DNA of 51,077 nucleotides, taken from Armatimonadota bacterium (GTDB lineage: Bacteria; Bacteroidota; Ignavibacteria; OLB7). This document shows, one piece after another, positions 1 through 51,077 of the stretch (its first letter is position 1; each line of letters opens with the position of its first letter). The stretch spans positions 1-51,077 of the forward strand of contig JADZEY010000024.1 of the NCBI GenBank assembly GCA_020850315.1, given 5' to 3'. The notes under the pieces were generated by a model, which had not been told where the DNA came from, searched no databases, and saw only the letters and a program-made list of their open reading frames with translations. The translations under genes were made by a program, and so were the position numbers.

Positions 1-414
1 CAACTCTCTATCGGCAATAGCGAACAGGTCTTCAACTCTCCAATCGGGGTTTGTGCACTGCTCCACCATCCGACTTATCACGGCAGTGAAATCATTGTTT
101 GTCCACCCCCTGTTGTACAGGGCCGTGAACAACAACGGCATTTTTCTCCGTGAGAGGGTTTGGACGTTCGTGTAGGGGTCGGTGTGCATATAATCAACCC
201 CGAACTTCTCTCTGAGCCTGTTCAGCTGGTCGAGGAAGACTTCCATCCCCAGACACCGTTCACCACGGGCAAACGATAGGCTCATGCCATCAATAGACAT
301 GAGCGCGAGCAAGCGAACGCGGTGAGCTTCGTCGAGTTCTTCTGGTGATGTCCAACCCGTGGTTAAGGGCTTTTGGTTGATCCCTGCGGCGTGGATGATT
401 TTCTGTTTGTTCAT
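1..414 (-). CDS. Hypothetical element protein, 3' end outside window
   Basis: An open frame reads leftward from an ATG at 414 (MNKQKIIHAAGINQKPL) and is still open after 138 codons at the window edge, so its C-terminus is missing. I do not recognise the family. The visible part is soluble and mixed charged, with no signal peptide or membrane segment. It starts only 27 bp after the stop of the DnaB-type helicase gene on the same strand, so it is probably the next gene of the element's leftward early/replication operon. A replication or recombination accessory role is inferred from position only. Confidence 0.6.
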   Translation of the reverse strand, partial: MNKQKIIHAAGINQKPLTTGWTSPEELDEAHRVRLLALMSIDGMSLSFARGERCLGMEVFLDQLNRLREKFGVDYMHTDPYTNVQTLSRRKMPLLFTALYNRGWTNNDFTAVISRMVEQCTNPDWRVEDLFAIADREL

Positions 415-441
415 GTGAGTATCCTGATTATGTGTGAGTGT

Positions 442-1824
442 TTAGAATGGTTGTTCCCCTTTTGCTGGCAAGTACTTGGGCGCGTCATCGCGAACGATAT
501 GATTGCAGAACATGGATTGGGCCTTTACGAAGGTGGCGGGGAATCCCCCTGTGGGGCCGTTCCGCTGCTTGGCTACAATCACCTCGGCCAACCCTTCGGT
601 CGGATAAGCCTTCCCGTTGATTTCGGCGGTGAGTATCTCGTAGTACTCGGGGCGGTACACCAAGATTACGTCATCGGCATCCTGTTCTTGGCTGCCGCTG
701 TCCCGAAGGTCTTGCAGAAGTGGGCGTTTGTCGTGGCGGGTGTTCCGGCTCAACTGACAGAGTGCCACCACGGGGATGTCCAGCTCCTTCGCCAAGCCCT
801 TCAGCCCGCTGGTGATAGCTCCAATAGCAAGGTCATGCCGCTCGGCTTTGGGGAGCTGCATCAACCCGATGTAGTCAATCATCAACACGTCCAGACCCTT
901 CCGCCGCTTCATGGAGCGGGCTTGGGCGCGAACCTCCATTAGCGATAGCCGTGGCCGGTCATCAATCGTTAGCGGCCATTCATCCCCAATCCGTTGGAGC
1001 TCCCGATCAACGGATTCCTTCTCCGATGGTGATACCGCACCGCTCGACAACCGTTGCAGGTCAATGCCAGTGTGAATCGAAGCAAGCCGCAGCAAAACTT
1101 CGCGGGCAGGCATTTCCAGAGAGATGAATATCCCCCGCTTCCCCAATCGAAGGGCGTGGTACAGCATCGAGATGGCAAACGATGTCTTCCCCATGCTTGT
1201 AGCCCCGCCGATGATGATAAGCCGGCTGCGCTGTAACCCGCCGGTCATCCGGTCCAGTGTGTGCAATCCGGTGGGAAGCCCTGTCGTGACGGTTTGGCCA
1301 TCCCCGCGCTGGTACGCTTCAAACCGCTGCTGTACGAATCCAGCCACTTCCGCCACCTGATCCTTCAATCCAGAACTCCCCTTCTGCATCATGGTGGAAA
1401 ACAGTTTTTGAAGCTCTTCATCGGCTGCGGCGATTTCGTCAAAGCCACTGGCCGAATCCTTCCCGCATCGCGCAATGATGCCTTCCGCGTAGTTGCGCAA
1501 TTCCCGCTTGGCTGTCCGCTCTTGCAGGATCATGGCTTGATCTTGCACCTGGTCGGTGGTGAAGTCGAACAGCAGCGCGCTCATGTACGTCTCCCCGATC
1601 TCGTTCAGGGTCCCGTTGCGGCGGCATTGGTCGCGTGTCGCGTCCCAATTCGGGAGCTTCCCCGTCTGAGCCACATCAAGGATCGCTTGATGAATCATCC
1701 GGTGCTTCGTGTTCACGAAATACTCCGTACTGGGTAGCATCTCAACCAAATTCCAGCACTCCTTTGTGCCCCTCAAAATGGCCATCAGCACATTGCGTTC
1801 CGTGCTGGTATAGAAATCCATCAT
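442..1824 (-). CDS. DnaB-type replicative DNA helicase of the integrated element
   Basis: About 460 residues, the normal length for DnaB. It has an N-terminal helical domain (residues 1-110), a linker, and a RecA-like motor domain. Walker A is GATSMGKT (about 207-214) and Walker B is LDVLMIDYI (about 311-319). A later conserved stretch, LRDSGSQEQDADDVILVYR, is typical of DnaB. DnaB is a hexameric ATP-driven helicase that unwinds DNA at the fork. I take the ATG at 1824 because it overlaps the stop of the upstream initiator gene as ATGA, which implies translational coupling; an upstream in-frame ATG at 1860 is less likely. Pairing with a winged-helix initiator matches phage replication modules in which the initiator loads its own helicase. 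Confidence 0.93.
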   Translation of the reverse strand: MMDFYTSTERNVLMAILRGTKECWNLVEMLPSTEYFVNTKHRMIHQAILDVAQTGKLPNWDATRDQCRRNGTLNEIGETYMSALLFDFTTDQVQDQAMILQERTAKRELRNYAEGIIARCGKDSASGFDEIAAADEELQKLFSTMMQKGSSGLKDQVAEVAGFVQQRFEAYQRGDGQTVTTGLPTGLHTLDRMTGGLQRSRLIIIGGATSMGKTSFAISMLYHALRLGKRGIFISLEMPAREVLLRLASIHTGIDLQRLSSGAVSPSEKESVDRELQRIGDEWPLTIDDRPRLSLMEVRAQARSMKRRKGLDVLMIDYIGLMQLPKAERHDLAIGAITSGLKGLAKELDIPVVALCQLSRNTRHDKRPLLQDLRDSGSQEQDADDVILVYRPEYYEILTAEINGKAYPTEGLAEVIVAKQRNGPTGGFPATFVKAQSMFCNHIVRDDAPKYLPAKGEQPF

Positions 1825-2876
1825 GCTGTAACCTCTGCCGGTTTGTACAAAATTTTCCATCCGTCTGGTGCTGGTCGCGGCGATGGATGCCGGTATCGGA
1901 TTCCACCCGACGTTTCCCAGTGCTCCAGTTTCCGCTCAATCTGCTGGTCAGCATCTTTCATCTGCGACACCCGCTTGCTGTCGAAAAACTCGGCCCCAAG
2001 CTCCATCGGGCGGGGCAGGTTGCGCTGCATCCGAATCTTCGCCCCCTTCGTCACCCAAGCGCGCCAATCCCGCCGCTGATCCCACCCCTGCCCCACCAAT
2101 GCCTCAAAAGCCTTGATTGCCATCTGGGGGTCAAGCCCCGCGACTGCGGCGTATGCCATAATGTCGTCGGTCGTTGGCGTTGGGATCAGAGGGGCAGATA
2201 CATCCGCCGAAATCCCTATCCCTGTTTCTTCCACAACACCAACAACATCACCCATCGCCGCTGTTGTTGGTGTTGTTAGTTGGTATTGTTGATTGGTATT
2301 GTTCCTTGTACCCTTCTCGTTTTTGAGAACACCCGTTCTCATTTTTGATAAGGGGGTGTTATCATTTTTGAGAACACCCGTTCTCATTTTTGATAAGGGG
2401 GTGTTATCATTTTTGAGAAGGGTGGCATCCGGTTCTTCCTCCAATTCATCCCCACGCTCAACCTCGATTTCCTCCAACTTCTTCTCTTTTTCGTCTGCCA
2501 AAATGTCCGACTGTTGATCGTGGATGGTGTACACCGTCCCCTTCCCTGCGGTCAAATTTCGGGTGATAATCCCAGCGGCTTCCAGTTCCGCCAACTGTCG
2601 GCTGATACTTGCTTTGGATAGTCCGAGGGCTTCGGCAAGGGTTTGGCGACTGGGGAAGCATTGCCCCGATTTGTCGGCAAAGAGCTTCAGGACCACATAC
2701 AAGGATTTGGCATGGACCGATACCGCAGGGTTCAGCATGACAGTGCTTGGGATGAATGCGTGCCGCCGATTCAACATTGAGTTGGTATTGGAAAAGGGGT
2801 TGGGAAAGGAAGGGATCGCCCGGATGGAGCCGAATGCCGTGGCTTGCTCCCCAGCAACCACGTTGGGAAACTCCAC
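1821..2876 (-). CDS. Winged-helix replication initiator (phage O/RepA-like)
   Basis: About 351 residues from a GTG at 2876; ATG starts at 2777 (residue 34) or residue 47 are plausible alternatives. Residues about 47-110 form a winged HTH of the kind in phage replication proteins: VSVHAKSLYVVLKLFAD, then CFPSRQTLAEALGLSKASISRQ and ELEAAGIIT. A charged Glu-rich linker follows, then two exact copies of a 15-residue repeat (LKNDNTPLSKMRTGV). A C-terminal domain contains AFEALVGQGWDQRRDWRAWV, like the helicase-loading end of DnaD/O-type proteins. The repeated codons coincide with a palindromic iteron array, so the gene probably contains the element's own origin. It overlaps the helicase start by ATGA. 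Origin binding and helicase loading are inferred. Confidence 0.82.
   Translation of the reverse strand: MEFPNVVAGEQATAFGSIRAIPSFPNPFSNTNSMLNRRHAFIPSTVMLNPAVSVHAKSLYVVLKLFADKSGQCFPSRQTLAEALGLSKASISRQLAELEAAGIITRNLTAGKGTVYTIHDQQSDILADEKEKKLEEIEVERGDELEEEPDATLLKNDNTPLSKMRTGVLKNDNTPLSKMRTGVLKNEKGTRNNTNQQYQLTTPTTAAMGDVVGVVEETGIGISADVSAPLIPTPTTDDIMAYAAVAGLDPQMAIKAFEALVGQGWDQRRDWRAWVTKGAKIRMQRNLPRPMELGAEFFDSKRVSQMKDADQQIERKLEHWETSGGIRYRHPSPRPAPDGWKILYKPAEVTA
2233..2276. repeat. 15-bp perfect inverted repeat beside the iteron array
   Basis: The arms 2233-2247 (acaacaccaacaaca) and 2262-2276 are perfect reverse complements around a 14-nt loop. It lies inside the initiator gene, about 35 bp from the iteron array. 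It may be part of the origin structure or an mRNA hairpin; both readings are inference. Confidence 0.7.
2311..2424. other. Candidate replication origin: symmetric palindromic iteron array
   Basis: Two exact 45-bp tandem units (2320-2364 and 2365-2409) plus a partial third. Each unit has two palindromes: GAGAACACCCGTTCTC (2325-2340, 2370-2385) and TGATAAGGGGGTGTTATCA (2346-2364, 2391-2409). The second matches the reverse complement of the first at most positions, so they read as one iteron in alternating orientation. Centres are about 22.5 bp apart, close to two helical turns. Each is preceded by a TTTTT tract. Half-sites flank both ends (CCCTTCTC at 2311-2318; GAGAAGGG at about 2414-2421). 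An origin inside an initiator gene is known from lambda O; function here is inferred. Confidence 0.65.
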
Positions 2877-2901
2877 CCGGGCGATGTTGTCAAGTGCCGA
2901 T

Positions 2902-3321
2902 TTATCTGGGGGCTATTGTCGCAATCCTATCCTGACACTCTATCGCATCGCGGTGAAGGATGTCCAGCAATTCCGCCGATTGCCGTAGGATGGAAGCCGC
3001 AGCAGCGATTGCGGAATGCGGGTCCGACCGATTTCGCGCCGATTTGCAGCACTTTTCAATCATCCACTGGGATTCATCTAAAACGGCACTGAGCCGGAAG
3101 GCCGTGTCATCCTGCAACTCGGGGAGAGTCTTGGCTCGCAGTGGCGACTGCGTAAACAGCTCGTGTAGCTCGGCAATCGCCGTGTATTTGGAAAAAGGGG
3201 GCAACTCGCAGTATATTTGCTTCTGCAATGGAGTTCTGACCTCAGCATCGGTGCCAGCCGTGTTGGGGTCTTCTTTTATGGTGAATGGCCGCAGGTGAAT
3301 GATGGTTGGTTCAGTTCTCAT
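2902..3321 (-). CDS. Hypothetical element protein
   Basis: About 139 residues, starting MRTEPTIIHLRPFTIKEDP. I choose the ATG at 3321 because it overlaps the stop of the upstream membrane-protein gene as ATGA; the longer reading to 3372 would overlap that gene far more. No signal peptide, membrane segment or recognised motif is visible. The second half is helical and rich in Ala, Ser and charged residues, and may form a coiled coil or bundle. It sits between a small membrane protein and the replication initiator in the leftward early operon. Function unknown. Confidence 0.65.
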   Translation of the reverse strand: MRTEPTIIHLRPFTIKEDPNTAGTDAEVRTPLQKQIYCELPPFSKYTAIAELHELFTQSPLRAKTLPELQDDTAFRLSAVLDESQWMIEKCCKSARNRSDPHSAIAAAASILRQSAELLDILHRDAIECQDRIATIAPR

Positions 3322-3560
3322 GGCTGAAGGTCCGTTAGTGTGAATGTTTCGGTTTTGGATACTTGGTGCCAATCACCTTGGAATCCGTTGATCTGGATGG
3401 CTACGGACACTGGGTGTCCGATGATTGCGCGGTAGCTGATGTATCCGGTGATGGCCAGAAAGCTGGCCACCGCCAGCAACACCATCACGTGGAACAGGAA
3501 CGTGCCGATGATGTCTGTGGCACGGTCGGTCATTTCCTCAAGTCGCCGATAGCGTAGCAT
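3318..3560 (-). CDS. Small single-pass membrane protein of the element
   Basis: 80 residues. A short charged N-terminus (MLRYRRLEEMTDRATD) is followed by one strong hydrophobic segment at about residues 17-42 (IIGTFLFHVMVLLAVASFLA) and a polar C-terminal tail of about 35 residues. This fits an inner-membrane protein with one transmembrane helix. Small membrane proteins in phage early regions are often involved in superinfection exclusion, but nothing in this sequence proves that here. The ATG at 3560 follows a run of nine A residues on the coding strand with no good Shine-Dalgarno site, and a second ATG lies at residue 10. Its stop overlaps the next gene's start (ATGA). Confidence 0.65.
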   Translation of the reverse strand: MLRYRRLEEMTDRATDIIGTFLFHVMVLLAVASFLAITGYISYRAIIGHPVSVAIQINGFQGDWHQVSKTETFTLTDLQP

Positions 3561-3585
3561 TTTTTTTTTGAGTTTGAGTGTTGGT

Positions 3586-3876
3586 TTACGTGGTCGCCTT
3601 TCGTCTGCGTTGCCGTGGGAACAGCCGGTCCAGTAGCTCTTGCGGCGATTCCTTTTTGGGCGGCGGTTCGGATGTCATCCTAACAAGCCGCCCTCCGCTG
3701 ACCCCCTTTCGGGCTTCCTCCAATTCTTCGATCCGCCACGTTCGCGGACTTTTTACCGCCCCTGGGTTTTTCGGACTACCGACGCATCCGGTAGCCGCAA
3801 TCCATTTCTGAAACGTGGTGGGGGATTTTATCCCCAGATAGGCCATAGCCTCATACCGATTCAACGCCTGATCCAT
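3586..3876 (-). CDS. Excisionase-like helix-turn-helix protein
   Basis: About 96 residues. The N-terminal part (MDQALNRYEAMAYLGIKSPTTFQKWI) has the spacing of a MerR/excisionase-type winged HTH that reads tyrosine-X-X-alanine motifs before a Leu-Gly turn. The rest is basic, ending RQRRRKATT, as expected for a DNA-binding protein. The ATG at 3876 overlaps the stop of the preceding ribbon-helix-helix gene by one base (TGATG); a GTG at 3879 is also in frame. As the second gene of the leftward operon facing the repressor, it could be an excision factor for the integrase at 5934 or a Cro-like regulator. Family call is tentative. Confidence 0.6.
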   Translation of the reverse strand: MDQALNRYEAMAYLGIKSPTTFQKWIAATGCVGSPKNPGAVKSPRTWRIEELEEARKGVSGGRLVRMTSEPPPKKESPQELLDRLFPRQRRRKATT

Positions 3877-4100
3877 CACAGTGCCCCCAACGCTTCCATC
3901 CGGCGGCGATTCCGCTCCCGTAGCGCGGGCAATTCCTGGGTGACGGCAGGGATAGTGAAGTGGCGAATCACCTTGCCGACACTCTCCAAGCCCGATAGCG
4001 TCGCATACTCATCAATCTGCCTGCGCTCATCATCACTTAGTTGAATGCTGGTGGTCTTCCGCCGATCGCTTTTGGTGTTTTCCATGCAACTTTGCTCCAT
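3876..4100 (-). CDS. Ribbon-helix-helix (Arc/MetJ-type) DNA-binding protein
   Basis: 74 residues. After a polar leader, KTTSIQLSDDERRQIDEYATLSGLESVGKVIRHFTI follows the RHH pattern: one short beta strand (TTSIQL) then two helices separated by a Gly-containing turn. Such proteins bind operators as dimers of dimers. It is the first gene of the leftward operon, divergent from the XRE/S24 repressor genes, with a palindrome in the shared 92-bp promoter gap. A Cro- or Arc-like switch function is inferred. The ATG at 4100 has an AAAGGTAAG Shine-Dalgarno-like stretch upstream. The gene overlaps the excisionase-like gene by a single base. Confidence 0.72.
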   Translation of the reverse strand: MEQSCMENTKSDRRKTTSIQLSDDERRQIDEYATLSGLESVGKVIRHFTIPAVTQELPALRERNRRRMEALGAL

Positions 4101-4154
4101 GATTTTCTTACCTTTGGGTTGGTTGGCCTGCGTTAGGCTTTAACGGGTGCAAAT

Positions 4155-4172
4155 ATAGCCCCATCGGGCTAT
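4155..4172. promoter_or_regulatory. Candidate repressor operator in divergent promoter gap
   Basis: A perfect 7-bp palindrome, ATAGCCC-catc-GGGCTAT, lies between the leftward RHH gene and the rightward XRE-type repressor gene, just upstream of the repressor's Shine-Dalgarno site (AAGGA, 4180-4184). A further half-site GGGCTA occurs at 4197-4202. Position and symmetry suggest the operator that both regulators compete for. Binding is inferred. Confidence 0.55.
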
Positions 4173-4192
4173 TTATGTCAAGGAAATTTGTC

Positions 4193-4711
4193 ATGTGGGC
4201 TAAAAATAGTTTTTCTGTTCATTGGGATGTGAGTTGCGGCGAACGTCTTCGATGCTGGATTACAAAAAAATTTGGCAGTTATGGTGAGGCAGCAGCTGGA
4301 ATTGGCGTGACGGCAAGCAACCTATCCAAGTACATGGGGGCCAAAAAGGAACCCAGCGTAGAGGTTCTGCTGCGGTTCCAGCGGGAAGGTCTGTCGTTGG
4401 ATTGGGTGACAACGGGGCGGGGGCCAATGGAACTCCCAAATGAATCGAACCAAGTCCTGCTGCTTATGGATGGCCGTGTGATGCTGCTTGAAGAAGCGGT
4501 TGATCTGTTGCGCGCCGATCTAAGCACACGCCCCCAATACCTTGCCCCGTCACCCCCCACCAACCCGTTGCCAACCGAGAAGGGCGAATCCGTTGGGTAC
4601 ATTGGCAACCTTGACGGGGTGTTGGACTACTTAGCACGAACCACAAAAGAAGGAAGCAATCAGGAAGAGGAAGGTGAACGGAAGCGCGACGGGGATTCTG
4701 TATTGCTGTAG
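4193..4711 (+). CDS. CI-type XRE repressor, DNA-binding half only
   Basis: About 172 residues from the ATG at 4193, which has an AAGGA Shine-Dalgarno site 8 bases upstream; the ATG at 4175 lies almost in the operator. Residues about 14-80 (CGERLRCWITKKFGSYGEAAAGIGVTASNLSKYMGAKKEPSV, then FQREGLSLDWVTTGRGPM) match the XRE/CI-repressor HTH, including the family-typical Leu-x-Trp-x-x-x-Gly-x-Gly-Pro ending. The C-terminal half is a hydrophilic tail with no S24 peptidase fold. That domain is supplied by the next gene on the same strand, 47 bp downstream. It probably maintains lysogeny by binding the nearby palindrome. Confidence 0.8.
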   Translation: MWAKNSFSVHWDVSCGERLRCWITKKFGSYGEAAAGIGVTASNLSKYMGAKKEPSVEVLLRFQREGLSLDWVTTGRGPMELPNESNQVLLLMDGRVMLLEEAVDLLRADLSTRPQYLAPSPPTNPLPTEKGESVGYIGNLDGVLDYLARTTKEGSNQEEEGERKRDGDSVLL

Positions 4712-4758
4712 CACCACATACCACAAACCGCCCTCCCCAAGGGCAAGGAAGACAACGC

Positions 4759-5289
4759 ATGAGGAAACCACAATCGGTCACGGTTGAACCACTACCACAC
4801 TCCATTCTCGACATCCCCGTTATGGGTTCCGTCCCTTGTGGCCCCAGCACATTCGGCTACCCCCAGTGCGGTGGGGTTCAGTTGCAGAAAGCCCTGGGCA
4901 AGGGGACTATCTCAGGGTTTACCGTCACTGGCGGGTCTATGTCGGATGCCGGTATCACCCCCCGTGACATTCTGATTTGCCACCATGACCTTGCGCCCCA
5001 GATTGGGAGCGTGGTGGTGGTTCGCTCCGAGTACAATGAGTACATGTGTAAGCGGTGGAACGGCAAACGGCTTCAAGGCGAATCCGGCGGCGGCATTCAA
5101 GGCATCACTTCAGATTGCGATTGGAGTTTCGTTGGGCGGGTCGAACACGTCGTTAAGGGAATGCTTGATGTGGATCAAGATGCCAAGCGGTTACGCAGGG
5201 CCGAGGAAAGAGCGGTCGAGTTGGAGAACTTGGCGAGATGCCAATCGGCGGAGATTGCAGAGCTTCGGATATTGTTGGCGGAGAAATAG
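4759..5289 (+). CDS. Stand-alone UmuD/LexA-type S24 autopeptidase
   Basis: 176 residues. It resembles UmuD along its length: a Cys-Gly cleavage site (GSVPCGPSTFG, Cys27-Gly28), the nucleophile serine in VTGGSMSDAGITPRDILI (Ser60), the general-base lysine in YMCKRW (Lys98), and the family-typical end FVGRVEHVVKGM. A coiled-coil-like tail follows (RRAEERAVELENLARC). S24 proteins cleave themselves when stimulated by RecA filaments. No HTH and no UmuC polymerase gene is present, and the neighbour upstream is an HTH protein lacking this domain. I infer a two-protein repressor whose damage-sensing half is separate. AAGGAAG precedes the ATG. Confidence 0.83.
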   Translation: MRKPQSVTVEPLPHSILDIPVMGSVPCGPSTFGYPQCGGVQLQKALGKGTISGFTVTGGSMSDAGITPRDILICHHDLAPQIGSVVVVRSEYNEYMCKRWNGKRLQGESGGGIQGITSDCDWSFVGRVEHVVKGMLDVDQDAKRLRRAEERAVELENLARCQSAEIAELRILLAEK

Positions 5290-5298
5290 GGGGTGAAT

Positions 5299-5808
5299 AT
5301 GCACTGGATAGTGATACTCAGCATATTGTTAGCCCTTCCCCAAGCCACACCGGATGTGCGAGGTGTACGCTGGGGAATGACCAGAAAGCAAGTTGAGAAA
5401 ATCGAAGGGAAGCTGAAGCAATCAGATTATGGGCTTGTAAAGGCGGATGAACTGTTGCTTGGGGAAAAAGTGATGGTGGCTTTCCGGTTCCTTGACAAAG
5501 GGAAGCTCAACTCGATCTTACTCATGTTCCGGCGTTTTAACGGGCAAACACACGCCACGGTGGATTCGTCAAAGCCAACACTGGATAGCACCTTGTTGCT
5601 GCTTACTAAGAAGTATGGGAATCCAGACACCATAAAAATAGACACCGCATTGGGTGCATCATCGGGGATTTTCTTCTATGACTATGCTTGGCAAACGGAC
5701 CGGACTTGGATTACCCTAAGCTGTATGGTGGTGGGGTTCCGTTCAACCATCTACATCACCTATCACCACCTTCCCCGCCCAAAAGAAATGAACGCTGAGG
5801 GGTTATAG
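5299..5808 (+). CDS. Small secreted protein, probable element cargo
   Basis: About 169 residues from the ATG at 5299, which follows AGGGGGTG at good spacing; an in-frame GTG at 5293 lies inside that site. The N-terminus MHWIVILSILLALPQATPD is a signal peptide. The mature part begins VRGVRWGMTRKQVEKIEGKL, a Trp-Gly-Met plus helix pattern seen at the start of many small exported bacterial proteins of unknown role. The rest is beta-rich with alternating hydrophobics. It lies between the repressor genes and the integrase, on the same strand as both, in the place where temperate phages often carry lysogenic-conversion genes. Function unknown. Confidence 0.72.
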   Translation: MHWIVILSILLALPQATPDVRGVRWGMTRKQVEKIEGKLKQSDYGLVKADELLLGEKVMVAFRFLDKGKLNSILLMFRRFNGQTHATVDSSKPTLDSTLLLLTKKYGNPDTIKIDTALGASSGIFFYDYAWQTDRTWITLSCMVVGFRSTIYITYHHLPRPKEMNAEGL

Positions 5809-5863
5809 ATATTCCCTGCATACGCGGGGATTCTTGGAGTTGATGATTGCCCGATAAAAAACA

Positions 5864-5898
5864 TCCCCCGGATAGTCCCTGTAAAACTATCCGGGGGA
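5864..5898 (-). terminator. Stem-loop terminator acting on the minus strand
   Basis: 13-bp perfect arms 5864-5876 (TCCCCCGGATAGT) and 5886-5898 with a 9-nt loop. Read on the minus strand the hairpin is followed by TGTTTTTTA, a U-tract. Read on the plus strand it is not. It would stop leftward transcripts entering from the integrase side before they run antisense into the cargo and repressor genes. Confidence 0.6.
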
Positions 5899-5933
5899 AC
5901 CCCTGATTAACAGTCACCTTCGTCTCATAAGGC

Positions 5934-7145
5934 ATGGCAAAGATAGCACCACCCGCCGCACCACCGCAAGCCCCTTTCAAGATTCGGAACCCCGAAGGAA
6001 TTGGAGTGCTGTATGTTCGCCAATACACAGGGCGTGCTTGGCTTGTTACCCATGTGGGGAACCGCCGCCACCAAGCCACTGGCATCCCGTGGCCGGATGA
6101 TGATGGCACCAAGCGCAACCGATTGGGTATAACGCAACGCCAACAAGTAGCGGTAACCCGTGGGTTGGCGATACTACAACAGCGTGTGTTGGAGTATCGC
6201 CACCCTGAGCTCCGGCAAGAACCGACTGAAGCACCCACACGGCTGATGCTATCCGCAGCCATCGAGGAGTTTAACCAAGCCAAAGGCGTACATAGCAAAT
6301 CAAAAGCGATCCAAAGCCGCTACCGGAACGCAGTGGAACATCTGCTGATTGGCAGCAAGGGCGACTTAGTATTGGAGTCCACAACCCTGCGCAAGCGAAT
6401 CATCACCTTGAAGGAAGAAGCAGAAGCGAAGGTGAACATCAACTATTTGAAGAAACTCATGTACAAGGTGCGTGAGATGTGCGAGTATTGGGAACAGTGC
6501 GGGTACGTTGAACGGAACCCGATCAACGCAATCGGGATACCGAATCAGGTGCATGAAGATGATGTTCAACCGATGGAGCAAGAAACGTTCCGGCGGATCG
6601 TTGAACTGGCAACGCGGCAACACCACCACACCTTTGTGGAGTACCTAATGTTGATGCTTGGCATGGGGCTACGCGCTTCGGAAGCCGTTGGCCTTACCTG
6701 GGATGACTGGAACGGACAGACTCTGAGGGTGCATGGGAAGCGTGTGCGGGGCAATCGCACCGGCGTTCGATTCTATGCCGTGTTTGACACACATGGCCGG
6801 GCCACCACTCCGGGGTTGCCAGGAACCTTGTGGCCACTGGAAGAGACGCTGGATAGGATTCGGCAGCGAACTGGCGGGAAGGGGAAGTTTTTCCCAGAAA
6901 AGACAATCGCAAACTACCAGCGGATGCTACTCCAGCTACGCGAAGAGTTGGATCTTCCGCCACACAATACGCTTCGCAGCTTGCGGTCTGGCGCGGTGCT
7001 GATTATGAGGGACGTGTACAAATGGGGGGTCGAGTTCCGCTGCCTTCAGCTTGGCCACAGCGTCGCGGTGCATATTCGGCACTATGAGAAGCGGCGAAGG
7101 AGGTCAGAAGAATCCGCCGAAGCCGCTGTTACCTACCATATTTGA
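5934..7145 (+). CDS. int: Tyrosine-recombinase integrase
   Basis: 403 residues. An arm-binding N-terminal region (about 1-100) is followed by a SAM-like core-binding domain (about 105-205) and a catalytic domain (about 215-395). Catalytic signatures are Arg247 in MGLRASEAVGLTWDD, His344 and Arg348 in HNTLRSLRSG, His375 in LGHS and the nucleophile Tyr384 in IRHYEKR; Lys269 may be the beta-hairpin lysine. It catalyses site-specific integration and excision. The gene points at the 3' end of tRNA-Lys 140 bp downstream, the classic layout for an element that integrates into a tRNA gene. The ATG at 5934 follows AAGG with short spacing. Confidence 0.95.
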   Translation: MAKIAPPAAPPQAPFKIRNPEGIGVLYVRQYTGRAWLVTHVGNRRHQATGIPWPDDDGTKRNRLGITQRQQVAVTRGLAILQQRVLEYRHPELRQEPTEAPTRLMLSAAIEEFNQAKGVHSKSKAIQSRYRNAVEHLLIGSKGDLVLESTTLRKRIITLKEEAEAKVNINYLKKLMYKVREMCEYWEQCGYVERNPINAIGIPNQVHEDDVQPMEQETFRRIVELATRQHHHTFVEYLMLMLGMGLRASEAVGLTWDDWNGQTLRVHGKRVRGNRTGVRFYAVFDTHGRATTPGLPGTLWPLEETLDRIRQRTGGKGKFFPEKTIANYQRMLLQLREELDLPPHNTLRSLRSGAVLIMRDVYKWGVEFRCLQLGHSVAVHIRHYEKRRRRSEESAEAAVTYHI

Positions 7146-7157
7146 CAGTCATCACAC

Positions 7158-7186
7158 ACGGTTTGCGTACGGTTTACATACGGTGG
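7158..7186. repeat. Three 11-bp-spaced direct repeats, candidate integrase arm sites
   Basis: ACGGTTT occurs at 7158 and 7169 and ACGGTGG at 7180, each spaced exactly 11 bp, about one helical turn, in the gap between the integrase stop and the tRNA. Arm-type sites of tyrosine integrases have this kind of phased direct repetition. Function is inferred from place and spacing. Confidence 0.5.
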
Positions 7187-7252
7187 CTTTACAAAACAAT
7201 GTCAAGAGTTGGACACCTTACGAATCCTAAACTTTGAAAATCGGTCAAAAAC

Positions 7253-7282
7253 AAAGGGAATCGGCTTTCACCGATTCCCTTT
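7253..7282 (-). terminator. Rho-independent terminator of tRNA-Lys
   Basis: 12-bp perfect arms 7253-7264 and 7271-7282 with a 6-nt loop. On the minus strand the hairpin is followed by TTTGTTTTTG. It lies immediately downstream of the tRNA 3' end, on the element side of the inferred attachment site, so it either belongs to the attachment identity block or is brought by the element. Confidence 0.8.
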
Positions 7283-7284
7283 TG

Positions 7285-7357
7285 TGATTCCGTTGGGACT
7301 CGAACCCAAGACCCTCTGATTAAAAGTCAGATGCTCTACCAGCTGAGCTACGGAATC
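7285..7357 (-). tRNA. tRNA-Lys(UUU)
   Basis: 73 nt on the minus strand with a complete cloverleaf: acceptor stem GATTCCG/CGGAATC, D-arm AGCTCAGCTGGTAGAGC, anticodon arm CTGACTTTTAATCAG with anticodon TTT, and T-arm GGGTTCGAGTCCC. The discriminator base is A and CCA is not encoded. The 3' end faces the integrase, so this gene is the inferred attachment site of the element to its left. Confidence 0.97.
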
Positions 7358-7420
7358 AACGCCCTTTTGTAAAAGGGAGCGCAAAAATAGTCTCTCGAAC
7401 CCCTCTCCACAACACTGTTC

Positions 7421-9394
7421 TCAGACTGACACAAGATGACTAACTCCCAACGGCAACCCAATGAACTGGCGCACCACGTTGGCTATCCCTTCGGGCATCA
7501 AATCAAGCTCGGCCAACAACTCTTCGCTGTTGCCATGCTCCACAAACTCGTTAGCTGGCAAGCCATGCACTTTGATGCTTACCTTCTCATGGTACGGTTG
7601 CGTTGCCACGTACTCCAACACCGCGCTTCCGAACCCGCCAGCCACCACGTTGTTTTCTATCGTTAGTACTTTGTCGAACCGGGTGCAGAGTTGGTCAATC
7701 ATGGCGGTGTCCAACGGTTTTGCAAAGCGTGCGTTCACCACTTCGCAGCTGATGCCGTCGGTGGTTTGCAACAGTTCGGCGGCTTGGTGTGCGCGCCAAG
7801 CCATGTCGCCAATGGCAAGGATTGCAACGTCGCGCCCGGCCCGCATGGTCTCGGCCTTGCCAATCGGTAGTTGCTGGAACTCCTTCCGCATCGGCACGCC
7901 GTAGCCTTCGCCGCGTGGATAGCGGAAGGCAATCGGCCCTTGCTTGTGGTTGACAGCAGTGAACAGCATATCGCGAAGCTCTTGCTCATCTTTTGGTGCC
8001 ATCACCACAATGTCCTGGATCACCCGAAGGTAGCTTAGGTCTAGCGCGCCGTGGTGGGTTGGGCCATCGTTTCCGGCAATGCCGGCACGATCCAGCGCAA
8101 AGATCACCGGAAGATGCTGCAACGAGCAGTCGTGCACGATTTGGTCGAACCCACGCTGAAGGAAAGTGCTGTAAATCGCCACCACGGGGATTGCCCCTTC
8201 CACCGCCATTCCTGCGGCAAACGTCACGGCGTGCTCTTCGGCAATTCCAACATCAAAAAATTGGTTTGGCAAGGCTTTCTGCAGAAGGTCTAGGCTGGTT
8301 CCATCGGGCATTGCGGCGGTGATGCCAACAATCCGTGGGTTCTGGCGGGCAAGCTCCACCAATGCTTGGCCGAACACCACTTGCCACTTTGGTGGTTTTG
8401 GCACTCCGCTGCTTGGTGTGGTGATTGCCTTGCCAGTGATTTTATCGGTGGGGCCGCCAAGCGCGTGCAAACGTTGTGCGGAATCAGCTTCGGCGGGGGC
8501 AAACCCCTTCCCTTTCTCGGTGGTGACGTGCAGCAGCACCGGGCCATCAATCGCTTTAGCGAAGTTGAACAGATCCACCAGTTTGGTAACGTTGTGGCCG
8601 TTCTCCGGACCGAAATAATGGAAGCCTAACGCCTCGAACAAAATGCCCGGGGTGATAACCGCCCGCACCCCGTTTTCAATTCGGGAAGCAAGGCGGCGGA
8701 ATCGGTCCCCCCAAGTTCCCATCTCACCAGTAAGGTCCCACACGCGGCCACGAATTTTTTGGGCGATGGTGGTTTGCGCAATCTGGGTGAAGTAATTGCT
8801 GATTGCCCAGACGTTCGGCGCGATTGACATGCGGTTGTCGTTCAGCACCACAATGATGCGGCGTTTCTGCAGGCCGCAGTTGTTCATTGCTTCGTAGGCC
8901 ATTCCCCCGGTCATCGCGCCATCGCCGATGATTGCAACAACGTGGCTATCCTCCCCTTTCAAGTCGCGTGCGGCGGCCAAACCAAGCGCGGCGGAGATGG
9001 AGGTTGTGGCGTGACCCGCGCCAAAAATGTCATACTCACTCTCCTCCTGTTTCAGGAACGGGCTTAGCCCCCCTTTTTGGCGAATCGTGTGCAGGCGTTC
9101 CTTCCGTCCGGTCAAAATTTTGTGAGGGTAGCCCTGGTGTCCGGTGTCGAACACCAGCTTATCCTTCGGGGTGCTGAAGGCGTAGTGTGCGGCAACGGTC
9201 AATTCCACCACGCCAAGCCCGGCACCAAAATGCCCACCAACTTGTGTGATAACATCAATCATGTAGTTGCGCACCTCGGCACATACTTGCCGAAGCTGTG
9301 TTGGATCCAACCGCCGAAGGTCGTGCGGGGAATCAATCAGTTTCAGCAACGGATAGTCGTTGATGTTCACAAGCGGCTGATCGGAGGAAAGCAT
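7421..9394 (-). CDS. dxs: 1-deoxy-D-xylulose-5-phosphate synthase
   Basis: About 657 residues from the ATG at 9394, slightly longer than usual (620-640). Longer frames to 9505 add a Gly/Val-rich leader unlike the family. It condenses pyruvate and glyceraldehyde 3-phosphate to DXP, the first step of the MEP isoprenoid pathway, with thiamine diphosphate. Signatures are His86 in DTGHQGYPHKILTGR, the TPP/Mg site GDGAMTGG (157-164) with NDN (185-187), the catalytic Glu in FDVGIAEEHAVTFAAGMA, and the transketolase Pyr and C-terminal domains (GNDGPTHHGALDLSYLR, FRYPRGEG). The gene stands alone between the tRNA and a repeat-filled gap. Confidence 0.97.
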   Translation of the reverse strand: MLSSDQPLVNINDYPLLKLIDSPHDLRRLDPTQLRQVCAEVRNYMIDVITQVGGHFGAGLGVVELTVAAHYAFSTPKDKLVFDTGHQGYPHKILTGRKERLHTIRQKGGLSPFLKQEESEYDIFGAGHATTSISAALGLAAARDLKGEDSHVVAIIGDGAMTGGMAYEAMNNCGLQKRRIIVVLNDNRMSIAPNVWAISNYFTQIAQTTIAQKIRGRVWDLTGEMGTWGDRFRRLASRIENGVRAVITPGILFEALGFHYFGPENGHNVTKLVDLFNFAKAIDGPVLLHVTTEKGKGFAPAEADSAQRLHALGGPTDKITGKAITTPSSGVPKPPKWQVVFGQALVELARQNPRIVGITAAMPDGTSLDLLQKALPNQFFDVGIAEEHAVTFAAGMAVEGAIPVVAIYSTFLQRGFDQIVHDCSLQHLPVIFALDRAGIAGNDGPTHHGALDLSYLRVIQDIVVMAPKDEQELRDMLFTAVNHKQGPIAFRYPRGEGYGVPMRKEFQQLPIGKAETMRAGRDVAILAIGDMAWRAHQAAELLQTTDGISCEVVNARFAKPLDTAMIDQLCTRFDKVLTIENNVVAGGFGSAVLEYVATQPYHEKVSIKVHGLPANEFVEHGNSEELLAELDLMPEGIANVVRQFIGLPLGVSHLVSV

Positions 9395-9610
9395 AGTTCT
9401 ATCTTGGAAAACGTTCACAGAAACCCCGCACTTGGAAACGCCGACCGGAATCTCCATTCTTCCACCATCACATGACCCCATTACCCCAGTGCCGACACAC
9501 CACAACGGGGTGATGAATCAGCAAGGTACGCCAGCAGCACTGGCGTGAAAATAACCACACGCACGAATTGCGTGAGGTAGTGAGAAGTAACAGGCGAAGG
9601 GAATGCCAAG

Positions 9611-9724
9611 TGGTGAAGAGTGAATGGTGAAGAGTGAAGAGTGAATGGTGAAGAGTGAAATGGCCACCGACCACTGACCACCGACCACTGACCACTGACC
9701 ACTGACTACTGACCACTGACTACT
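9611..9724. repeat. Heptanucleotide repeat tracts (GTGAAGA and GACCACT families)
   Basis: In the 326-bp gap upstream of dxs, a GTGAAGA/GTGAATG tract (about 9611-9660) runs directly into a GACCACT/GACTACT tract (about 9663-9724), both with a 7-bp period. The rest of the gap (9395-9610) shows no gene or clear signal. Related tracts recur at seven other intergenic places in the window. Confidence 0.85.
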
Positions 9725-10277
9725 GCCCCCCCACTTCCTTCTCTGCCCTCATCGTCACCCACATTACTTGCGTCAGGTCTCCGATGGATTTGCTGAGTTT
9801 CAGCGCAAGCCGCTGCCACAACCCTTCGCGAAGCCGCCACGAGCGGCGCAACAACCCAACGGAAATCTCCAACGACACTCTGCGGAAACAGGCCGTGGTG
9901 TAGTATGGCCGCGCCTTGCGGAAGGTTGAGCCAACATCAAAAAACTGCAACGTGTTCTCGTTGAAAAATCGCTGGTGGGTGGGGTCGTTGAACATGTGAA
10001 TGCTGTTGAAATAGGGGATGCGGAACTCCACAATTCCCCCCGGCTTCAGCACCCGCCACAGCTCCTCCATCGTGGCCACGGTTTCGGGAAGATGCTCGAT
10101 GATGTCGTGGGCGATAACGCTGTCGAAGGTGTGATCCAGGAATGGCCAGGGGAACCGGCGAAGATCGTGCGCAACGTCCACGCCGGGAAGCATTGCAAGA
10201 TCAAGATTCGTCCATTTCACCTCCGGCGTTGATTGCCGAATATCTGTCCCACAGGCAAGGTTTAGGTTATGAAGCAT
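9720..10277 (-). CDS. Class I SAM-dependent methyltransferase (type 11)
   Basis: About 185 residues from the ATG at 10277. The longer frame to 10394 only translates intergenic heptamer repeats (SGQWSVVSG), so I reject it. Motif I is LNLACGTD at residues 4-11, close to the N-terminus. Then come the acidic strand end WTNLDLA, the motif FDSVIAHDIIEHLP and the post-motif ELWRVLKPGGIVEFRIPYF. This layout is typical of methyltransferases acting on small molecules or sugars. The C-terminal third is basic and helical (RRSWRLREGLWQRLALKLSKSI) and may touch the membrane. Substrate unknown. It is in the same direction as porU upstream but separated by 169 bp of repeats. Confidence 0.85.
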   Translation of the reverse strand: MLHNLNLACGTDIRQSTPEVKWTNLDLAMLPGVDVAHDLRRFPWPFLDHTFDSVIAHDIIEHLPETVATMEELWRVLKPGGIVEFRIPYFNSIHMFNDPTHQRFFNENTLQFFDVGSTFRKARPYYTTACFRRVSLEISVGLLRRSWRLREGLWQRLALKLSKSIGDLTQVMWVTMRAEKEVGGQ

Positions 10278-10280
10278 TTG

Positions 10281-10360
10281 GAGAAATGGAGAATGCCAAA
10301 TTGAGAATTGAGAATGGAGCATAGCCTCTTTGCCACTGACCACTGACCACTGACCACTAC
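10281..10360. repeat. Heptanucleotide repeats (GAGAATT/GAGAATG and GACCACT)
   Basis: A GAGAATG/GAGAATT tract (about 10281-10319) is followed by a GACCACT tract (about 10333-10360) between porU and the methyltransferase, both with a 7-bp period. They create a false N-terminal extension of the methyltransferase frame. Confidence 0.8.
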
Positions 10361-10445
10361 CTTCCTTTAGATACCATCTTGCCCCGCAGCTCAATGATTA
10401 CTACGGGGCAAGGCTTGGTTTTGCGGGATAGCGACGGGGGGCTAT

Positions 10446-13400
10446 CTATCTGGCAATCACCAGTTTCTCAATCGTCTCGAACGTTTCGCTTACTCCCCCT
10501 TCGGCACTGGTTTTGGTGGCGCGGACGCGGTAGTAATAGACCCCGTTGGCAAGCGGGTCGCCGTCGCGATCGCGCCCGTCCCAGTGAAGTTTCACCCTGC
10601 GTTGCTGCACCGCCGTTGCTTCCAGCGTCTGGACTTTTCTTCCACTTGGAGTGAAAATTGCTATCTCCACATCCAGCGGAACGCCCTGGTTATGCCGGAA
10701 GGTGAAATCGGTTTCGCGAGAAATTGGGTTGGGGTAGTTGGCGATTTCCGTCAGCTGCATGGCAGGGTTCTCTCCGGTTCCCACAATCTTAAAAATGGCG
10801 ATCCCTTCGGCAGAGTTGTTGAAGATGTCCCACGCACGCACCCGCACCGTGTGTTCCCCCTGCTCAAGGCTCAACAGCTCACGTTCTGCGCTCCCCTCGC
10901 GGTAGTCGGTGGGTGAGGTTGTGTAGAGGTCGGTAAGGTCAATGGCGTTAGGTGAGCCGTTAATCCATGCTTCAATCCGGTGGCCCAGCCCCGCGCCGGA
11001 GGAGTTAATGCCGCTTCCGTCGCGAAGGTCAACGATCAGCATTGGCGTTGGGGTCACAACGTCGCCGGAGCTAAATGTGCGATCATCAAGGAAGATTTTG
11101 ATTTTGGGACCCTCGGTGTCCACAACGGTTGTGGTGTCGGAACCATACACCATGATGTGGTTGGTTCCGCCAACGGCATCTTCAACATCGTTGAAAGCAT
11201 AGCCGTGAAGCCGTGCCAATGCCGAATCGTAGGAGATATCCTTTGGCACCCGGAATTGGATGGTGAACTGGCCGTTCACCACCGGTGCGGGGCCACGGAA
11301 CAACTGGCCACCTTGTAGCACCATCTGCTCGGAAAAGTTATCGCTCACCACCACCTGCGCCCGGCTGGCATCGTACAGGGTGACGATTGCTGTGCCGTTG
11401 AAATCACCACGCAGCGTCCCATCACGGTCGCGGATCACCCCTTTCACCGTCACCAGTTGCAGCGCGCCCACCATCACAGTATCGTTGGCCACCAGCGAAT
11501 CGTTGACCGTCACAATCTCCACCGAATCTTTCGGCAGGTTCAGGTACATCGTCGGGTCGCCAAACAGAATGTACTTTTCATCGTTGCTAAACGAGCTGTA
11601 TCGCCGGGTTTTTGCGGCCAGCATCGCTTGCCCAACATTCAAAAACTGCAATGTGGTGGAATCGCGCGCGAACAGCTTGCTGAAATATTCCCGCATCAGC
11701 GCGTTGTTCTGGTCAATATAGACCCCCCGCGTTGTTGCCAACACCCCGATTGCCCCGCCACCTTCATGCAGCAGAAACAACTCACCGCCGGAAGGGTTGG
11801 CGGGATCATCAAACCGGCCGAAGTTGCAGGTGACAGCCGAGACGAACGTGAGCATAGAGTCGTTGGTGAGCTTCGGAATCAAGGCATCTTTCTGCAGAAC
11901 CGACTCGTGTCCCCAAACGTTCGGATTTCCGTGGCCAACCCAGTTGACGATTACCGCGCCACGGTTCAGGTAGGTTAGCAAATCTTGGGCTGCGGCTGGC
12001 TTTGTCCCAACTCCGGTTACTTCGGTTGGGTAGGTGGCCAGATAGATTTTCTTGTTGTCGGTCCAGTCCGGAAGGAAATCGCTGATTAACGCTTCGGATT
12101 GCCCCAGAAAGCCGTGCCCTTCATTGGTTGGAAGATTATCGTCCGAGACCAACACCAGCGTATGCCGCCACGCGCCAAAATTCTTGCTGGATTCATACTG
12201 CTTGATTTTCCCGAGTATCACCTCCATCTGCTCCGAATTCTCGACGGGGAAACGCCCAAGCATCAGGTCTGGGAAAGCATCGTTGCCAACAACACGGGCA
12301 TAGTAATCATCGAAGGCACTGGAGGAGATGCGGTCGTAGGAATCGTCATCCTCGGTTTCCATGGTGGGAACAAGCTGCTGTTGGCGGCTGCTGATGTTCC
12401 GGTAGTCGAACGTTCCATCGCCCACCAGCACCACGTACAGCGGCGGGCGCGACCATGATTTCACCGCTTGTGCAAGGTAGTCGCGGATAGCCGTGGGGTC
12501 CAAGTTCCCGTTGGAGTACTCGGTGTAAATTTCATCGGTTGTCACCACCGCAGCCTTGTGTTTCCCGGCTGCGTTCCGATAGTCGGCATACTGCTGGGCA
12601 GCGGTTTTGAAATCCTTGTGGGTGATTACCAGAACATCGGCGTTCAGTGGGCGGTTGCGAAGGTCGCCAAAGTCGGCAGGTGTGGCCGTTGCCACTTTTT
12701 TGGCTTTGCTGGCCGAGCCAATGAAATACCGTTGCGCACCGTTGCGGAGCAGCGACAACGGGCCACGGAAGCTGTAATCGCCCGATGTTGATGGGCGATA
12801 GAGTTCCTGTGGGTTCACCGGGTCGGTGATGTCTAACCCAATCAAATCCCCGGCGGAAAATCCACGAATCGTGTATCCCGCAATCCCCGTCCCCGTTGGC
12901 GATTCAAAGGTGATCTCATCGTTGACTGCCAGCAACAAGCGGCCATAGTGGATTTCGAAATAATCCAGATACCCGCTCCCTTGCCGGTTGGAAGCAAACG
13001 AAAGGCGGAGTGCGCTTTGATTATCGGAAGGGATAGCCGAGCCATTGATTGTGAACAACCCCGCAGTAGCGTTCATCATTTCGTCGCCACAGAACTTGCA
13101 GTCATTGGGGCCATACACCGAAAGCACGCCCATCTGGTTTCCCCCTTCTGTAGCGGTGAAGGTTCCGCTTCCGCCACGCACCGCATTCCCCACGCGCACC
13201 CGATAGAACAACGGCTGCGACCGATCGAGTCCCGGAAGCGTGTTGACAAACGTGCGGGTATCGGTGACGGAAGGATCGCTGATGATAAACTGCGTGCCAA
13301 ACCACCCCTTGCCAGAACCGGAGCCTGCGTTGTTGATTGCTACGGCGTTGTACAGGTCTTCATCGTGAACAAGTTTGGCGCGCCCGGCGGTGGGGAACGT

Positions 13401-14525
13401 GGTAGCATCGTCGGGGGCAATTTGCTCCGGAAAATCACGCGAGGGATCGCCATCCACCGCCACGATGTAGCTATTGGCCTTCACATACACGTTTTGCTGG
13501 TGTACGGGAATGCTGTCATTGGAGCGATACCCCCAACGGGTTGGCCCAACGCCGTAGAACAGCACCCGCGTTGCCTTTCCGCCGCTGGTCTCCACGCGTG
13601 CTGGGATTTGGCGCATCCGGTTGCTGTCGGCAGCGGGAATATCTTCCGGCATTGGCCCTCCATCGCCGCCGTACATAGCGATTCGGGAAGGATCCACCGT
13701 CGCAAGGTCAATCCCACCATTCTTAAAATCCTCGGCACGAAGTTCGTACAGGCCATCCTCTTTCACTTCCACACGCATCCATGCCCGCGCCGCGTTGGTG
13801 GCTGTGCGGCGTGCAAAGGGCTGCGGAACCGTTACCGGCTTTGCCCACGCTGCGGCTGCCGATGGATTGTCAAACAATCCAACCCCAAACTGCTGGCGTG
13901 CTGGCACGGTAGCCCGCGCCGCACTTGCCGCTGCTGCCGAATTATACCGAACGCGAACGGTGGCCGATTGCAAAAAACGAACGGTGTTGGCCGAAGGGTC
14001 GAAGCGATACGGGGAAATGATAATCTGGCCAACGTGATTGGTGCGGGCAATCCCCGCATAGCGCAGCGTTGCTGGGGCAGCGTCAACATTGGCGGCCACG
14101 TAAGCAGCCGGGTTGGGTTGATACCGAGGGACGCTAAACCCTTGCTGATCGGTGGTGATGTAAGGAACCGGAGCAATCCGTGCGGAGATTGCCGGGCCGT
14201 ACTGAGCCGACACTACCTCCAACGTATTCCCTTCCGGCGACGGAAGCGCCAGCGGGATAACAATCCCCTGCTGCATCGGCGCGCCGGGCTGGTCCAAATT
14301 CAGAACTGTACCCGATGCGACCGCAACCAGAAGCTCACCGCTGGGGATTCGTGTGGTGTCAATCTTTGGCTTGACGGTTGCCACAAACTGGCGTGTGTCG
14401 TTTGTTTCGATACTCACCCCATCCCCCCCCCCGCCGCGTGAGTAGACGGGGGCAGCAATGGCAAGCGTGGAAAGGGCTGCAAGAAGAAATCTGCTGTGAA
14501 GTCGGGCTGCTGTCCGAGGCATCAT
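10446..14525 (-). CDS. porU: Gingipain-type C25 peptidase, T9SS sortase PorU-like
   Basis: 1359 residues. A signal peptide (1-29, cut near APVYSR) is followed by a long beta-rich N-terminal region, then the caspase-like C25 domain (about 625-960). The catalytic pair is His865 in NWVGHGNPNVWGHE and Cys900 in SAVTCNFGRFDDP. Ig-like segments follow, and the end is a FlgD-like/T9SS C-terminal domain (NPISRETDFTF, then DGRDRDGDPLANGVYYYRV and EKLVIAR). PorU is the outer-membrane sortase that removes C-terminal signals from T9SS cargo and attaches them to the surface. Length and architecture fit PorU better than a secreted gingipain. No other Por gene is adjacent, so the rest of the apparatus must lie elsewhere. 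Confidence 0.85.
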   Translation of the reverse strand: MMPRTAARLHSRFLLAALSTLAIAAPVYSRGGGGDGVSIETNDTRQFVATVKPKIDTTRIPSGELLVAVASGTVLNLDQPGAPMQQGIVIPLALPSPEGNTLEVVSAQYGPAISARIAPVPYITTDQQGFSVPRYQPNPAAYVAANVDAAPATLRYAGIARTNHVGQIIISPYRFDPSANTVRFLQSATVRVRYNSAAAASAARATVPARQQFGVGLFDNPSAAAAWAKPVTVPQPFARRTATNAARAWMRVEVKEDGLYELRAEDFKNGGIDLATVDPSRIAMYGGDGGPMPEDIPAADSNRMRQIPARVETSGGKATRVLFYGVGPTRWGYRSNDSIPVHQQNVYVKANSYIVAVDGDPSRDFPEQIAPDDATTFPTAGRAKLVHDEDLYNAVAINNAGSGSGKGWFGTQFIISDPSVTDTRTFVNTLPGLDRSQPLFYRVRVGNAVRGGSGTFTATEGGNQMGVLSVYGPNDCKFCGDEMMNATAGLFTINGSAIPSDNQSALRLSFASNRQGSGYLDYFEIHYGRLLLAVNDEITFESPTGTGIAGYTIRGFSAGDLIGLDITDPVNPQELYRPSTSGDYSFRGPLSLLRNGAQRYFIGSASKAKKVATATPADFGDLRNRPLNADVLVITHKDFKTAAQQYADYRNAAGKHKAAVVTTDEIYTEYSNGNLDPTAIRDYLAQAVKSWSRPPLYVVLVGDGTFDYRNISSRQQQLVPTMETEDDDSYDRISSSAFDDYYARVVGNDAFPDLMLGRFPVENSEQMEVILGKIKQYESSKNFGAWRHTLVLVSDDNLPTNEGHGFLGQSEALISDFLPDWTDNKKIYLATYPTEVTGVGTKPAAAQDLLTYLNRGAVIVNWVGHGNPNVWGHESVLQKDALIPKLTNDSMLTFVSAVTCNFGRFDDPANPSGGELFLLHEGGGAIGVLATTRGVYIDQNNALMREYFSKLFARDSTTLQFLNVGQAMLAAKTRRYSSFSNDEKYILFGDPTMYLNLPKDSVEIVTVNDSLVANDTVMVGALQLVTVKGVIRDRDGTLRGDFNGTAIVTLYDASRAQVVVSDNFSEQMVLQGGQLFRGPAPVVNGQFTIQFRVPKDISYDSALARLHGYAFNDVEDAVGGTNHIMVYGSDTTTVVDTEGPKIKIFLDDRTFSSGDVVTPTPMLIVDLRDGSGINSSGAGLGHRIEAWINGSPNAIDLTDLYTTSPTDYREGSAERELLSLEQGEHTVRVRAWDIFNNSAEGIAIFKIVGTGENPAMQLTEIANYPNPISRETDFTFRHNQGVPLDVEIAIFTPSGRKVQTLEATAVQQRRVKLHWDGRDRDGDPLANGVYYYRVRATKTSAEGGVSETFETIEKLVIAR

Positions 14526-14922
14526 GGCTGGCTGGTTATTCTGGATTCAAATACTGGCACTGGGAACGATTTGGGATGCGGCATATTGCCACAACACATC
14601 ACCCTGTTCAAACGGCGGCTAAATAGTGCAACCGCCGGATTTCCTGCAAGGCAAAGTTTCGTCCTGTCTCCCCTTCTTACGGAATCAGGGAACGGGGGAT
14701 AGAGGTGTCTGTGGGGTCGCCAAGCGTCTGCTCGGCAACCGCACTGGCGAGAATCGGTATCAAGTATCTGTCGTTGCAACTGACCACTGACCACTGACAA
14801 CTGACAACTGACCACTGACAACCGACCACCGACAACCTCTGTTAAAATTCTCCAATAAATCAACTATTTTCGGCCACTGCTCAATCAAGCCATGATGTTG
14901 CTTCACAAGATTCATTCTGCCA
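14526..14922. other. Intergenic region with heptamer and GCTCGG hairpin repeats
   Basis: This 397-bp gap between divergent porU and the kduD-like gene has no credible gene. It contains a copy of the AAGCGTCTGCTCGGCA block (about 14721-14740), repeated at 34.7 and 34.8 kb, and a GACCACT/GACAACT tract (about 14775-14836). Promoters for both flanking genes should lie here, but none is clear enough to place. Confidence 0.7.
14775..14836. repeat. Heptanucleotide repeat tract (GACCACT/GACAACT)
   Basis: About nine 7-bp units alternate between GACCACT, GACAACT, GACAACC and GACCACC just upstream of the kduD-like gene. It is of the same family as the tracts at 9.7, 10.3, 15.7 and 41.1 kb. Confidence 0.85.
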
Positions 14923-15690
14923 ATGTCCATTGCTTCACTGTTTGATCTTCGGGGGAAAGTCGCGCTTGTCACCGGCCCCTCGCGGGGGATCGGGGCAGCT
15001 GCGGCTGAGATTCTGGCCGAGGCCGGGGCCAACATCCTTCTGCTTGGTCGCCAGATGCAGGCATTGCAGCAACAGGCCGAACGGCTTACGCAGCTTGGTG
15101 TTGGAACCCGCTGCATCCGTTGCGACGTTGGCAATCCCAACCAGGTCTGCGATGCCGCGCACCAAGCCCTTGCCGCCTTCGGCCATGTTGATATTCTTGT
15201 GAACAACGCTGGCATCATCCGCCGCGCACCCGCTGCCGAATACTTGTTGGAAGACTGGCAAACGGTGCTGGATACAAATCTCACCGGAGCATTTCTGCTG
15301 ACGCAGCAAATTGGCAAAGCGATGGTGGAACGGGGGGCGGGGAAAATCATCAACATCGCCTCGCTGCTGTCGTTTTCTGGTGGGATGAACGTTGTGGCCT
15401 ACACCGCCAGCAAAAGCGCGCTTGCCGGAATCACACGTGCGTTTGCCAACGAATGGGGAAAGCATGGGGTGAACGTCAATGCCATTGCCCCCGGCTACAT
15501 TCGGACCCAAGCAACCGCCGCGTTGCAGAACGATCCGCAACGCTACCAAGCATTGCTCTCACGAATCCCAGCCGGACGCTGGGGTGAACCGGAGGACCTG
15601 AAAGGCCCCATCCTGTTCCTTGCCTCGGCGGCCAGCAACTACGTCAACGGCCACATCCTGACGGTGGATGGAGGTTGGATGGCAGCCTAA
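14923..15690 (+). CDS. kduD: SDR oxidoreductase, KduD-like (2-dehydro-3-deoxygluconate 5-dehydrogenase)
   Basis: 255 residues, a full-length classical SDR. The cofactor motif is TGPSRGIG (17-24), followed by NNAG (94-97). The catalytic Ser147, Tyr160 and Lys164 lie in INIASLLSFSGGMNVVAYTASK. Stretches NNAGIIRR, IPAGRWGEPEDLKGP and ASNYVNGHILTVDGGW are close to KduD, which interconverts keto forms of deoxygluconate in pectin/uronate breakdown with NAD. Gluconate 5-dehydrogenase is the main alternative. No other uronate genes are nearby, so the physiological substrate is uncertain. Downstream, after a repeat-filled gap, is a large ATPase regulator on the same strand. Confidence 0.83.
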   Translation: MSIASLFDLRGKVALVTGPSRGIGAAAAEILAEAGANILLLGRQMQALQQQAERLTQLGVGTRCIRCDVGNPNQVCDAAHQALAAFGHVDILVNNAGIIRRAPAAEYLLEDWQTVLDTNLTGAFLLTQQIGKAMVERGAGKIINIASLLSFSGGMNVVAYTASKSALAGITRAFANEWGKHGVNVNAIAPGYIRTQATAALQNDPQRYQALLSRIPAGRWGEPEDLKGPILFLASAASNYVNGHILTVDGGWMAA

Positions 15691-16014
15691 GAATCTATTC
15701 CCAATTATCAACTCACCTTACGCAACGCCAAGGTCAGTGGTCAGTAGTCAGTTGCAAAGAAGGTCACTCACCGTAGGCAGCATTTGGATAGTGAACAGTT
15801 GGCCGTTCAGTGGCTCCACTCATCCCCTTCGACAGGCTCAGGACAGGCTTCGACGGAGCGCGCAGCATGAGCGGAGAATGTGTTCCGGTAGAATGCCAAC
15901 GCACTGCAATCACCAAGATGTATCACGGTGCTGCGGAAGGTCAAGTATCAATCCTCAACTCTCAAATATCCATTGCGCCCTCTAGTCAATTTTCTCAATC
16001 AAGGTGTGCTGCCG
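15691..16014. repeat. Intergenic repeat region with CTCACCTTACGCA and heptamer units
   Basis: This 324-bp gap holds CTCACCTTACGCA at 15712-15724, a GTCAGTGGTCAGTAGTCAGT heptamer tract (15731-15755), a degenerate direct copy CTCACCGTAGGCA (about 15766-15778), and a TTCGACAGGCTCAGGACAGG block (about 15828-15850) of a type also seen inverted near 50.73 kb. No gene is apparent. The longer upstream reading of the next gene comes from this repeat material. Confidence 0.75.
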
Positions 16015-19000
16015 ATGACTGGTCGGGAGCAGGAGACCGCGCGGGCTCTGGCGTTTTACCAGGGGACGATGGAAGCGCAAGGGCTGCGTGCCGCGCTTCT
16101 TTTGGGAGAAGCTGGTTCCGGCAAAAGCCGACTGATAGAAGACCTTATTCCGCACGTGCTTCGCGAAGCGGGGGCGGTGGTTCACACCAAACTCTATCCG
16201 GAATCCACCACCTCCATCGCTCCAATTATTGCCCAAGCACTCTCCCGCTCAAGCTCCATGTTCAACCTTCTGCGGATTGAGCCGGAAGAGAATCTTCCGT
16301 CGGTTGCGGCAAGCCTGCGCCGGCTTGCGCAGCTGCGGCCAACGCTGGTGATTGTTGAGGATATCCACCTGTTAGAAGGCGAAGCCGAGCGGGAATTCTC
16401 CACGCTTCTGAACTCACTTTCCGACGAGCCTATCTCACTGCTGTGCGCTGCCCGCCCCACCCAGCTACAGGCGCGGGGTGTGCTGGAACGCTACCTTGTT
16501 GAAGAGATTGAGTTGGAAGGGATCACCACGCAAGGGGTGATCGCGTTGTGGCGGGCGTTGTTTGAATCACCACCCGATACCGAGGCGGTTCGTATCCTGC
16601 ACGAAGTCACGTTGGGAAATCCGTTGGCACTCCGTTCGGGGCTTCGGGGGGCGTTGAAATCGGGGGCATTGGCCCACGACCCCACACGCAACGCTTGGCG
16701 GCTGATGGTCCCCCCTTCCCTGTTTTCGGAATCGCTTGGGCGCAGCGTCCGGCTTCTTTCCGAAGGGCTGGCCGCGCACGTTTCGGCAGCGGAGCAGGAG
16801 TCCGCCGAGCAGTTGGCAACGTTAGGCGAACTGTTCGCACGCGAGGCCGCCGAGCTGCTGATCCCGGAAGCCACGCGGATGCTGGACATCCTGATGTTTA
16901 AGGGGATTGTTGCGCAAGCGCGCTCCACCGTTTCACCACTTAGCGGCAGCCCCAGCCGCCATCCGCTGCTGACCTTCACCCACAGCCTGCTTCACCGAAA
17001 TTTTGTTGAGCGTGCGCGGTTCGATGCTAACCACTGCGTTGCGTTGTTGGTGCAAAAAGCTCCGCTCTATTCTGTTGTCCCCTTCCAACTTCTTGCTGAT
17101 TATCACGGCCCAATCAACGCAGGGCTGGATCATCTGGAAGTTGCCATCCAACAAGCGTTTGCGGCCATTGGCGTGCTGAACCGCAGCGCCGATTGGCAGT
17201 TGGGAACCGTTGTCTGGAAAGCGGCGTTCGCGCTAAGCCAGTTCCATGCCGACCAGCGCACCGAGCGTCAGCGAAGCATCTTGCAAGCAGAGTTGCTGCA
17301 CAACCGCCTGCGCCTAATCCGCCAGCAAACCGCCGAACGCGATGCCATTGCCCAGCAGTTAGACACCCTAACCGAACAGTTTGCCAGCGACGAAGAGCTT
17401 GCCCCAATGCGGCTGAACGCCCTTGCCCACAAGCAGCTTGCAGTTATGCGAAGCGACCACCACAAGGCTTTGGAAATATGGAATGAAGTGGAGCAGATCA
17501 CAGCCTGCTACCCAAGCGTTCGCTTCACCGAATCGTATGTGCATCACCTGCGTGGCATGATGATTTCGGCACGGGCAAACAGCGACGAAGCGATCTTCAC
17601 CGTGATTGAGCAGCGGCTGAACGACTTGAACGATGGAGCCGAACATGAGCGTATCTGGAAGCACGCACGCCGAATCGTTGGCCCCTATCTGCTGGACATT
17701 TTCAGCACACAAGCGGAGTTAGACCGCCGGTTGCAATTGCTACGGGAGTTGGAGCGTGAGTCGTTAGAGTTCGACATTGGGTTGCCCTGGCTGAAGGCGA
17801 TTCTGCTGTACGAGCTTGGCAAGTTCCAAGAAGTGATAGAGTTGCTTCCACAAATCGCACCACGGCTGTTGGAGCGTGGGCTGTACGGCAATTTCTGCCA
17901 GGCCCAACTGCTGATACTCTGTGTGGAGTTAGGGCTTGGCGGAAGCATTGAGCAAGTGGAAGCACGGATTGCAGCACTGCAACCGCAATTCCCCAACGAA
18001 TACGAGCCGATGTTTCGCCGAAGCATCAGCATCCATCTGTGCGATTCGGCATTGCTGCACGGGGACGACCAATGGGCGTTGCAAACGTTCCGCCGCTATT
18101 CCAACCAGGCGATGATTCTCCCATTTCCATTGCGGTTGCTGCTTCGGTTGTTGGATTCGCCAACGATTGAGGCAATCAGCAGCTTACACCAAAGCAGCTA
18201 TGCCGATGGAAGCGACATCTACACCGTGGTTGCCACCATCATCCAAGGGGGAGGCCCAGAGCAGATTGTGGAAGGGATGCAACGATTGCTTAACGAGCCA
18301 ATCCTTCGGCGCGACCGCGTTACCGAAGTGGTTGCAGCCGCCTTGTTTGCCGAAACAATACTGCCCCACTACCTAAGCGACAGCCACACCAAGCCGCTGC
18401 AGAAAGCAATCCACAGCACACTAACCCGTGCGTTGGAATGGCTGGAGGAACGGGGATTGTTTGGATATATGCGGGGCGTGCTAACGCGGTTTTCCGGGAT
18501 GTTCAACCAGAAAGCATTGGCAAAATGGAGGGGCGCGGCCACCGCGCTGGAGCGATTGCTGCAAGGGCAAAACAGCAACCCGACCGAACGGCAAGAATCG
18601 CTGACGATGCTTGGAACAATTGAGTTCCGCCGTCCCAACCAGGAGCCCGCACGCCCACGCGGGGCGCGGCTGAAAATCATACTGGGGCTGCTGGCTGCCG
18701 ACCGGATGCTGGACAAACGGCTCACCAACCGCGAATTCTACTGCATTGCCGCCGGCGACGACGATCTGGAGCGCGCACGCACAACCGTCTATTCGGCCAT
18801 GCACCGCCTGAAGGAGATCGTTGGCCCCGACGCAATCCTGACCGATGGAGAGAAGCCGGAACTTGACCTGTCGAGGGTGCATGTTGATCTGTTGGAGGCT
18901 CACGGGCTGCTGAAGGAAGCAATGGCGGCCATGCGCGAATCGGCATGGATGCGCGCACGCGCCCCGCTGATTGCTGCGCTGGATATTTTTGGGAGCCACG

Positions 19001-19263
19001 TCCCCTTCCCTACCCTCTACGAAACCTTCTTTGAGGCCGCCCGCGAGGATTTGGAAAACCGCATCCGAACAACGGCAATTCGCGTGGGCCGGGGGCTGTT
19101 TTTGGCGGGGGATGCCGCCAGTGCCGAAGCAGTTCTGCGCCGCGCACTTGCCACCATCCCGGATGATGAGGAGCTTCAGCAACTGCTGCGCCAAACCCTT
19201 GAATCGCTTGGAAAGCGGATTGAAATTGAACGGATGAAAATCCGCTCCGAAGAAGAAGAGTAG
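16015..19263 (+). CDS. AAA-ATPase regulator with C-terminal SARP/BTAD-like domain
   Basis: About 1082 residues from the ATG at 16015; an in-frame start at 15928 would add residues translated from intergenic sequence. An N-terminal STAND-like ATPase has Walker A GEAGSGKS (31-38) and Walker B LVIVEDIHLL (111-120). A very long helical, TPR-like middle follows. The last 220 residues resemble a SARP: a winged helix starting LTMLGTIEFRR, with a segment ARTTVYSAMHRLKEIVG, then a BTAD-like helical repeat (VHVDLLEAHGLL, FPTLYETFFEAA). SARP regulators normally carry the winged helix at the N-terminus, so the order is reversed here. It is probably a signal-responsive transcription activator; ligand and targets are unknown. 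Confidence 0.75.
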   Translation: MTGREQETARALAFYQGTMEAQGLRAALLLGEAGSGKSRLIEDLIPHVLREAGAVVHTKLYPESTTSIAPIIAQALSRSSSMFNLLRIEPEENLPSVAASLRRLAQLRPTLVIVEDIHLLEGEAEREFSTLLNSLSDEPISLLCAARPTQLQARGVLERYLVEEIELEGITTQGVIALWRALFESPPDTEAVRILHEVTLGNPLALRSGLRGALKSGALAHDPTRNAWRLMVPPSLFSESLGRSVRLLSEGLAAHVSAAEQESAEQLATLGELFAREAAELLIPEATRMLDILMFKGIVAQARSTVSPLSGSPSRHPLLTFTHSLLHRNFVERARFDANHCVALLVQKAPLYSVVPFQLLADYHGPINAGLDHLEVAIQQAFAAIGVLNRSADWQLGTVVWKAAFALSQFHADQRTERQRSILQAELLHNRLRLIRQQTAERDAIAQQLDTLTEQFASDEELAPMRLNALAHKQLAVMRSDHHKALEIWNEVEQITACYPSVRFTESYVHHLRGMMISARANSDEAIFTVIEQRLNDLNDGAEHERIWKHARRIVGPYLLDIFSTQAELDRRLQLLRELERESLEFDIGLPWLKAILLYELGKFQEVIELLPQIAPRLLERGLYGNFCQAQLLILCVELGLGGSIEQVEARIAALQPQFPNEYEPMFRRSISIHLCDSALLHGDDQWALQTFRRYSNQAMILPFPLRLLLRLLDSPTIEAISSLHQSSYADGSDIYTVVATIIQGGGPEQIVEGMQRLLNEPILRRDRVTEVVAAALFAETILPHYLSDSHTKPLQKAIHSTLTRALEWLEERGLFGYMRGVLTRFSGMFNQKALAKWRGAATALERLLQGQNSNPTERQESLTMLGTIEFRRPNQEPARPRGARLKIILGLLAADRMLDKRLTNREFYCIAAGDDDLERARTTVYSAMHRLKEIVGPDAILTDGEKPELDLSRVHVDLLEAHGLLKEAMAAMRESAWMRARAPLIAALDIFGSHVPFPTLYETFFEAAREDLENRIRTTAIRVGRGLFLAGDAASAEAVLRRALATIPDDEELQQLLRQTLESLGKRIEIERMKIRSEEEE

Positions 19264-19298
19264 CGGGAAGCGTTAGTAGTAGAGTAACTGGCCAAAAC

Positions 19299-19331
19299 AT
19301 AAGGGGGAATCCTTCACGGATTCCCCCTTAT
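19299..19331 (+). terminator. Stem-loop terminator after the ATPase regulator
   Basis: 14-bp perfect arms 19299-19312 and 19318-19331 (GGATTCCCCCTTAT) with a 5-nt loop, 35 bp after the stop codon. There is no clear T-tract after it on the plus strand, so its strength as a terminator is uncertain. The rest of the gap to 19535 shows no gene. Confidence 0.6.
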
Positions 19332-19535
19332 CTGGACATACGGCAATGTTGCTGCGCAACTGTTTGCGGTAACAAAGCGGCAATTGATGATTTCCCTGCT
19401 CTCCCACTGTCACTTGCTTCCCCAACCAGCTTGCACAACCACGTGCCGTTGATGGATACTCAATCCCTAACGGGATAAAGACAACGATGGTGGCAAAAGT
19501 TCTCACCCCCCCCCTAAAAAAAATTTGCCGCAAAA

Positions 19536-19572
19536 AATCTGCCGCAGTGCAGCCTGTTCACTGCGGCAGATT
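19536..19572 (-). terminator. Rho-independent terminator of the cyclophilin gene
   Basis: 14-bp perfect arms (CACTGCGGCAGATT at 19559-19572 with its complement at 19536-19549) and a 9-nt loop. On the minus strand the hairpin runs straight into TTTTTT. It lies 46 bp downstream of the cyclophilin stop. Confidence 0.88.
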
Positions 19573-19617
19573 GTGTTGGCCGAAAACAACAAGAAGCAAG
19601 CCTGGCGAACTTCCCTT

Positions 19618-20253
19618 TTACTTGGTTCTTTTTGGAGCCTGCTTCCCTTTCACTGCTTTCTGGACGATCTTCTCAATCTTCATATCAATCCGCTGGACTG
19701 GGTTATCGCCGGCATCGCGCTGGGCGGCAACGATTTTATCCACAACATCCAACCCCGTTACCACTTGCCCATACACGGTGTATTGGCGGTCAAGGTGTGG
19801 AGCGTTGGCAACGCAGATGAAGAACTGGGATGCCGCGCTGTTCGGGTCGTTGGTGCGGGCTGCAGACAGAATGCCCCTGCTGTGTGAGATAGCATTGAAC
19901 TCTGCAGGAATTTTCCGCTGCGATGGGTCGCTAACGCCCCATGTGTTGCGGGGCGCGTTGGGATTTTTGGAGTTCAGCCCGCCTCCCTGAATCATAAAGC
20001 CAGGGATCACGCGGTGGAACGCGGTTCCATCGTAAAATTTGGCGGCCACAAGGCTGTCGAAATTTGCGCAGTGCTTTGGCGCAACATCGGGGAATAGCTC
20101 CATCACAATGTCACCCAGCGGGGCTCCCGCTTGCGTAACGTGGATAACGTACTTGGGGCGAATAACCCCGGCCGGTGGCGCGGGGACGGTTTGGGCAGCG
20201 GCAGTGGCAACCACCAAAAAAGCTGCTGCAATCAAGCCAAATGTTTGTTTCAT
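19618..20253 (-). CDS. Exported cyclophilin-type peptidyl-prolyl cis-trans isomerase
   Basis: 211 residues. The signal peptide MKQTFGLIAAAFLVVATAAAQ ends in an AAA-Q cleavage site, so the enzyme is probably periplasmic. The cyclophilin fold covers about 35-200, with catalytic and binding motifs FHRVIPGFMIQGGG, AASQFFICVANAPHLDRQYTVYGQV and GDIVMELFPDVAPKHCANF. It catalyses proline isomerisation during folding of exported proteins. The C-terminus is lysine-rich (VKGKQAPKRTK). The gene is monocistronic: divergent from truC upstream and followed by a strong terminator. No N-terminal lipobox is visible. Confidence 0.95.
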   Translation of the reverse strand: MKQTFGLIAAAFLVVATAAAQTVPAPPAGVIRPKYVIHVTQAGAPLGDIVMELFPDVAPKHCANFDSLVAAKFYDGTAFHRVIPGFMIQGGGLNSKNPNAPRNTWGVSDPSQRKIPAEFNAISHSRGILSAARTNDPNSAASQFFICVANAPHLDRQYTVYGQVVTGLDVVDKIVAAQRDAGDNPVQRIDMKIEKIVQKAVKGKQAPKRTK

Positions 20254-20328
20254 ACCTGTTTGTGTTCTCCGTCGTTTATTGGTTGTTGGTTATGTTGAAG
20301 CGCTCATCAATGCTCGGAATCGGTACCT

Positions 20329-21039
20329 ATGCCACAGCCCACGCACCACCAGATCAAGGTGGAAATTCTTGCCGAAAATGATTTCTGTATCGCCATCAAC
20401 AAGCCATCTGGATTGCTGACGGTTCCCTCGGCCCTGGCCCCCGACAAGCGAACGTGCATGTCAATGCTGCGGGATCAGTTGGGAGCGCGCGTGTATCCGG
20501 TGCATCGCTTGGATCGCGCAACCAGCGGCGTTCTGCTGTTTGCTCGCACAAGCGCATCGGCAAAAAAAATTGCCGAAATGTTTTCCAACCGAAGCATCAC
20601 CAAGACCTACATTGCTGTGGTGCGGGGCCATCTGTTGAAGTCGGGAACCATTGACCACCCGATTGCCGAAACAAAGCAGAGCCAGCCAGTGGAAGCCATT
20701 ACTCAGTTTACCCCACTTGCCCAGATTGAGCTTCCGATCCCTGTTGGGCGATACGCCACGGCACGCTACACCCTGCTATGGCTAACCCCGCTCACGGGGC
20801 GCAATCATCAACTGCGGCGGCATCTTGCGCACCTGCGCCATCCAATTATTGGCGACACAATCTACGGCGACGGGCGGCATACAGCGATGTTCCGGCAACA
20901 ACTTGGAATCCATCGGCTGATGCTGCACGCTTCCTCCCTTTCGCTTCCGGCAATTGAGGCTACCCCACCACTGGCAATCACTGCGCCGGTTCCAAACGAG
21001 TTCGCCCAGCTGTTCGCCGATTACTTCCCCCAACGCTGA
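20329..21039 (+). CDS. truC: RluA-family pseudouridine synthase, TruC-like
   Basis: 236 residues. It lacks the S4 domain of RluD-type enzymes, like TruC. The catalytic Asp62 lies in VHRLDRATSGVLLFA. The TruC-like C-terminal segment GRNHQLRRHLAHLRHPIIGDTIYGD, then RLMLHASSLSLP, is very well conserved. TruC isomerises U65 in tRNAs; RluA-type rRNA sites are the alternative substrate. The 3' end overlaps the convergent trmO gene by 19 bp, putting two tRNA-modification genes tail to tail. Confidence 0.88.
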   Translation: MPQPTHHQIKVEILAENDFCIAINKPSGLLTVPSALAPDKRTCMSMLRDQLGARVYPVHRLDRATSGVLLFARTSASAKKIAEMFSNRSITKTYIAVVRGHLLKSGTIDHPIAETKQSQPVEAITQFTPLAQIELPIPVGRYATARYTLLWLTPLTGRNHQLRRHLAHLRHPIIGDTIYGDGRHTAMFRQQLGIHRLMLHASSLSLPAIEATPPLAITAPVPNEFAQLFADYFPQR

Positions 21040-21842
21040 TGAAAACTGCGGTGTGCCGATTCTTGATGCAGCGTGCCAACGCGTGCGGCATCGGCAAGCG
21101 ATTCGGCAGTGTAGCCGCTGGCAATTTCATCAATCACCACCACCCTCCCCTGCCTGCTAAACCGCACCCTCCACGATTGCAGGGCCAGTTCGTACCCATC
21201 TTCGGAAATCTGTTTAATGCGGCGGTACGGGTGCGGGTGCGGTGTCCGTTGAAGCAACCCCGAAGCGGTGGCAAGATCAATCCCATATTCTTGCTGCAAA
21301 AAATCCTGCTGTTCCCAGGCCAACAAGCTCCATCGCACAGAAAATAATGGCTCGGCACGCAGTTCCGTATCCATCTCATCCAGCCACCCCTGTTTGGCAG
21401 TTGGATATGCTTCAACCGAGGGCAAATATGGCTTGATATCAAGGATCGGCGTTCCATCCAGAATATCCGGGGAAGCAACGCGAAGGGTTCGGCCACGAAT
21501 TTCAAGAAGCTGAAGAAGCGACAATCCGATTGGGTTAGGCCGATGTGGTGAGCGGGTAGCAAAAACCCCGCGGCGGGTTAGCCCCCCACGCGGCGGAAGC
21601 ACCGTTGGCCGCCAGCCGGTGGATTGGTCGAACCAAAAAATCACCCAAATAAACTCAAACCCTTGAAGGTCGCGCAAGGCTTGCTCAAAATTGCATCCTT
21701 CATGCAGCGTAATCATTCCTTCGCTGGGAATTTCGGCAAGGTTAGGCTGGCGTGGTGCTTCTGATTTGCGGTTGTAGGGCGTTGTCATCACCCCAATTTC
21801 GGTGGCAATAAAATTGCGCCCCGGTGGCTTCGCTTGCATCAT
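21021..21842 (-). CDS. trmO: tRNA (t6A37) N6-methyltransferase TrmO (TsaA/YaeB family)
   Basis: 273 residues. The TsaA-like beta-barrel domain (about 15-150) includes IGVMTTPYNRKSEAPRQPNL, LQGFEFIWVIFWFDQS and RRGVFATRSPHRPNPIGLSLL, all diagnostic of TrmO. A helical C-terminal region with a DIKPYLPSVEAYP core follows. TrmO uses SAM to methylate t6A at position 37 of tRNA-Thr. Two adjacent ATGs start at 21842 and 21839; the first overlaps the stop of the upstream lipoprotein gene as TAATG, so the pair is translationally coupled despite unrelated function. The 3' end overlaps truC. Confidence 0.93.
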   Translation of the reverse strand: MMQAKPPGRNFIATEIGVMTTPYNRKSEAPRQPNLAEIPSEGMITLHEGCNFEQALRDLQGFEFIWVIFWFDQSTGWRPTVLPPRGGLTRRGVFATRSPHRPNPIGLSLLQLLEIRGRTLRVASPDILDGTPILDIKPYLPSVEAYPTAKQGWLDEMDTELRAEPLFSVRWSLLAWEQQDFLQQEYGIDLATASGLLQRTPHPHPYRRIKQISEDGYELALQSWRVRFSRQGRVVVIDEIASGYTAESLADAARVGTLHQESAHRSFHQRWGK

Positions 21843-22609
21843 TATTGCGAAGTTGCTTGAAAAGGGAGAGTGAGTGCCGGGGTTGTTTGATTGTTGAAGA
21901 AAAACAGAACATGATAATTTCCGGCGGCTAATCCGTCCTGCAACGTTAAAATAAACACCACCGATTCCTCTCCACGCCGAAGAGTAATTGGTACACGGTC
22001 AATTTCTCCATTCCCATCTTGTACCCAGCTTGCAGTTAATGTTGTTTTTGGTGGAACATTGGCTAATTTCAGGTGTGCATACACTACCGAAGTACGTAAC
22101 GGAAAAGCATCACTCCGCTGTTTCCCTTGTGGGTCGCTGGCAAGGAAGGAATTGGTGATCTGCGCCCCTTTGGAAACCACTGTAAAAGCAAGGGTTTGGT
22201 CGGGTTGAGGTTTTGCTTTGCCATCGGAATCAATAAAAATTTCAAGCAAATAATTTCCTGCTGGCAAGGGTGATGTTGGGGTTAAGGATAACGTGACATA
22301 CTTGCTATTTGGTGCCGATTTCACAGCTACTTCGCCAACCGTTGTCCCATGCTGAACCCCAGGAACACGATCTGCACTCCATTTCCCACGTATTTGTGCA
22401 ATACCTTCGCTTTGTTGAAAAATCAGCACACACCGAATGGCAGAATCCATTGAGGAGAATTCTTTTGTTCGGTCAAGTGGCTCCCCGGCTGCATTGATTG
22501 TGTGGCAAAGCACGCCATCAAGCAGCTGCGGCGGGGCGGAAGAATTTCTGCATCCGACAGTAGCGATTGCAAGGGCTATCAGGATAATTATCCGCACGTA
22601 CACAGGCAA
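21842..22609 (-). CDS. Predicted lipoprotein of unknown function
   Basis: 255 residues. The N-terminus is a type II signal peptide with lipobox ATVGC (MPVYVRIIILIALAIATVGC), so it should be a lipid-anchored envelope protein. The mature part has two similar beta-rich segments with the pattern SPLPAGNYLLEIFID and DGLAAGNYHVLFFF, suggesting two Ig-like or similar beta domains. No catalytic motif is visible. Its A+T content looks higher than that of neighbouring core genes. It lies 60 bp downstream of the NtrC-type regulator on the same strand and is coupled to trmO by a TAATG overlap. Function unknown. Confidence 0.78.
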   Translation of the reverse strand: MPVYVRIIILIALAIATVGCRNSSAPPQLLDGVLCHTINAAGEPLDRTKEFSSMDSAIRCVLIFQQSEGIAQIRGKWSADRVPGVQHGTTVGEVAVKSAPNSKYVTLSLTPTSPLPAGNYLLEIFIDSDGKAKPQPDQTLAFTVVSKGAQITNSFLASDPQGKQRSDAFPLRTSVVYAHLKLANVPPKTTLTASWVQDGNGEIDRVPITLRRGEESVVFILTLQDGLAAGNYHVLFFFNNQTTPALTLPFQATSQ

Positions 22610-22669
22610 AATCGGGTTTACAGTTATGGTGTAAGCAGTTCAGTTCATTTGATGTGGGGCAGTTAAATT

Positions 22670-24046
22670 TTACCCGCGTATCTCATATTTTTTCATCATC
22701 TCATACATTGTTGAGCGGCTGATATGAAGTTTTTTTGCGGCCTCAAGGATATTGCCTTCGGTCACTTTCAATGCGTGTTTTACCGCTTGCTCTTTTAACG
22801 CCTCTAGCGGAATAATCATGCTTTGATTTTCAAACACCGAGTCCGCCGGAACGGAAACGCCTTCGCCATCAGCAAATGAGCGCAAGGCAAGGGGAAGGTC
22901 TTCTTCGGTAATCATATCACTTTCGCACAGCAACACACCGCGCTCAATCGCGCTCTCCAGCTCGCGCACATTCCCCGGCCATGGATAATCATACAGCATT
23001 TTAATTGCCTTGCGTGAGATAGTCCTGATTTTTTTTCCTTCGCGCTTGTTGTACACGTTCAGGAAATGCTCGGCCAGCATCAGCACATCGCTTCGCCGCT
23101 CGCGAAGCGGTGGCAACATTATTGGGAATGAGGAGAGCCGATAGTATAGATCTTCTCGGAACTCTTTATTTCTGCTGGCTTTCATTAAATCCCGATTGGT
23201 TGCCGATACGATTCGGACATCACTGGTAAGCACCTCGATCCCACCAACGCGCTCGAATTGTTTTTGCTGAATTGCCCGCAGCAATTTTGCCTGCAAATTC
23301 AAATCCAACTCGCCAATTTCATCAAGAAAAATAGTGCCACCGCTTGCTTGCTCAAATTTTCCAAATTTGCGAGCAATTGCGCCGGTAAATGCCCCTTTTT
23401 CATGGCCGAACATCTCACTCTCAATCAAATCGCGTGGGATTGCAGCGCAGTTCACCGCAATAAATGGTCCGTTTTTTCGCTTTCCATTAAAATGGATTGC
23501 CCGAGCAATTAATTCCTTTCCTGTTCCGCTTTCCCCTTGAATCAGCACGGAGATATCGCTGTCTTTGGCTTTGTGAACCAATTTCAGGGCGTTCTCCATT
23601 GGCCCAGCCGATGCAATGATATTGGCAATCTTGCCGGTCTCGGCAACGCTATCGCGTAGTTGGTGAATTTCCCGTTTTAGCGAGTGCATTTCCAGAGCGT
23701 TGCGGACGGCGAGTTCTAGTTTATTCAGGTCAATGGTTTTGGGAAAATAGTCCATTGCTCCCAGCTTGATCGTCTCCACCACAACATCAATTTGCCCTTG
23801 TGCAGAAAGCATCACCACTGGGACATCAGCATCCCGCTTGCGGATTTCGCGAAGGGTCTCCACGCCGCTAATCCCAGGAAGCATGACATCCAGAATGATA
23901 AGATCGGGCCCCAGGTCCAACGCCTCAAGGCACTGTTCCCCGCTGCTGAACAGCTGAAGGTTGTATTCCCATTTGGTTTTTAACCAATGTTCCATCAGGC
24001 GGCGAACGCTGTGATCGTCGTCAACAACGTAAATCAAGGGTTTCAT
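22670..24046 (-). CDS. NtrC-family sigma-54-dependent response regulator
   Basis: 458 residues with the three standard domains. The receiver (1-120) has phospho-acceptor Asp53 (LIILDVMLPG) and Lys103. The AAA+ domain has Walker A GESGTGKE (171-178), the sigma-54 contact loop GAFTGA (218-223) and Walker B IFLDE (239-243). The C-terminal Fis-type HTH ends in EAAKKLHISRSTMYEMMKKY. It should activate RNA polymerase with sigma-54 when phosphorylated. No histidine kinase gene is adjacent, so it is an orphan here. It lies 68 bp after the molybdopterin oxidoreductase gene in the same direction; co-transcription is possible. Confidence 0.95.
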   Translation of the reverse strand: MKPLIYVVDDDHSVRRLMEHWLKTKWEYNLQLFSSGEQCLEALDLGPDLIILDVMLPGISGVETLREIRKRDADVPVVMLSAQGQIDVVVETIKLGAMDYFPKTIDLNKLELAVRNALEMHSLKREIHQLRDSVAETGKIANIIASAGPMENALKLVHKAKDSDISVLIQGESGTGKELIARAIHFNGKRKNGPFIAVNCAAIPRDLIESEMFGHEKGAFTGAIARKFGKFEQASGGTIFLDEIGELDLNLQAKLLRAIQQKQFERVGGIEVLTSDVRIVSATNRDLMKASRNKEFREDLYYRLSSFPIMLPPLRERRSDVLMLAEHFLNVYNKREGKKIRTISRKAIKMLYDYPWPGNVRELESAIERGVLLCESDMITEEDLPLALRSFADGEGVSVPADSVFENQSMIIPLEALKEQAVKHALKVTEGNILEAAKKLHISRSTMYEMMKKYEIRG

Positions 24047-24114
24047 AGTTGGCCAGGAAAAATTGAGCAGTGCGTTGGCAGCGCATCAGGTATGCGGTTG
24101 CGGCTTGCGTTCGG

Positions 24115-26313
24115 TTAGATTTTTTGCTGGGACAGGCTAACCAGCACATTTTTGAACGCTGGAGTTCCGCTGGCAGCATCCACGGAAACGGGAATCAGGA
24201 CGTTTGCTTCGGGGTAGTACATGGCGGCGCACCCTTCGGCAATGTTGAACCCGGTGGCCAGAATGTTCGGCATTGATCCGGTAGCCGAAACCACTGTGAC
24301 CCGTTCCCCTTCGGCTATCCCCAAGCGTTGCATATCCTGGGGATGGAGCAAGATAACATCCCGCGCTGTTTGATTGCGGTAACGATCATGTTCTTCATAG
24401 ACTACGGTGTTGAATTGCCCTTCGGACCGGATGGTCATCAGGCGGAGCTGGCCAGGTTTCCGGTCGTCGCTTGGGGTGCCCACCGGAACAAACCGCGCCA
24501 GCCCGTCGGGGAAGTGAAACTCGGGGTGATGCCGAACGCGGTCTTTCACATGGAACTCCTGTTTGGTGCGGCCAATTTCGGCAATGTTGCCGTAGCCGGG
24601 GACCACCCGCGCCATCACTTCCCGCACGGCATCGTGGTTCCGCAAGGCACGGAAATCAATCGGGCCATCGGGAAGCAGTTGGCCGCCAATGGTGGTGATA
24701 ATCTCAACTTCCGAGCGCAACTCCCCCATGGGTCTTCGCATCCCGCCATCAGATAGCCGAACGAAGCTGAACATACTCTCCTGCGTGGTGGGCTGCATCT
24801 CTTCATCGCGAACCACGGTTGGCAGCACGATTGCCCACCCACCTTCGCGCTGGGGCGCAACGCACACGTGACCTTGATTGAGCTTGGTGCTGATGGTGAC
24901 GCAGTGGCGAATCCGCGAAAGGGCGCGCCGGGCGTAGGTTAGGTCGGGGCCGGCGGCGTAGAAGTTGCCGCCAAGCAGAAGGGCGAAGTCAATTTCATCG
25001 CGCCCGGCAGCGTGAAGCGAGCTGATGGAGTCCATCCCTTTTCCACGGGGTAGCGGCAACCCGTACAAATCCTCCATTGCTTTCAGGAAACCTTCTTTCA
25101 AATCGGGAGCGAAACCAACGGAGCCAATTCCTTGCACGTTGGAGTGGCCCCGAATCGGCATCAGCCCGGCGTTCCGGCGGCCAACCATTCCACGAGCAAG
25201 GGCAAGGTTGGCAATGGCCGTCACGTTGTCGGCACCGTGCTGGTGGTGGGTGATGCCCATTGCCCACATGAAGACGGCGTTGTTGGAGTTGGCGTACATC
25301 TGGGCCACCTGCTGGATGACTTCCACGCTGACCCCGGCGTTGGCCGATAGCGTCTGCAACGACTCACCTTCCAGGGATTCCACCAATTCGTTCCATCCAA
25401 CGGTGTACCGCTGGATGAAGTCGTGGTTAATCGTCGAAAATGCAATAACAGCCTTGAGTACTCCTTTCAGAAACGCGATGTCGCCGCCGATTCTGGGTTG
25501 GATGTAGAGGTCGTTCACCTGCGAACCGAACAGCAGCGACCCAACCCGCGACGGCACGTTGAAGCGATCCAGCCCGGTCTCGCGCAGGGGGTTCACCACC
25601 ACTACCTTCCCCCCACGCTCCCGAATCCCCACCAACGTTGTGATAAGCCGTGGGTGATTGCTTGCAGGATTGGCACCGATCAGCAGAACAAAATCGGCTT
25701 GCTCAACATCGTCCAGCGTAACGGTGGCCGTGCCGGAACCGATGCTTCGCGCCAAGCCAACGCCGCTGGCCTGGTGGCAGTAGAAGGAGCAGTTGTTGAC
25801 GTTGTTGGTCCCGTACACCCGCGCCAGCCATTGCAGAAGAAACGCTGCCTCGTTGCTGCTTCGGCCCGATGAGTAGAAAAAGGAGCGGGAAGGATCAGTC
25901 TGTTGCATCGCCGTAGCAATCAGCCGGAACGCTTCGTCCCACTCTATCGGCTGGTAGCGATCCTCCCCTGCGCGGTGAATCATCGGATAGGCAAGCCGGC
26001 CCAAGTTTTCCAGCTGGCGCGGGGTGAAACTGGCAAGTTGAGAGACGGAGTAGTGGCTGAAAAAATCGCGAGCGATTGGGGGCTGCATATCGGCAGCCAT
26101 TGCCTGGACGCTTTTTTTGCAGAACTCCGGGAAATGCCCGGCCTCGTTCGTCATTCCGCCTCGCTGCCCCCCCATTCCGTAAGCACAGGTTTTGCAGGCG
26201 TTGCGCGATTTCATCCGCCGCCAGAACTCCATCGGCCCCCCCTCGGCTTCAAAGGCTTTTTGAATTGTGTATCCGATCGAGGCAAACCCGCCGCCGGTTG
26301 TTACTTTGCTCAT
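24115..26313 (-). CDS. FdhF/YdeP-type molybdopterin oxidoreductase
   Basis: 732 residues. The alpha subunit of the formate dehydrogenase/nitrate reductase superfamily is recognised by IEWDEAFRLIATAMQ, SSGRSSNEAAFLLQWLARVYGTNNVNN, LLIGANPASNHPR, GVRHHPEF-type segments and a C-terminal molybdopterin-dinucleotide domain (ARDVILLHPQDMQRLGIAEGERV). The N-terminus has only a short RNACKTCAYGMGG, typical of the YdeP subgroup, instead of the four-cysteine iron-sulphur motif of FdhF. FYCHQASG is the likely metal-ligand region. YdeP-type enzymes are soluble with poorly known substrates. No partner subunit, FdhD or cofactor gene lies nearby. Confidence 0.88.
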   Translation of the reverse strand: MSKVTTGGGFASIGYTIQKAFEAEGGPMEFWRRMKSRNACKTCAYGMGGQRGGMTNEAGHFPEFCKKSVQAMAADMQPPIARDFFSHYSVSQLASFTPRQLENLGRLAYPMIHRAGEDRYQPIEWDEAFRLIATAMQQTDPSRSFFYSSGRSSNEAAFLLQWLARVYGTNNVNNCSFYCHQASGVGLARSIGSGTATVTLDDVEQADFVLLIGANPASNHPRLITTLVGIRERGGKVVVVNPLRETGLDRFNVPSRVGSLLFGSQVNDLYIQPRIGGDIAFLKGVLKAVIAFSTINHDFIQRYTVGWNELVESLEGESLQTLSANAGVSVEVIQQVAQMYANSNNAVFMWAMGITHHQHGADNVTAIANLALARGMVGRRNAGLMPIRGHSNVQGIGSVGFAPDLKEGFLKAMEDLYGLPLPRGKGMDSISSLHAAGRDEIDFALLLGGNFYAAGPDLTYARRALSRIRHCVTISTKLNQGHVCVAPQREGGWAIVLPTVVRDEEMQPTTQESMFSFVRLSDGGMRRPMGELRSEVEIITTIGGQLLPDGPIDFRALRNHDAVREVMARVVPGYGNIAEIGRTKQEFHVKDRVRHHPEFHFPDGLARFVPVGTPSDDRKPGQLRLMTIRSEGQFNTVVYEEHDRYRNQTARDVILLHPQDMQRLGIAEGERVTVVSATGSMPNILATGFNIAEGCAAMYYPEANVLIPVSVDAASGTPAFKNVLVSLSQQKI

Positions 26314-26439
26314 GGTTGGAAGCTGCGTTCTATCAATCTTGGAACTGGCCTGAATTTACGCGCTGGAGCCGATCCTTCGCCACTGATTTCTTGAACTACT
26401 TCACTTTTTTCCTCAACATTTTCTTCCACGATTTCCTGC

Positions 26440-28086
26440 ATGGCTGCTCGCCCAATCATTCTTCCGCTTGCGCAACGCCGCTTCGTACAGCTTGCGGCTG
26501 TACTCGGGATCACTGCATTGCTCCTTCTGCCGATGCTCTGGATTGGCTTTATCAACGATGACGTGGCCTACATCAGCCTCTTCTTCCGCGATAACGCCCC
26601 CGATCCGCTGCGGCTGCTGACCAGTGCCGGCGTTACCGAGGACTACTACCGTCCGCTCAGCGAGCTTTCCAGCGCGGTGGATGTTTGGTTGTGGGGCTGG
26701 AACCCAACCGGCTTCCGGCTGACCAACCTTCTGCTGCATCTTGCTGCCACTGGGCTGGTGTTCCGGTTGGCAATGCAGTGGTTCGGCGGTTCCTTTCTTC
26801 CGTTTGCTGCCGCGTTGTTTTTTGGGCTGCTTCCGGTTCACGAAACCTCCATCCTCTGGATTCCCGGACGCACCGATCTGTTGTGTGCGGTCTTCTACCT
26901 GGGCTCGGTTAGCAACCTGACGGAGTACGCCACAAGCAACAACCTGCGGAATCAGATGGCTGCACTGGGGCTGTTTCTGCTGGCACTTCTTTCAAAGGAG
27001 ATGGCCTTCTCCCTTCCGCTGGTGCTGGTTCCGGTGCTCTGGTGGGTTGGACGGAATCAGGGGAGGCAATGGAGGTTCCAGCAAACGCTTCGCACCATTA
27101 CTCCATTTCTGTTGCTTGCTGCCGGCGTTGTGGCAGCGCGTTGGCTGCTGCTGGATAACAACATACTGTTCGGCGGGAACGGCCCGCACACGGAGGGGAA
27201 CATTCTGCAGATTGCCCGCAACATGGCGATGTTCCTTGCCGCGCTGATAATCCCAGCAGGGTTGTATCAGCTGGAGGAATTGCTGGCGGCGTATCCATTG
27301 GCGGTTGCGGGAACCGGAATGGCCCTTGCTGCCGCTGCATTGTGGTTTGCCTGGCGAAACCGTCGGCTGCTGATTCCGCTGGTGCTTCCGGCCGCGTGGG
27401 TTCTGCTGGCCCTCCTCCCCGTTTCCCGGTTGATGATGCGGTGGTATCTGTACATCCCCTCGGTCGGGTTCTGCATTGGGCTGGCGTGGGCCATGCAATG
27501 GCTTTGCCGAAACCGCCCGCGACTGCGCACGGCAATGGTTGCAGCGGTTGCCCTGCTGTATGCCGGAATCCTAGCGGCCACCATTGGCCAGTGGATTGCC
27601 GCAAGCAACGTTGCCGAACGGCTGGTAAGCCAGCTTCGTAGCGAGCTTCGGATTGGCAGCGGGGCTGATACCATCTACGTTGCTTCTTCGCTTGCACGCA
27701 TTCAAACGGTTCCGGTGTTCCATCTTGGATTCCAGAAAACGCTGCAACAGGCGTTTGGGAACGACAGCCTTGTGGTGGGAACATGGGGAAGGTTTGTGGC
27801 AGAGCGGTATCCATCACGGATCAACTACCGCTATGATTCGGCAACCGGGAGCGTACATCTTTCTGCCGAGAGTGGCGGTTATTTTCTGTTGATGAACAAG
27901 ATTGTTCAAGGGGATAACAACCAGGCAATGGTAGAGGTAAAGACCGATGCAGGGAATGCTACGATGATGATTGATAGCCTTTCCGCAAGCCACAAACCAA
28001 CGGAGATTACCATTGCGCCGCAACGCCCGGCACGCCGCCACCTTGTCTTGTTCAACGGAACTCAATTTCTGGTGCTTCAGCCGTGA
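26440..28086 (+). CDS. Multispan GT-C-like membrane glycosyltransferase
   Basis: 548 residues, with about ten or more hydrophobic helices across residues 15-400 and a soluble C-terminal domain of about 150 residues. The first loop has an Asp-Asp pair (GFINDDVAYISLFF), and EDYYRPLSELSSAVDVWLWGWNP then NLLLHLAATGLVFRL resemble membrane mannosyl/arabinosyltransferase-like proteins that use lipid-linked sugars. It probably transfers a sugar at the outer face of the inner membrane. Donor and acceptor are unknown. It is divergent from the oxidoreductase with a 126-bp shared upstream gap and is followed by a GAF protein on the same strand. Confidence 0.68.
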   Translation: MAARPIILPLAQRRFVQLAAVLGITALLLLPMLWIGFINDDVAYISLFFRDNAPDPLRLLTSAGVTEDYYRPLSELSSAVDVWLWGWNPTGFRLTNLLLHLAATGLVFRLAMQWFGGSFLPFAAALFFGLLPVHETSILWIPGRTDLLCAVFYLGSVSNLTEYATSNNLRNQMAALGLFLLALLSKEMAFSLPLVLVPVLWWVGRNQGRQWRFQQTLRTITPFLLLAAGVVAARWLLLDNNILFGGNGPHTEGNILQIARNMAMFLAALIIPAGLYQLEELLAAYPLAVAGTGMALAAAALWFAWRNRRLLIPLVLPAAWVLLALLPVSRLMMRWYLYIPSVGFCIGLAWAMQWLCRNRPRLRTAMVAAVALLYAGILAATIGQWIAASNVAERLVSQLRSELRIGSGADTIYVASSLARIQTVPVFHLGFQKTLQQAFGNDSLVVGTWGRFVAERYPSRINYRYDSATGSVHLSAESGGYFLLMNKIVQGDNNQAMVEVKTDAGNATMMIDSLSASHKPTEITIAPQRPARRHLVLFNGTQFLVLQP

Positions 28087-28162
28087 CGTAGATCAGGATG
28101 TGCGAAGGAGTCAGCAAGTATTTTGCCGAAAACCAACAATCAATCAACCTTCTTGCAACACC

Positions 28163-28669
28163 ATGAACACAAACCCAATCATCTGCGCCGAGCTTCTGGC
28201 ATCAGTTCGTTCCAGGCTCTTGGCAAGCATTCCCGCCGACGAACAATTTCGCGAGGCATTGGAGTTAATTCTTGAGGAATACGGGTGCGTAGTTGGTTCG
28301 CTCCACCGGTTTGATCCTTTGATGAACGTGCTGCATCTGGAAGCAGAAATTGGGATACCACCGCAGTTGCTGCCGAAAGTATCCATCATTCCAATCGGGA
28401 AAGGGATGGCAGGGCTTGCTGCCGAACGCCGCACCCCGGTGCAGGTCTGCAACCTGCAAACTGACGAATCCGGGGTTGCAAAGCCATCGGCACGCACAAC
28501 CGGTGTGGAAGGATCACTCACGGTTCCGATCATGCTGGATGGCGACCTGTTGGGAACGCTGGGAATTGCAAAGCCATCGGAGCATGAGTTCACCCAGCAT
28601 GAGATTGACTGTTTGATGAAGGTTGGCGCAGAGATTGGGGAACGATTTCGGATGAGGGAGTTGGGGTAA
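28163..28669 (+). CDS. GAF-domain protein
   Basis: About 168 residues from the ATG at 28163; longer upstream readings overlap the previous gene. Essentially one GAF domain: helix DEQFREALELILEEYG, then CVVGSLHRFDPLMNVLHLEAEIG, the loop PIGKGMAGLAAERRTPVQVCNL and the closing GSLTVPIMLDGDLLGTLGIAKPSEHEF. GAF domains bind small ligands such as cyclic nucleotides or haem. No output domain is fused, so it probably acts through a partner. The cysteine triad of free methionine-R-sulfoxide reductase is not evident, so that enzyme is unlikely. It lies 76 bp after the membrane glycosyltransferase. Confidence 0.82.
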   Translation: MNTNPIICAELLASVRSRLLASIPADEQFREALELILEEYGCVVGSLHRFDPLMNVLHLEAEIGIPPQLLPKVSIIPIGKGMAGLAAERRTPVQVCNLQTDESGVAKPSARTTGVEGSLTVPIMLDGDLLGTLGIAKPSEHEFTQHEIDCLMKVGAEIGERFRMRELG

Positions 28670-28690
28670 ATCTGTTGTACTCCAAAGAGC

Positions 28691-28782
28691 TGAGATTGCG
28701 AAATTATAGACAGGTGGATGCGCTTCACCCTGACAGAGCCGAGGTGAGCGGGAATGACAACAAGAAGATTTTCGCAATCTCA
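28691..28782. repeat. Long inverted repeat with inner hairpin
   Basis: 12-bp perfect arms TGAGATTGCGAA (28691-28702) and 28771-28782 enclose 68 bp that contain an inner stem (CGCTTCACC against GGTGAGCG). This could be a terminator-like structure after the GAF gene, a small non-autonomous element or an ncRNA fold. It has no coding capacity. Confidence 0.6.
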
Positions 28783-28918
28783 AGTCATTCGAATACATCT
28801 GTCGCTGTTTGATTTCCAAGTTGTTCAGATAATCATTGATGCGGTTGTTGATAGATAGGTGCATTGTTGCCAATGCAATAGCCCAAACAACCTTGCTGAT
28901 AATGATCCATAAAAAAAA

Positions 28919-29457
28919 TAGCCTCCACACCCCGGAAACTTTGGCCTAATTTTTGTGTTTGGGGTTCTTCACGCTGCCGGGGCGGGCGCAAGTGCGCCAT
29001 GAGCCGGGGCGGTTCATCAACGTCAACACGTTCCAATCAACAGGAGGCTACTGCAATGTTATTTACCACCATTCTTACCACCGCATTCGCATCGCGACCA
29101 CACAACTCGGTTATGGCGCTCGGGGCGTAGGTTCAACAGAAGACCCGATTTTTCTTTTGGCTACAACGCACTGGGGGCTGTTCTTCGCAGGCCACAGAAT
29201 CGTTGTATCCGCTGCTTCGTGCAGCATCAGCACCGTTCAACACCTGCCGCAGAACACCAACAGCTGCGGATTTTGCCTTCTGGCAATTCTTCTTCTGCTT
29301 GAGCATTCGCCGCCCGACAAACGCCGCTCTCTTTAACCGACTAACGGAACTGTAACACCATCGCAACCGGCATCACGCACACACGTTGCCCGGGTTGAAC
29401 ATCGTGACGCTTCGGCACAGGCTGTGCCATTGCTGCGCACGACTCCGCTGTTTTTTT
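28919..29457 (+). promoter_or_regulatory. Structured leader of the heterodimeric ABC exporter operon
   Basis: The 825-bp gap before the exporter has several leader-like parts in order. TAGCCTCC (28919-28926) is an exact complement of the strong Shine-Dalgarno stretch GGAGGCTA (29043-29050). A GGCGC-aagt-GCGCC hairpin (about 28984-28997) is flanked by two GCCGGGGCGG copies. A short ORF at 29056 follows, then a compound hairpin (29403-29441) and a T-run (29451-29457) just before the first exporter gene. Together these look like a translation- or ligand-dependent attenuator. Regulation is inferred. Confidence 0.4.
29056..29130 (+). CDS. Possible 24-residue leader peptide
   Basis: An ATG at 29056 has one of the best Shine-Dalgarno sequences in the window (AGGAGG, six to seven bases upstream) and reads 24 codons, beginning MLFTTILTTAFASRP, to a TAG. 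The same frame then continues open for 74 more codons to a TAA at 29353. It may be a leader peptide controlling the downstream exporter genes, or the start of a small gene broken by one nonsense codon. No homolog is recognised. Confidence 0.35.
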   Translation: MLFTTILTTAFASRPHNSVMALGA

Positions 29458-29493
29458 CACACCAACATCTGGAGAGAAAAGAGAGACGTTTCT

Positions 29494-31239
29494 ATGAAAA
29501 TTTCCATACGGCGATACGCTGACATTTTCCTGAAATATCTGCGACCCCAACGGAAGAAAGCCGCAATCCTTTTTGCGCTGCTTTTTTCCGGAATCGGGTT
29601 GCAGTTGCTGAACCCGCAGATACTGCGGCACTTTATCAACACCGTCCAAACTGGCGGTGGAGACGAAACTGAGCTGATAGTTACGGCCCTGCTGTTCCTT
29701 GCTGCCGCGCTTGGAACGCAGGTTCTTTCCACGCTGGCCACCTACGTGGGTGCCGATGTGGGCTGGCGCGCAACCAACATGCTGCGGCAAGATATGGCCG
29801 AACACGCGCTGCGGTTGGATATGGGCTACCACAACGAACGCACCCCCGGCGAAATGATCGAACGGATTGATGGCGACATCACTGCCCTTTCCAACTTCTT
29901 CTCCCAATTCGTGGTGAAAGTGTTGGGGAGCGCGTTGCTTCTGGTGGGCGCGCTGGCGATGCTCTTCCGCGAGGATCCGATTGTTGGCGCGGCACTTACC
30001 GCTTTTGCAATCTGCGCCGCGCTGGTGCTGAACAGCCTTCGCGATTATGCGGTGCAGGCCTCGGCCCAAGAACGCCAAGCCAGTGCCGATCTGTACGGAT
30101 TCCTTGAAGAACGCCTTGCGGGCATTGATGACATCCGCGCCAACGGCGGCGGCAGCTACACCATGCGGCGGTTTCACCACGTGATGCGGGACGTTGCCAA
30201 AACCGGGAAAAACGCTTGGCTGAAACGCTCGGTGATGTGGGTGGCAGTGATGGGCTTGTTTGCCATTGGCGACACTATCGCGCTGGGGCTTGGCATTCAT
30301 CTGTTCCACGGCGGAACGATTATGATTGGCACGGTCTATCTGATCTTCCAATACACCGATTTGCTTCGCACACCAATCGAGCAGATCACCCACCAGATGC
30401 AAGATCTGCAGAAAGCGGGCGCGGCGGTTGGCCGGGTGGAGCAGATGATGCGGGAGCGCACCAGCATGAAGGATGGCCATTTGCCACTTTCCCACAACGG
30501 CGCAATGGAGGTTCGATTCCACAACGTCACGTTTGCCTACGGCCAGCGGCCAGTGCTGAAGAACGTTTCGTTCACGCTGAAACCAGGAACGGTGGTCGGA
30601 TTGCTGGGGCGAACCGGAAGCGGAAAATCCACGATGACCCGATTGCTTTTCCGGCTGTACGACCCAACCGCAGGCGCGGTGCTGATTGATGGCAACGACC
30701 TTCGCGACGTTCGATTCAGCAACCTGCGTGGCGGGATTGGAATGGTGACGCAAGATGTGCAGCTGTTCCACGCAACGCTTCGCCAAAACCTGACCTGGTT
30801 CGACGACTCCATCCCCGATAGCGACATCTGGGAAGTGGTGGACTTGCTGGGCTTGCACAATTGGTTCAGCCGTTTTACCGATGGGTTGGATACGGTGCTG
30901 GCGGCCGGTGGCGGAGGGCTTTCGGCGGGGGAAGCGCAGTTGCTCAGTTTTGCGCGCCTGTTCCTTCGCGATCCCGGGTTGGTGATTCTTGACGAGCCAT
31001 CATCCAAACTAGACCGCGCCACCGAGCAGCTTCTGGAAGGGGCAATGGCGCGGCTGACGGAGAACCGGACCGCAATCATCATCGCACACCGCCTTTCCAC
31101 GGTGGCGCGCGCCGATGAGATTATGATTCTTGAAGATGGGCAACTGCGCGAGCATGGCCAGCGTGCCTTGCTGGAAACCGATACCGAATCGCGCTACTAC
31201 TCACTGCTGCAAACCGGATTAGAAAAGGAGTTAGCATGA
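29494..31239 (+). CDS. ABC exporter half-transporter A (catalytic Walker B, degenerate signature)
   Basis: About 581 residues from the ATG at 29494; the longer reading to 29386 adds Cys/His/Arg-rich leader unlike ABC proteins. Six transmembrane helices (about 20-290) precede a nucleotide-binding domain with Walker A GRTGSGKS (372-379), a degenerate signature LSAGE (476-480) and Walker B VILDE with catalytic Glu501, then the switch histidine in IIAHRLS. Heterodimeric exporters of the BmrCD/TM287-288 type pair such a protein with one having the opposite defect, as the next gene does. Substrate unknown: drug, lipid or peptide. The stop overlaps the next start as ATGA. Confidence 0.93.
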
Positions 31240-33008
31240 CAACTGGAACATACATCATTGGATTCATCCGCTACCGTCCGTGGCTGTTCGCGCTGAACTG
31301 CCTGTGCTGGGGGTTGTTCCACAGCGCCCCGATTTTCTTTGGGCTTATCACCAAAGCAATTTTCGACACACTGAGCGGGCAAAGCCCTGCCGAACTTAGC
31401 TTGTGGACGTTGCTTGCTTTGCTGGTGGTGGCAACCGGGGCGCGGCTTGGGGTGATGCGGGTTGGCATTCACGCTTGGTCCACCTTCCTGTACACCATCG
31501 AGGCGTTGATGCGCCGGAATATGCTGGAATGGCTGGTGCAGGGCCCGGGGTCCCGCCGGCTGAAGGATTCCCCCAGCGAAGCGGTCAACCGTTTCCGCGA
31601 CGATGTTGAGGATGTGATGGGCTTTGTGGAATCGGGAACCGATGCCACAGGGTTCATTGTCTCGCTGATTATCAGCATCATCATCATGGCCACCATCAAC
31701 ACCCAGATGACACTGGTGGCGTTGGCTCCGCTGGCGGTTATCAGCTACTTCAGCTATCGCATGGGGGGGCGCACCCGCAAATACCGCCGCGCCCACCGCC
31801 AAGCAACCGGGCGGGTGACATCGTTCATTGGCGAGACATTCAACGCAGTTGGAACGGTGAAAGTGGCCGCCGCCGAGGAGCGGATGATGGATCATTTCGC
31901 AAAGCTGAACGAAGTCCGGCGCGGCGCGGCACTGAAGGACACCCTCTCGCGTGAACTGGTCAACAGCGTCAACGAAAACATGGCGAACATCGGGATTGGG
32001 ATTGTTCTTCTGCTGGCCAGCCAAACCATGCGAACGGGGGCATTCACGGTGGGGGATTTCGCGCTGTTCGTGATCTATCTGGGGCGCATCAGCGGAAGCA
32101 TGAGGTTTGTGGGGAACATGATCTCCGAGTATCGCCGCGCTGGGGTTTCGGTGGAGCGGATGAACGAGCTGATGCAGAACGCGCCCGAGGAGAAGCTGAT
32201 GGAACACGCCCCAGTGTATCTGCACGGCGCACTGCCGGAAGTTCCCAGCATCACCCGTGGCACGCGGCACAAGCTCTATACGCTGGAAGGGGTTGGCCTA
32301 TCCTACCACCACCCCGACACAGGGCGTGGGATCGAGGATATTTCGTTGCGGGTGCGGCGGGGTTCCTTCACGGTCATCACAGGGCGGATTGGAGCGGGGA
32401 AAACCACCTTGCTGAAAGCCTTGTTGGGATTGCTCCCGCGTGATAACGGAGAGATTTACTGGAACGGGAAGGTAGTCCAGGATCCCGCCACCTTCTTGGC
32501 TCCGCCGCGAACGGCATACACGCCGCAGACCCCGCGATTGTTCAGCGACACCTTGCTGGATAACATCACCCTGGGCCAGGCAATGCCTGCCAGCCACGTG
32601 GCCGAAGCAATCCACCTTGCGGTGATGGAACACGACTTGCAGCTGCTGGAACATGGATTGCAAACCACCGTTGGCCCGCGCGGGGTGAAGCTCTCTGGCG
32701 GGCAGATGCAGCGCACCGCCGCAGCGCGGATGTTCGCGCTGCAACCGGAACTCTACGTCTTCGACGACCTCTCCAGCGCGCTTGATGTGGAAACCGAGCG
32801 GACGTTGTGGGAGCAGATATTCCAGCAGCGCGAAGCAACGTGCCTTGTGGCCTCGCACCGCCGCGCCGCGCTGCAACGTGCCGACCACATCATCTTGCTG
32901 AAAGATGGCCGAATAGAGGCGCAAGGGACGTTGGATGAGCTGCTCACCAACAGCGAGGAGATGCAAGGATTGTGGTATGGAGAGTTGGCGGAGGGTGAGG
33001 AATCGTAG
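31236..33008 (+). CDS. ABC exporter half-transporter B (canonical signature, Asp at catalytic Glu)
   Basis: 590 residues. Six transmembrane helices (about 10-300) are followed by a nucleotide-binding domain with Walker A GRIGAGKT (383-390), a canonical LSGGQ (486-490) and a Walker B ending VFDD, where Asp511 replaces the catalytic Glu. A His is retained in VASHRR. With half-transporter A this gives one complete ATP site (A's Walker motifs with B's LSGGQ) and one degenerate site, the usual asymmetry of heterodimeric exporters. The ATGA overlap with A supports equal synthesis. A strong terminator follows 31 bp later, closing the operon. Confidence 0.93.
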
Positions 33009-33038
33009 CAAGGGACGATGATTGGATATCCGAAATTA

Positions 33039-33070
33039 GGGGGAAGAAGAGCTTGGCATCTTCTTCCCCC
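33039..33070 (+). terminator. Rho-independent terminator of the ABC exporter operon
   Basis: 12-bp perfect arms 33039-33050 (GGGGGAAGAAGA) and 33059-33070 with an 8-nt loop, followed on the plus strand by GTTCGTTTTTC. It separates the exporter operon from enolase. Confidence 0.88.
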
Positions 33071-33198
33071 GTTCGTTTTTCTCCGCGATGAGGCATGGGG
33101 GATTCAGAAACTGTCCCCCCCCGCTCCTCTCTCCACAACTTCACTTTCTGGTAAGGTTTCAATCCATCGTTGCAAAACTCCCCCCCCCGCTTGCGTAG

Positions 33199-34584
<1,386 letters not shown>

Positions 34585-34650
34585 GGGGGAGGAAAGGGTG
34601 AAGAGTGAAGAGTGAAGGGTGAAAAGAAAACCCAGTTCTCTTCACTCGGC

Positions 34651-34714
34651 ATTCCAACTCCCCCCTGGGACCGCCGAGCGTCTGCTCGGCATTCCGAACA
34701 AGCACAGCTGAAAG
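34651..34714. repeat. 64-bp direct repeat, copy 1, with GCCGAGC hairpin
   Basis: Identical by eye to 34790-34853. It contains the stem GCCGAGC-gtct-GCTCGGC. A related core, AAGCGTCTGCTCGGCA, occurs upstream of the kduD-like gene at about 14721. Confidence 0.88.
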
Positions 34715-34789
34715 TATGAATGATGAAGAGTGAAGGGTGAAGAGTGAAAAGAAAAACCAACCCTCTTCATTCGACACTCGACACTCAAC

Positions 34790-34853
34790 ATTCCAACTCC
34801 CCCCTGGGACCGCCGAGCGTCTGCTCGGCATTCCGAACAAGCACAGCTGAAAG
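34790..34853. repeat. 64-bp direct repeat, copy 2, with GCCGAGC hairpin
   Basis: Second copy, 139 bp after the first, separated by GTGAAGA and CGACACT heptamer tracts. No difference between the two copies is visible, which implies a recent duplication or gene conversion. Confidence 0.88.
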
Positions 34854-35081
34854 GGTGAAGGGTGAAAAGAAAACCCAACACTCTTCATTCGACATTCGAC
34901 ACTCAACACTCGCCCCTTCTTCCCCCCACGCTTGGGGGGACGCGAAGCTGCTTGCAGCGTAGCAGGGGAGCGCGGAAAGGGTGAAGGATGAAAAAGAACC
35001 CAACACTCTTCATTCGACACTCAACATTCGACATTCAACACTCGACATTTCCAACATTTCCATAATCCAAAAACAATCTCC

Positions 35082-36485
35082 ATGTCCATCATCTTCGGAA
35101 CCGACGGTTGGCGCGGCGTGATTGCCGATGATTTCACGTTCAGCAATGTGGCACTGGTGGCGCGTGCCGCTGCGCAGTTTTTCAAGAAAGAACCGAACGC
35201 CGACCGTGGCGTGGTTGTTGGCTACGATGCCCGATTCCTTTCCGACCGGTTTGCCGCAACGGTTGCGCAAATCCTTGCCGCAGAAGGGCTGACGGTCTGG
35301 CTGACCGATGGCATTTCCTCCACCCCACAAGTCTCGCTAACGGCAAAACAAAAACGCCTTGCTGGGGGGATCGTCATCACCGCAAGCCATAACCCTGCCG
35401 AGTACAACGGCTTCAAGCTGAAGGCTGGATACGGCGGCCCATCCACCCCAGAAGCGGTGGCGAAGGTCCAGAAGAACGTGACGAAAATGGAGTCCGCACC
35501 ACCCAAGCCAAAAAAGCTGAAAAGCCTTCCCGAACTGATTGCCGCAAAGCAGGTGAAAATGTTCGATTCCAAGCTGGCGTACGTGGAGTATGTGAAAAAG
35601 AAGATTGACCTTGAAGCGATCCGCAACGCCGGATTCAAAGTGCTGTACGACCCGATGTACGGAAGCGGAATCAACACCATGCACCTTCTGCTGCCGGATG
35701 CCGCGCAGCTTCATAATGAGTTCAACCCAGCCTTTGCCGACATTGACCACCCCGAACCGATGGGGGAGTATCTGGGGACGCTGATTGACCGGGTGAAAAC
35801 CGGCGGATTCACCGTTGGCCTGGCCACCGATGGCGATGCCGACCGATTGGGAGCCGTTGACGAAAACGGAAACTTTGTGGATAGCCACCGGATTTTTGTG
35901 CTGCTGATGAAGTACCTGTACGAAGACCGCAAGCAACGGGGCGCGGTGGCAAAAACCATATCGCTGACGACGATGGTCAACGATTACTGCCGCCGCAACA
36001 AGATCAAGCTGCACGAAACCGCTGTTGGATTCAAGCATATTGCCAAGCTGATGACGACCGAGAAGATTGTGATCGGTGGCGAAGAATCGGGGGGGCTGGG
36101 GACCGCGCTGCACATCCCCGAACGCGACGGCATTTTTAACGGGCTGCTGCTGCTGGAGATGATGGCAAAGCGTGGGAAAACCCTGGGCCAGCTTTCCGCC
36201 GAGTTGGACGACGAGTTCGGCCCGCACCGCTACCGCCGCGTGGATCAAAAGATGACCGAACAGAAAAAGCAGGCAATTCTTGCACGCGCAAACGCAGGGG
36301 TGAAGGAGCTTGCCGGAATGCCAGTCATCGAAACCAGCACCGTTGATGGATTCAAGTTTTTTGTGGATGGCGGGTGGCTGCTGATCCGGGCCAGCGGAAC
36401 CGAGCCGCTGCTCCGTTTTTACGCCGAAGCCAACAGCACCGAAAACGTTGACGCAATTCTTTCAGCCGCACTATCGTTGGGGTGA
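35082..36485 (+). CDS. Alpha-D-phosphohexomutase (phosphoglucomutase/phosphomannomutase family)
   Basis: 467 residues with all four family domains. The phosphoserine loop is TASHNPAEYNG (Ser102), the magnesium loop DGDADR (250-255), the sugar-binding loop GGEESGGLG and the phosphate-binding loop RASGTEPLLRFYAEA. It interconverts hexose 1- and 6-phosphates and so supplies precursors for nucleotide sugars. GEESGG is compatible with glucose or mannose; glucosamine specificity is less likely. The stop overlaps the start of the GalT-like gene by one base (TGATG), strongly suggesting that the sugar 1-phosphate is passed to that protein's pathway. Confidence 0.92.
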   Translation: MSIIFGTDGWRGVIADDFTFSNVALVARAAAQFFKKEPNADRGVVVGYDARFLSDRFAATVAQILAAEGLTVWLTDGISSTPQVSLTAKQKRLAGGIVITASHNPAEYNGFKLKAGYGGPSTPEAVAKVQKNVTKMESAPPKPKKLKSLPELIAAKQVKMFDSKLAYVEYVKKKIDLEAIRNAGFKVLYDPMYGSGINTMHLLLPDAAQLHNEFNPAFADIDHPEPMGEYLGTLIDRVKTGGFTVGLATDGDADRLGAVDENGNFVDSHRIFVLLMKYLYEDRKQRGAVAKTISLTTMVNDYCRRNKIKLHETAVGFKHIAKLMTTEKIVIGGEESGGLGTALHIPERDGIFNGLLLLEMMAKRGKTLGQLSAELDDEFGPHRYRRVDQKMTEQKKQAILARANAGVKELAGMPVIETSTVDGFKFFVDGGWLLIRASGTEPLLRFYAEANSTENVDAILSAALSLG

Positions 36486-37876
36486 TGAAGTACTCAGCAT
36501 TCTACAATATCATGCCCGACGGAACGGTGAAGCAGATCAACCCCTTCACCGGGAACGAAGTGTGGGCTGTGCCGGAAAGGGCATCCAAGCCGACCCAGAA
36601 CGGAGCCACCCCCCCAGAGCTGGCTTCGCTGGAAGGTGTGGATCGCGCCCACATCTGCGCGTTCTGTTCGGGCAGATATTTGGAAACCGCCCCGGAGAAA
36701 TTCCGCTACGTGCGCGATGGCAACGCCTGGCATCGCCACGATTACCTTCTTGCCGACCAGTATTCCGCAACCACGGCGGAGTTCCGCTGTTTTGCCAATT
36801 TGTTCGAGATCGTCACGCTTGACTACTGGAAGCAGAACTACGGCTACATCCCTTCCCCCACCGACCTTGAAAAACTTCACCGCCACGCCGCTACCGATGC
36901 CGGAATGGAACACCTGCGGAGCGTGGTGGAGTACAAACGGGCGTTCCGCACCAACCGGAACAGCAGCACCGCAAAAGGGAACGGAGCGGGGAGCACATCG
37001 GGAAATGGAAATGGTGGAAACGGGATCGCAAGCGGGCAAGAGCAGCGTGCGCTTTCCAACGACGAAATCCTGGCACTCAGCGAGCCGATGTACGCCGGCT
37101 GCCACGAGCTTATCGCTGCCCGCCACCACTACCACCCCAACGGGACAACCCAGGCGGATCTTCTCAGCAGTGGGCGACTTACCCCCGGCGAGCATTATCA
37201 CTACTTCCAATCCACCATCGAATCGTTGCAGCGGATTGTGGCGCGCAACCGCTACGTCCGCTATGTTTCGGTTTTCCAAAATTGGCTGAAAGGGGCCGGC
37301 GCAAGTTTCGACCATCTGCACAAACAGCTTGTTGGATTGGACGAATGGGGGGCATCCATCACCCGCCAAGTGACGATGCTGAAAAAGGATCCAAACGCAT
37401 TCAACGAGTACGCCGCCAACTTTGCGGCGATGTTCAACCTGGTGTTTGCCGAGAACGAACACGCCATTGCATTTGTGGGAATCGGCCACCGCTTCCCGAC
37501 GATTGAGATATTCTCCAAGTCGCGCCACGCACGCCCCTGGGAACACACCCCCGAGGAACTGCAAGGGGTCAGCGATTTGGTCCACGCTTGCCACGCGGCA
37601 ACCGGGGCAGAGATCAGCTGCAACGAGGAATGGTACTACAGCCCGATTGATGCAGTGGTGAAAATGCCCTGGCACGTGCTGATTAAATGGCGCATCCATG
37701 TGCAAGCCGGGTTCGAAGGGGGAACCAGCATCTTCCTGAACCCGATGACCCCGGTGGAACTTCGCGACCGGATTGTGCCACGCCTGTACGCGCTTCGCGA
37801 TGAAGGAGCCGTGCAAAACGTGCTAATTGCCGAGGAGTGCAACATTGCGCCGAACCCGCTGAACTACTACCAGTAA
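36485..37876 (+). CDS. GalT-like HIT-superfamily protein (DUF4921-like)
   Basis: About 463 residues from the ATG at 36485. It has a CxxC pair (Cys58, Cys61 in HICAFCSGRY) like the zinc site of galactose-1-phosphate uridylyltransferases, and an active-site-like motif FDHLHKQLVGLDE (His277, His279, Gln281). A Gly/Asn/Ser-rich insert of about 30 residues (158-187) lies mid-protein and looks disordered. GalT-type enzymes transfer UMP to a sugar 1-phosphate through a histidine intermediate. The coupled phosphohexomutase upstream fits a nucleotide-sugar role. Exact substrate unknown. Confidence 0.72.
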   Translation: MKYSAFYNIMPDGTVKQINPFTGNEVWAVPERASKPTQNGATPPELASLEGVDRAHICAFCSGRYLETAPEKFRYVRDGNAWHRHDYLLADQYSATTAEFRCFANLFEIVTLDYWKQNYGYIPSPTDLEKLHRHAATDAGMEHLRSVVEYKRAFRTNRNSSTAKGNGAGSTSGNGNGGNGIASGQEQRALSNDEILALSEPMYAGCHELIAARHHYHPNGTTQADLLSSGRLTPGEHYHYFQSTIESLQRIVARNRYVRYVSVFQNWLKGAGASFDHLHKQLVGLDEWGASITRQVTMLKKDPNAFNEYAANFAAMFNLVFAENEHAIAFVGIGHRFPTIEIFSKSRHARPWEHTPEELQGVSDLVHACHAATGAEISCNEEWYYSPIDAVVKMPWHVLIKWRIHVQAGFEGGTSIFLNPMTPVELRDRIVPRLYALRDEGAVQNVLIAEECNIAPNPLNYYQ

Positions 37877-38931
37877 CAACGGTGGGAACTTTCGCCAAAC
37901 GTGCCGAACGATGGTTGCGCCGCCGCCTGCTGTGGCTGCTGTCGCGGCGGCCACGCCCTACTTCCGGGGCAACGGTTTCCGCGCTTACTCACTCGCTTAC
38001 TCACTCCCCCTCCATCCTCCTGATTCGTCCCGACCGGATTGGCGATGCGCTCATCACAACACCCACCATCCAACTGCTTCGCACGCGATTTCCGAACGCC
38101 ACAATCGCGCTGCTGCTTGGCGCAAAGAATGCCGCCGTTGCCGAACTGATGCCAGAGATCAACCGAACGCATCTGCTTCCCGTTTCGGCGGTTGGCGCGT
38201 GGAAGGTGATGCGCCAGATCCGCCGCCAGCGGTACGATGTGGCGATAAATCTGGTGGCCAACGATTCCGCAAGCGCGGCGGCAATTACCGCGTTTAGCGG
38301 TGGGAAATGGAAGATTGGATTTGCCGGAGAATCGTCGGCCATCTACAGCGTTGCACTCCCGCGCCCCGCCACGCCAACTCACATCGTGCGGGAAACCTCC
38401 CTTCTGCTTGCTCCGTTTGGGATTCCCCCAATCGGCCCGCAGCCAACCCACGCAAACCAGCGGCTGCGGGTTCGGGTGGATCAAGGTGCGGGGCAAAGAA
38501 GCATGGTGCTACTGAACATCAGCGGAAGCGAGCCAAGCAAGTATTGGGGAACTGAGCAGTTCACCACCCTCGGCTTGCTTCTGCGCAAGCATGGAATGGA
38601 GGCTGCGGTTGCCTGCAAGCCCGGGGACCTCAGCTTTGCCGAACAGATCGTTGCTGGAAGCGATATCCAACTGATTCCCCCCACCCGTAGCTTTGCCCAG
38701 TTTGCCCAGCGCATTGCCGAAGCTGCATTGATCCTTACCCCCGACACCTCCATCGTCCATCTTTCGGCGGCATTGGGGAAGCCAACGGTGGTGCTGGCTG
38801 CCGATGCCGGAAGCATTGCAACATGGCAGCCGTGGGGGGTTCCGTTTCGGGTTGTTGACGGGGGGGGGATGAGCCTTACCGCTATCTCGGCAACGGAAGC
38901 CCTGCAAGCAATTATCGAACTGTTGCCGTAA
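37837..38931 (+). CDS. GT9-family glycosyltransferase (heptosyltransferase-like)
   Basis: About 364 residues from a GTG at 37837, which overlaps the previous gene by 40 bp; a GTG at 37882 (349 residues) is equally possible. The Rossmann core starts ILLIRPDRIGDALITTPTIQLLRTRFP, the GT9 hallmark. A second domain has LNISGSEPSKYW, then ILTPDTSIVHLSAALGKPTVVLA, the usual donor-binding end. GT9 enzymes such as WaaC/WaaF add heptoses to lipopolysaccharide inner core. An Arg-rich amphipathic leader (RAERWLRRRLLWLLSRR) suggests membrane contact. The following gene is an MsbA-like flippase on the same strand, supporting a lipopolysaccharide or glycolipid pathway. Confidence 0.88.
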   Translation: MQHCAEPAELLPVTTVGTFAKRAERWLRRRLLWLLSRRPRPTSGATVSALTHSLTHSPSILLIRPDRIGDALITTPTIQLLRTRFPNATIALLLGAKNAAVAELMPEINRTHLLPVSAVGAWKVMRQIRRQRYDVAINLVANDSASAAAITAFSGGKWKIGFAGESSAIYSVALPRPATPTHIVRETSLLLAPFGIPPIGPQPTHANQRLRVRVDQGAGQRSMVLLNISGSEPSKYWGTEQFTTLGLLLRKHGMEAAVACKPGDLSFAEQIVAGSDIQLIPPTRSFAQFAQRIAEAALILTPDTSIVHLSAALGKPTVVLAADAGSIATWQPWGVPFRVVDGGGMSLTAISATEALQAIIELLP

Positions 38932-38972
38932 CCTCTCCACGCGCCAGAACTCACAAAACCAACCGCCACGCA

Positions 38973-40796
38973 ATGAACGTTTTCCGTCCCCTTCTCCCAA
39001 TGCTTCGCCCCTACTTCGGGTGGATGGCGTTGCTGGTGGCCCTCAGCATGATTCACTCATTCTTCAGCACCCTCACCATCAGCATCATCATGCCAATTAT
39101 GAAGCTGATTTTTCCCGATGGAGCTTCCGCCGATGCCACAGCGGCGGCCTCAACCGGAAGCACCCTCACCTCAGGCATTCTGAACCCGCTGACGGAGTTA
39201 GTGATTGCCCCGGGTGATCGCCTTGCCTCACTCTGGAATCTTTGCCTGCTGATCGTTGCCATTTTCCTGCTGAAAAATGCCGCGAAATATTCCAGCTACC
39301 TGCTGAACGTTGCGGTGGAGGAGCGGTTCATCCGCGACATCCGCAACCGGATGTTTGGCCATGCGCTGCGGCTTCCGCTGGGCTACTTCCACAACCGCCG
39401 GCTTGGCGACCTGATGTCGGTGATGACCAACGACGTTGGCGCGATGAACGCCGCGCTAACCCCAACGCTGCGGATGCTGATCCAGGAACCGTTCCAAGTG
39501 ATGTTTATGATGTTCCTGCTGATCGGCATCTCCCCCATTCTTACGCTAATTGCCTTCAGCACCAGTATCCTTTCGGTGGTGATGATCCAAGTGCTGCGGA
39601 AGTACGTGCGGCGGTATTCGGAGCGGATGCAGTCAACGTTGGGGAGCATCAACAGCCGGTTGCAGGAGGCGTTCCAAAACATCCGCATTGTGAAAGGCTA
39701 CAATGCCGAAGCCGCCGAATCGGGAAGGTTCAACCAGCAGACCAACAACTACGTGACCGCCGCGGTGAAGCATGGCCGCGTCACCCACTCCACCGGGCCC
39801 GCCAGCGAGATATTCGCGATTGTGGCGTTGGTGGTGGTGCTGTTCTACGGCGGAAGCAAGGTGATTGAAGGGACGCTATCGGGGCCAGAATTATTCACCT
39901 TTCTGTTCCTGCTGTTCGCCATCATGCAGCCGATCACCGCACTGATCTCGCTCCCCACCAATATCCAACGGGGCATGGTGGCAGCCGAGCGGGTGATGGA
40001 GTTGCTGAACACCCCGACCGAGCCATCGGGGGGAACAACCACGGCAACCAAGCTGAACAACGCTATCACACTGCACGATGTGAGCTTCCGCTACCGTCCC
40101 GATAAGCCGGTGCTGCAAGGGATCAATCTGGCGATTCGGCGGGGGGAAACCCTGGCGTTGGTGGGGCCGTCCGGCGGCGGGAAATCAACGCTGGCGGATT
40201 TGGTGGCACGGTTCTACGACCCCGAATCGGGAAGCATTCTGATGGATGAGACCGACATCCGCCAGATTGAGGTTGGAAGCTACCGACGGCTGTTCGGGAT
40301 GGTGACGCAGGAATCACTGTTGTTCAACGACACCGCGTTCAACAACATCGCCTACGGCCTGCACGATGTTGACCAAGCCGCCGTGGAAGCCGCCGCACGT
40401 GCGGCCAATGCCCACCAGTTTATCGCCGCCATGCCGCACGGCTACCAGACGGTGATTGGCGACCGTGGTGTGTTGCTTTCCGGAGGGCAGCGCCAGCGGC
40501 TGGCAATCGCCCGCGCACTGCTCCGCGACCCACAGATTTTGCTGTTTGATGAGGCCACATCGGCACTGGATAACGAGTCGGAAAAATTGGTGCAGGAGGC
40601 AATCACCCGGCTTCTGGTGAACCGCACGGCGATCGTGATTGCCCACCGCCTTTCCACCATCCGCGCCGCCCACAACATTGTGGTTGTTGACGAAGGGCGA
40701 ATCGTGGAAGAAGGAACGCACGAAACGTTGATGGAAGCCAACGGGATCTATCGGAAGCTGGTGGAGCTTGGGGAGCGGAGGGATCACACGGCGTAA
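38973..40796 (+). CDS. MsbA-like homodimeric ABC exporter (lipid/glycolipid flippase)
   Basis: 607 residues. Six transmembrane helices (about 15-330, with a Ser/Thr/Ala-rich loop at 50-70 after helix 1) precede a canonical nucleotide-binding domain: Walker A GPSGGGKS (398-405), signature LSGGQRQRLAIARA (from 502), Walker B ILLFDEATSALD (522-533) and IVIAHRLSTIRAA. Unlike the pair at 29-33 kb, every catalytic residue is canonical, so it probably works as a homodimer. Position 41 bp after a heptosyltransferase-like gene suggests lipid A core or related glycolipid flipping. A drug exporter is the alternative. Confidence 0.9.
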   Translation: MNVFRPLLPMLRPYFGWMALLVALSMIHSFFSTLTISIIMPIMKLIFPDGASADATAAASTGSTLTSGILNPLTELVIAPGDRLASLWNLCLLIVAIFLLKNAAKYSSYLLNVAVEERFIRDIRNRMFGHALRLPLGYFHNRRLGDLMSVMTNDVGAMNAALTPTLRMLIQEPFQVMFMMFLLIGISPILTLIAFSTSILSVVMIQVLRKYVRRYSERMQSTLGSINSRLQEAFQNIRIVKGYNAEAAESGRFNQQTNNYVTAAVKHGRVTHSTGPASEIFAIVALVVVLFYGGSKVIEGTLSGPELFTFLFLLFAIMQPITALISLPTNIQRGMVAAERVMELLNTPTEPSGGTTTATKLNNAITLHDVSFRYRPDKPVLQGINLAIRRGETLALVGPSGGGKSTLADLVARFYDPESGSILMDETDIRQIEVGSYRRLFGMVTQESLLFNDTAFNNIAYGLHDVDQAAVEAAARAANAHQFIAAMPHGYQTVIGDRGVLLSGGQRQRLAIARALLRDPQILLFDEATSALDNESEKLVQEAITRLLVNRTAIVIAHRLSTIRAAHNIVVVDEGRIVEEGTHETLMEANGIYRKLVELGERRDHTA

Positions 40797-41127
40797 CGTG
40801 AAGGTTTGCACAACCAACGAAACTCACCCACGCTCCTCCCTCATTCTTTTTGGTTATTGCGGGGAGCAGCCGCGACGTAGCACCGCGAGCATCACTCCCT
40901 TCATTACTCACCCACCTTACGCAACCCCATTGGCAGCGTGTCCGATGCTCTCCGCCCCCCCGAGATGGGCTTGCACCGCTGCTTCGCGGTGCTTCATCGC
41001 CGACTCCTTGTCGAAGCCCCCGCCCCTTCGGGGCAATGGCGGGGGATGGCCTGTGCGTAAGGTGAGTGACCAATGACCAATGCCCCTCTTTGCAACTGAC
41101 CACTGACCACTGACCACTGACTACTGA
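40797..41127. other. Repeat-filled intergenic region after the MsbA-like gene
   Basis: A 331-bp gap without a gene. It contains a small element with inverted CACCTTACGCA ends (40913-41066), a GACCAATGACCAATG stretch (about 41069-41082) and a GACCACT/GACTACT heptamer tract (about 41092-41139). Confidence 0.8.
40913..41066. mobile_element. MITE-like element with inverted CACCTTACGCA ends
   Basis: CACCTTACGCA (40913-40923) and its reverse complement TGCGTAAGGTG (41054-41064) bound about 150 bp without coding capacity. The interior has several stem-loops, for example GCACCG-ctgcttcg-CGGTGC and CCCCGCC-ccttcggggcaat-GGCGGGG. The same end motif bounds a 382-bp element at 50.6-50.9 kb and occurs singly at 15.7 kb. 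Mobility is inferred only from recurrence. Confidence 0.5.
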
Positions 41128-41139
41128 CTACTGACTACT
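41092..41139. repeat. Heptanucleotide repeat tract (GACCACT/GACTACT)
   Basis: About six 7-bp units in a row, starting after GCAACT and ending in a C-rich run beside the stop of the DUF3037 gene. Confidence 0.85.
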
Positions 41140-41529
41140 CCCCCCCCCACATTGCTCCCAGCACATCCGCCGCAATGCCTCCTGCAAGTTACGGCAACGC
41201 CCTGGATGAACCGGAGAAGTTTGCAGCATCGCCGAACGCGGGGCCGTTAGCCAGTGGAATCGCTCGGATGGCGGAAGCAATCCCACCATCCCACCTTCTG
41301 CCCCACCATTGCACACCCGCTGGTAGCCCTCCACAAAACGCTGAAGCAATGGGACGTTGAACGCCGGTTGCAACGCCCGAATCCGCTCGGCTGAGATGCA
41401 AAACGCCGCATCCAAATACCCCGATTGACGCGCCAGCAACACCACGCCAATGTTCACAAATGCCCCGGTATGCACCCGTGGCACACACCGCACAACTGCG
41501 TAATCGAACTCGTGCCACTCCGTGCTCAT
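41128..41529 (-). CDS. DUF3037 family protein
   Basis: 133 residues. The opening WHEFDYAVVRCVPRVHTGAFVNIGVVLLARQ is the typical start of DUF3037 proteins, and FNVPLLQRFVEGYQRVCNGG with the FHWLTAPRSAMLQTSPVHPG segment fits the rest. Function is unknown. The start overlaps the stop of the HipA-like kinase gene as ATGA, so the two are co-translated. DUF3037 and HipA-like kinases are recurrent neighbours in bacteria; a substrate or antitoxin-like partner role is inference. The 3' end abuts a heptamer repeat tract that may supply the last codons. Confidence 0.83.
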   Translation of the reverse strand: MSTEWHEFDYAVVRCVPRVHTGAFVNIGVVLLARQSGYLDAAFCISAERIRALQPAFNVPLLQRFVEGYQRVCNGGAEGGMVGLLPPSERFHWLTAPRSAMLQTSPVHPGRCRNLQEALRRMCWEQCGGGSSQ

Positions 41530-42368
41530 CGGCGGTACTCCTTTGCGGCAAGTGGTTGGCGTTGCCGCAGCTGCCGCGCTTCCTCGGCAGTGGAAACAAA
41601 CGGCGGCTGGCCGCCAAGCCGTTGCTCGAAATACTGCTGATACGCCAAGCGATTTTCCTGGGGAGAAGCGAACGCAGGGGCAACGCCGGACGGAGCATCC
41701 ATCAGCAAGTCATCAGGGATCAGCGCAAGGATTGCAGCGATCAGTTCCGGCGAACATTCCCCACGCAGCCGCTGGTCGGCATCGGCGATGCTGCCAGCAA
41801 ACGGAAGCAGCACGTGGTCGCGGATTGGCGCAAAAGGGGATTGCGAAGTTGCCCCAGTAACGCCGGGCCAATGGTGGTGAAAATAGAGTGCGGCCCCGTG
41901 GTCAATCAGCCAGACTCTATCGTTCCAAAACATCATATTTGGATTGCGCGGGGTGCGGTCAATATTGGTGGCGAAGGCATCCAGCCAGACGACGTTGGCC
42001 GCCAATTCGGGGTCAATATCGGTGATGACAACGGGGTCGAAATTGTAGGCTCCTTCCAGATAGCGCGCGCCAACGTTGGCTCCCACGCTTCCGCGAAGAA
42101 TATCTTGGATTTCGGAATCAGGCTCGGTTCGCCCAAACGATTCGCCGATCTGGATCAGCGCAAGCGGTGGCGTTGGAAGCTGCAACGCGGTTGCAAGCGA
42201 TCCAACGATAATTTCAGCAATCAAGGCTTTTGCCCCCTGCCCCGCCCCACGAAATTTTGCCACGAACATCCCACCATCTTCGGTATCTACAATTGCCGGA
42301 AGCGAGCCGCCTTCACGAAGTGGAGTTAGGTAACGGGTTGCCTGATATGTTGGTAATGAAGGGTTCAT
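41526..42368 (-). CDS. HipA-like kinase
   Basis: About 280 residues from the ATG at 42368; a longer frame to 42494 adds an unrelated leader. Kinase features are the ATP-anchoring lysine in GGMFVAKFRGAGQG, the catalytic loop NIDRTPRNPN (Asp and the metal-binding Asn), and the DFG-equivalent LIDHGAALYF. It is shorter than HipA (about 440) and lacks the HipA N-terminal domain, matching the compact HipA-like family found next to DUF3037. HipA phosphorylates Glu-tRNA synthetase; the target here is unknown. It is coupled by ATGA to the DUF3037 gene. No HipB-like HTH antitoxin is present. Confidence 0.78.
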   Translation of the reverse strand: MNPSLPTYQATRYLTPLREGGSLPAIVDTEDGGMFVAKFRGAGQGAKALIAEIIVGSLATALQLPTPPLALIQIGESFGRTEPDSEIQDILRGSVGANVGARYLEGAYNFDPVVITDIDPELAANVVWLDAFATNIDRTPRNPNMMFWNDRVWLIDHGAALYFHHHWPGVTGATSQSPFAPIRDHVLLPFAGSIADADQRLRGECSPELIAAILALIPDDLLMDAPSGVAPAFASPQENRLAYQQYFEQRLGGQPPFVSTAEEARQLRQRQPLAAKEYRR

Positions 42369-42551
42369 GCGGCACAACTTACGGGAAATGGGGGGAAGAA
42401 TGGAAAGTCTGGAAATAATGATGGGAAACTGCTTGTATAGAGTAATAATGCGGCATACATTTGCCGCCAACTTCGATGCCACCGAATAGCCCATTATTCT
42501 ATGGCATTACCTCAACAATCATACACCTTTTACCTTAATGCTATGAACGCA

Positions 42552-42594
42552 CTGCCACAGGACAACTGCCACAGGACAACTGCCACAGGACAGA
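42552..42594. repeat. 14-bp tandem repeat made of paired heptamers
   Basis: GCCACAGGACAACT repeats about three times (the last unit diverging) in the 286-bp gap between the HipA-like gene and the BNR-repeat gene. The 14-bp period is two heptamers, GCCACAG and GACAACT, the latter shared with the GACCACT family. The rest of the gap shows no gene and presumably holds promoters for both divergent genes. Confidence 0.8.
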
Positions 42595-42654
42595 GGAAAG
42601 AAATAACCAACAACTAGACATTCCAGCAGCTATTATTGGAGGGAGAAAAGACCA

Positions 42655-45072
42655 ATGAGAACCCCACATCACTACCGTGCTTGGTTACGCTACTCTGGAA
42701 TACTACTTCAAGTACTCTCTCCATTACTGCTGGTATCCCAGCCGATTGACACCGCCGGGCGATGGAGCGTGTTTCCGCTCTCATCTGGGCCATCGCCATT
42801 TTTTAGCCGCTACTACAACCCAATGTTTACCGGGGCATTCTATTTCACTGACTCAGTAACGGGATACAGCGTCTGGTACAGCCGGAATTTCAAAGATACC
42901 AGCGGCGAGGGGATTTATCGCACAAAAGATAAAGGAGCAACATGGCATAAATGGAACGATAAAACCCCCTTCCCCCATGAAATGTATGGCAGCTATGGAA
43001 TTAGCCGTTCAGGGCAATACACCGCCGACACAGGGCGCACTTGGCAACAAATAAATTTTTTGCCAGGCAAAGCTCCCACAAAAATTGTTTACGATAACCC
43101 AAAGAACAATGAGCTTCCAGAGGTCATCGCCGCGCTGTACCGAGATAGTGGATTAGACAGGCTATGCTACTCGCTGGATAACGGTAAAACATGGATTATT
43201 GCAGACTCAATAAAGGAGTTTCTCAGAAAACACCCGGACGACACAACCCAAACATATTCATTTACTGCAATGAGCAGCAAAACATTGTTTGGGCACATCC
43301 CCATTGCTGATTCTGGTCAATTCACAGAAGAGTATGTTGTATGGAAATATACTTTGGGAATTAGCGACTCTACGTTATATGCCATAGCCTATGTGGAGGG
43401 TCTGAAACAAACCAAGGCTTATTTATGCAGAATAAATCTATTCAAGAAGACGATGGCAATCCGTCCTCTTGGATCTTACCCAAATGTATTGTTGATAAAC
43501 AAAGATTTTTTGCTCAGTTATTATGAAAACGAAAATCGGATATTGTATTCGATCAACGCAGGAGAAGATTGGGACACGATAGCCACCCCACGGTGGGTGC
43601 AATGGAAAACCATTCGCTTTTTCCCAAGCGGCTACATGACCTGCGCCACTGGATGGAGCAGTGACACCGGAAAAACATGGCACCAACGCTCCACACCATA
43701 CGGGCCTGGAAGTGCATTTTTCGCTCTTGATTCTGCACATCTTTTTCTGTACAACGGGTCTATGTTGGGGCCATACTCCCAGCTGGCATGGTCTTCCGAT
43801 GCAGGATATTCTTGGCAGGATAATGGCGTTCGGGGGCGGATTAGCACTGGCAGAGCATTGAACGGCACGGTGCTGGGCATCACTGAATATGGCCATTTCC
43901 TTCGCAGCACCGACTCAGCAGAACATTGGACGGAATTGCGCGCAATTCCGAATGCAATTCCTTCTGGACTTGCGCGAGTACAACAATTGCAATGGCCTAA
44001 CCCCGAAACAAATCCCGAATGGGTGGTGGCACTAGCCCAGCGAACTGGCCCCGATCAGCCCGCACGGTACGCGCTGATTGAAAGCCGTGACACTGGCGCA
44101 TCATGGCGTGTCACCTCTCCTTCCTTCGATGATACCATTGCGGCAACAAACTCTTCGCTCCAATTCCTGCGCCGAAGCGATTCCGATGGCCTGGTAGCCT
44201 TCCTATCCATGCCACGCCCAACCGATCCGCCAACCATAACGGTGTACCGCAGTTTCGACACCGCTAAATCGTGGCAGTATCACACCACTGTGGAAGCAAC
44301 AATGCTCCGTTTTATTGACGACCGTCAACTGCTTGGCGCACGCCAAGGGGCATTGCTGCGCAGCGAAGATGGTGGAAAAACTTGGGGGATCACACAGCTG
44401 TTAAATGATGGTTCACGAACAAAGGTTGCCGACCTTGTGGTGTTTAATCGCACCGAGGCCACAGCGATTGTCCCCGAAGAATTATTTAACGATGACAAAT
44501 GGACAGCGTTCCATTCCAGCGATGGAGGAAAAACTTGGGATGCCGTTCGTTCGGCTTCTGCGGTGAAGATTTATCGCGGAGAATCTCGCTGGATTTCCCG
44601 CTCGAAAGCATACTTGCTTACCGGAAGCAGGCTGGCCTACACCGCCGATACAGCACGCTCCTTTGTAGTGGCAAAAAACCTTCCGATTGCCGGGCCGTGG
44701 GTCAGCGATGCCAACTATTTCTACTTCCTCTCAATGGATTCGCTGAAAGCCGGGCGCTGGCGGTTGGGGGGCGAACCAACCAGCGGAATACCAAGCCCCG
44801 CCATTGCTGGAATTACTTCACGCATCGTGAGCAACCCAGTGCAGGGAACCACAGCACGCATTCAGTTAGCCCTTGATAGCCCCCTCCCCTTGCGGTTGCA
44901 GTTGATAGATTCCCACGGGCTGGAGCAATTGTCAACGGAGGTGGGACTTGTCCCTGCGGGGGGGCATACGCTATCGCTGGATATTTCGGGAGTATCCAGC
45001 GGGGAGTATTTCGTCATTCTTCACTGGCCAGATGGCATGGCGCAAGTGCTGCCATTGATGGTTGTTCGATAA
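42655..45072 (+). CDS. Secreted BNR/Asp-box repeat protein with T9SS C-terminal tail
   Basis: 805 residues. A signal peptide-like N-terminus (GILLQVLSPLLLVSQP, about 16-31) is followed by a beta-propeller-like body. It contains at least eleven Asp-box units of the S-x-D-x-G-x-T-W type, for example TADTGRTW, SLDNGKTW, SSDTGKTW, SRDTGASW, SEDGGKTW and SSDGGKTW, as in sialidase-like and photosystem-assembly-like propellers. No catalytic Arg triad is obvious. The last 80 residues (IVSNPVQGTTARIQL, ISGVSSGEYFVILHW, LPLMVVR) look like a type A T9SS sorting domain, making it a likely client of the PorU found here. Function unknown. Confidence 0.82.
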   Translation: MRTPHHYRAWLRYSGILLQVLSPLLLVSQPIDTAGRWSVFPLSSGPSPFFSRYYNPMFTGAFYFTDSVTGYSVWYSRNFKDTSGEGIYRTKDKGATWHKWNDKTPFPHEMYGSYGISRSGQYTADTGRTWQQINFLPGKAPTKIVYDNPKNNELPEVIAALYRDSGLDRLCYSLDNGKTWIIADSIKEFLRKHPDDTTQTYSFTAMSSKTLFGHIPIADSGQFTEEYVVWKYTLGISDSTLYAIAYVEGLKQTKAYLCRINLFKKTMAIRPLGSYPNVLLINKDFLLSYYENENRILYSINAGEDWDTIATPRWVQWKTIRFFPSGYMTCATGWSSDTGKTWHQRSTPYGPGSAFFALDSAHLFLYNGSMLGPYSQLAWSSDAGYSWQDNGVRGRISTGRALNGTVLGITEYGHFLRSTDSAEHWTELRAIPNAIPSGLARVQQLQWPNPETNPEWVVALAQRTGPDQPARYALIESRDTGASWRVTSPSFDDTIAATNSSLQFLRRSDSDGLVAFLSMPRPTDPPTITVYRSFDTAKSWQYHTTVEATMLRFIDDRQLLGARQGALLRSEDGGKTWGITQLLNDGSRTKVADLVVFNRTEATAIVPEELFNDDKWTAFHSSDGGKTWDAVRSASAVKIYRGESRWISRSKAYLLTGSRLAYTADTARSFVVAKNLPIAGPWVSDANYFYFLSMDSLKAGRWRLGGEPTSGIPSPAIAGITSRIVSNPVQGTTARIQLALDSPLPLRLQLIDSHGLEQLSTEVGLVPAGGHTLSLDISGVSSGEYFVILHWPDGMAQVLPLMVVR

Positions 45073-45119
45073 CCCGTTGACGAGCAAATCGAGCGTGAAG
45101 GAAGAGGTAAAAAAAATAG

Positions 45120-45150
45120 AGAGAGAGCCGCCGATATGGTGGCTCTCTCT
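45120..45150 (-). terminator. Bidirectional terminator between convergent genes
   Basis: 13-bp arms 45120-45132 and 45138-45150 with one G-T pair and a 5-nt loop. On the minus strand it is followed by TATTTTTTTTA, giving a strong terminator for the DNRLRE lipoprotein gene. On the plus strand it may also end the BNR-protein transcript. Confidence 0.85.
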
Positions 45151-45171
45151 GTTGTTGCCAAGTCCGCAGAT

Positions 45172-46035
45172 TTACCGGTTTGGCGAAACGTTCCAATCGG
45201 CTGGATAATCGTTGCTGGGGGAGAAACGAATGGTGGTGATGGGCTGCACCAATTTGCTAAAATCGTGATCCGGTGAAAGGAACGGCATCTGGATATCCTG
45301 CGTTGTTTTTCCGGCTGGCAAACGGATTTTCATCACCATCCGTGGCGATAAGCCCATATCATCCCGTTTGCGGCGGATGTCGTTGTTGGAATAAAAACCT
45401 TTTTCAACACCAAAGACTTGCCCCAGCGAAACCACAAATCCGTAATGATTGTTCGGTTGTGTTATCAGCATTTCTTGGGCGGCCCCGGCAATGTTATCGG
45501 TTCCTGACCATGCTTGGCTTCGTAAGCGAATCGGGGGAACATCTACCGGCGGCACGCCACCACGGTCTGGACGGTTGTTCCAGGTCAGGGTGCTTCGGCT
45601 CCAAGCCTCATTTTTTATTGAGCCAACATTCACCAGAATATCATCGGTTGTCCCATCCTCGTTTTTCCCACCATGGAACATCTCGAATTTAGCCTCCAGA
45701 ATTTCAGCCCCTTGCGGGAACACTGGGCGGGCAAAATTCACATATGCCTGCTTGCGGGCAAGCTCACCTTTGGCAATTGCCAGCGGCGAATAATCCGCAA
45801 AATTTCTGTCGGCTTCCTCGCCAACGCGGCCATAGGAAGCGTAGGTGTCGCGGTCGGATGCCAGCCAGACGCAGATAGTGTCGGCAAACTTCTCGGTGGA
45901 GTCAGGGCCAGGATCATCACAGCAGCATGAGCAAGGATCCGTCAAGCATCCGGTGAACGTTAGCGAGCAAAGGATTATCAATCCAAGTACTCCAGCAAGC
46001 CCGCGTTTCAGTGGTCTCTTCATTGGCGTTTTCAT
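45172..46035 (-). CDS. DNRLRE-domain lipoprotein
   Basis: About 287 residues from the ATG at 46035, which follows GGGAGAG; a longer frame to 46095 is unlikely. The N-terminus is a basic leader plus hydrophobic stretch ending in lipobox FTGC (GLIILCSLTFTGC). Next is an unusual cysteine cluster, LTDPCSCCCDDPGPD. The rest fits the DNRLRE pattern: RKQAYVNFARPVFPQGAEILEAKFEMF, then WSRSTLTWNNRP and YGFVVSL, a jelly-roll module found in surface and carbohydrate-associated proteins. A surface-anchored structural or binding role is inferred. It is divergent from the TPR-LuxR regulator, sharing a 94-bp upstream gap. Confidence 0.8.
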   Translation of the reverse strand: MKTPMKRPLKRGLAGVLGLIILCSLTFTGCLTDPCSCCCDDPGPDSTEKFADTICVWLASDRDTYASYGRVGEEADRNFADYSPLAIAKGELARKQAYVNFARPVFPQGAEILEAKFEMFHGGKNEDGTTDDILVNVGSIKNEAWSRSTLTWNNRPDRGGVPPVDVPPIRLRSQAWSGTDNIAGAAQEMLITQPNNHYGFVVSLGQVFGVEKGFYSNNDIRRKRDDMGLSPRMVMKIRLPAGKTTQDIQMPFLSPDHDFSKLVQPITTIRFSPSNDYPADWNVSPNR

Positions 46036-46129
46036 TGGTCTCTCCCTGTCTGTTGTAGTAGTTTCATTGGCCTGCTGCTTGGCTTGCGTTTGCAACCATC
46101 TTCAGCAGTATTTTCGGCTACGAACATAC

Positions 46130-48097
46130 ATGGGGGCCAAAGCCGCATCACTACTACTTTTCTTCACTGGGGTGCAAAAGGGAATGGAGAGGCACACAAT
46201 AGCCGCATTGGAAACCGCGTACAACAAAGCTGCTTCCGGGAGAGCATCAGTCCGGACCGGGCTGCGGCTTGGATACGCGCTGCGCCACTATGATCTTCAT
46301 CGTGCCGAAGAACTTGCGTTGGCAGTGTTGCAGGAGGCCGAATCGCAAGGGCTAACCAACCAGCAAGGTTGGGCGCACCGATTGCTTGGGCTGGTTGCTA
46401 CCCAGCAAGGGGATATCCACGCAGCAAATTTTCATGCCAAGCAAGCAATGGAAGCGTTCACCCAGACCAACGATAGCGTTGGCATAGGTGCTGTGGAATT
46501 ATTACAAGCATTGCAGCAACGACGGCAAGGGGATCAGCAAAATGTTTTACGGCTGCTGAAAAAAAATCTGAAGATATTTACGGCACATCATGCGGTGGAG
46601 TTATCTATCGAATCCCTTGTGATTATCGGCGGATGCCATGCGTTCGCGGGAAATTTCGACAAAGCCGAGGAGAGTTTTCGGGAGGCACTCAGGCTGCGCG
46701 GCAATGGCTACACTCCATTGGCAGAACAGCTGATGTTGGCGTTATTAGCAGAAAGCCGAGGCCAGACCGATGAAGCGTTAGAGCAACTTCAGCAATTATA
46801 CCTGCAAACTATTGCCAAAGGGATGATGGTGGTAGCTGGCCGCATACTTCATACAATAGCAAGCATTCACAGCATTCGCGGAAATTACCCCACTGCATTG
46901 GAGCAATTTCATAATTGTTTAGCCATTAGCCAATCGAACAAATTGCTTCCGATTATCGCTGATGCACATCAAAAAATAAGCATCATTTACAAAAATCTGC
47001 GCGACTTCGCTTCAGCAATGCACCACACCGAACGCGCTTTGGAATGTGCAAAGAAATTGAATAATCGCTATTTGGAAAGTTCGATACTGAACGGGATGGG
47101 CAACATCCACTATCCATTACACGAGCTTGGCACGGCATTAGATTATTACCAGCAATCGCTTGCTATTGCTGAAGAAATCAAGGCATTTGATCTGATTTCT
47201 ATTTCACTGGAAAACATTGCGAACATACTGCGCGATTCTGGGGATATTGATGGAGCGATTGAATACTACGAGCGTGGATTATTATCAAACAGGAATCTTG
47301 GGGATAGGCTGGGGGAAGCGCATTGCAAATTCAATCTTGGAAGGTTGTACAACGACATCGGCAAGCCAGCCGTTGCAATGCCCTATTTGCATGAGGTGCT
47401 ATCGGTTGCTGAAGAAGCCAGCAACACTCCATTGCTTGCAGATGTACATGGGGAATTGGCACGAAGTTGGGAGACATCGGGCCTACCCGATTGCTACCGC
47501 GAAGCCTATCGCCACCTTCGTACGTTTATGGAACAGCGTGAGAAGATCACAGGCCAAGACCGCCAGATTGAGATTGCAAAGCTGCAACAACGGTTAGCCG
47601 CCCAGGAATCGCTTCGCCAACAAGAACAGCTTGAGCATAACCAGCAGAAAATTGAACAGGAATTACGCCATGCCGAGGAAAAATTGATGATTGCTGGCGT
47701 TCAGCTTGCGAACAAAAATCAAATACTTTCAACACTTCAAGAGCAGCTGAATCAATTACTGAGCAATCAAGAGATACCGAGCAACGTTGCTGGGAATATC
47801 AAACAGCTCATGGTTAGATTTTCACTACCACAGGGTCAGCAAGATTGGATAGAGTTTCAGGAAAAATTAGAAGTAGTACACCAGGGGTTTTTGTCGCGGT
47901 TATCGCAACAATTCCCAATGCTCAATCCCGCTGAATTACGGGTGTGTGCGCTGCTACGGACGCAATTATCAACCAAAGAAATCGCTAATCTTTTGAACGT
48001 AAGCGAACGCGCTGTTGAAAAACTGCGCTATCAATCACGCAAAAAAATTGGATTACACGCAAGCCAGAACCTATCGGCATTTCTTGCAAGTTTTTGA
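46130..48097 (+). CDS. TPR-repeat LuxR-type transcription regulator
   Basis: About 655 residues from the ATG at 46130; an ATG at 46184 is equally plausible, and longer frames overlap the divergent lipoprotein gene. About ten tetratricopeptide repeats (residues 20-450; for example NYPTALEQFHNCLAIS, ELGTALDYYQQSLAIAEE and DIDGAIEYYERGLL) are followed by a coiled coil (about 470-540, QQRLAAQESLRQQEQLEHNQQ). The C-terminal LuxR-type HTH contains LNPAELRVCALLRTQLSTKEIANLLNVSERAVEKLRYQSRKKIGL. This layout is common in Bacteroidota cytoplasmic or membrane-linked regulators. No membrane helix is evident in the chosen reading. It may control the divergent lipoprotein gene. Confidence 0.88.
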   Translation: MGAKAASLLLFFTGVQKGMERHTIAALETAYNKAASGRASVRTGLRLGYALRHYDLHRAEELALAVLQEAESQGLTNQQGWAHRLLGLVATQQGDIHAANFHAKQAMEAFTQTNDSVGIGAVELLQALQQRRQGDQQNVLRLLKKNLKIFTAHHAVELSIESLVIIGGCHAFAGNFDKAEESFREALRLRGNGYTPLAEQLMLALLAESRGQTDEALEQLQQLYLQTIAKGMMVVAGRILHTIASIHSIRGNYPTALEQFHNCLAISQSNKLLPIIADAHQKISIIYKNLRDFASAMHHTERALECAKKLNNRYLESSILNGMGNIHYPLHELGTALDYYQQSLAIAEEIKAFDLISISLENIANILRDSGDIDGAIEYYERGLLSNRNLGDRLGEAHCKFNLGRLYNDIGKPAVAMPYLHEVLSVAEEASNTPLLADVHGELARSWETSGLPDCYREAYRHLRTFMEQREKITGQDRQIEIAKLQQRLAAQESLRQQEQLEHNQQKIEQELRHAEEKLMIAGVQLANKNQILSTLQEQLNQLLSNQEIPSNVAGNIKQLMVRFSLPQGQQDWIEFQEKLEVVHQGFLSRLSQQFPMLNPAELRVCALLRTQLSTKEIANLLNVSERAVEKLRYQSRKKIGLHASQNLSAFLASF

Positions 48098-48143
48098 AGA
48101 TTATCACCATCTGGGATGCCATTCTGAACAGTCACCTTTAGCA

Positions 48144-49523
48144 TCACCACTTCCAAAGAAACGAGAGGATTGGGGCGATTGCTACTTTTTTGATTTCGCC
48201 ACCTAATGATGAGGTGAAGATCAACCCTTCGGTGTTGGCAAGATCCGCGCCCAAACCTGCATCGAACGCCCAACGCTCGCCGAACCAACGTGCTGAAATC
48301 ACCACCGGGGCAATTCCGCTTGATTCCAGCACGTACCCCTCCGCCGCCATTTTGAACCCACGCCCCAGCGTGATGTCGCCACCGATTCCCACCACTGCCG
48401 CCTTCCGGTTGAACGTCTCGAACGGGGTGACGTGATGCTTCCAGCTGTAGCCGGCGGCCAGATTCAGCCGCGACTCGCGATCCCCAAAACTTACCACGGC
48501 AAAAGGGGCAGCAAGCGTGATGTCCGATTCAGGAATCGAGGAGTATCCAACGTGTCCACCCACCGCGATGCTCAACTCACCTTCACGAAAGAACTCCCAC
48601 TTTGCGCCGATAGTCCCAACCAATAACTGGCTGATTGCTGCCGGCACGTAGGTTCCCCCGCCAATTACCGTGATGCGGTCGGTGATGCCGTAGCCGCCAA
48701 TCAATCCCGCAACATCGTAGCTTCCAACAAACGCCCGCCCCTTCCCTAACGATTCGGCGGTTGGCATAACAACATTGCGGAACGTTGTGGGGTCGGTCAG
48801 CGGGGGAAGCAGTGCGCGGATGGAGTCTTTCTTGCTGACTTTTGGCGGCGGGGGCGGCGGCGGAACGGGAACGCTGCGGGTGGTGATCGGTTTTTCGATG
48901 GTGTAGTGGGTCAATCCCCCGTTGGGCTGCCCGCGCCGCATTGCCAGCCGGACGGTATCGGTGCGGGTCTCCACACGCTCGGCACGGAAGCAGACCTGAT
49001 ACTTAAAATTATCACCGCGCGCTATCCATTTGCCATTCTGTTTCGGGGGCATTATCACCCGATACTGCGGATTGGTGACGAAAATTGAATCAACCTCGCG
49101 CTCGTCGGAGGTGGTGATGAAGCATTGCAGGCAGGTGTCGCCCCCAATCATCACGGGGCCGGAACGCTCGTGGCGAATGGTCCAATTCTCGGAAGCAATA
49201 TCGAACGTGAAGAAATTGCCGTCGCAATCGAACACCGTGAACGTGACCTTTTCCTGCGGGCTGGCATCCAGCACCAGCACCCGAACATCCACTTGATTGG
49301 GGCAGCCGGTAATGTTCGGCGCAAAGGGCTGCGCCCCGCGTGTGCTTGTTGCGCGTACCCGTTCAATGCCTTTGGGATGCTTGATGGTGATACGGTTTTC
49401 GCCCTTGTACAGGATGGTGGGATAGTGGGTGGGTTGCGATTGGGCAACCTCTATGGTGATCGTGGCAAGCAACAGTGCAGCCGCAAGCCAGCCTCTGGAT
49501 TGAAGCATTGAGGAAGAGCACAT
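48144..49523 (-). CDS. Exported outer-membrane-type beta-rich protein
   Basis: About 459 residues from the ATG at 49523; the ATG at 49508 is also possible. A signal peptide (SRGWLAAALLLATITIEVAQS) is followed by a first domain with three pairs of cysteines (ITGCPN, VFDCDG, DTCLQCF, QVCFRA). A proline linker (VPVPPPPPPP, about 243-252) comes next, then a C-terminal region of about 200 residues with glycine- and aromatic-rich amphipathic strands, such as GYGITDRITVIGGGTYVP, ELSIAVGGHVGY and IAPILSFLWKW. A terminal aromatic residue is typical of outer-membrane beta-barrels. It is probably a porin-like barrel with a periplasmic or surface head. Function unknown. Confidence 0.72.
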   Translation of the reverse strand: MCSSSMLQSRGWLAAALLLATITIEVAQSQPTHYPTILYKGENRITIKHPKGIERVRATSTRGAQPFAPNITGCPNQVDVRVLVLDASPQEKVTFTVFDCDGNFFTFDIASENWTIRHERSGPVMIGGDTCLQCFITTSDEREVDSIFVTNPQYRVIMPPKQNGKWIARGDNFKYQVCFRAERVETRTDTVRLAMRRGQPNGGLTHYTIEKPITTRSVPVPPPPPPPKVSKKDSIRALLPPLTDPTTFRNVVMPTAESLGKGRAFVGSYDVAGLIGGYGITDRITVIGGGTYVPAAISQLLVGTIGAKWEFFREGELSIAVGGHVGYSSIPESDITLAAPFAVVSFGDRESRLNLAAGYSWKHHVTPFETFNRKAAVVGIGGDITLGRGFKMAAEGYVLESSGIAPVVISARWFGERWAFDAGLGADLANTEGLIFTSSLGGEIKKVAIAPILSFLWKW

Positions 49524-49611
49524 GATAGAAACCGGGTCGGTTGATTGGCTGGAAACTACCCAACTGATAGAAGTTTGGTTACGCTGTGCGTACTTTGCCG
49601 AAGCAAACCGG

Positions 49612-50439
49612 ATGGCGCAAAACAATAATCCCATGATAACACCAACAGAACACACTTCCCAGCCCACAGTTTCCACCCGACTTGAGCGCGCACTGAACCC
49701 TGCGCTGATGATGAACTACCGCCGCGAATATCTGCGGCTAACCACCACACTCACCTACGGCTTCCTGTTCACGCTTCCGCTGGTGCTGATCTACGAGCTT
49801 GGCACGTGGATACTTCACACTGGCGGGATCAGCAATATCCAGAACGGGGCGGATGTGATGGTGAAGCGGGTTCTGGAGATGGTGGGGCTGAGCGGAACGC
49901 TTGCTGTAAGCGCGTTGCTGCTGCTGCTTGCGGGAATCATCTATCTGTACGAACGTCGCCACAAATACCCAATTATCCCCCGCTACTTCGGTTTCATGTT
50001 TGGCGAAAGTGCGGTGTATGCCGTGGGGACTGGGCTGATAGTCCAGACGTTGGTGGCTAACCTCTTCAGTCTGAACATCCCCGCGCTTTCTGCTTCGCCA
50101 ACCGGGCCGGGGTTCTTTGAAGCTATCGTCCTTTCGTTTGGGGCTGGGTATTACGAGGAGTTTGTCTTCCGGCTGCTGCTGGTAACGGGGTTGTACGGAC
50201 TGCTGCAATGGGCAAAGAATGTTGGCGATAAAACCCGATATGCAATAGCGGCCATTATTGGCGCACTGATCTTTAGCTGGATTCACTACATCGGCCCGCT
50301 GGGGGATCCGTTCGAGCTTTGGAGCTTCACCTTCCGATTTCTGATGGGGCTTGCCTTCAACGCACTGTTTCTGCTTCGTGGGTTCGGCGTTGCTGCCATG
50401 ACCCACGCGCTGTACGACGTGTGGGTGATGGCACTATAA
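49612..50439 (+). CDS. CPBP-family intramembrane metalloprotease (CAAX/Abi type)
   Basis: About 275 residues from the ATG at 49612; 49633 is an alternative, and a longer frame from 49522 would overlap the divergent gene. There are about seven hydrophobic helices. The family motifs are present in order: EEFVFR (the paired Glu and Arg), FSWIHY (metal-binding His) and AMTHALYDVWV (second His, with Asp where many members have Asn). CPBP proteases act on prenylated or peptide substrates within the membrane, and some serve in bacteriocin immunity or protein maturation. The partner is unknown. It is divergent from the outer-membrane-type protein. Confidence 0.9.
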   Translation: MAQNNNPMITPTEHTSQPTVSTRLERALNPALMMNYRREYLRLTTTLTYGFLFTLPLVLIYELGTWILHTGGISNIQNGADVMVKRVLEMVGLSGTLAVSALLLLLAGIIYLYERRHKYPIIPRYFGFMFGESAVYAVGTGLIVQTLVANLFSLNIPALSASPTGPGFFEAIVLSFGAGYYEEFVFRLLLVTGLYGLLQWAKNVGDKTRYAIAAIIGALIFSWIHYIGPLGDPFELWSFTFRFLMGLAFNALFLLRGFGVAAMTHALYDVWVMAL

Positions 50440-50443
50440 ACAA

Positions 50444-50476
50444 CCTGCGGCCATGCTTCCCCAGCATGGCCGCAGG
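50444..50476. terminator. Stem-loop after the CPBP protease gene
   Basis: 14-bp perfect arms 50444-50457 (CCTGCGGCCATGCT) and 50463-50476 with a TCCCC loop, starting 4 bp after the stop codon. It is followed by CTGAAAAAAC rather than a T-tract on the plus strand, so termination may be factor-assisted. Confidence 0.6.
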
Positions 50477-50577
50477 CTGAAAAAACTCAGTCACGGAATT
50501 GCCAAATGTCAAATGTCGAATGCCACATCAAGAATACCCTCTTCACTAATGACCAATGACTACCTCACCTTACGCAT

Positions 50578-50684
50578 CTGCCCTCGTTCGCTGCCAGCCC
50601 TCACCCCGGCCCTCTCCCAAACAGGTGATGCTACTGCTTCCACTCTATTGGTCGGGTGGGAGAGGGAGCCAAAGCCGAACAGAG
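50578..50684. repeat. 107-bp direct repeat, copy 1
   Basis: Starts CTGCCCTCGTTCGCTGCC and ends AGCCAAAGCCGAACAGA. It is nearly identical to 50774-50880 (196 bp apart), with a few substitutions such as AAACAGG against AAACGGG. It holds a CCCTCTCCC/GGGAGAGGG stem. Confidence 0.85.
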
Positions 50685-50773
50685 ATTTCGATGCTTCGCT
50701 GTTCCACCGGACATCACCCTCCGCTCATGCTGAGCTTGTCGAAGCAAGCCAGTGAACGAGCAATCGTTCACTG

Positions 50774-50880
50774 CTGCCCTCGTTCGCTGCCAGCCCTCAC
50801 CCCGGCCCTCTCCCAAACGGGTGATGCTACTGCTTCCACTCCATTGGTCGGTCGGGAGAGGGAGCCAAAGCCGAACAGAA
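50774..50880. repeat. 107-bp direct repeat, copy 2
   Basis: Second copy of the block at 50578-50684. It differs by a handful of bases, so it is an older or diverging duplicate compared with the identical 64-bp pair at 34.7 kb. Confidence 0.85.
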
Positions 50881-50954
50881 GAAGAGCATCGAAGCAAGCC
50901 ACCGAGCCGGCAAGCCTTCACTATCCAAGCTCTGCGTAAGGTGAGTGACTAATG

Positions 50955-51077
50955 TGATCCTCCCCCGAAAAAGTGAAGAAGGAGATAAGAGGGTATTTTA
51001 CAATCATCAGGAGGAACGACCCATGGGAGAACAACGCAGGACGTTTACCAAAGAGTTTAAGATGGAAGCACTTCGTA
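50955..51077 (+). mobile_element. Left end of an IS3-family insertion sequence, cut by window edge
   Basis: The sequence from TGATCCTCCCCCGAAAAAGTG (about 50955) has the TG start and A-rich inner part expected of an IS3-type terminal inverted repeat, followed at a normal distance by a transposase start. It sits 9 bp beyond the right end of the CTCACCTTACGCA-bounded element. The exact boundary and the other end cannot be seen. Confidence 0.6.
51023..51077 (+). CDS. IS3-family transposase OrfA, first 18 codons
   Basis: The ATG at 51023 with a good AGGAGG site upstream (51009-51014) reads MGEQRRTFTKEFKMEALR and leaves the window. The RRTFTKEFKMEAL stretch is the standard opening of IS3-family OrfA (a Tnp_1-type HTH that binds the terminal repeats). 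OrfB with the DDE domain should follow outside the window. Confidence 0.82.
   Translation, partial: MGEQRRTFTKEFKMEALR

Follow-up and report, generated by a model that had tools for sequence, protein, structure and literature searches.

A probable lambda-like replication origin nested in the HTH_36 initiator gene of a prophage-like element next to tRNA-Lys

The element and its replication genes

The window, the whole stretch of 51,077 nucleotides that was analysed, opens with a group of phage-type genes:

442..1860, minus strand: DnaB-type replicative helicase (DnaB_C, 3e-74; phrog_19, 6.9e-89)
1821..2876, minus strand: replication initiator gene, 351 aa from GTG 2876
2520..2757, minus strand: predicted winged-helix DNA-binding domain of the initiator, residues 40-119 (pLDDT ~91-98 over most of it)
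4175..5289, plus strand: a repressor-like HTH protein and an S24 peptidase-like protein, read in the opposite direction to the replication genes
5934..7145, plus strand: tyrosine integrase of the element (phrog_1, 1.1e-17; Pfam PF00589 below cut-off)
7284..7357, minus strand: tRNA-Lys(TTT), immediately adjacent to the integrase gene, with the 3' end towards the element

The repressor/S24 pair, the integrase and the tRNA-Lys to the right show this region to be an end of a phage-like element that has integrated. Because base 1 is the end of the contig, only part of the element is present, and its other end lies off this contig. From its position the tRNA-Lys(TTT) gene is the probable attachment and integration site. 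A 15-bp match on contig C73 was considered as the second attachment site and rejected as a chance match, the start of that contig being chromosomal. The dxs gene adjoining the element is closest to Ignavibacteria (62%). The helicase gene is the next gene downstream of the initiator and overlaps the initiator stop; a separate helicase loader was not found in the part of the element present on the contig.

Translation of the initiator likelier starts at the ATG at codon 34 (~2777) than at GTG 2876, to judge from relatives and from residues 1-37, which are predicted with pLDDT <50. The protein matches Pfam HTH_36 (PF13730, E 3.3e-13) and the replication initiation families PHROG 270, 428, 678 and 345, with matches that reach residues 185-199 and span the repeat described below (2.4e-15 for phrog_270). 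Two of these profiles, phrog_678 and phrog_345, match lambda O as well, a remote link, and neither Phage_rep_O (PF04492, up to E 0.1) nor a RepA_N Pfam domain was matched in the initiator. With this domain, these profile matches and a replication gene adjacent, the protein belongs with the HTH_36 phage initiators (PHROG 270/428); the profile matches and the neighbouring DnaB-type helicase bear out the original prediction of a replication initiator gene.

The structure model, built on an alignment of 15 rows with the phage-collection sequences left out, has a mean pLDDT of 59. It predicts a winged helix composed of helix, helix, recognition helix and beta wing, a disordered linker (residues 150-232) that covers all array-encoded residues, and a helical C-terminal part of low confidence. 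A PDB search with the model returned chiefly generic winged-helix proteins and a weak fold similarity to the Rep-DNA/initiator structures 4pt7 and 5kbj.

An array of inverted repeats inside the initiator gene

Within the gene (1821-2876, minus strand) lie four exact palindromes with arms of 6-7 nt, spanning 2324-2409:

2324-2341: palindrome TGAGAACACCCGTTCTCA, centre 2332.5
2346-2364: palindrome TGATAAGGGGGTGTTATCA, centre 2355
2369-2386: palindrome, centre 2377.5
2391-2409: palindrome, centre 2400

Their centres are 22.5 bp apart, TTTTT tracts lie in between and half-sites at both ends of the array, all as originally described. A 45-bp unit is present twice with 96% identity; being 15 codons long, it encodes twice, as also described, a 15-residue protein repeat, LKNDNTPLSKMRTGV. 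When codons were exchanged among the synonymous positions of the gene, keeping protein and codon usage, four inverted repeats in the array region arose in 0 of 2,000 shuffles (mean 0.27, maximum 3), indicating a constraint on the DNA and not on the peptide repeat alone. The array is the sole 100-bp stretch of the window with four such inverted repeats, and as a single strand it folds with -25.3 kcal/mol, versus -8.3 kcal/mol for dinucleotide shuffles (z -8.1).

How are the ten half-sites of the array to be paired? Joined across the GC-rich spacers they yield the four palindromes and two orphan half-sites. Joined across the A-tracts they yield five full sites of the form TTmTCAAAAAyGAkAA, spaced 22, 23, 22 and 23 bp, each an inverted repeat with one mismatch between its halves in four of the five:

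2404..2419, minus strand: iteron 1, TTCTCAAAAATGATAA (coding strand)
2381..2396, minus strand: iteron 2, TTATCAAAAATGAGAA (coding strand)
2359..2374, minus strand: iteron 3, TTCTCAAAAATGATAA (coding strand)
2336..2351, minus strand: iteron 4, TTATCAAAAATGAGAA (coding strand)
2314..2329, minus strand: iteron 5, TTCTCAAAAACGAGAA (coding strand)

The original prediction took the GC-centred palindromes to be the protein-binding units, alternating in orientation and constituting a new origin type. Their exactness, set against the single mismatch in most A-centred sites, speaks for this, but two half-sites are then orphaned, and relatives with the same half-site, GTTATC, keep the halves 6 bp apart across the A-tract in 29 of 31 sites, with an outer spacer of anything between 2 and 11 bp. 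Lambda iterons, too, are centred on an A-tract (PMC6022878), as are those of the Phage_rep_O initiators in two viral contigs. The single variant base in each half-site, A or C, reads C/A, A/C, C/A, A/C and C/C across the five sites, and its matching over the GC spacers needs nothing beyond one chance arrangement followed by the 45-bp duplication. Comparison with relatives favours pairing across the A-tracts, which leaves no half-sites at the ends and reduces the alternating orientation to one variant base per half-site. A new origin type built from GC-centred units is very unlikely, and the array reads instead as five ordinary lambda-like sites. A plasmid iteron origin of monomer-bound direct repeats was also set aside, as each site is an inverted repeat.

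The flanks of the array

Two features follow the array on its 3' side:

2264..2311, minus strand: candidate unwinding element, directly 3' of the array, its role proposed from lambda
2233..2276, no strand: perfect 15-nt inverted repeat with a 14-nt loop, just past the A-rich stretch, where the run of A and C stops

The candidate unwinding element, with 26 A, 14 C, 3 G and 5 T on the coding strand, has 35% GC versus 54% for the gene; its best start ranks ~41 of 7,100 positions, which places it among the weaker duplexes of the phage-like element. The score of the inverted repeat was also reached by at least 1 of 150 synonymous shuffles. The matching place in lambda is occupied by a 28-nt inverted repeat, but a hairpin after the A-rich stretch was discarded as a general feature, since an inverted-repeat score >=9 was found in 8 of 59 such stretches versus 2 of 59 control stretches.

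Comparison with known origins

Lambda and SPP1 are established cases of a phage origin lying within the initiator gene (PMC5043065, PMC6316719). In lambda each iteron is a hyphenated inverted repeat whose halves are linked by adenines and to which two O proteins bind, and an AT-rich region adjoins the iterons; O dimers bend the iterons and, on supercoiled DNA, open the 40 bp of A+T-rich sequence next to them (PMC5043065, PMC6022878, PMC7466680). The annotated lambda iterons, ATCCCTCAAAACGAGGGA and variants, have the form half-site, A-tract, half-site and are spaced 20, 24 and 23 bp inside gene O. The present locus shares this anatomy: the repeats lie in the initiator coding sequence, 3' of the DNA-binding domain, they are hyphenated inverted repeats within the 16-19 bp of a lambda-type origin with a central A-tract, their spacing of about two helical turns falls within ~20-24 bp, and an A+T-rich region follows on the 3' side with an inverted repeat beyond. 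It differs from lambda in that the initiator is an HTH_36 protein lacking a Pfam Phage_rep_O match, in having five sites rather than four, in its half-site (TTmTC instead of TCCCTC) and in its neighbour, which is a DnaB helicase and not the loader P. The original prediction had likewise drawn on gene O, and this part stands, whereas its setting apart of the array as an unfamiliar kind does not.

Of the same domain and profile family is orf7 of Lactobacillus phage LJ (phrog_270), an HTH_36 initiator that also has a DnaB-type helicase gene next to it and in-gene A-tract repeats ~23 bp apart followed by an NNTN-type A-rich stretch; its half-sites are different and protein identity is ~21%. In SPP1 oriL (gene 38) repeats and an AT-rich unwinding element lie within the initiator gene and the phage encodes a DnaB-type helicase, but the repeats are described as direct, a separate loader gp39 exists and there is a second origin, oriR. 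The RepA_N initiator of pSK41 binds, with a winged helix, boxes mid-way in its own gene that contain A+T-rich tracts, and the array-encoded part is a dispensable linker; the HTH_36 hybrid pPR9 carries pfam13730 with its own origin region. These are plasmids, however, the C-terminal domain of the pSK41 protein contacts DnaG, and a RepA_N Pfam match is absent here.

How common is the layout?

In-gene phage origins are also stated in replication-module reviews and for lactococcal phages. Counting a tandem DNA repeat score >=14 as an array, 68 of 75 O-like initiator open reading frames in viral contigs carry an in-gene tandem DNA repeat, versus 6 of 163 other open reading frames of the same contigs. 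The arrays lie at a median position of 0.49 of the gene, with most spacings at 18-24 bp or roughly double. A pattern search led to two viral contigs that have GTTATCAAAAATGATAAC or GTTGTCAAAAACGACAAC mid-gene in Phage_rep_O initiators, and the half-site of GTTATCAAAAATGATAAC is identical to that of the present array. Repeats occur at the corresponding place in the HTH_36 phage initiators of LJ, Kovu, JGon-2020a, AR1074-1 and ANDSL2_ph1, in two of which (LJ and ANDSL2_ph1) a DnaB-type helicase also adjoins in the same gene order, and several initiators from class-mates of the host bacterium carry arrays there as well. The expectation that relatives would show such arrays is thereby borne out for those with a phage replication module; the letters of the iterons vary widely between them and the layout is constant. 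As the in-gene layout is so common, the locus is a clear new example and not a new kind of origin.

The exact array is absent from 293 relatives, and no close homologue of the initiator was found in viral contigs or GTDB genomes with the peptide patterns used; six divergent initiators, once aligned, varied too much to serve in scanning contigs. In the host genus, the other genome (L045) has mid-gene 11-bp repeats GTTTGGAACAC with a 22-bp period and a primase-like gene next to the open reading frame, which is a candidate for another in-gene origin. At a further locus (L137) the array is followed by tandem copies of ACAAAAGACACTATT, words that also occur in the AT-rich region of lambda.

Homologues that keep the helicase module and lack an array would have spoken against the original prediction. 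The array-less HTH homologues looked at (L047, L050, L051, L052, L067) adjoin two RNase-H-like genes, judged by eye to be of RuvC type, and no helicase, and are thus not that case. A chromosomal HTH_36-like protein lacking an array beside two RNase-H-like genes recurs in several members of the class; the arrangement has the look of a conserved unit, and the protein is perhaps a domesticated initiator.

An origin, an operator or a peptide linker?

Given sites conserved at the level of DNA and not of coding, arranged in this layout, with a helicase gene as neighbour and relatives laid out alike, we take the array to be, with a probability of about 0.88, the lambda-like replication origin of a prophage or prophage-like element integrated at tRNA-Lys, lying within that element's own initiator gene. 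Operators, too, can be palindromic arrays, and initiators are often autoregulated, so that the array could instead be an autoregulatory operator, or else an element for incompatibility. It lies mid-gene and not at a promoter, however, it has the A-rich stretch beside it and the helicase gene downstream, and the precedents of lambda, SPP1 and pSK41 are origins (PMC5043065, PMC6316719, PMC5703833), making the operator reading very unlikely. Least probable of all is that the DNA repeats only because it encodes a repeated peptide linker, and has no role as DNA: although the repeat is 15 codons long and encodes a predicted disordered linker, the palindromes do not survive synonymous shuffling, the layout is held among relatives whose iteron letters differ widely, and the two iterons of each 45-bp unit lie in different reading frames, so that what recurs at 22-23 bp is DNA and not peptide.

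If the array is the origin, the five A-tract-centred sites are probably bound by the initiator, with the N-terminal winged helix binding each as a dimer. The spacing of 22/23 bp would place the bound sites on one face of the DNA. The bound and bent array could then destabilise and open the neighbouring A-rich stretch 2264-2311, and the helical C-terminal part of the initiator may recruit the DnaB-type helicase that the phage itself encodes in the next gene.

Winged helix and iterons change together in LJ-type phages

The LJ-type Lactobacillus phages (L071-L116) form a natural series of specificity swaps. In this family seven recognition-helix types pair with seven iteron types at 43 loci with zero exceptions. 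Comparison between types gives 65% identity for the winged helix and 96% for the C-terminus, the latter value being no different within types, and the A-rich stretch GATAATAATACAAGTATTAATAAAAAC is nearly constant. A winged helix this variable combined with a C-terminus this constant suggests that winged helix and array were exchanged as one unit, although the two are adjacent, so that part of the association may be linkage. A comparable replacement is known from plasmids: in pPR9 about 500 bp of the pSK41 rep, comprising the N-terminal domain and the origin, are replaced by a pfam13730 version related to phage replication proteins, and the pPR9 rep region replicates autonomously and is compatible with pSK41 (PMC5703833). 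Whether winged helix and iterons constitute a swappable cassette across many phages, in which the recognition helix predicts the half-site and a swap keeps the unwinding element and the C-terminus, we regard as an even bet; the proposal rests on the seven helix and seven iteron types of the Lactobacillus set, to which the present gene would add one.

Implications

The present instance is new, and so is the comparison, which shows how widespread the layout is and how site and reader change in step. A probable phage origin can be placed to the base in a little-studied Ignavibacteria-like group. The comparison shows the lambda-style in-gene origin to be the rule among O-like phage initiators and reaches the HTH_36 initiators too, with a common grammar of half-site, A-tract and half-site at a spacing of ~22 bp in which the letters change freely. 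The co-switching of winged helix and iterons offers ready data from which to derive a DNA-recognition code and to locate the origins of unknown phages from their sequence alone.
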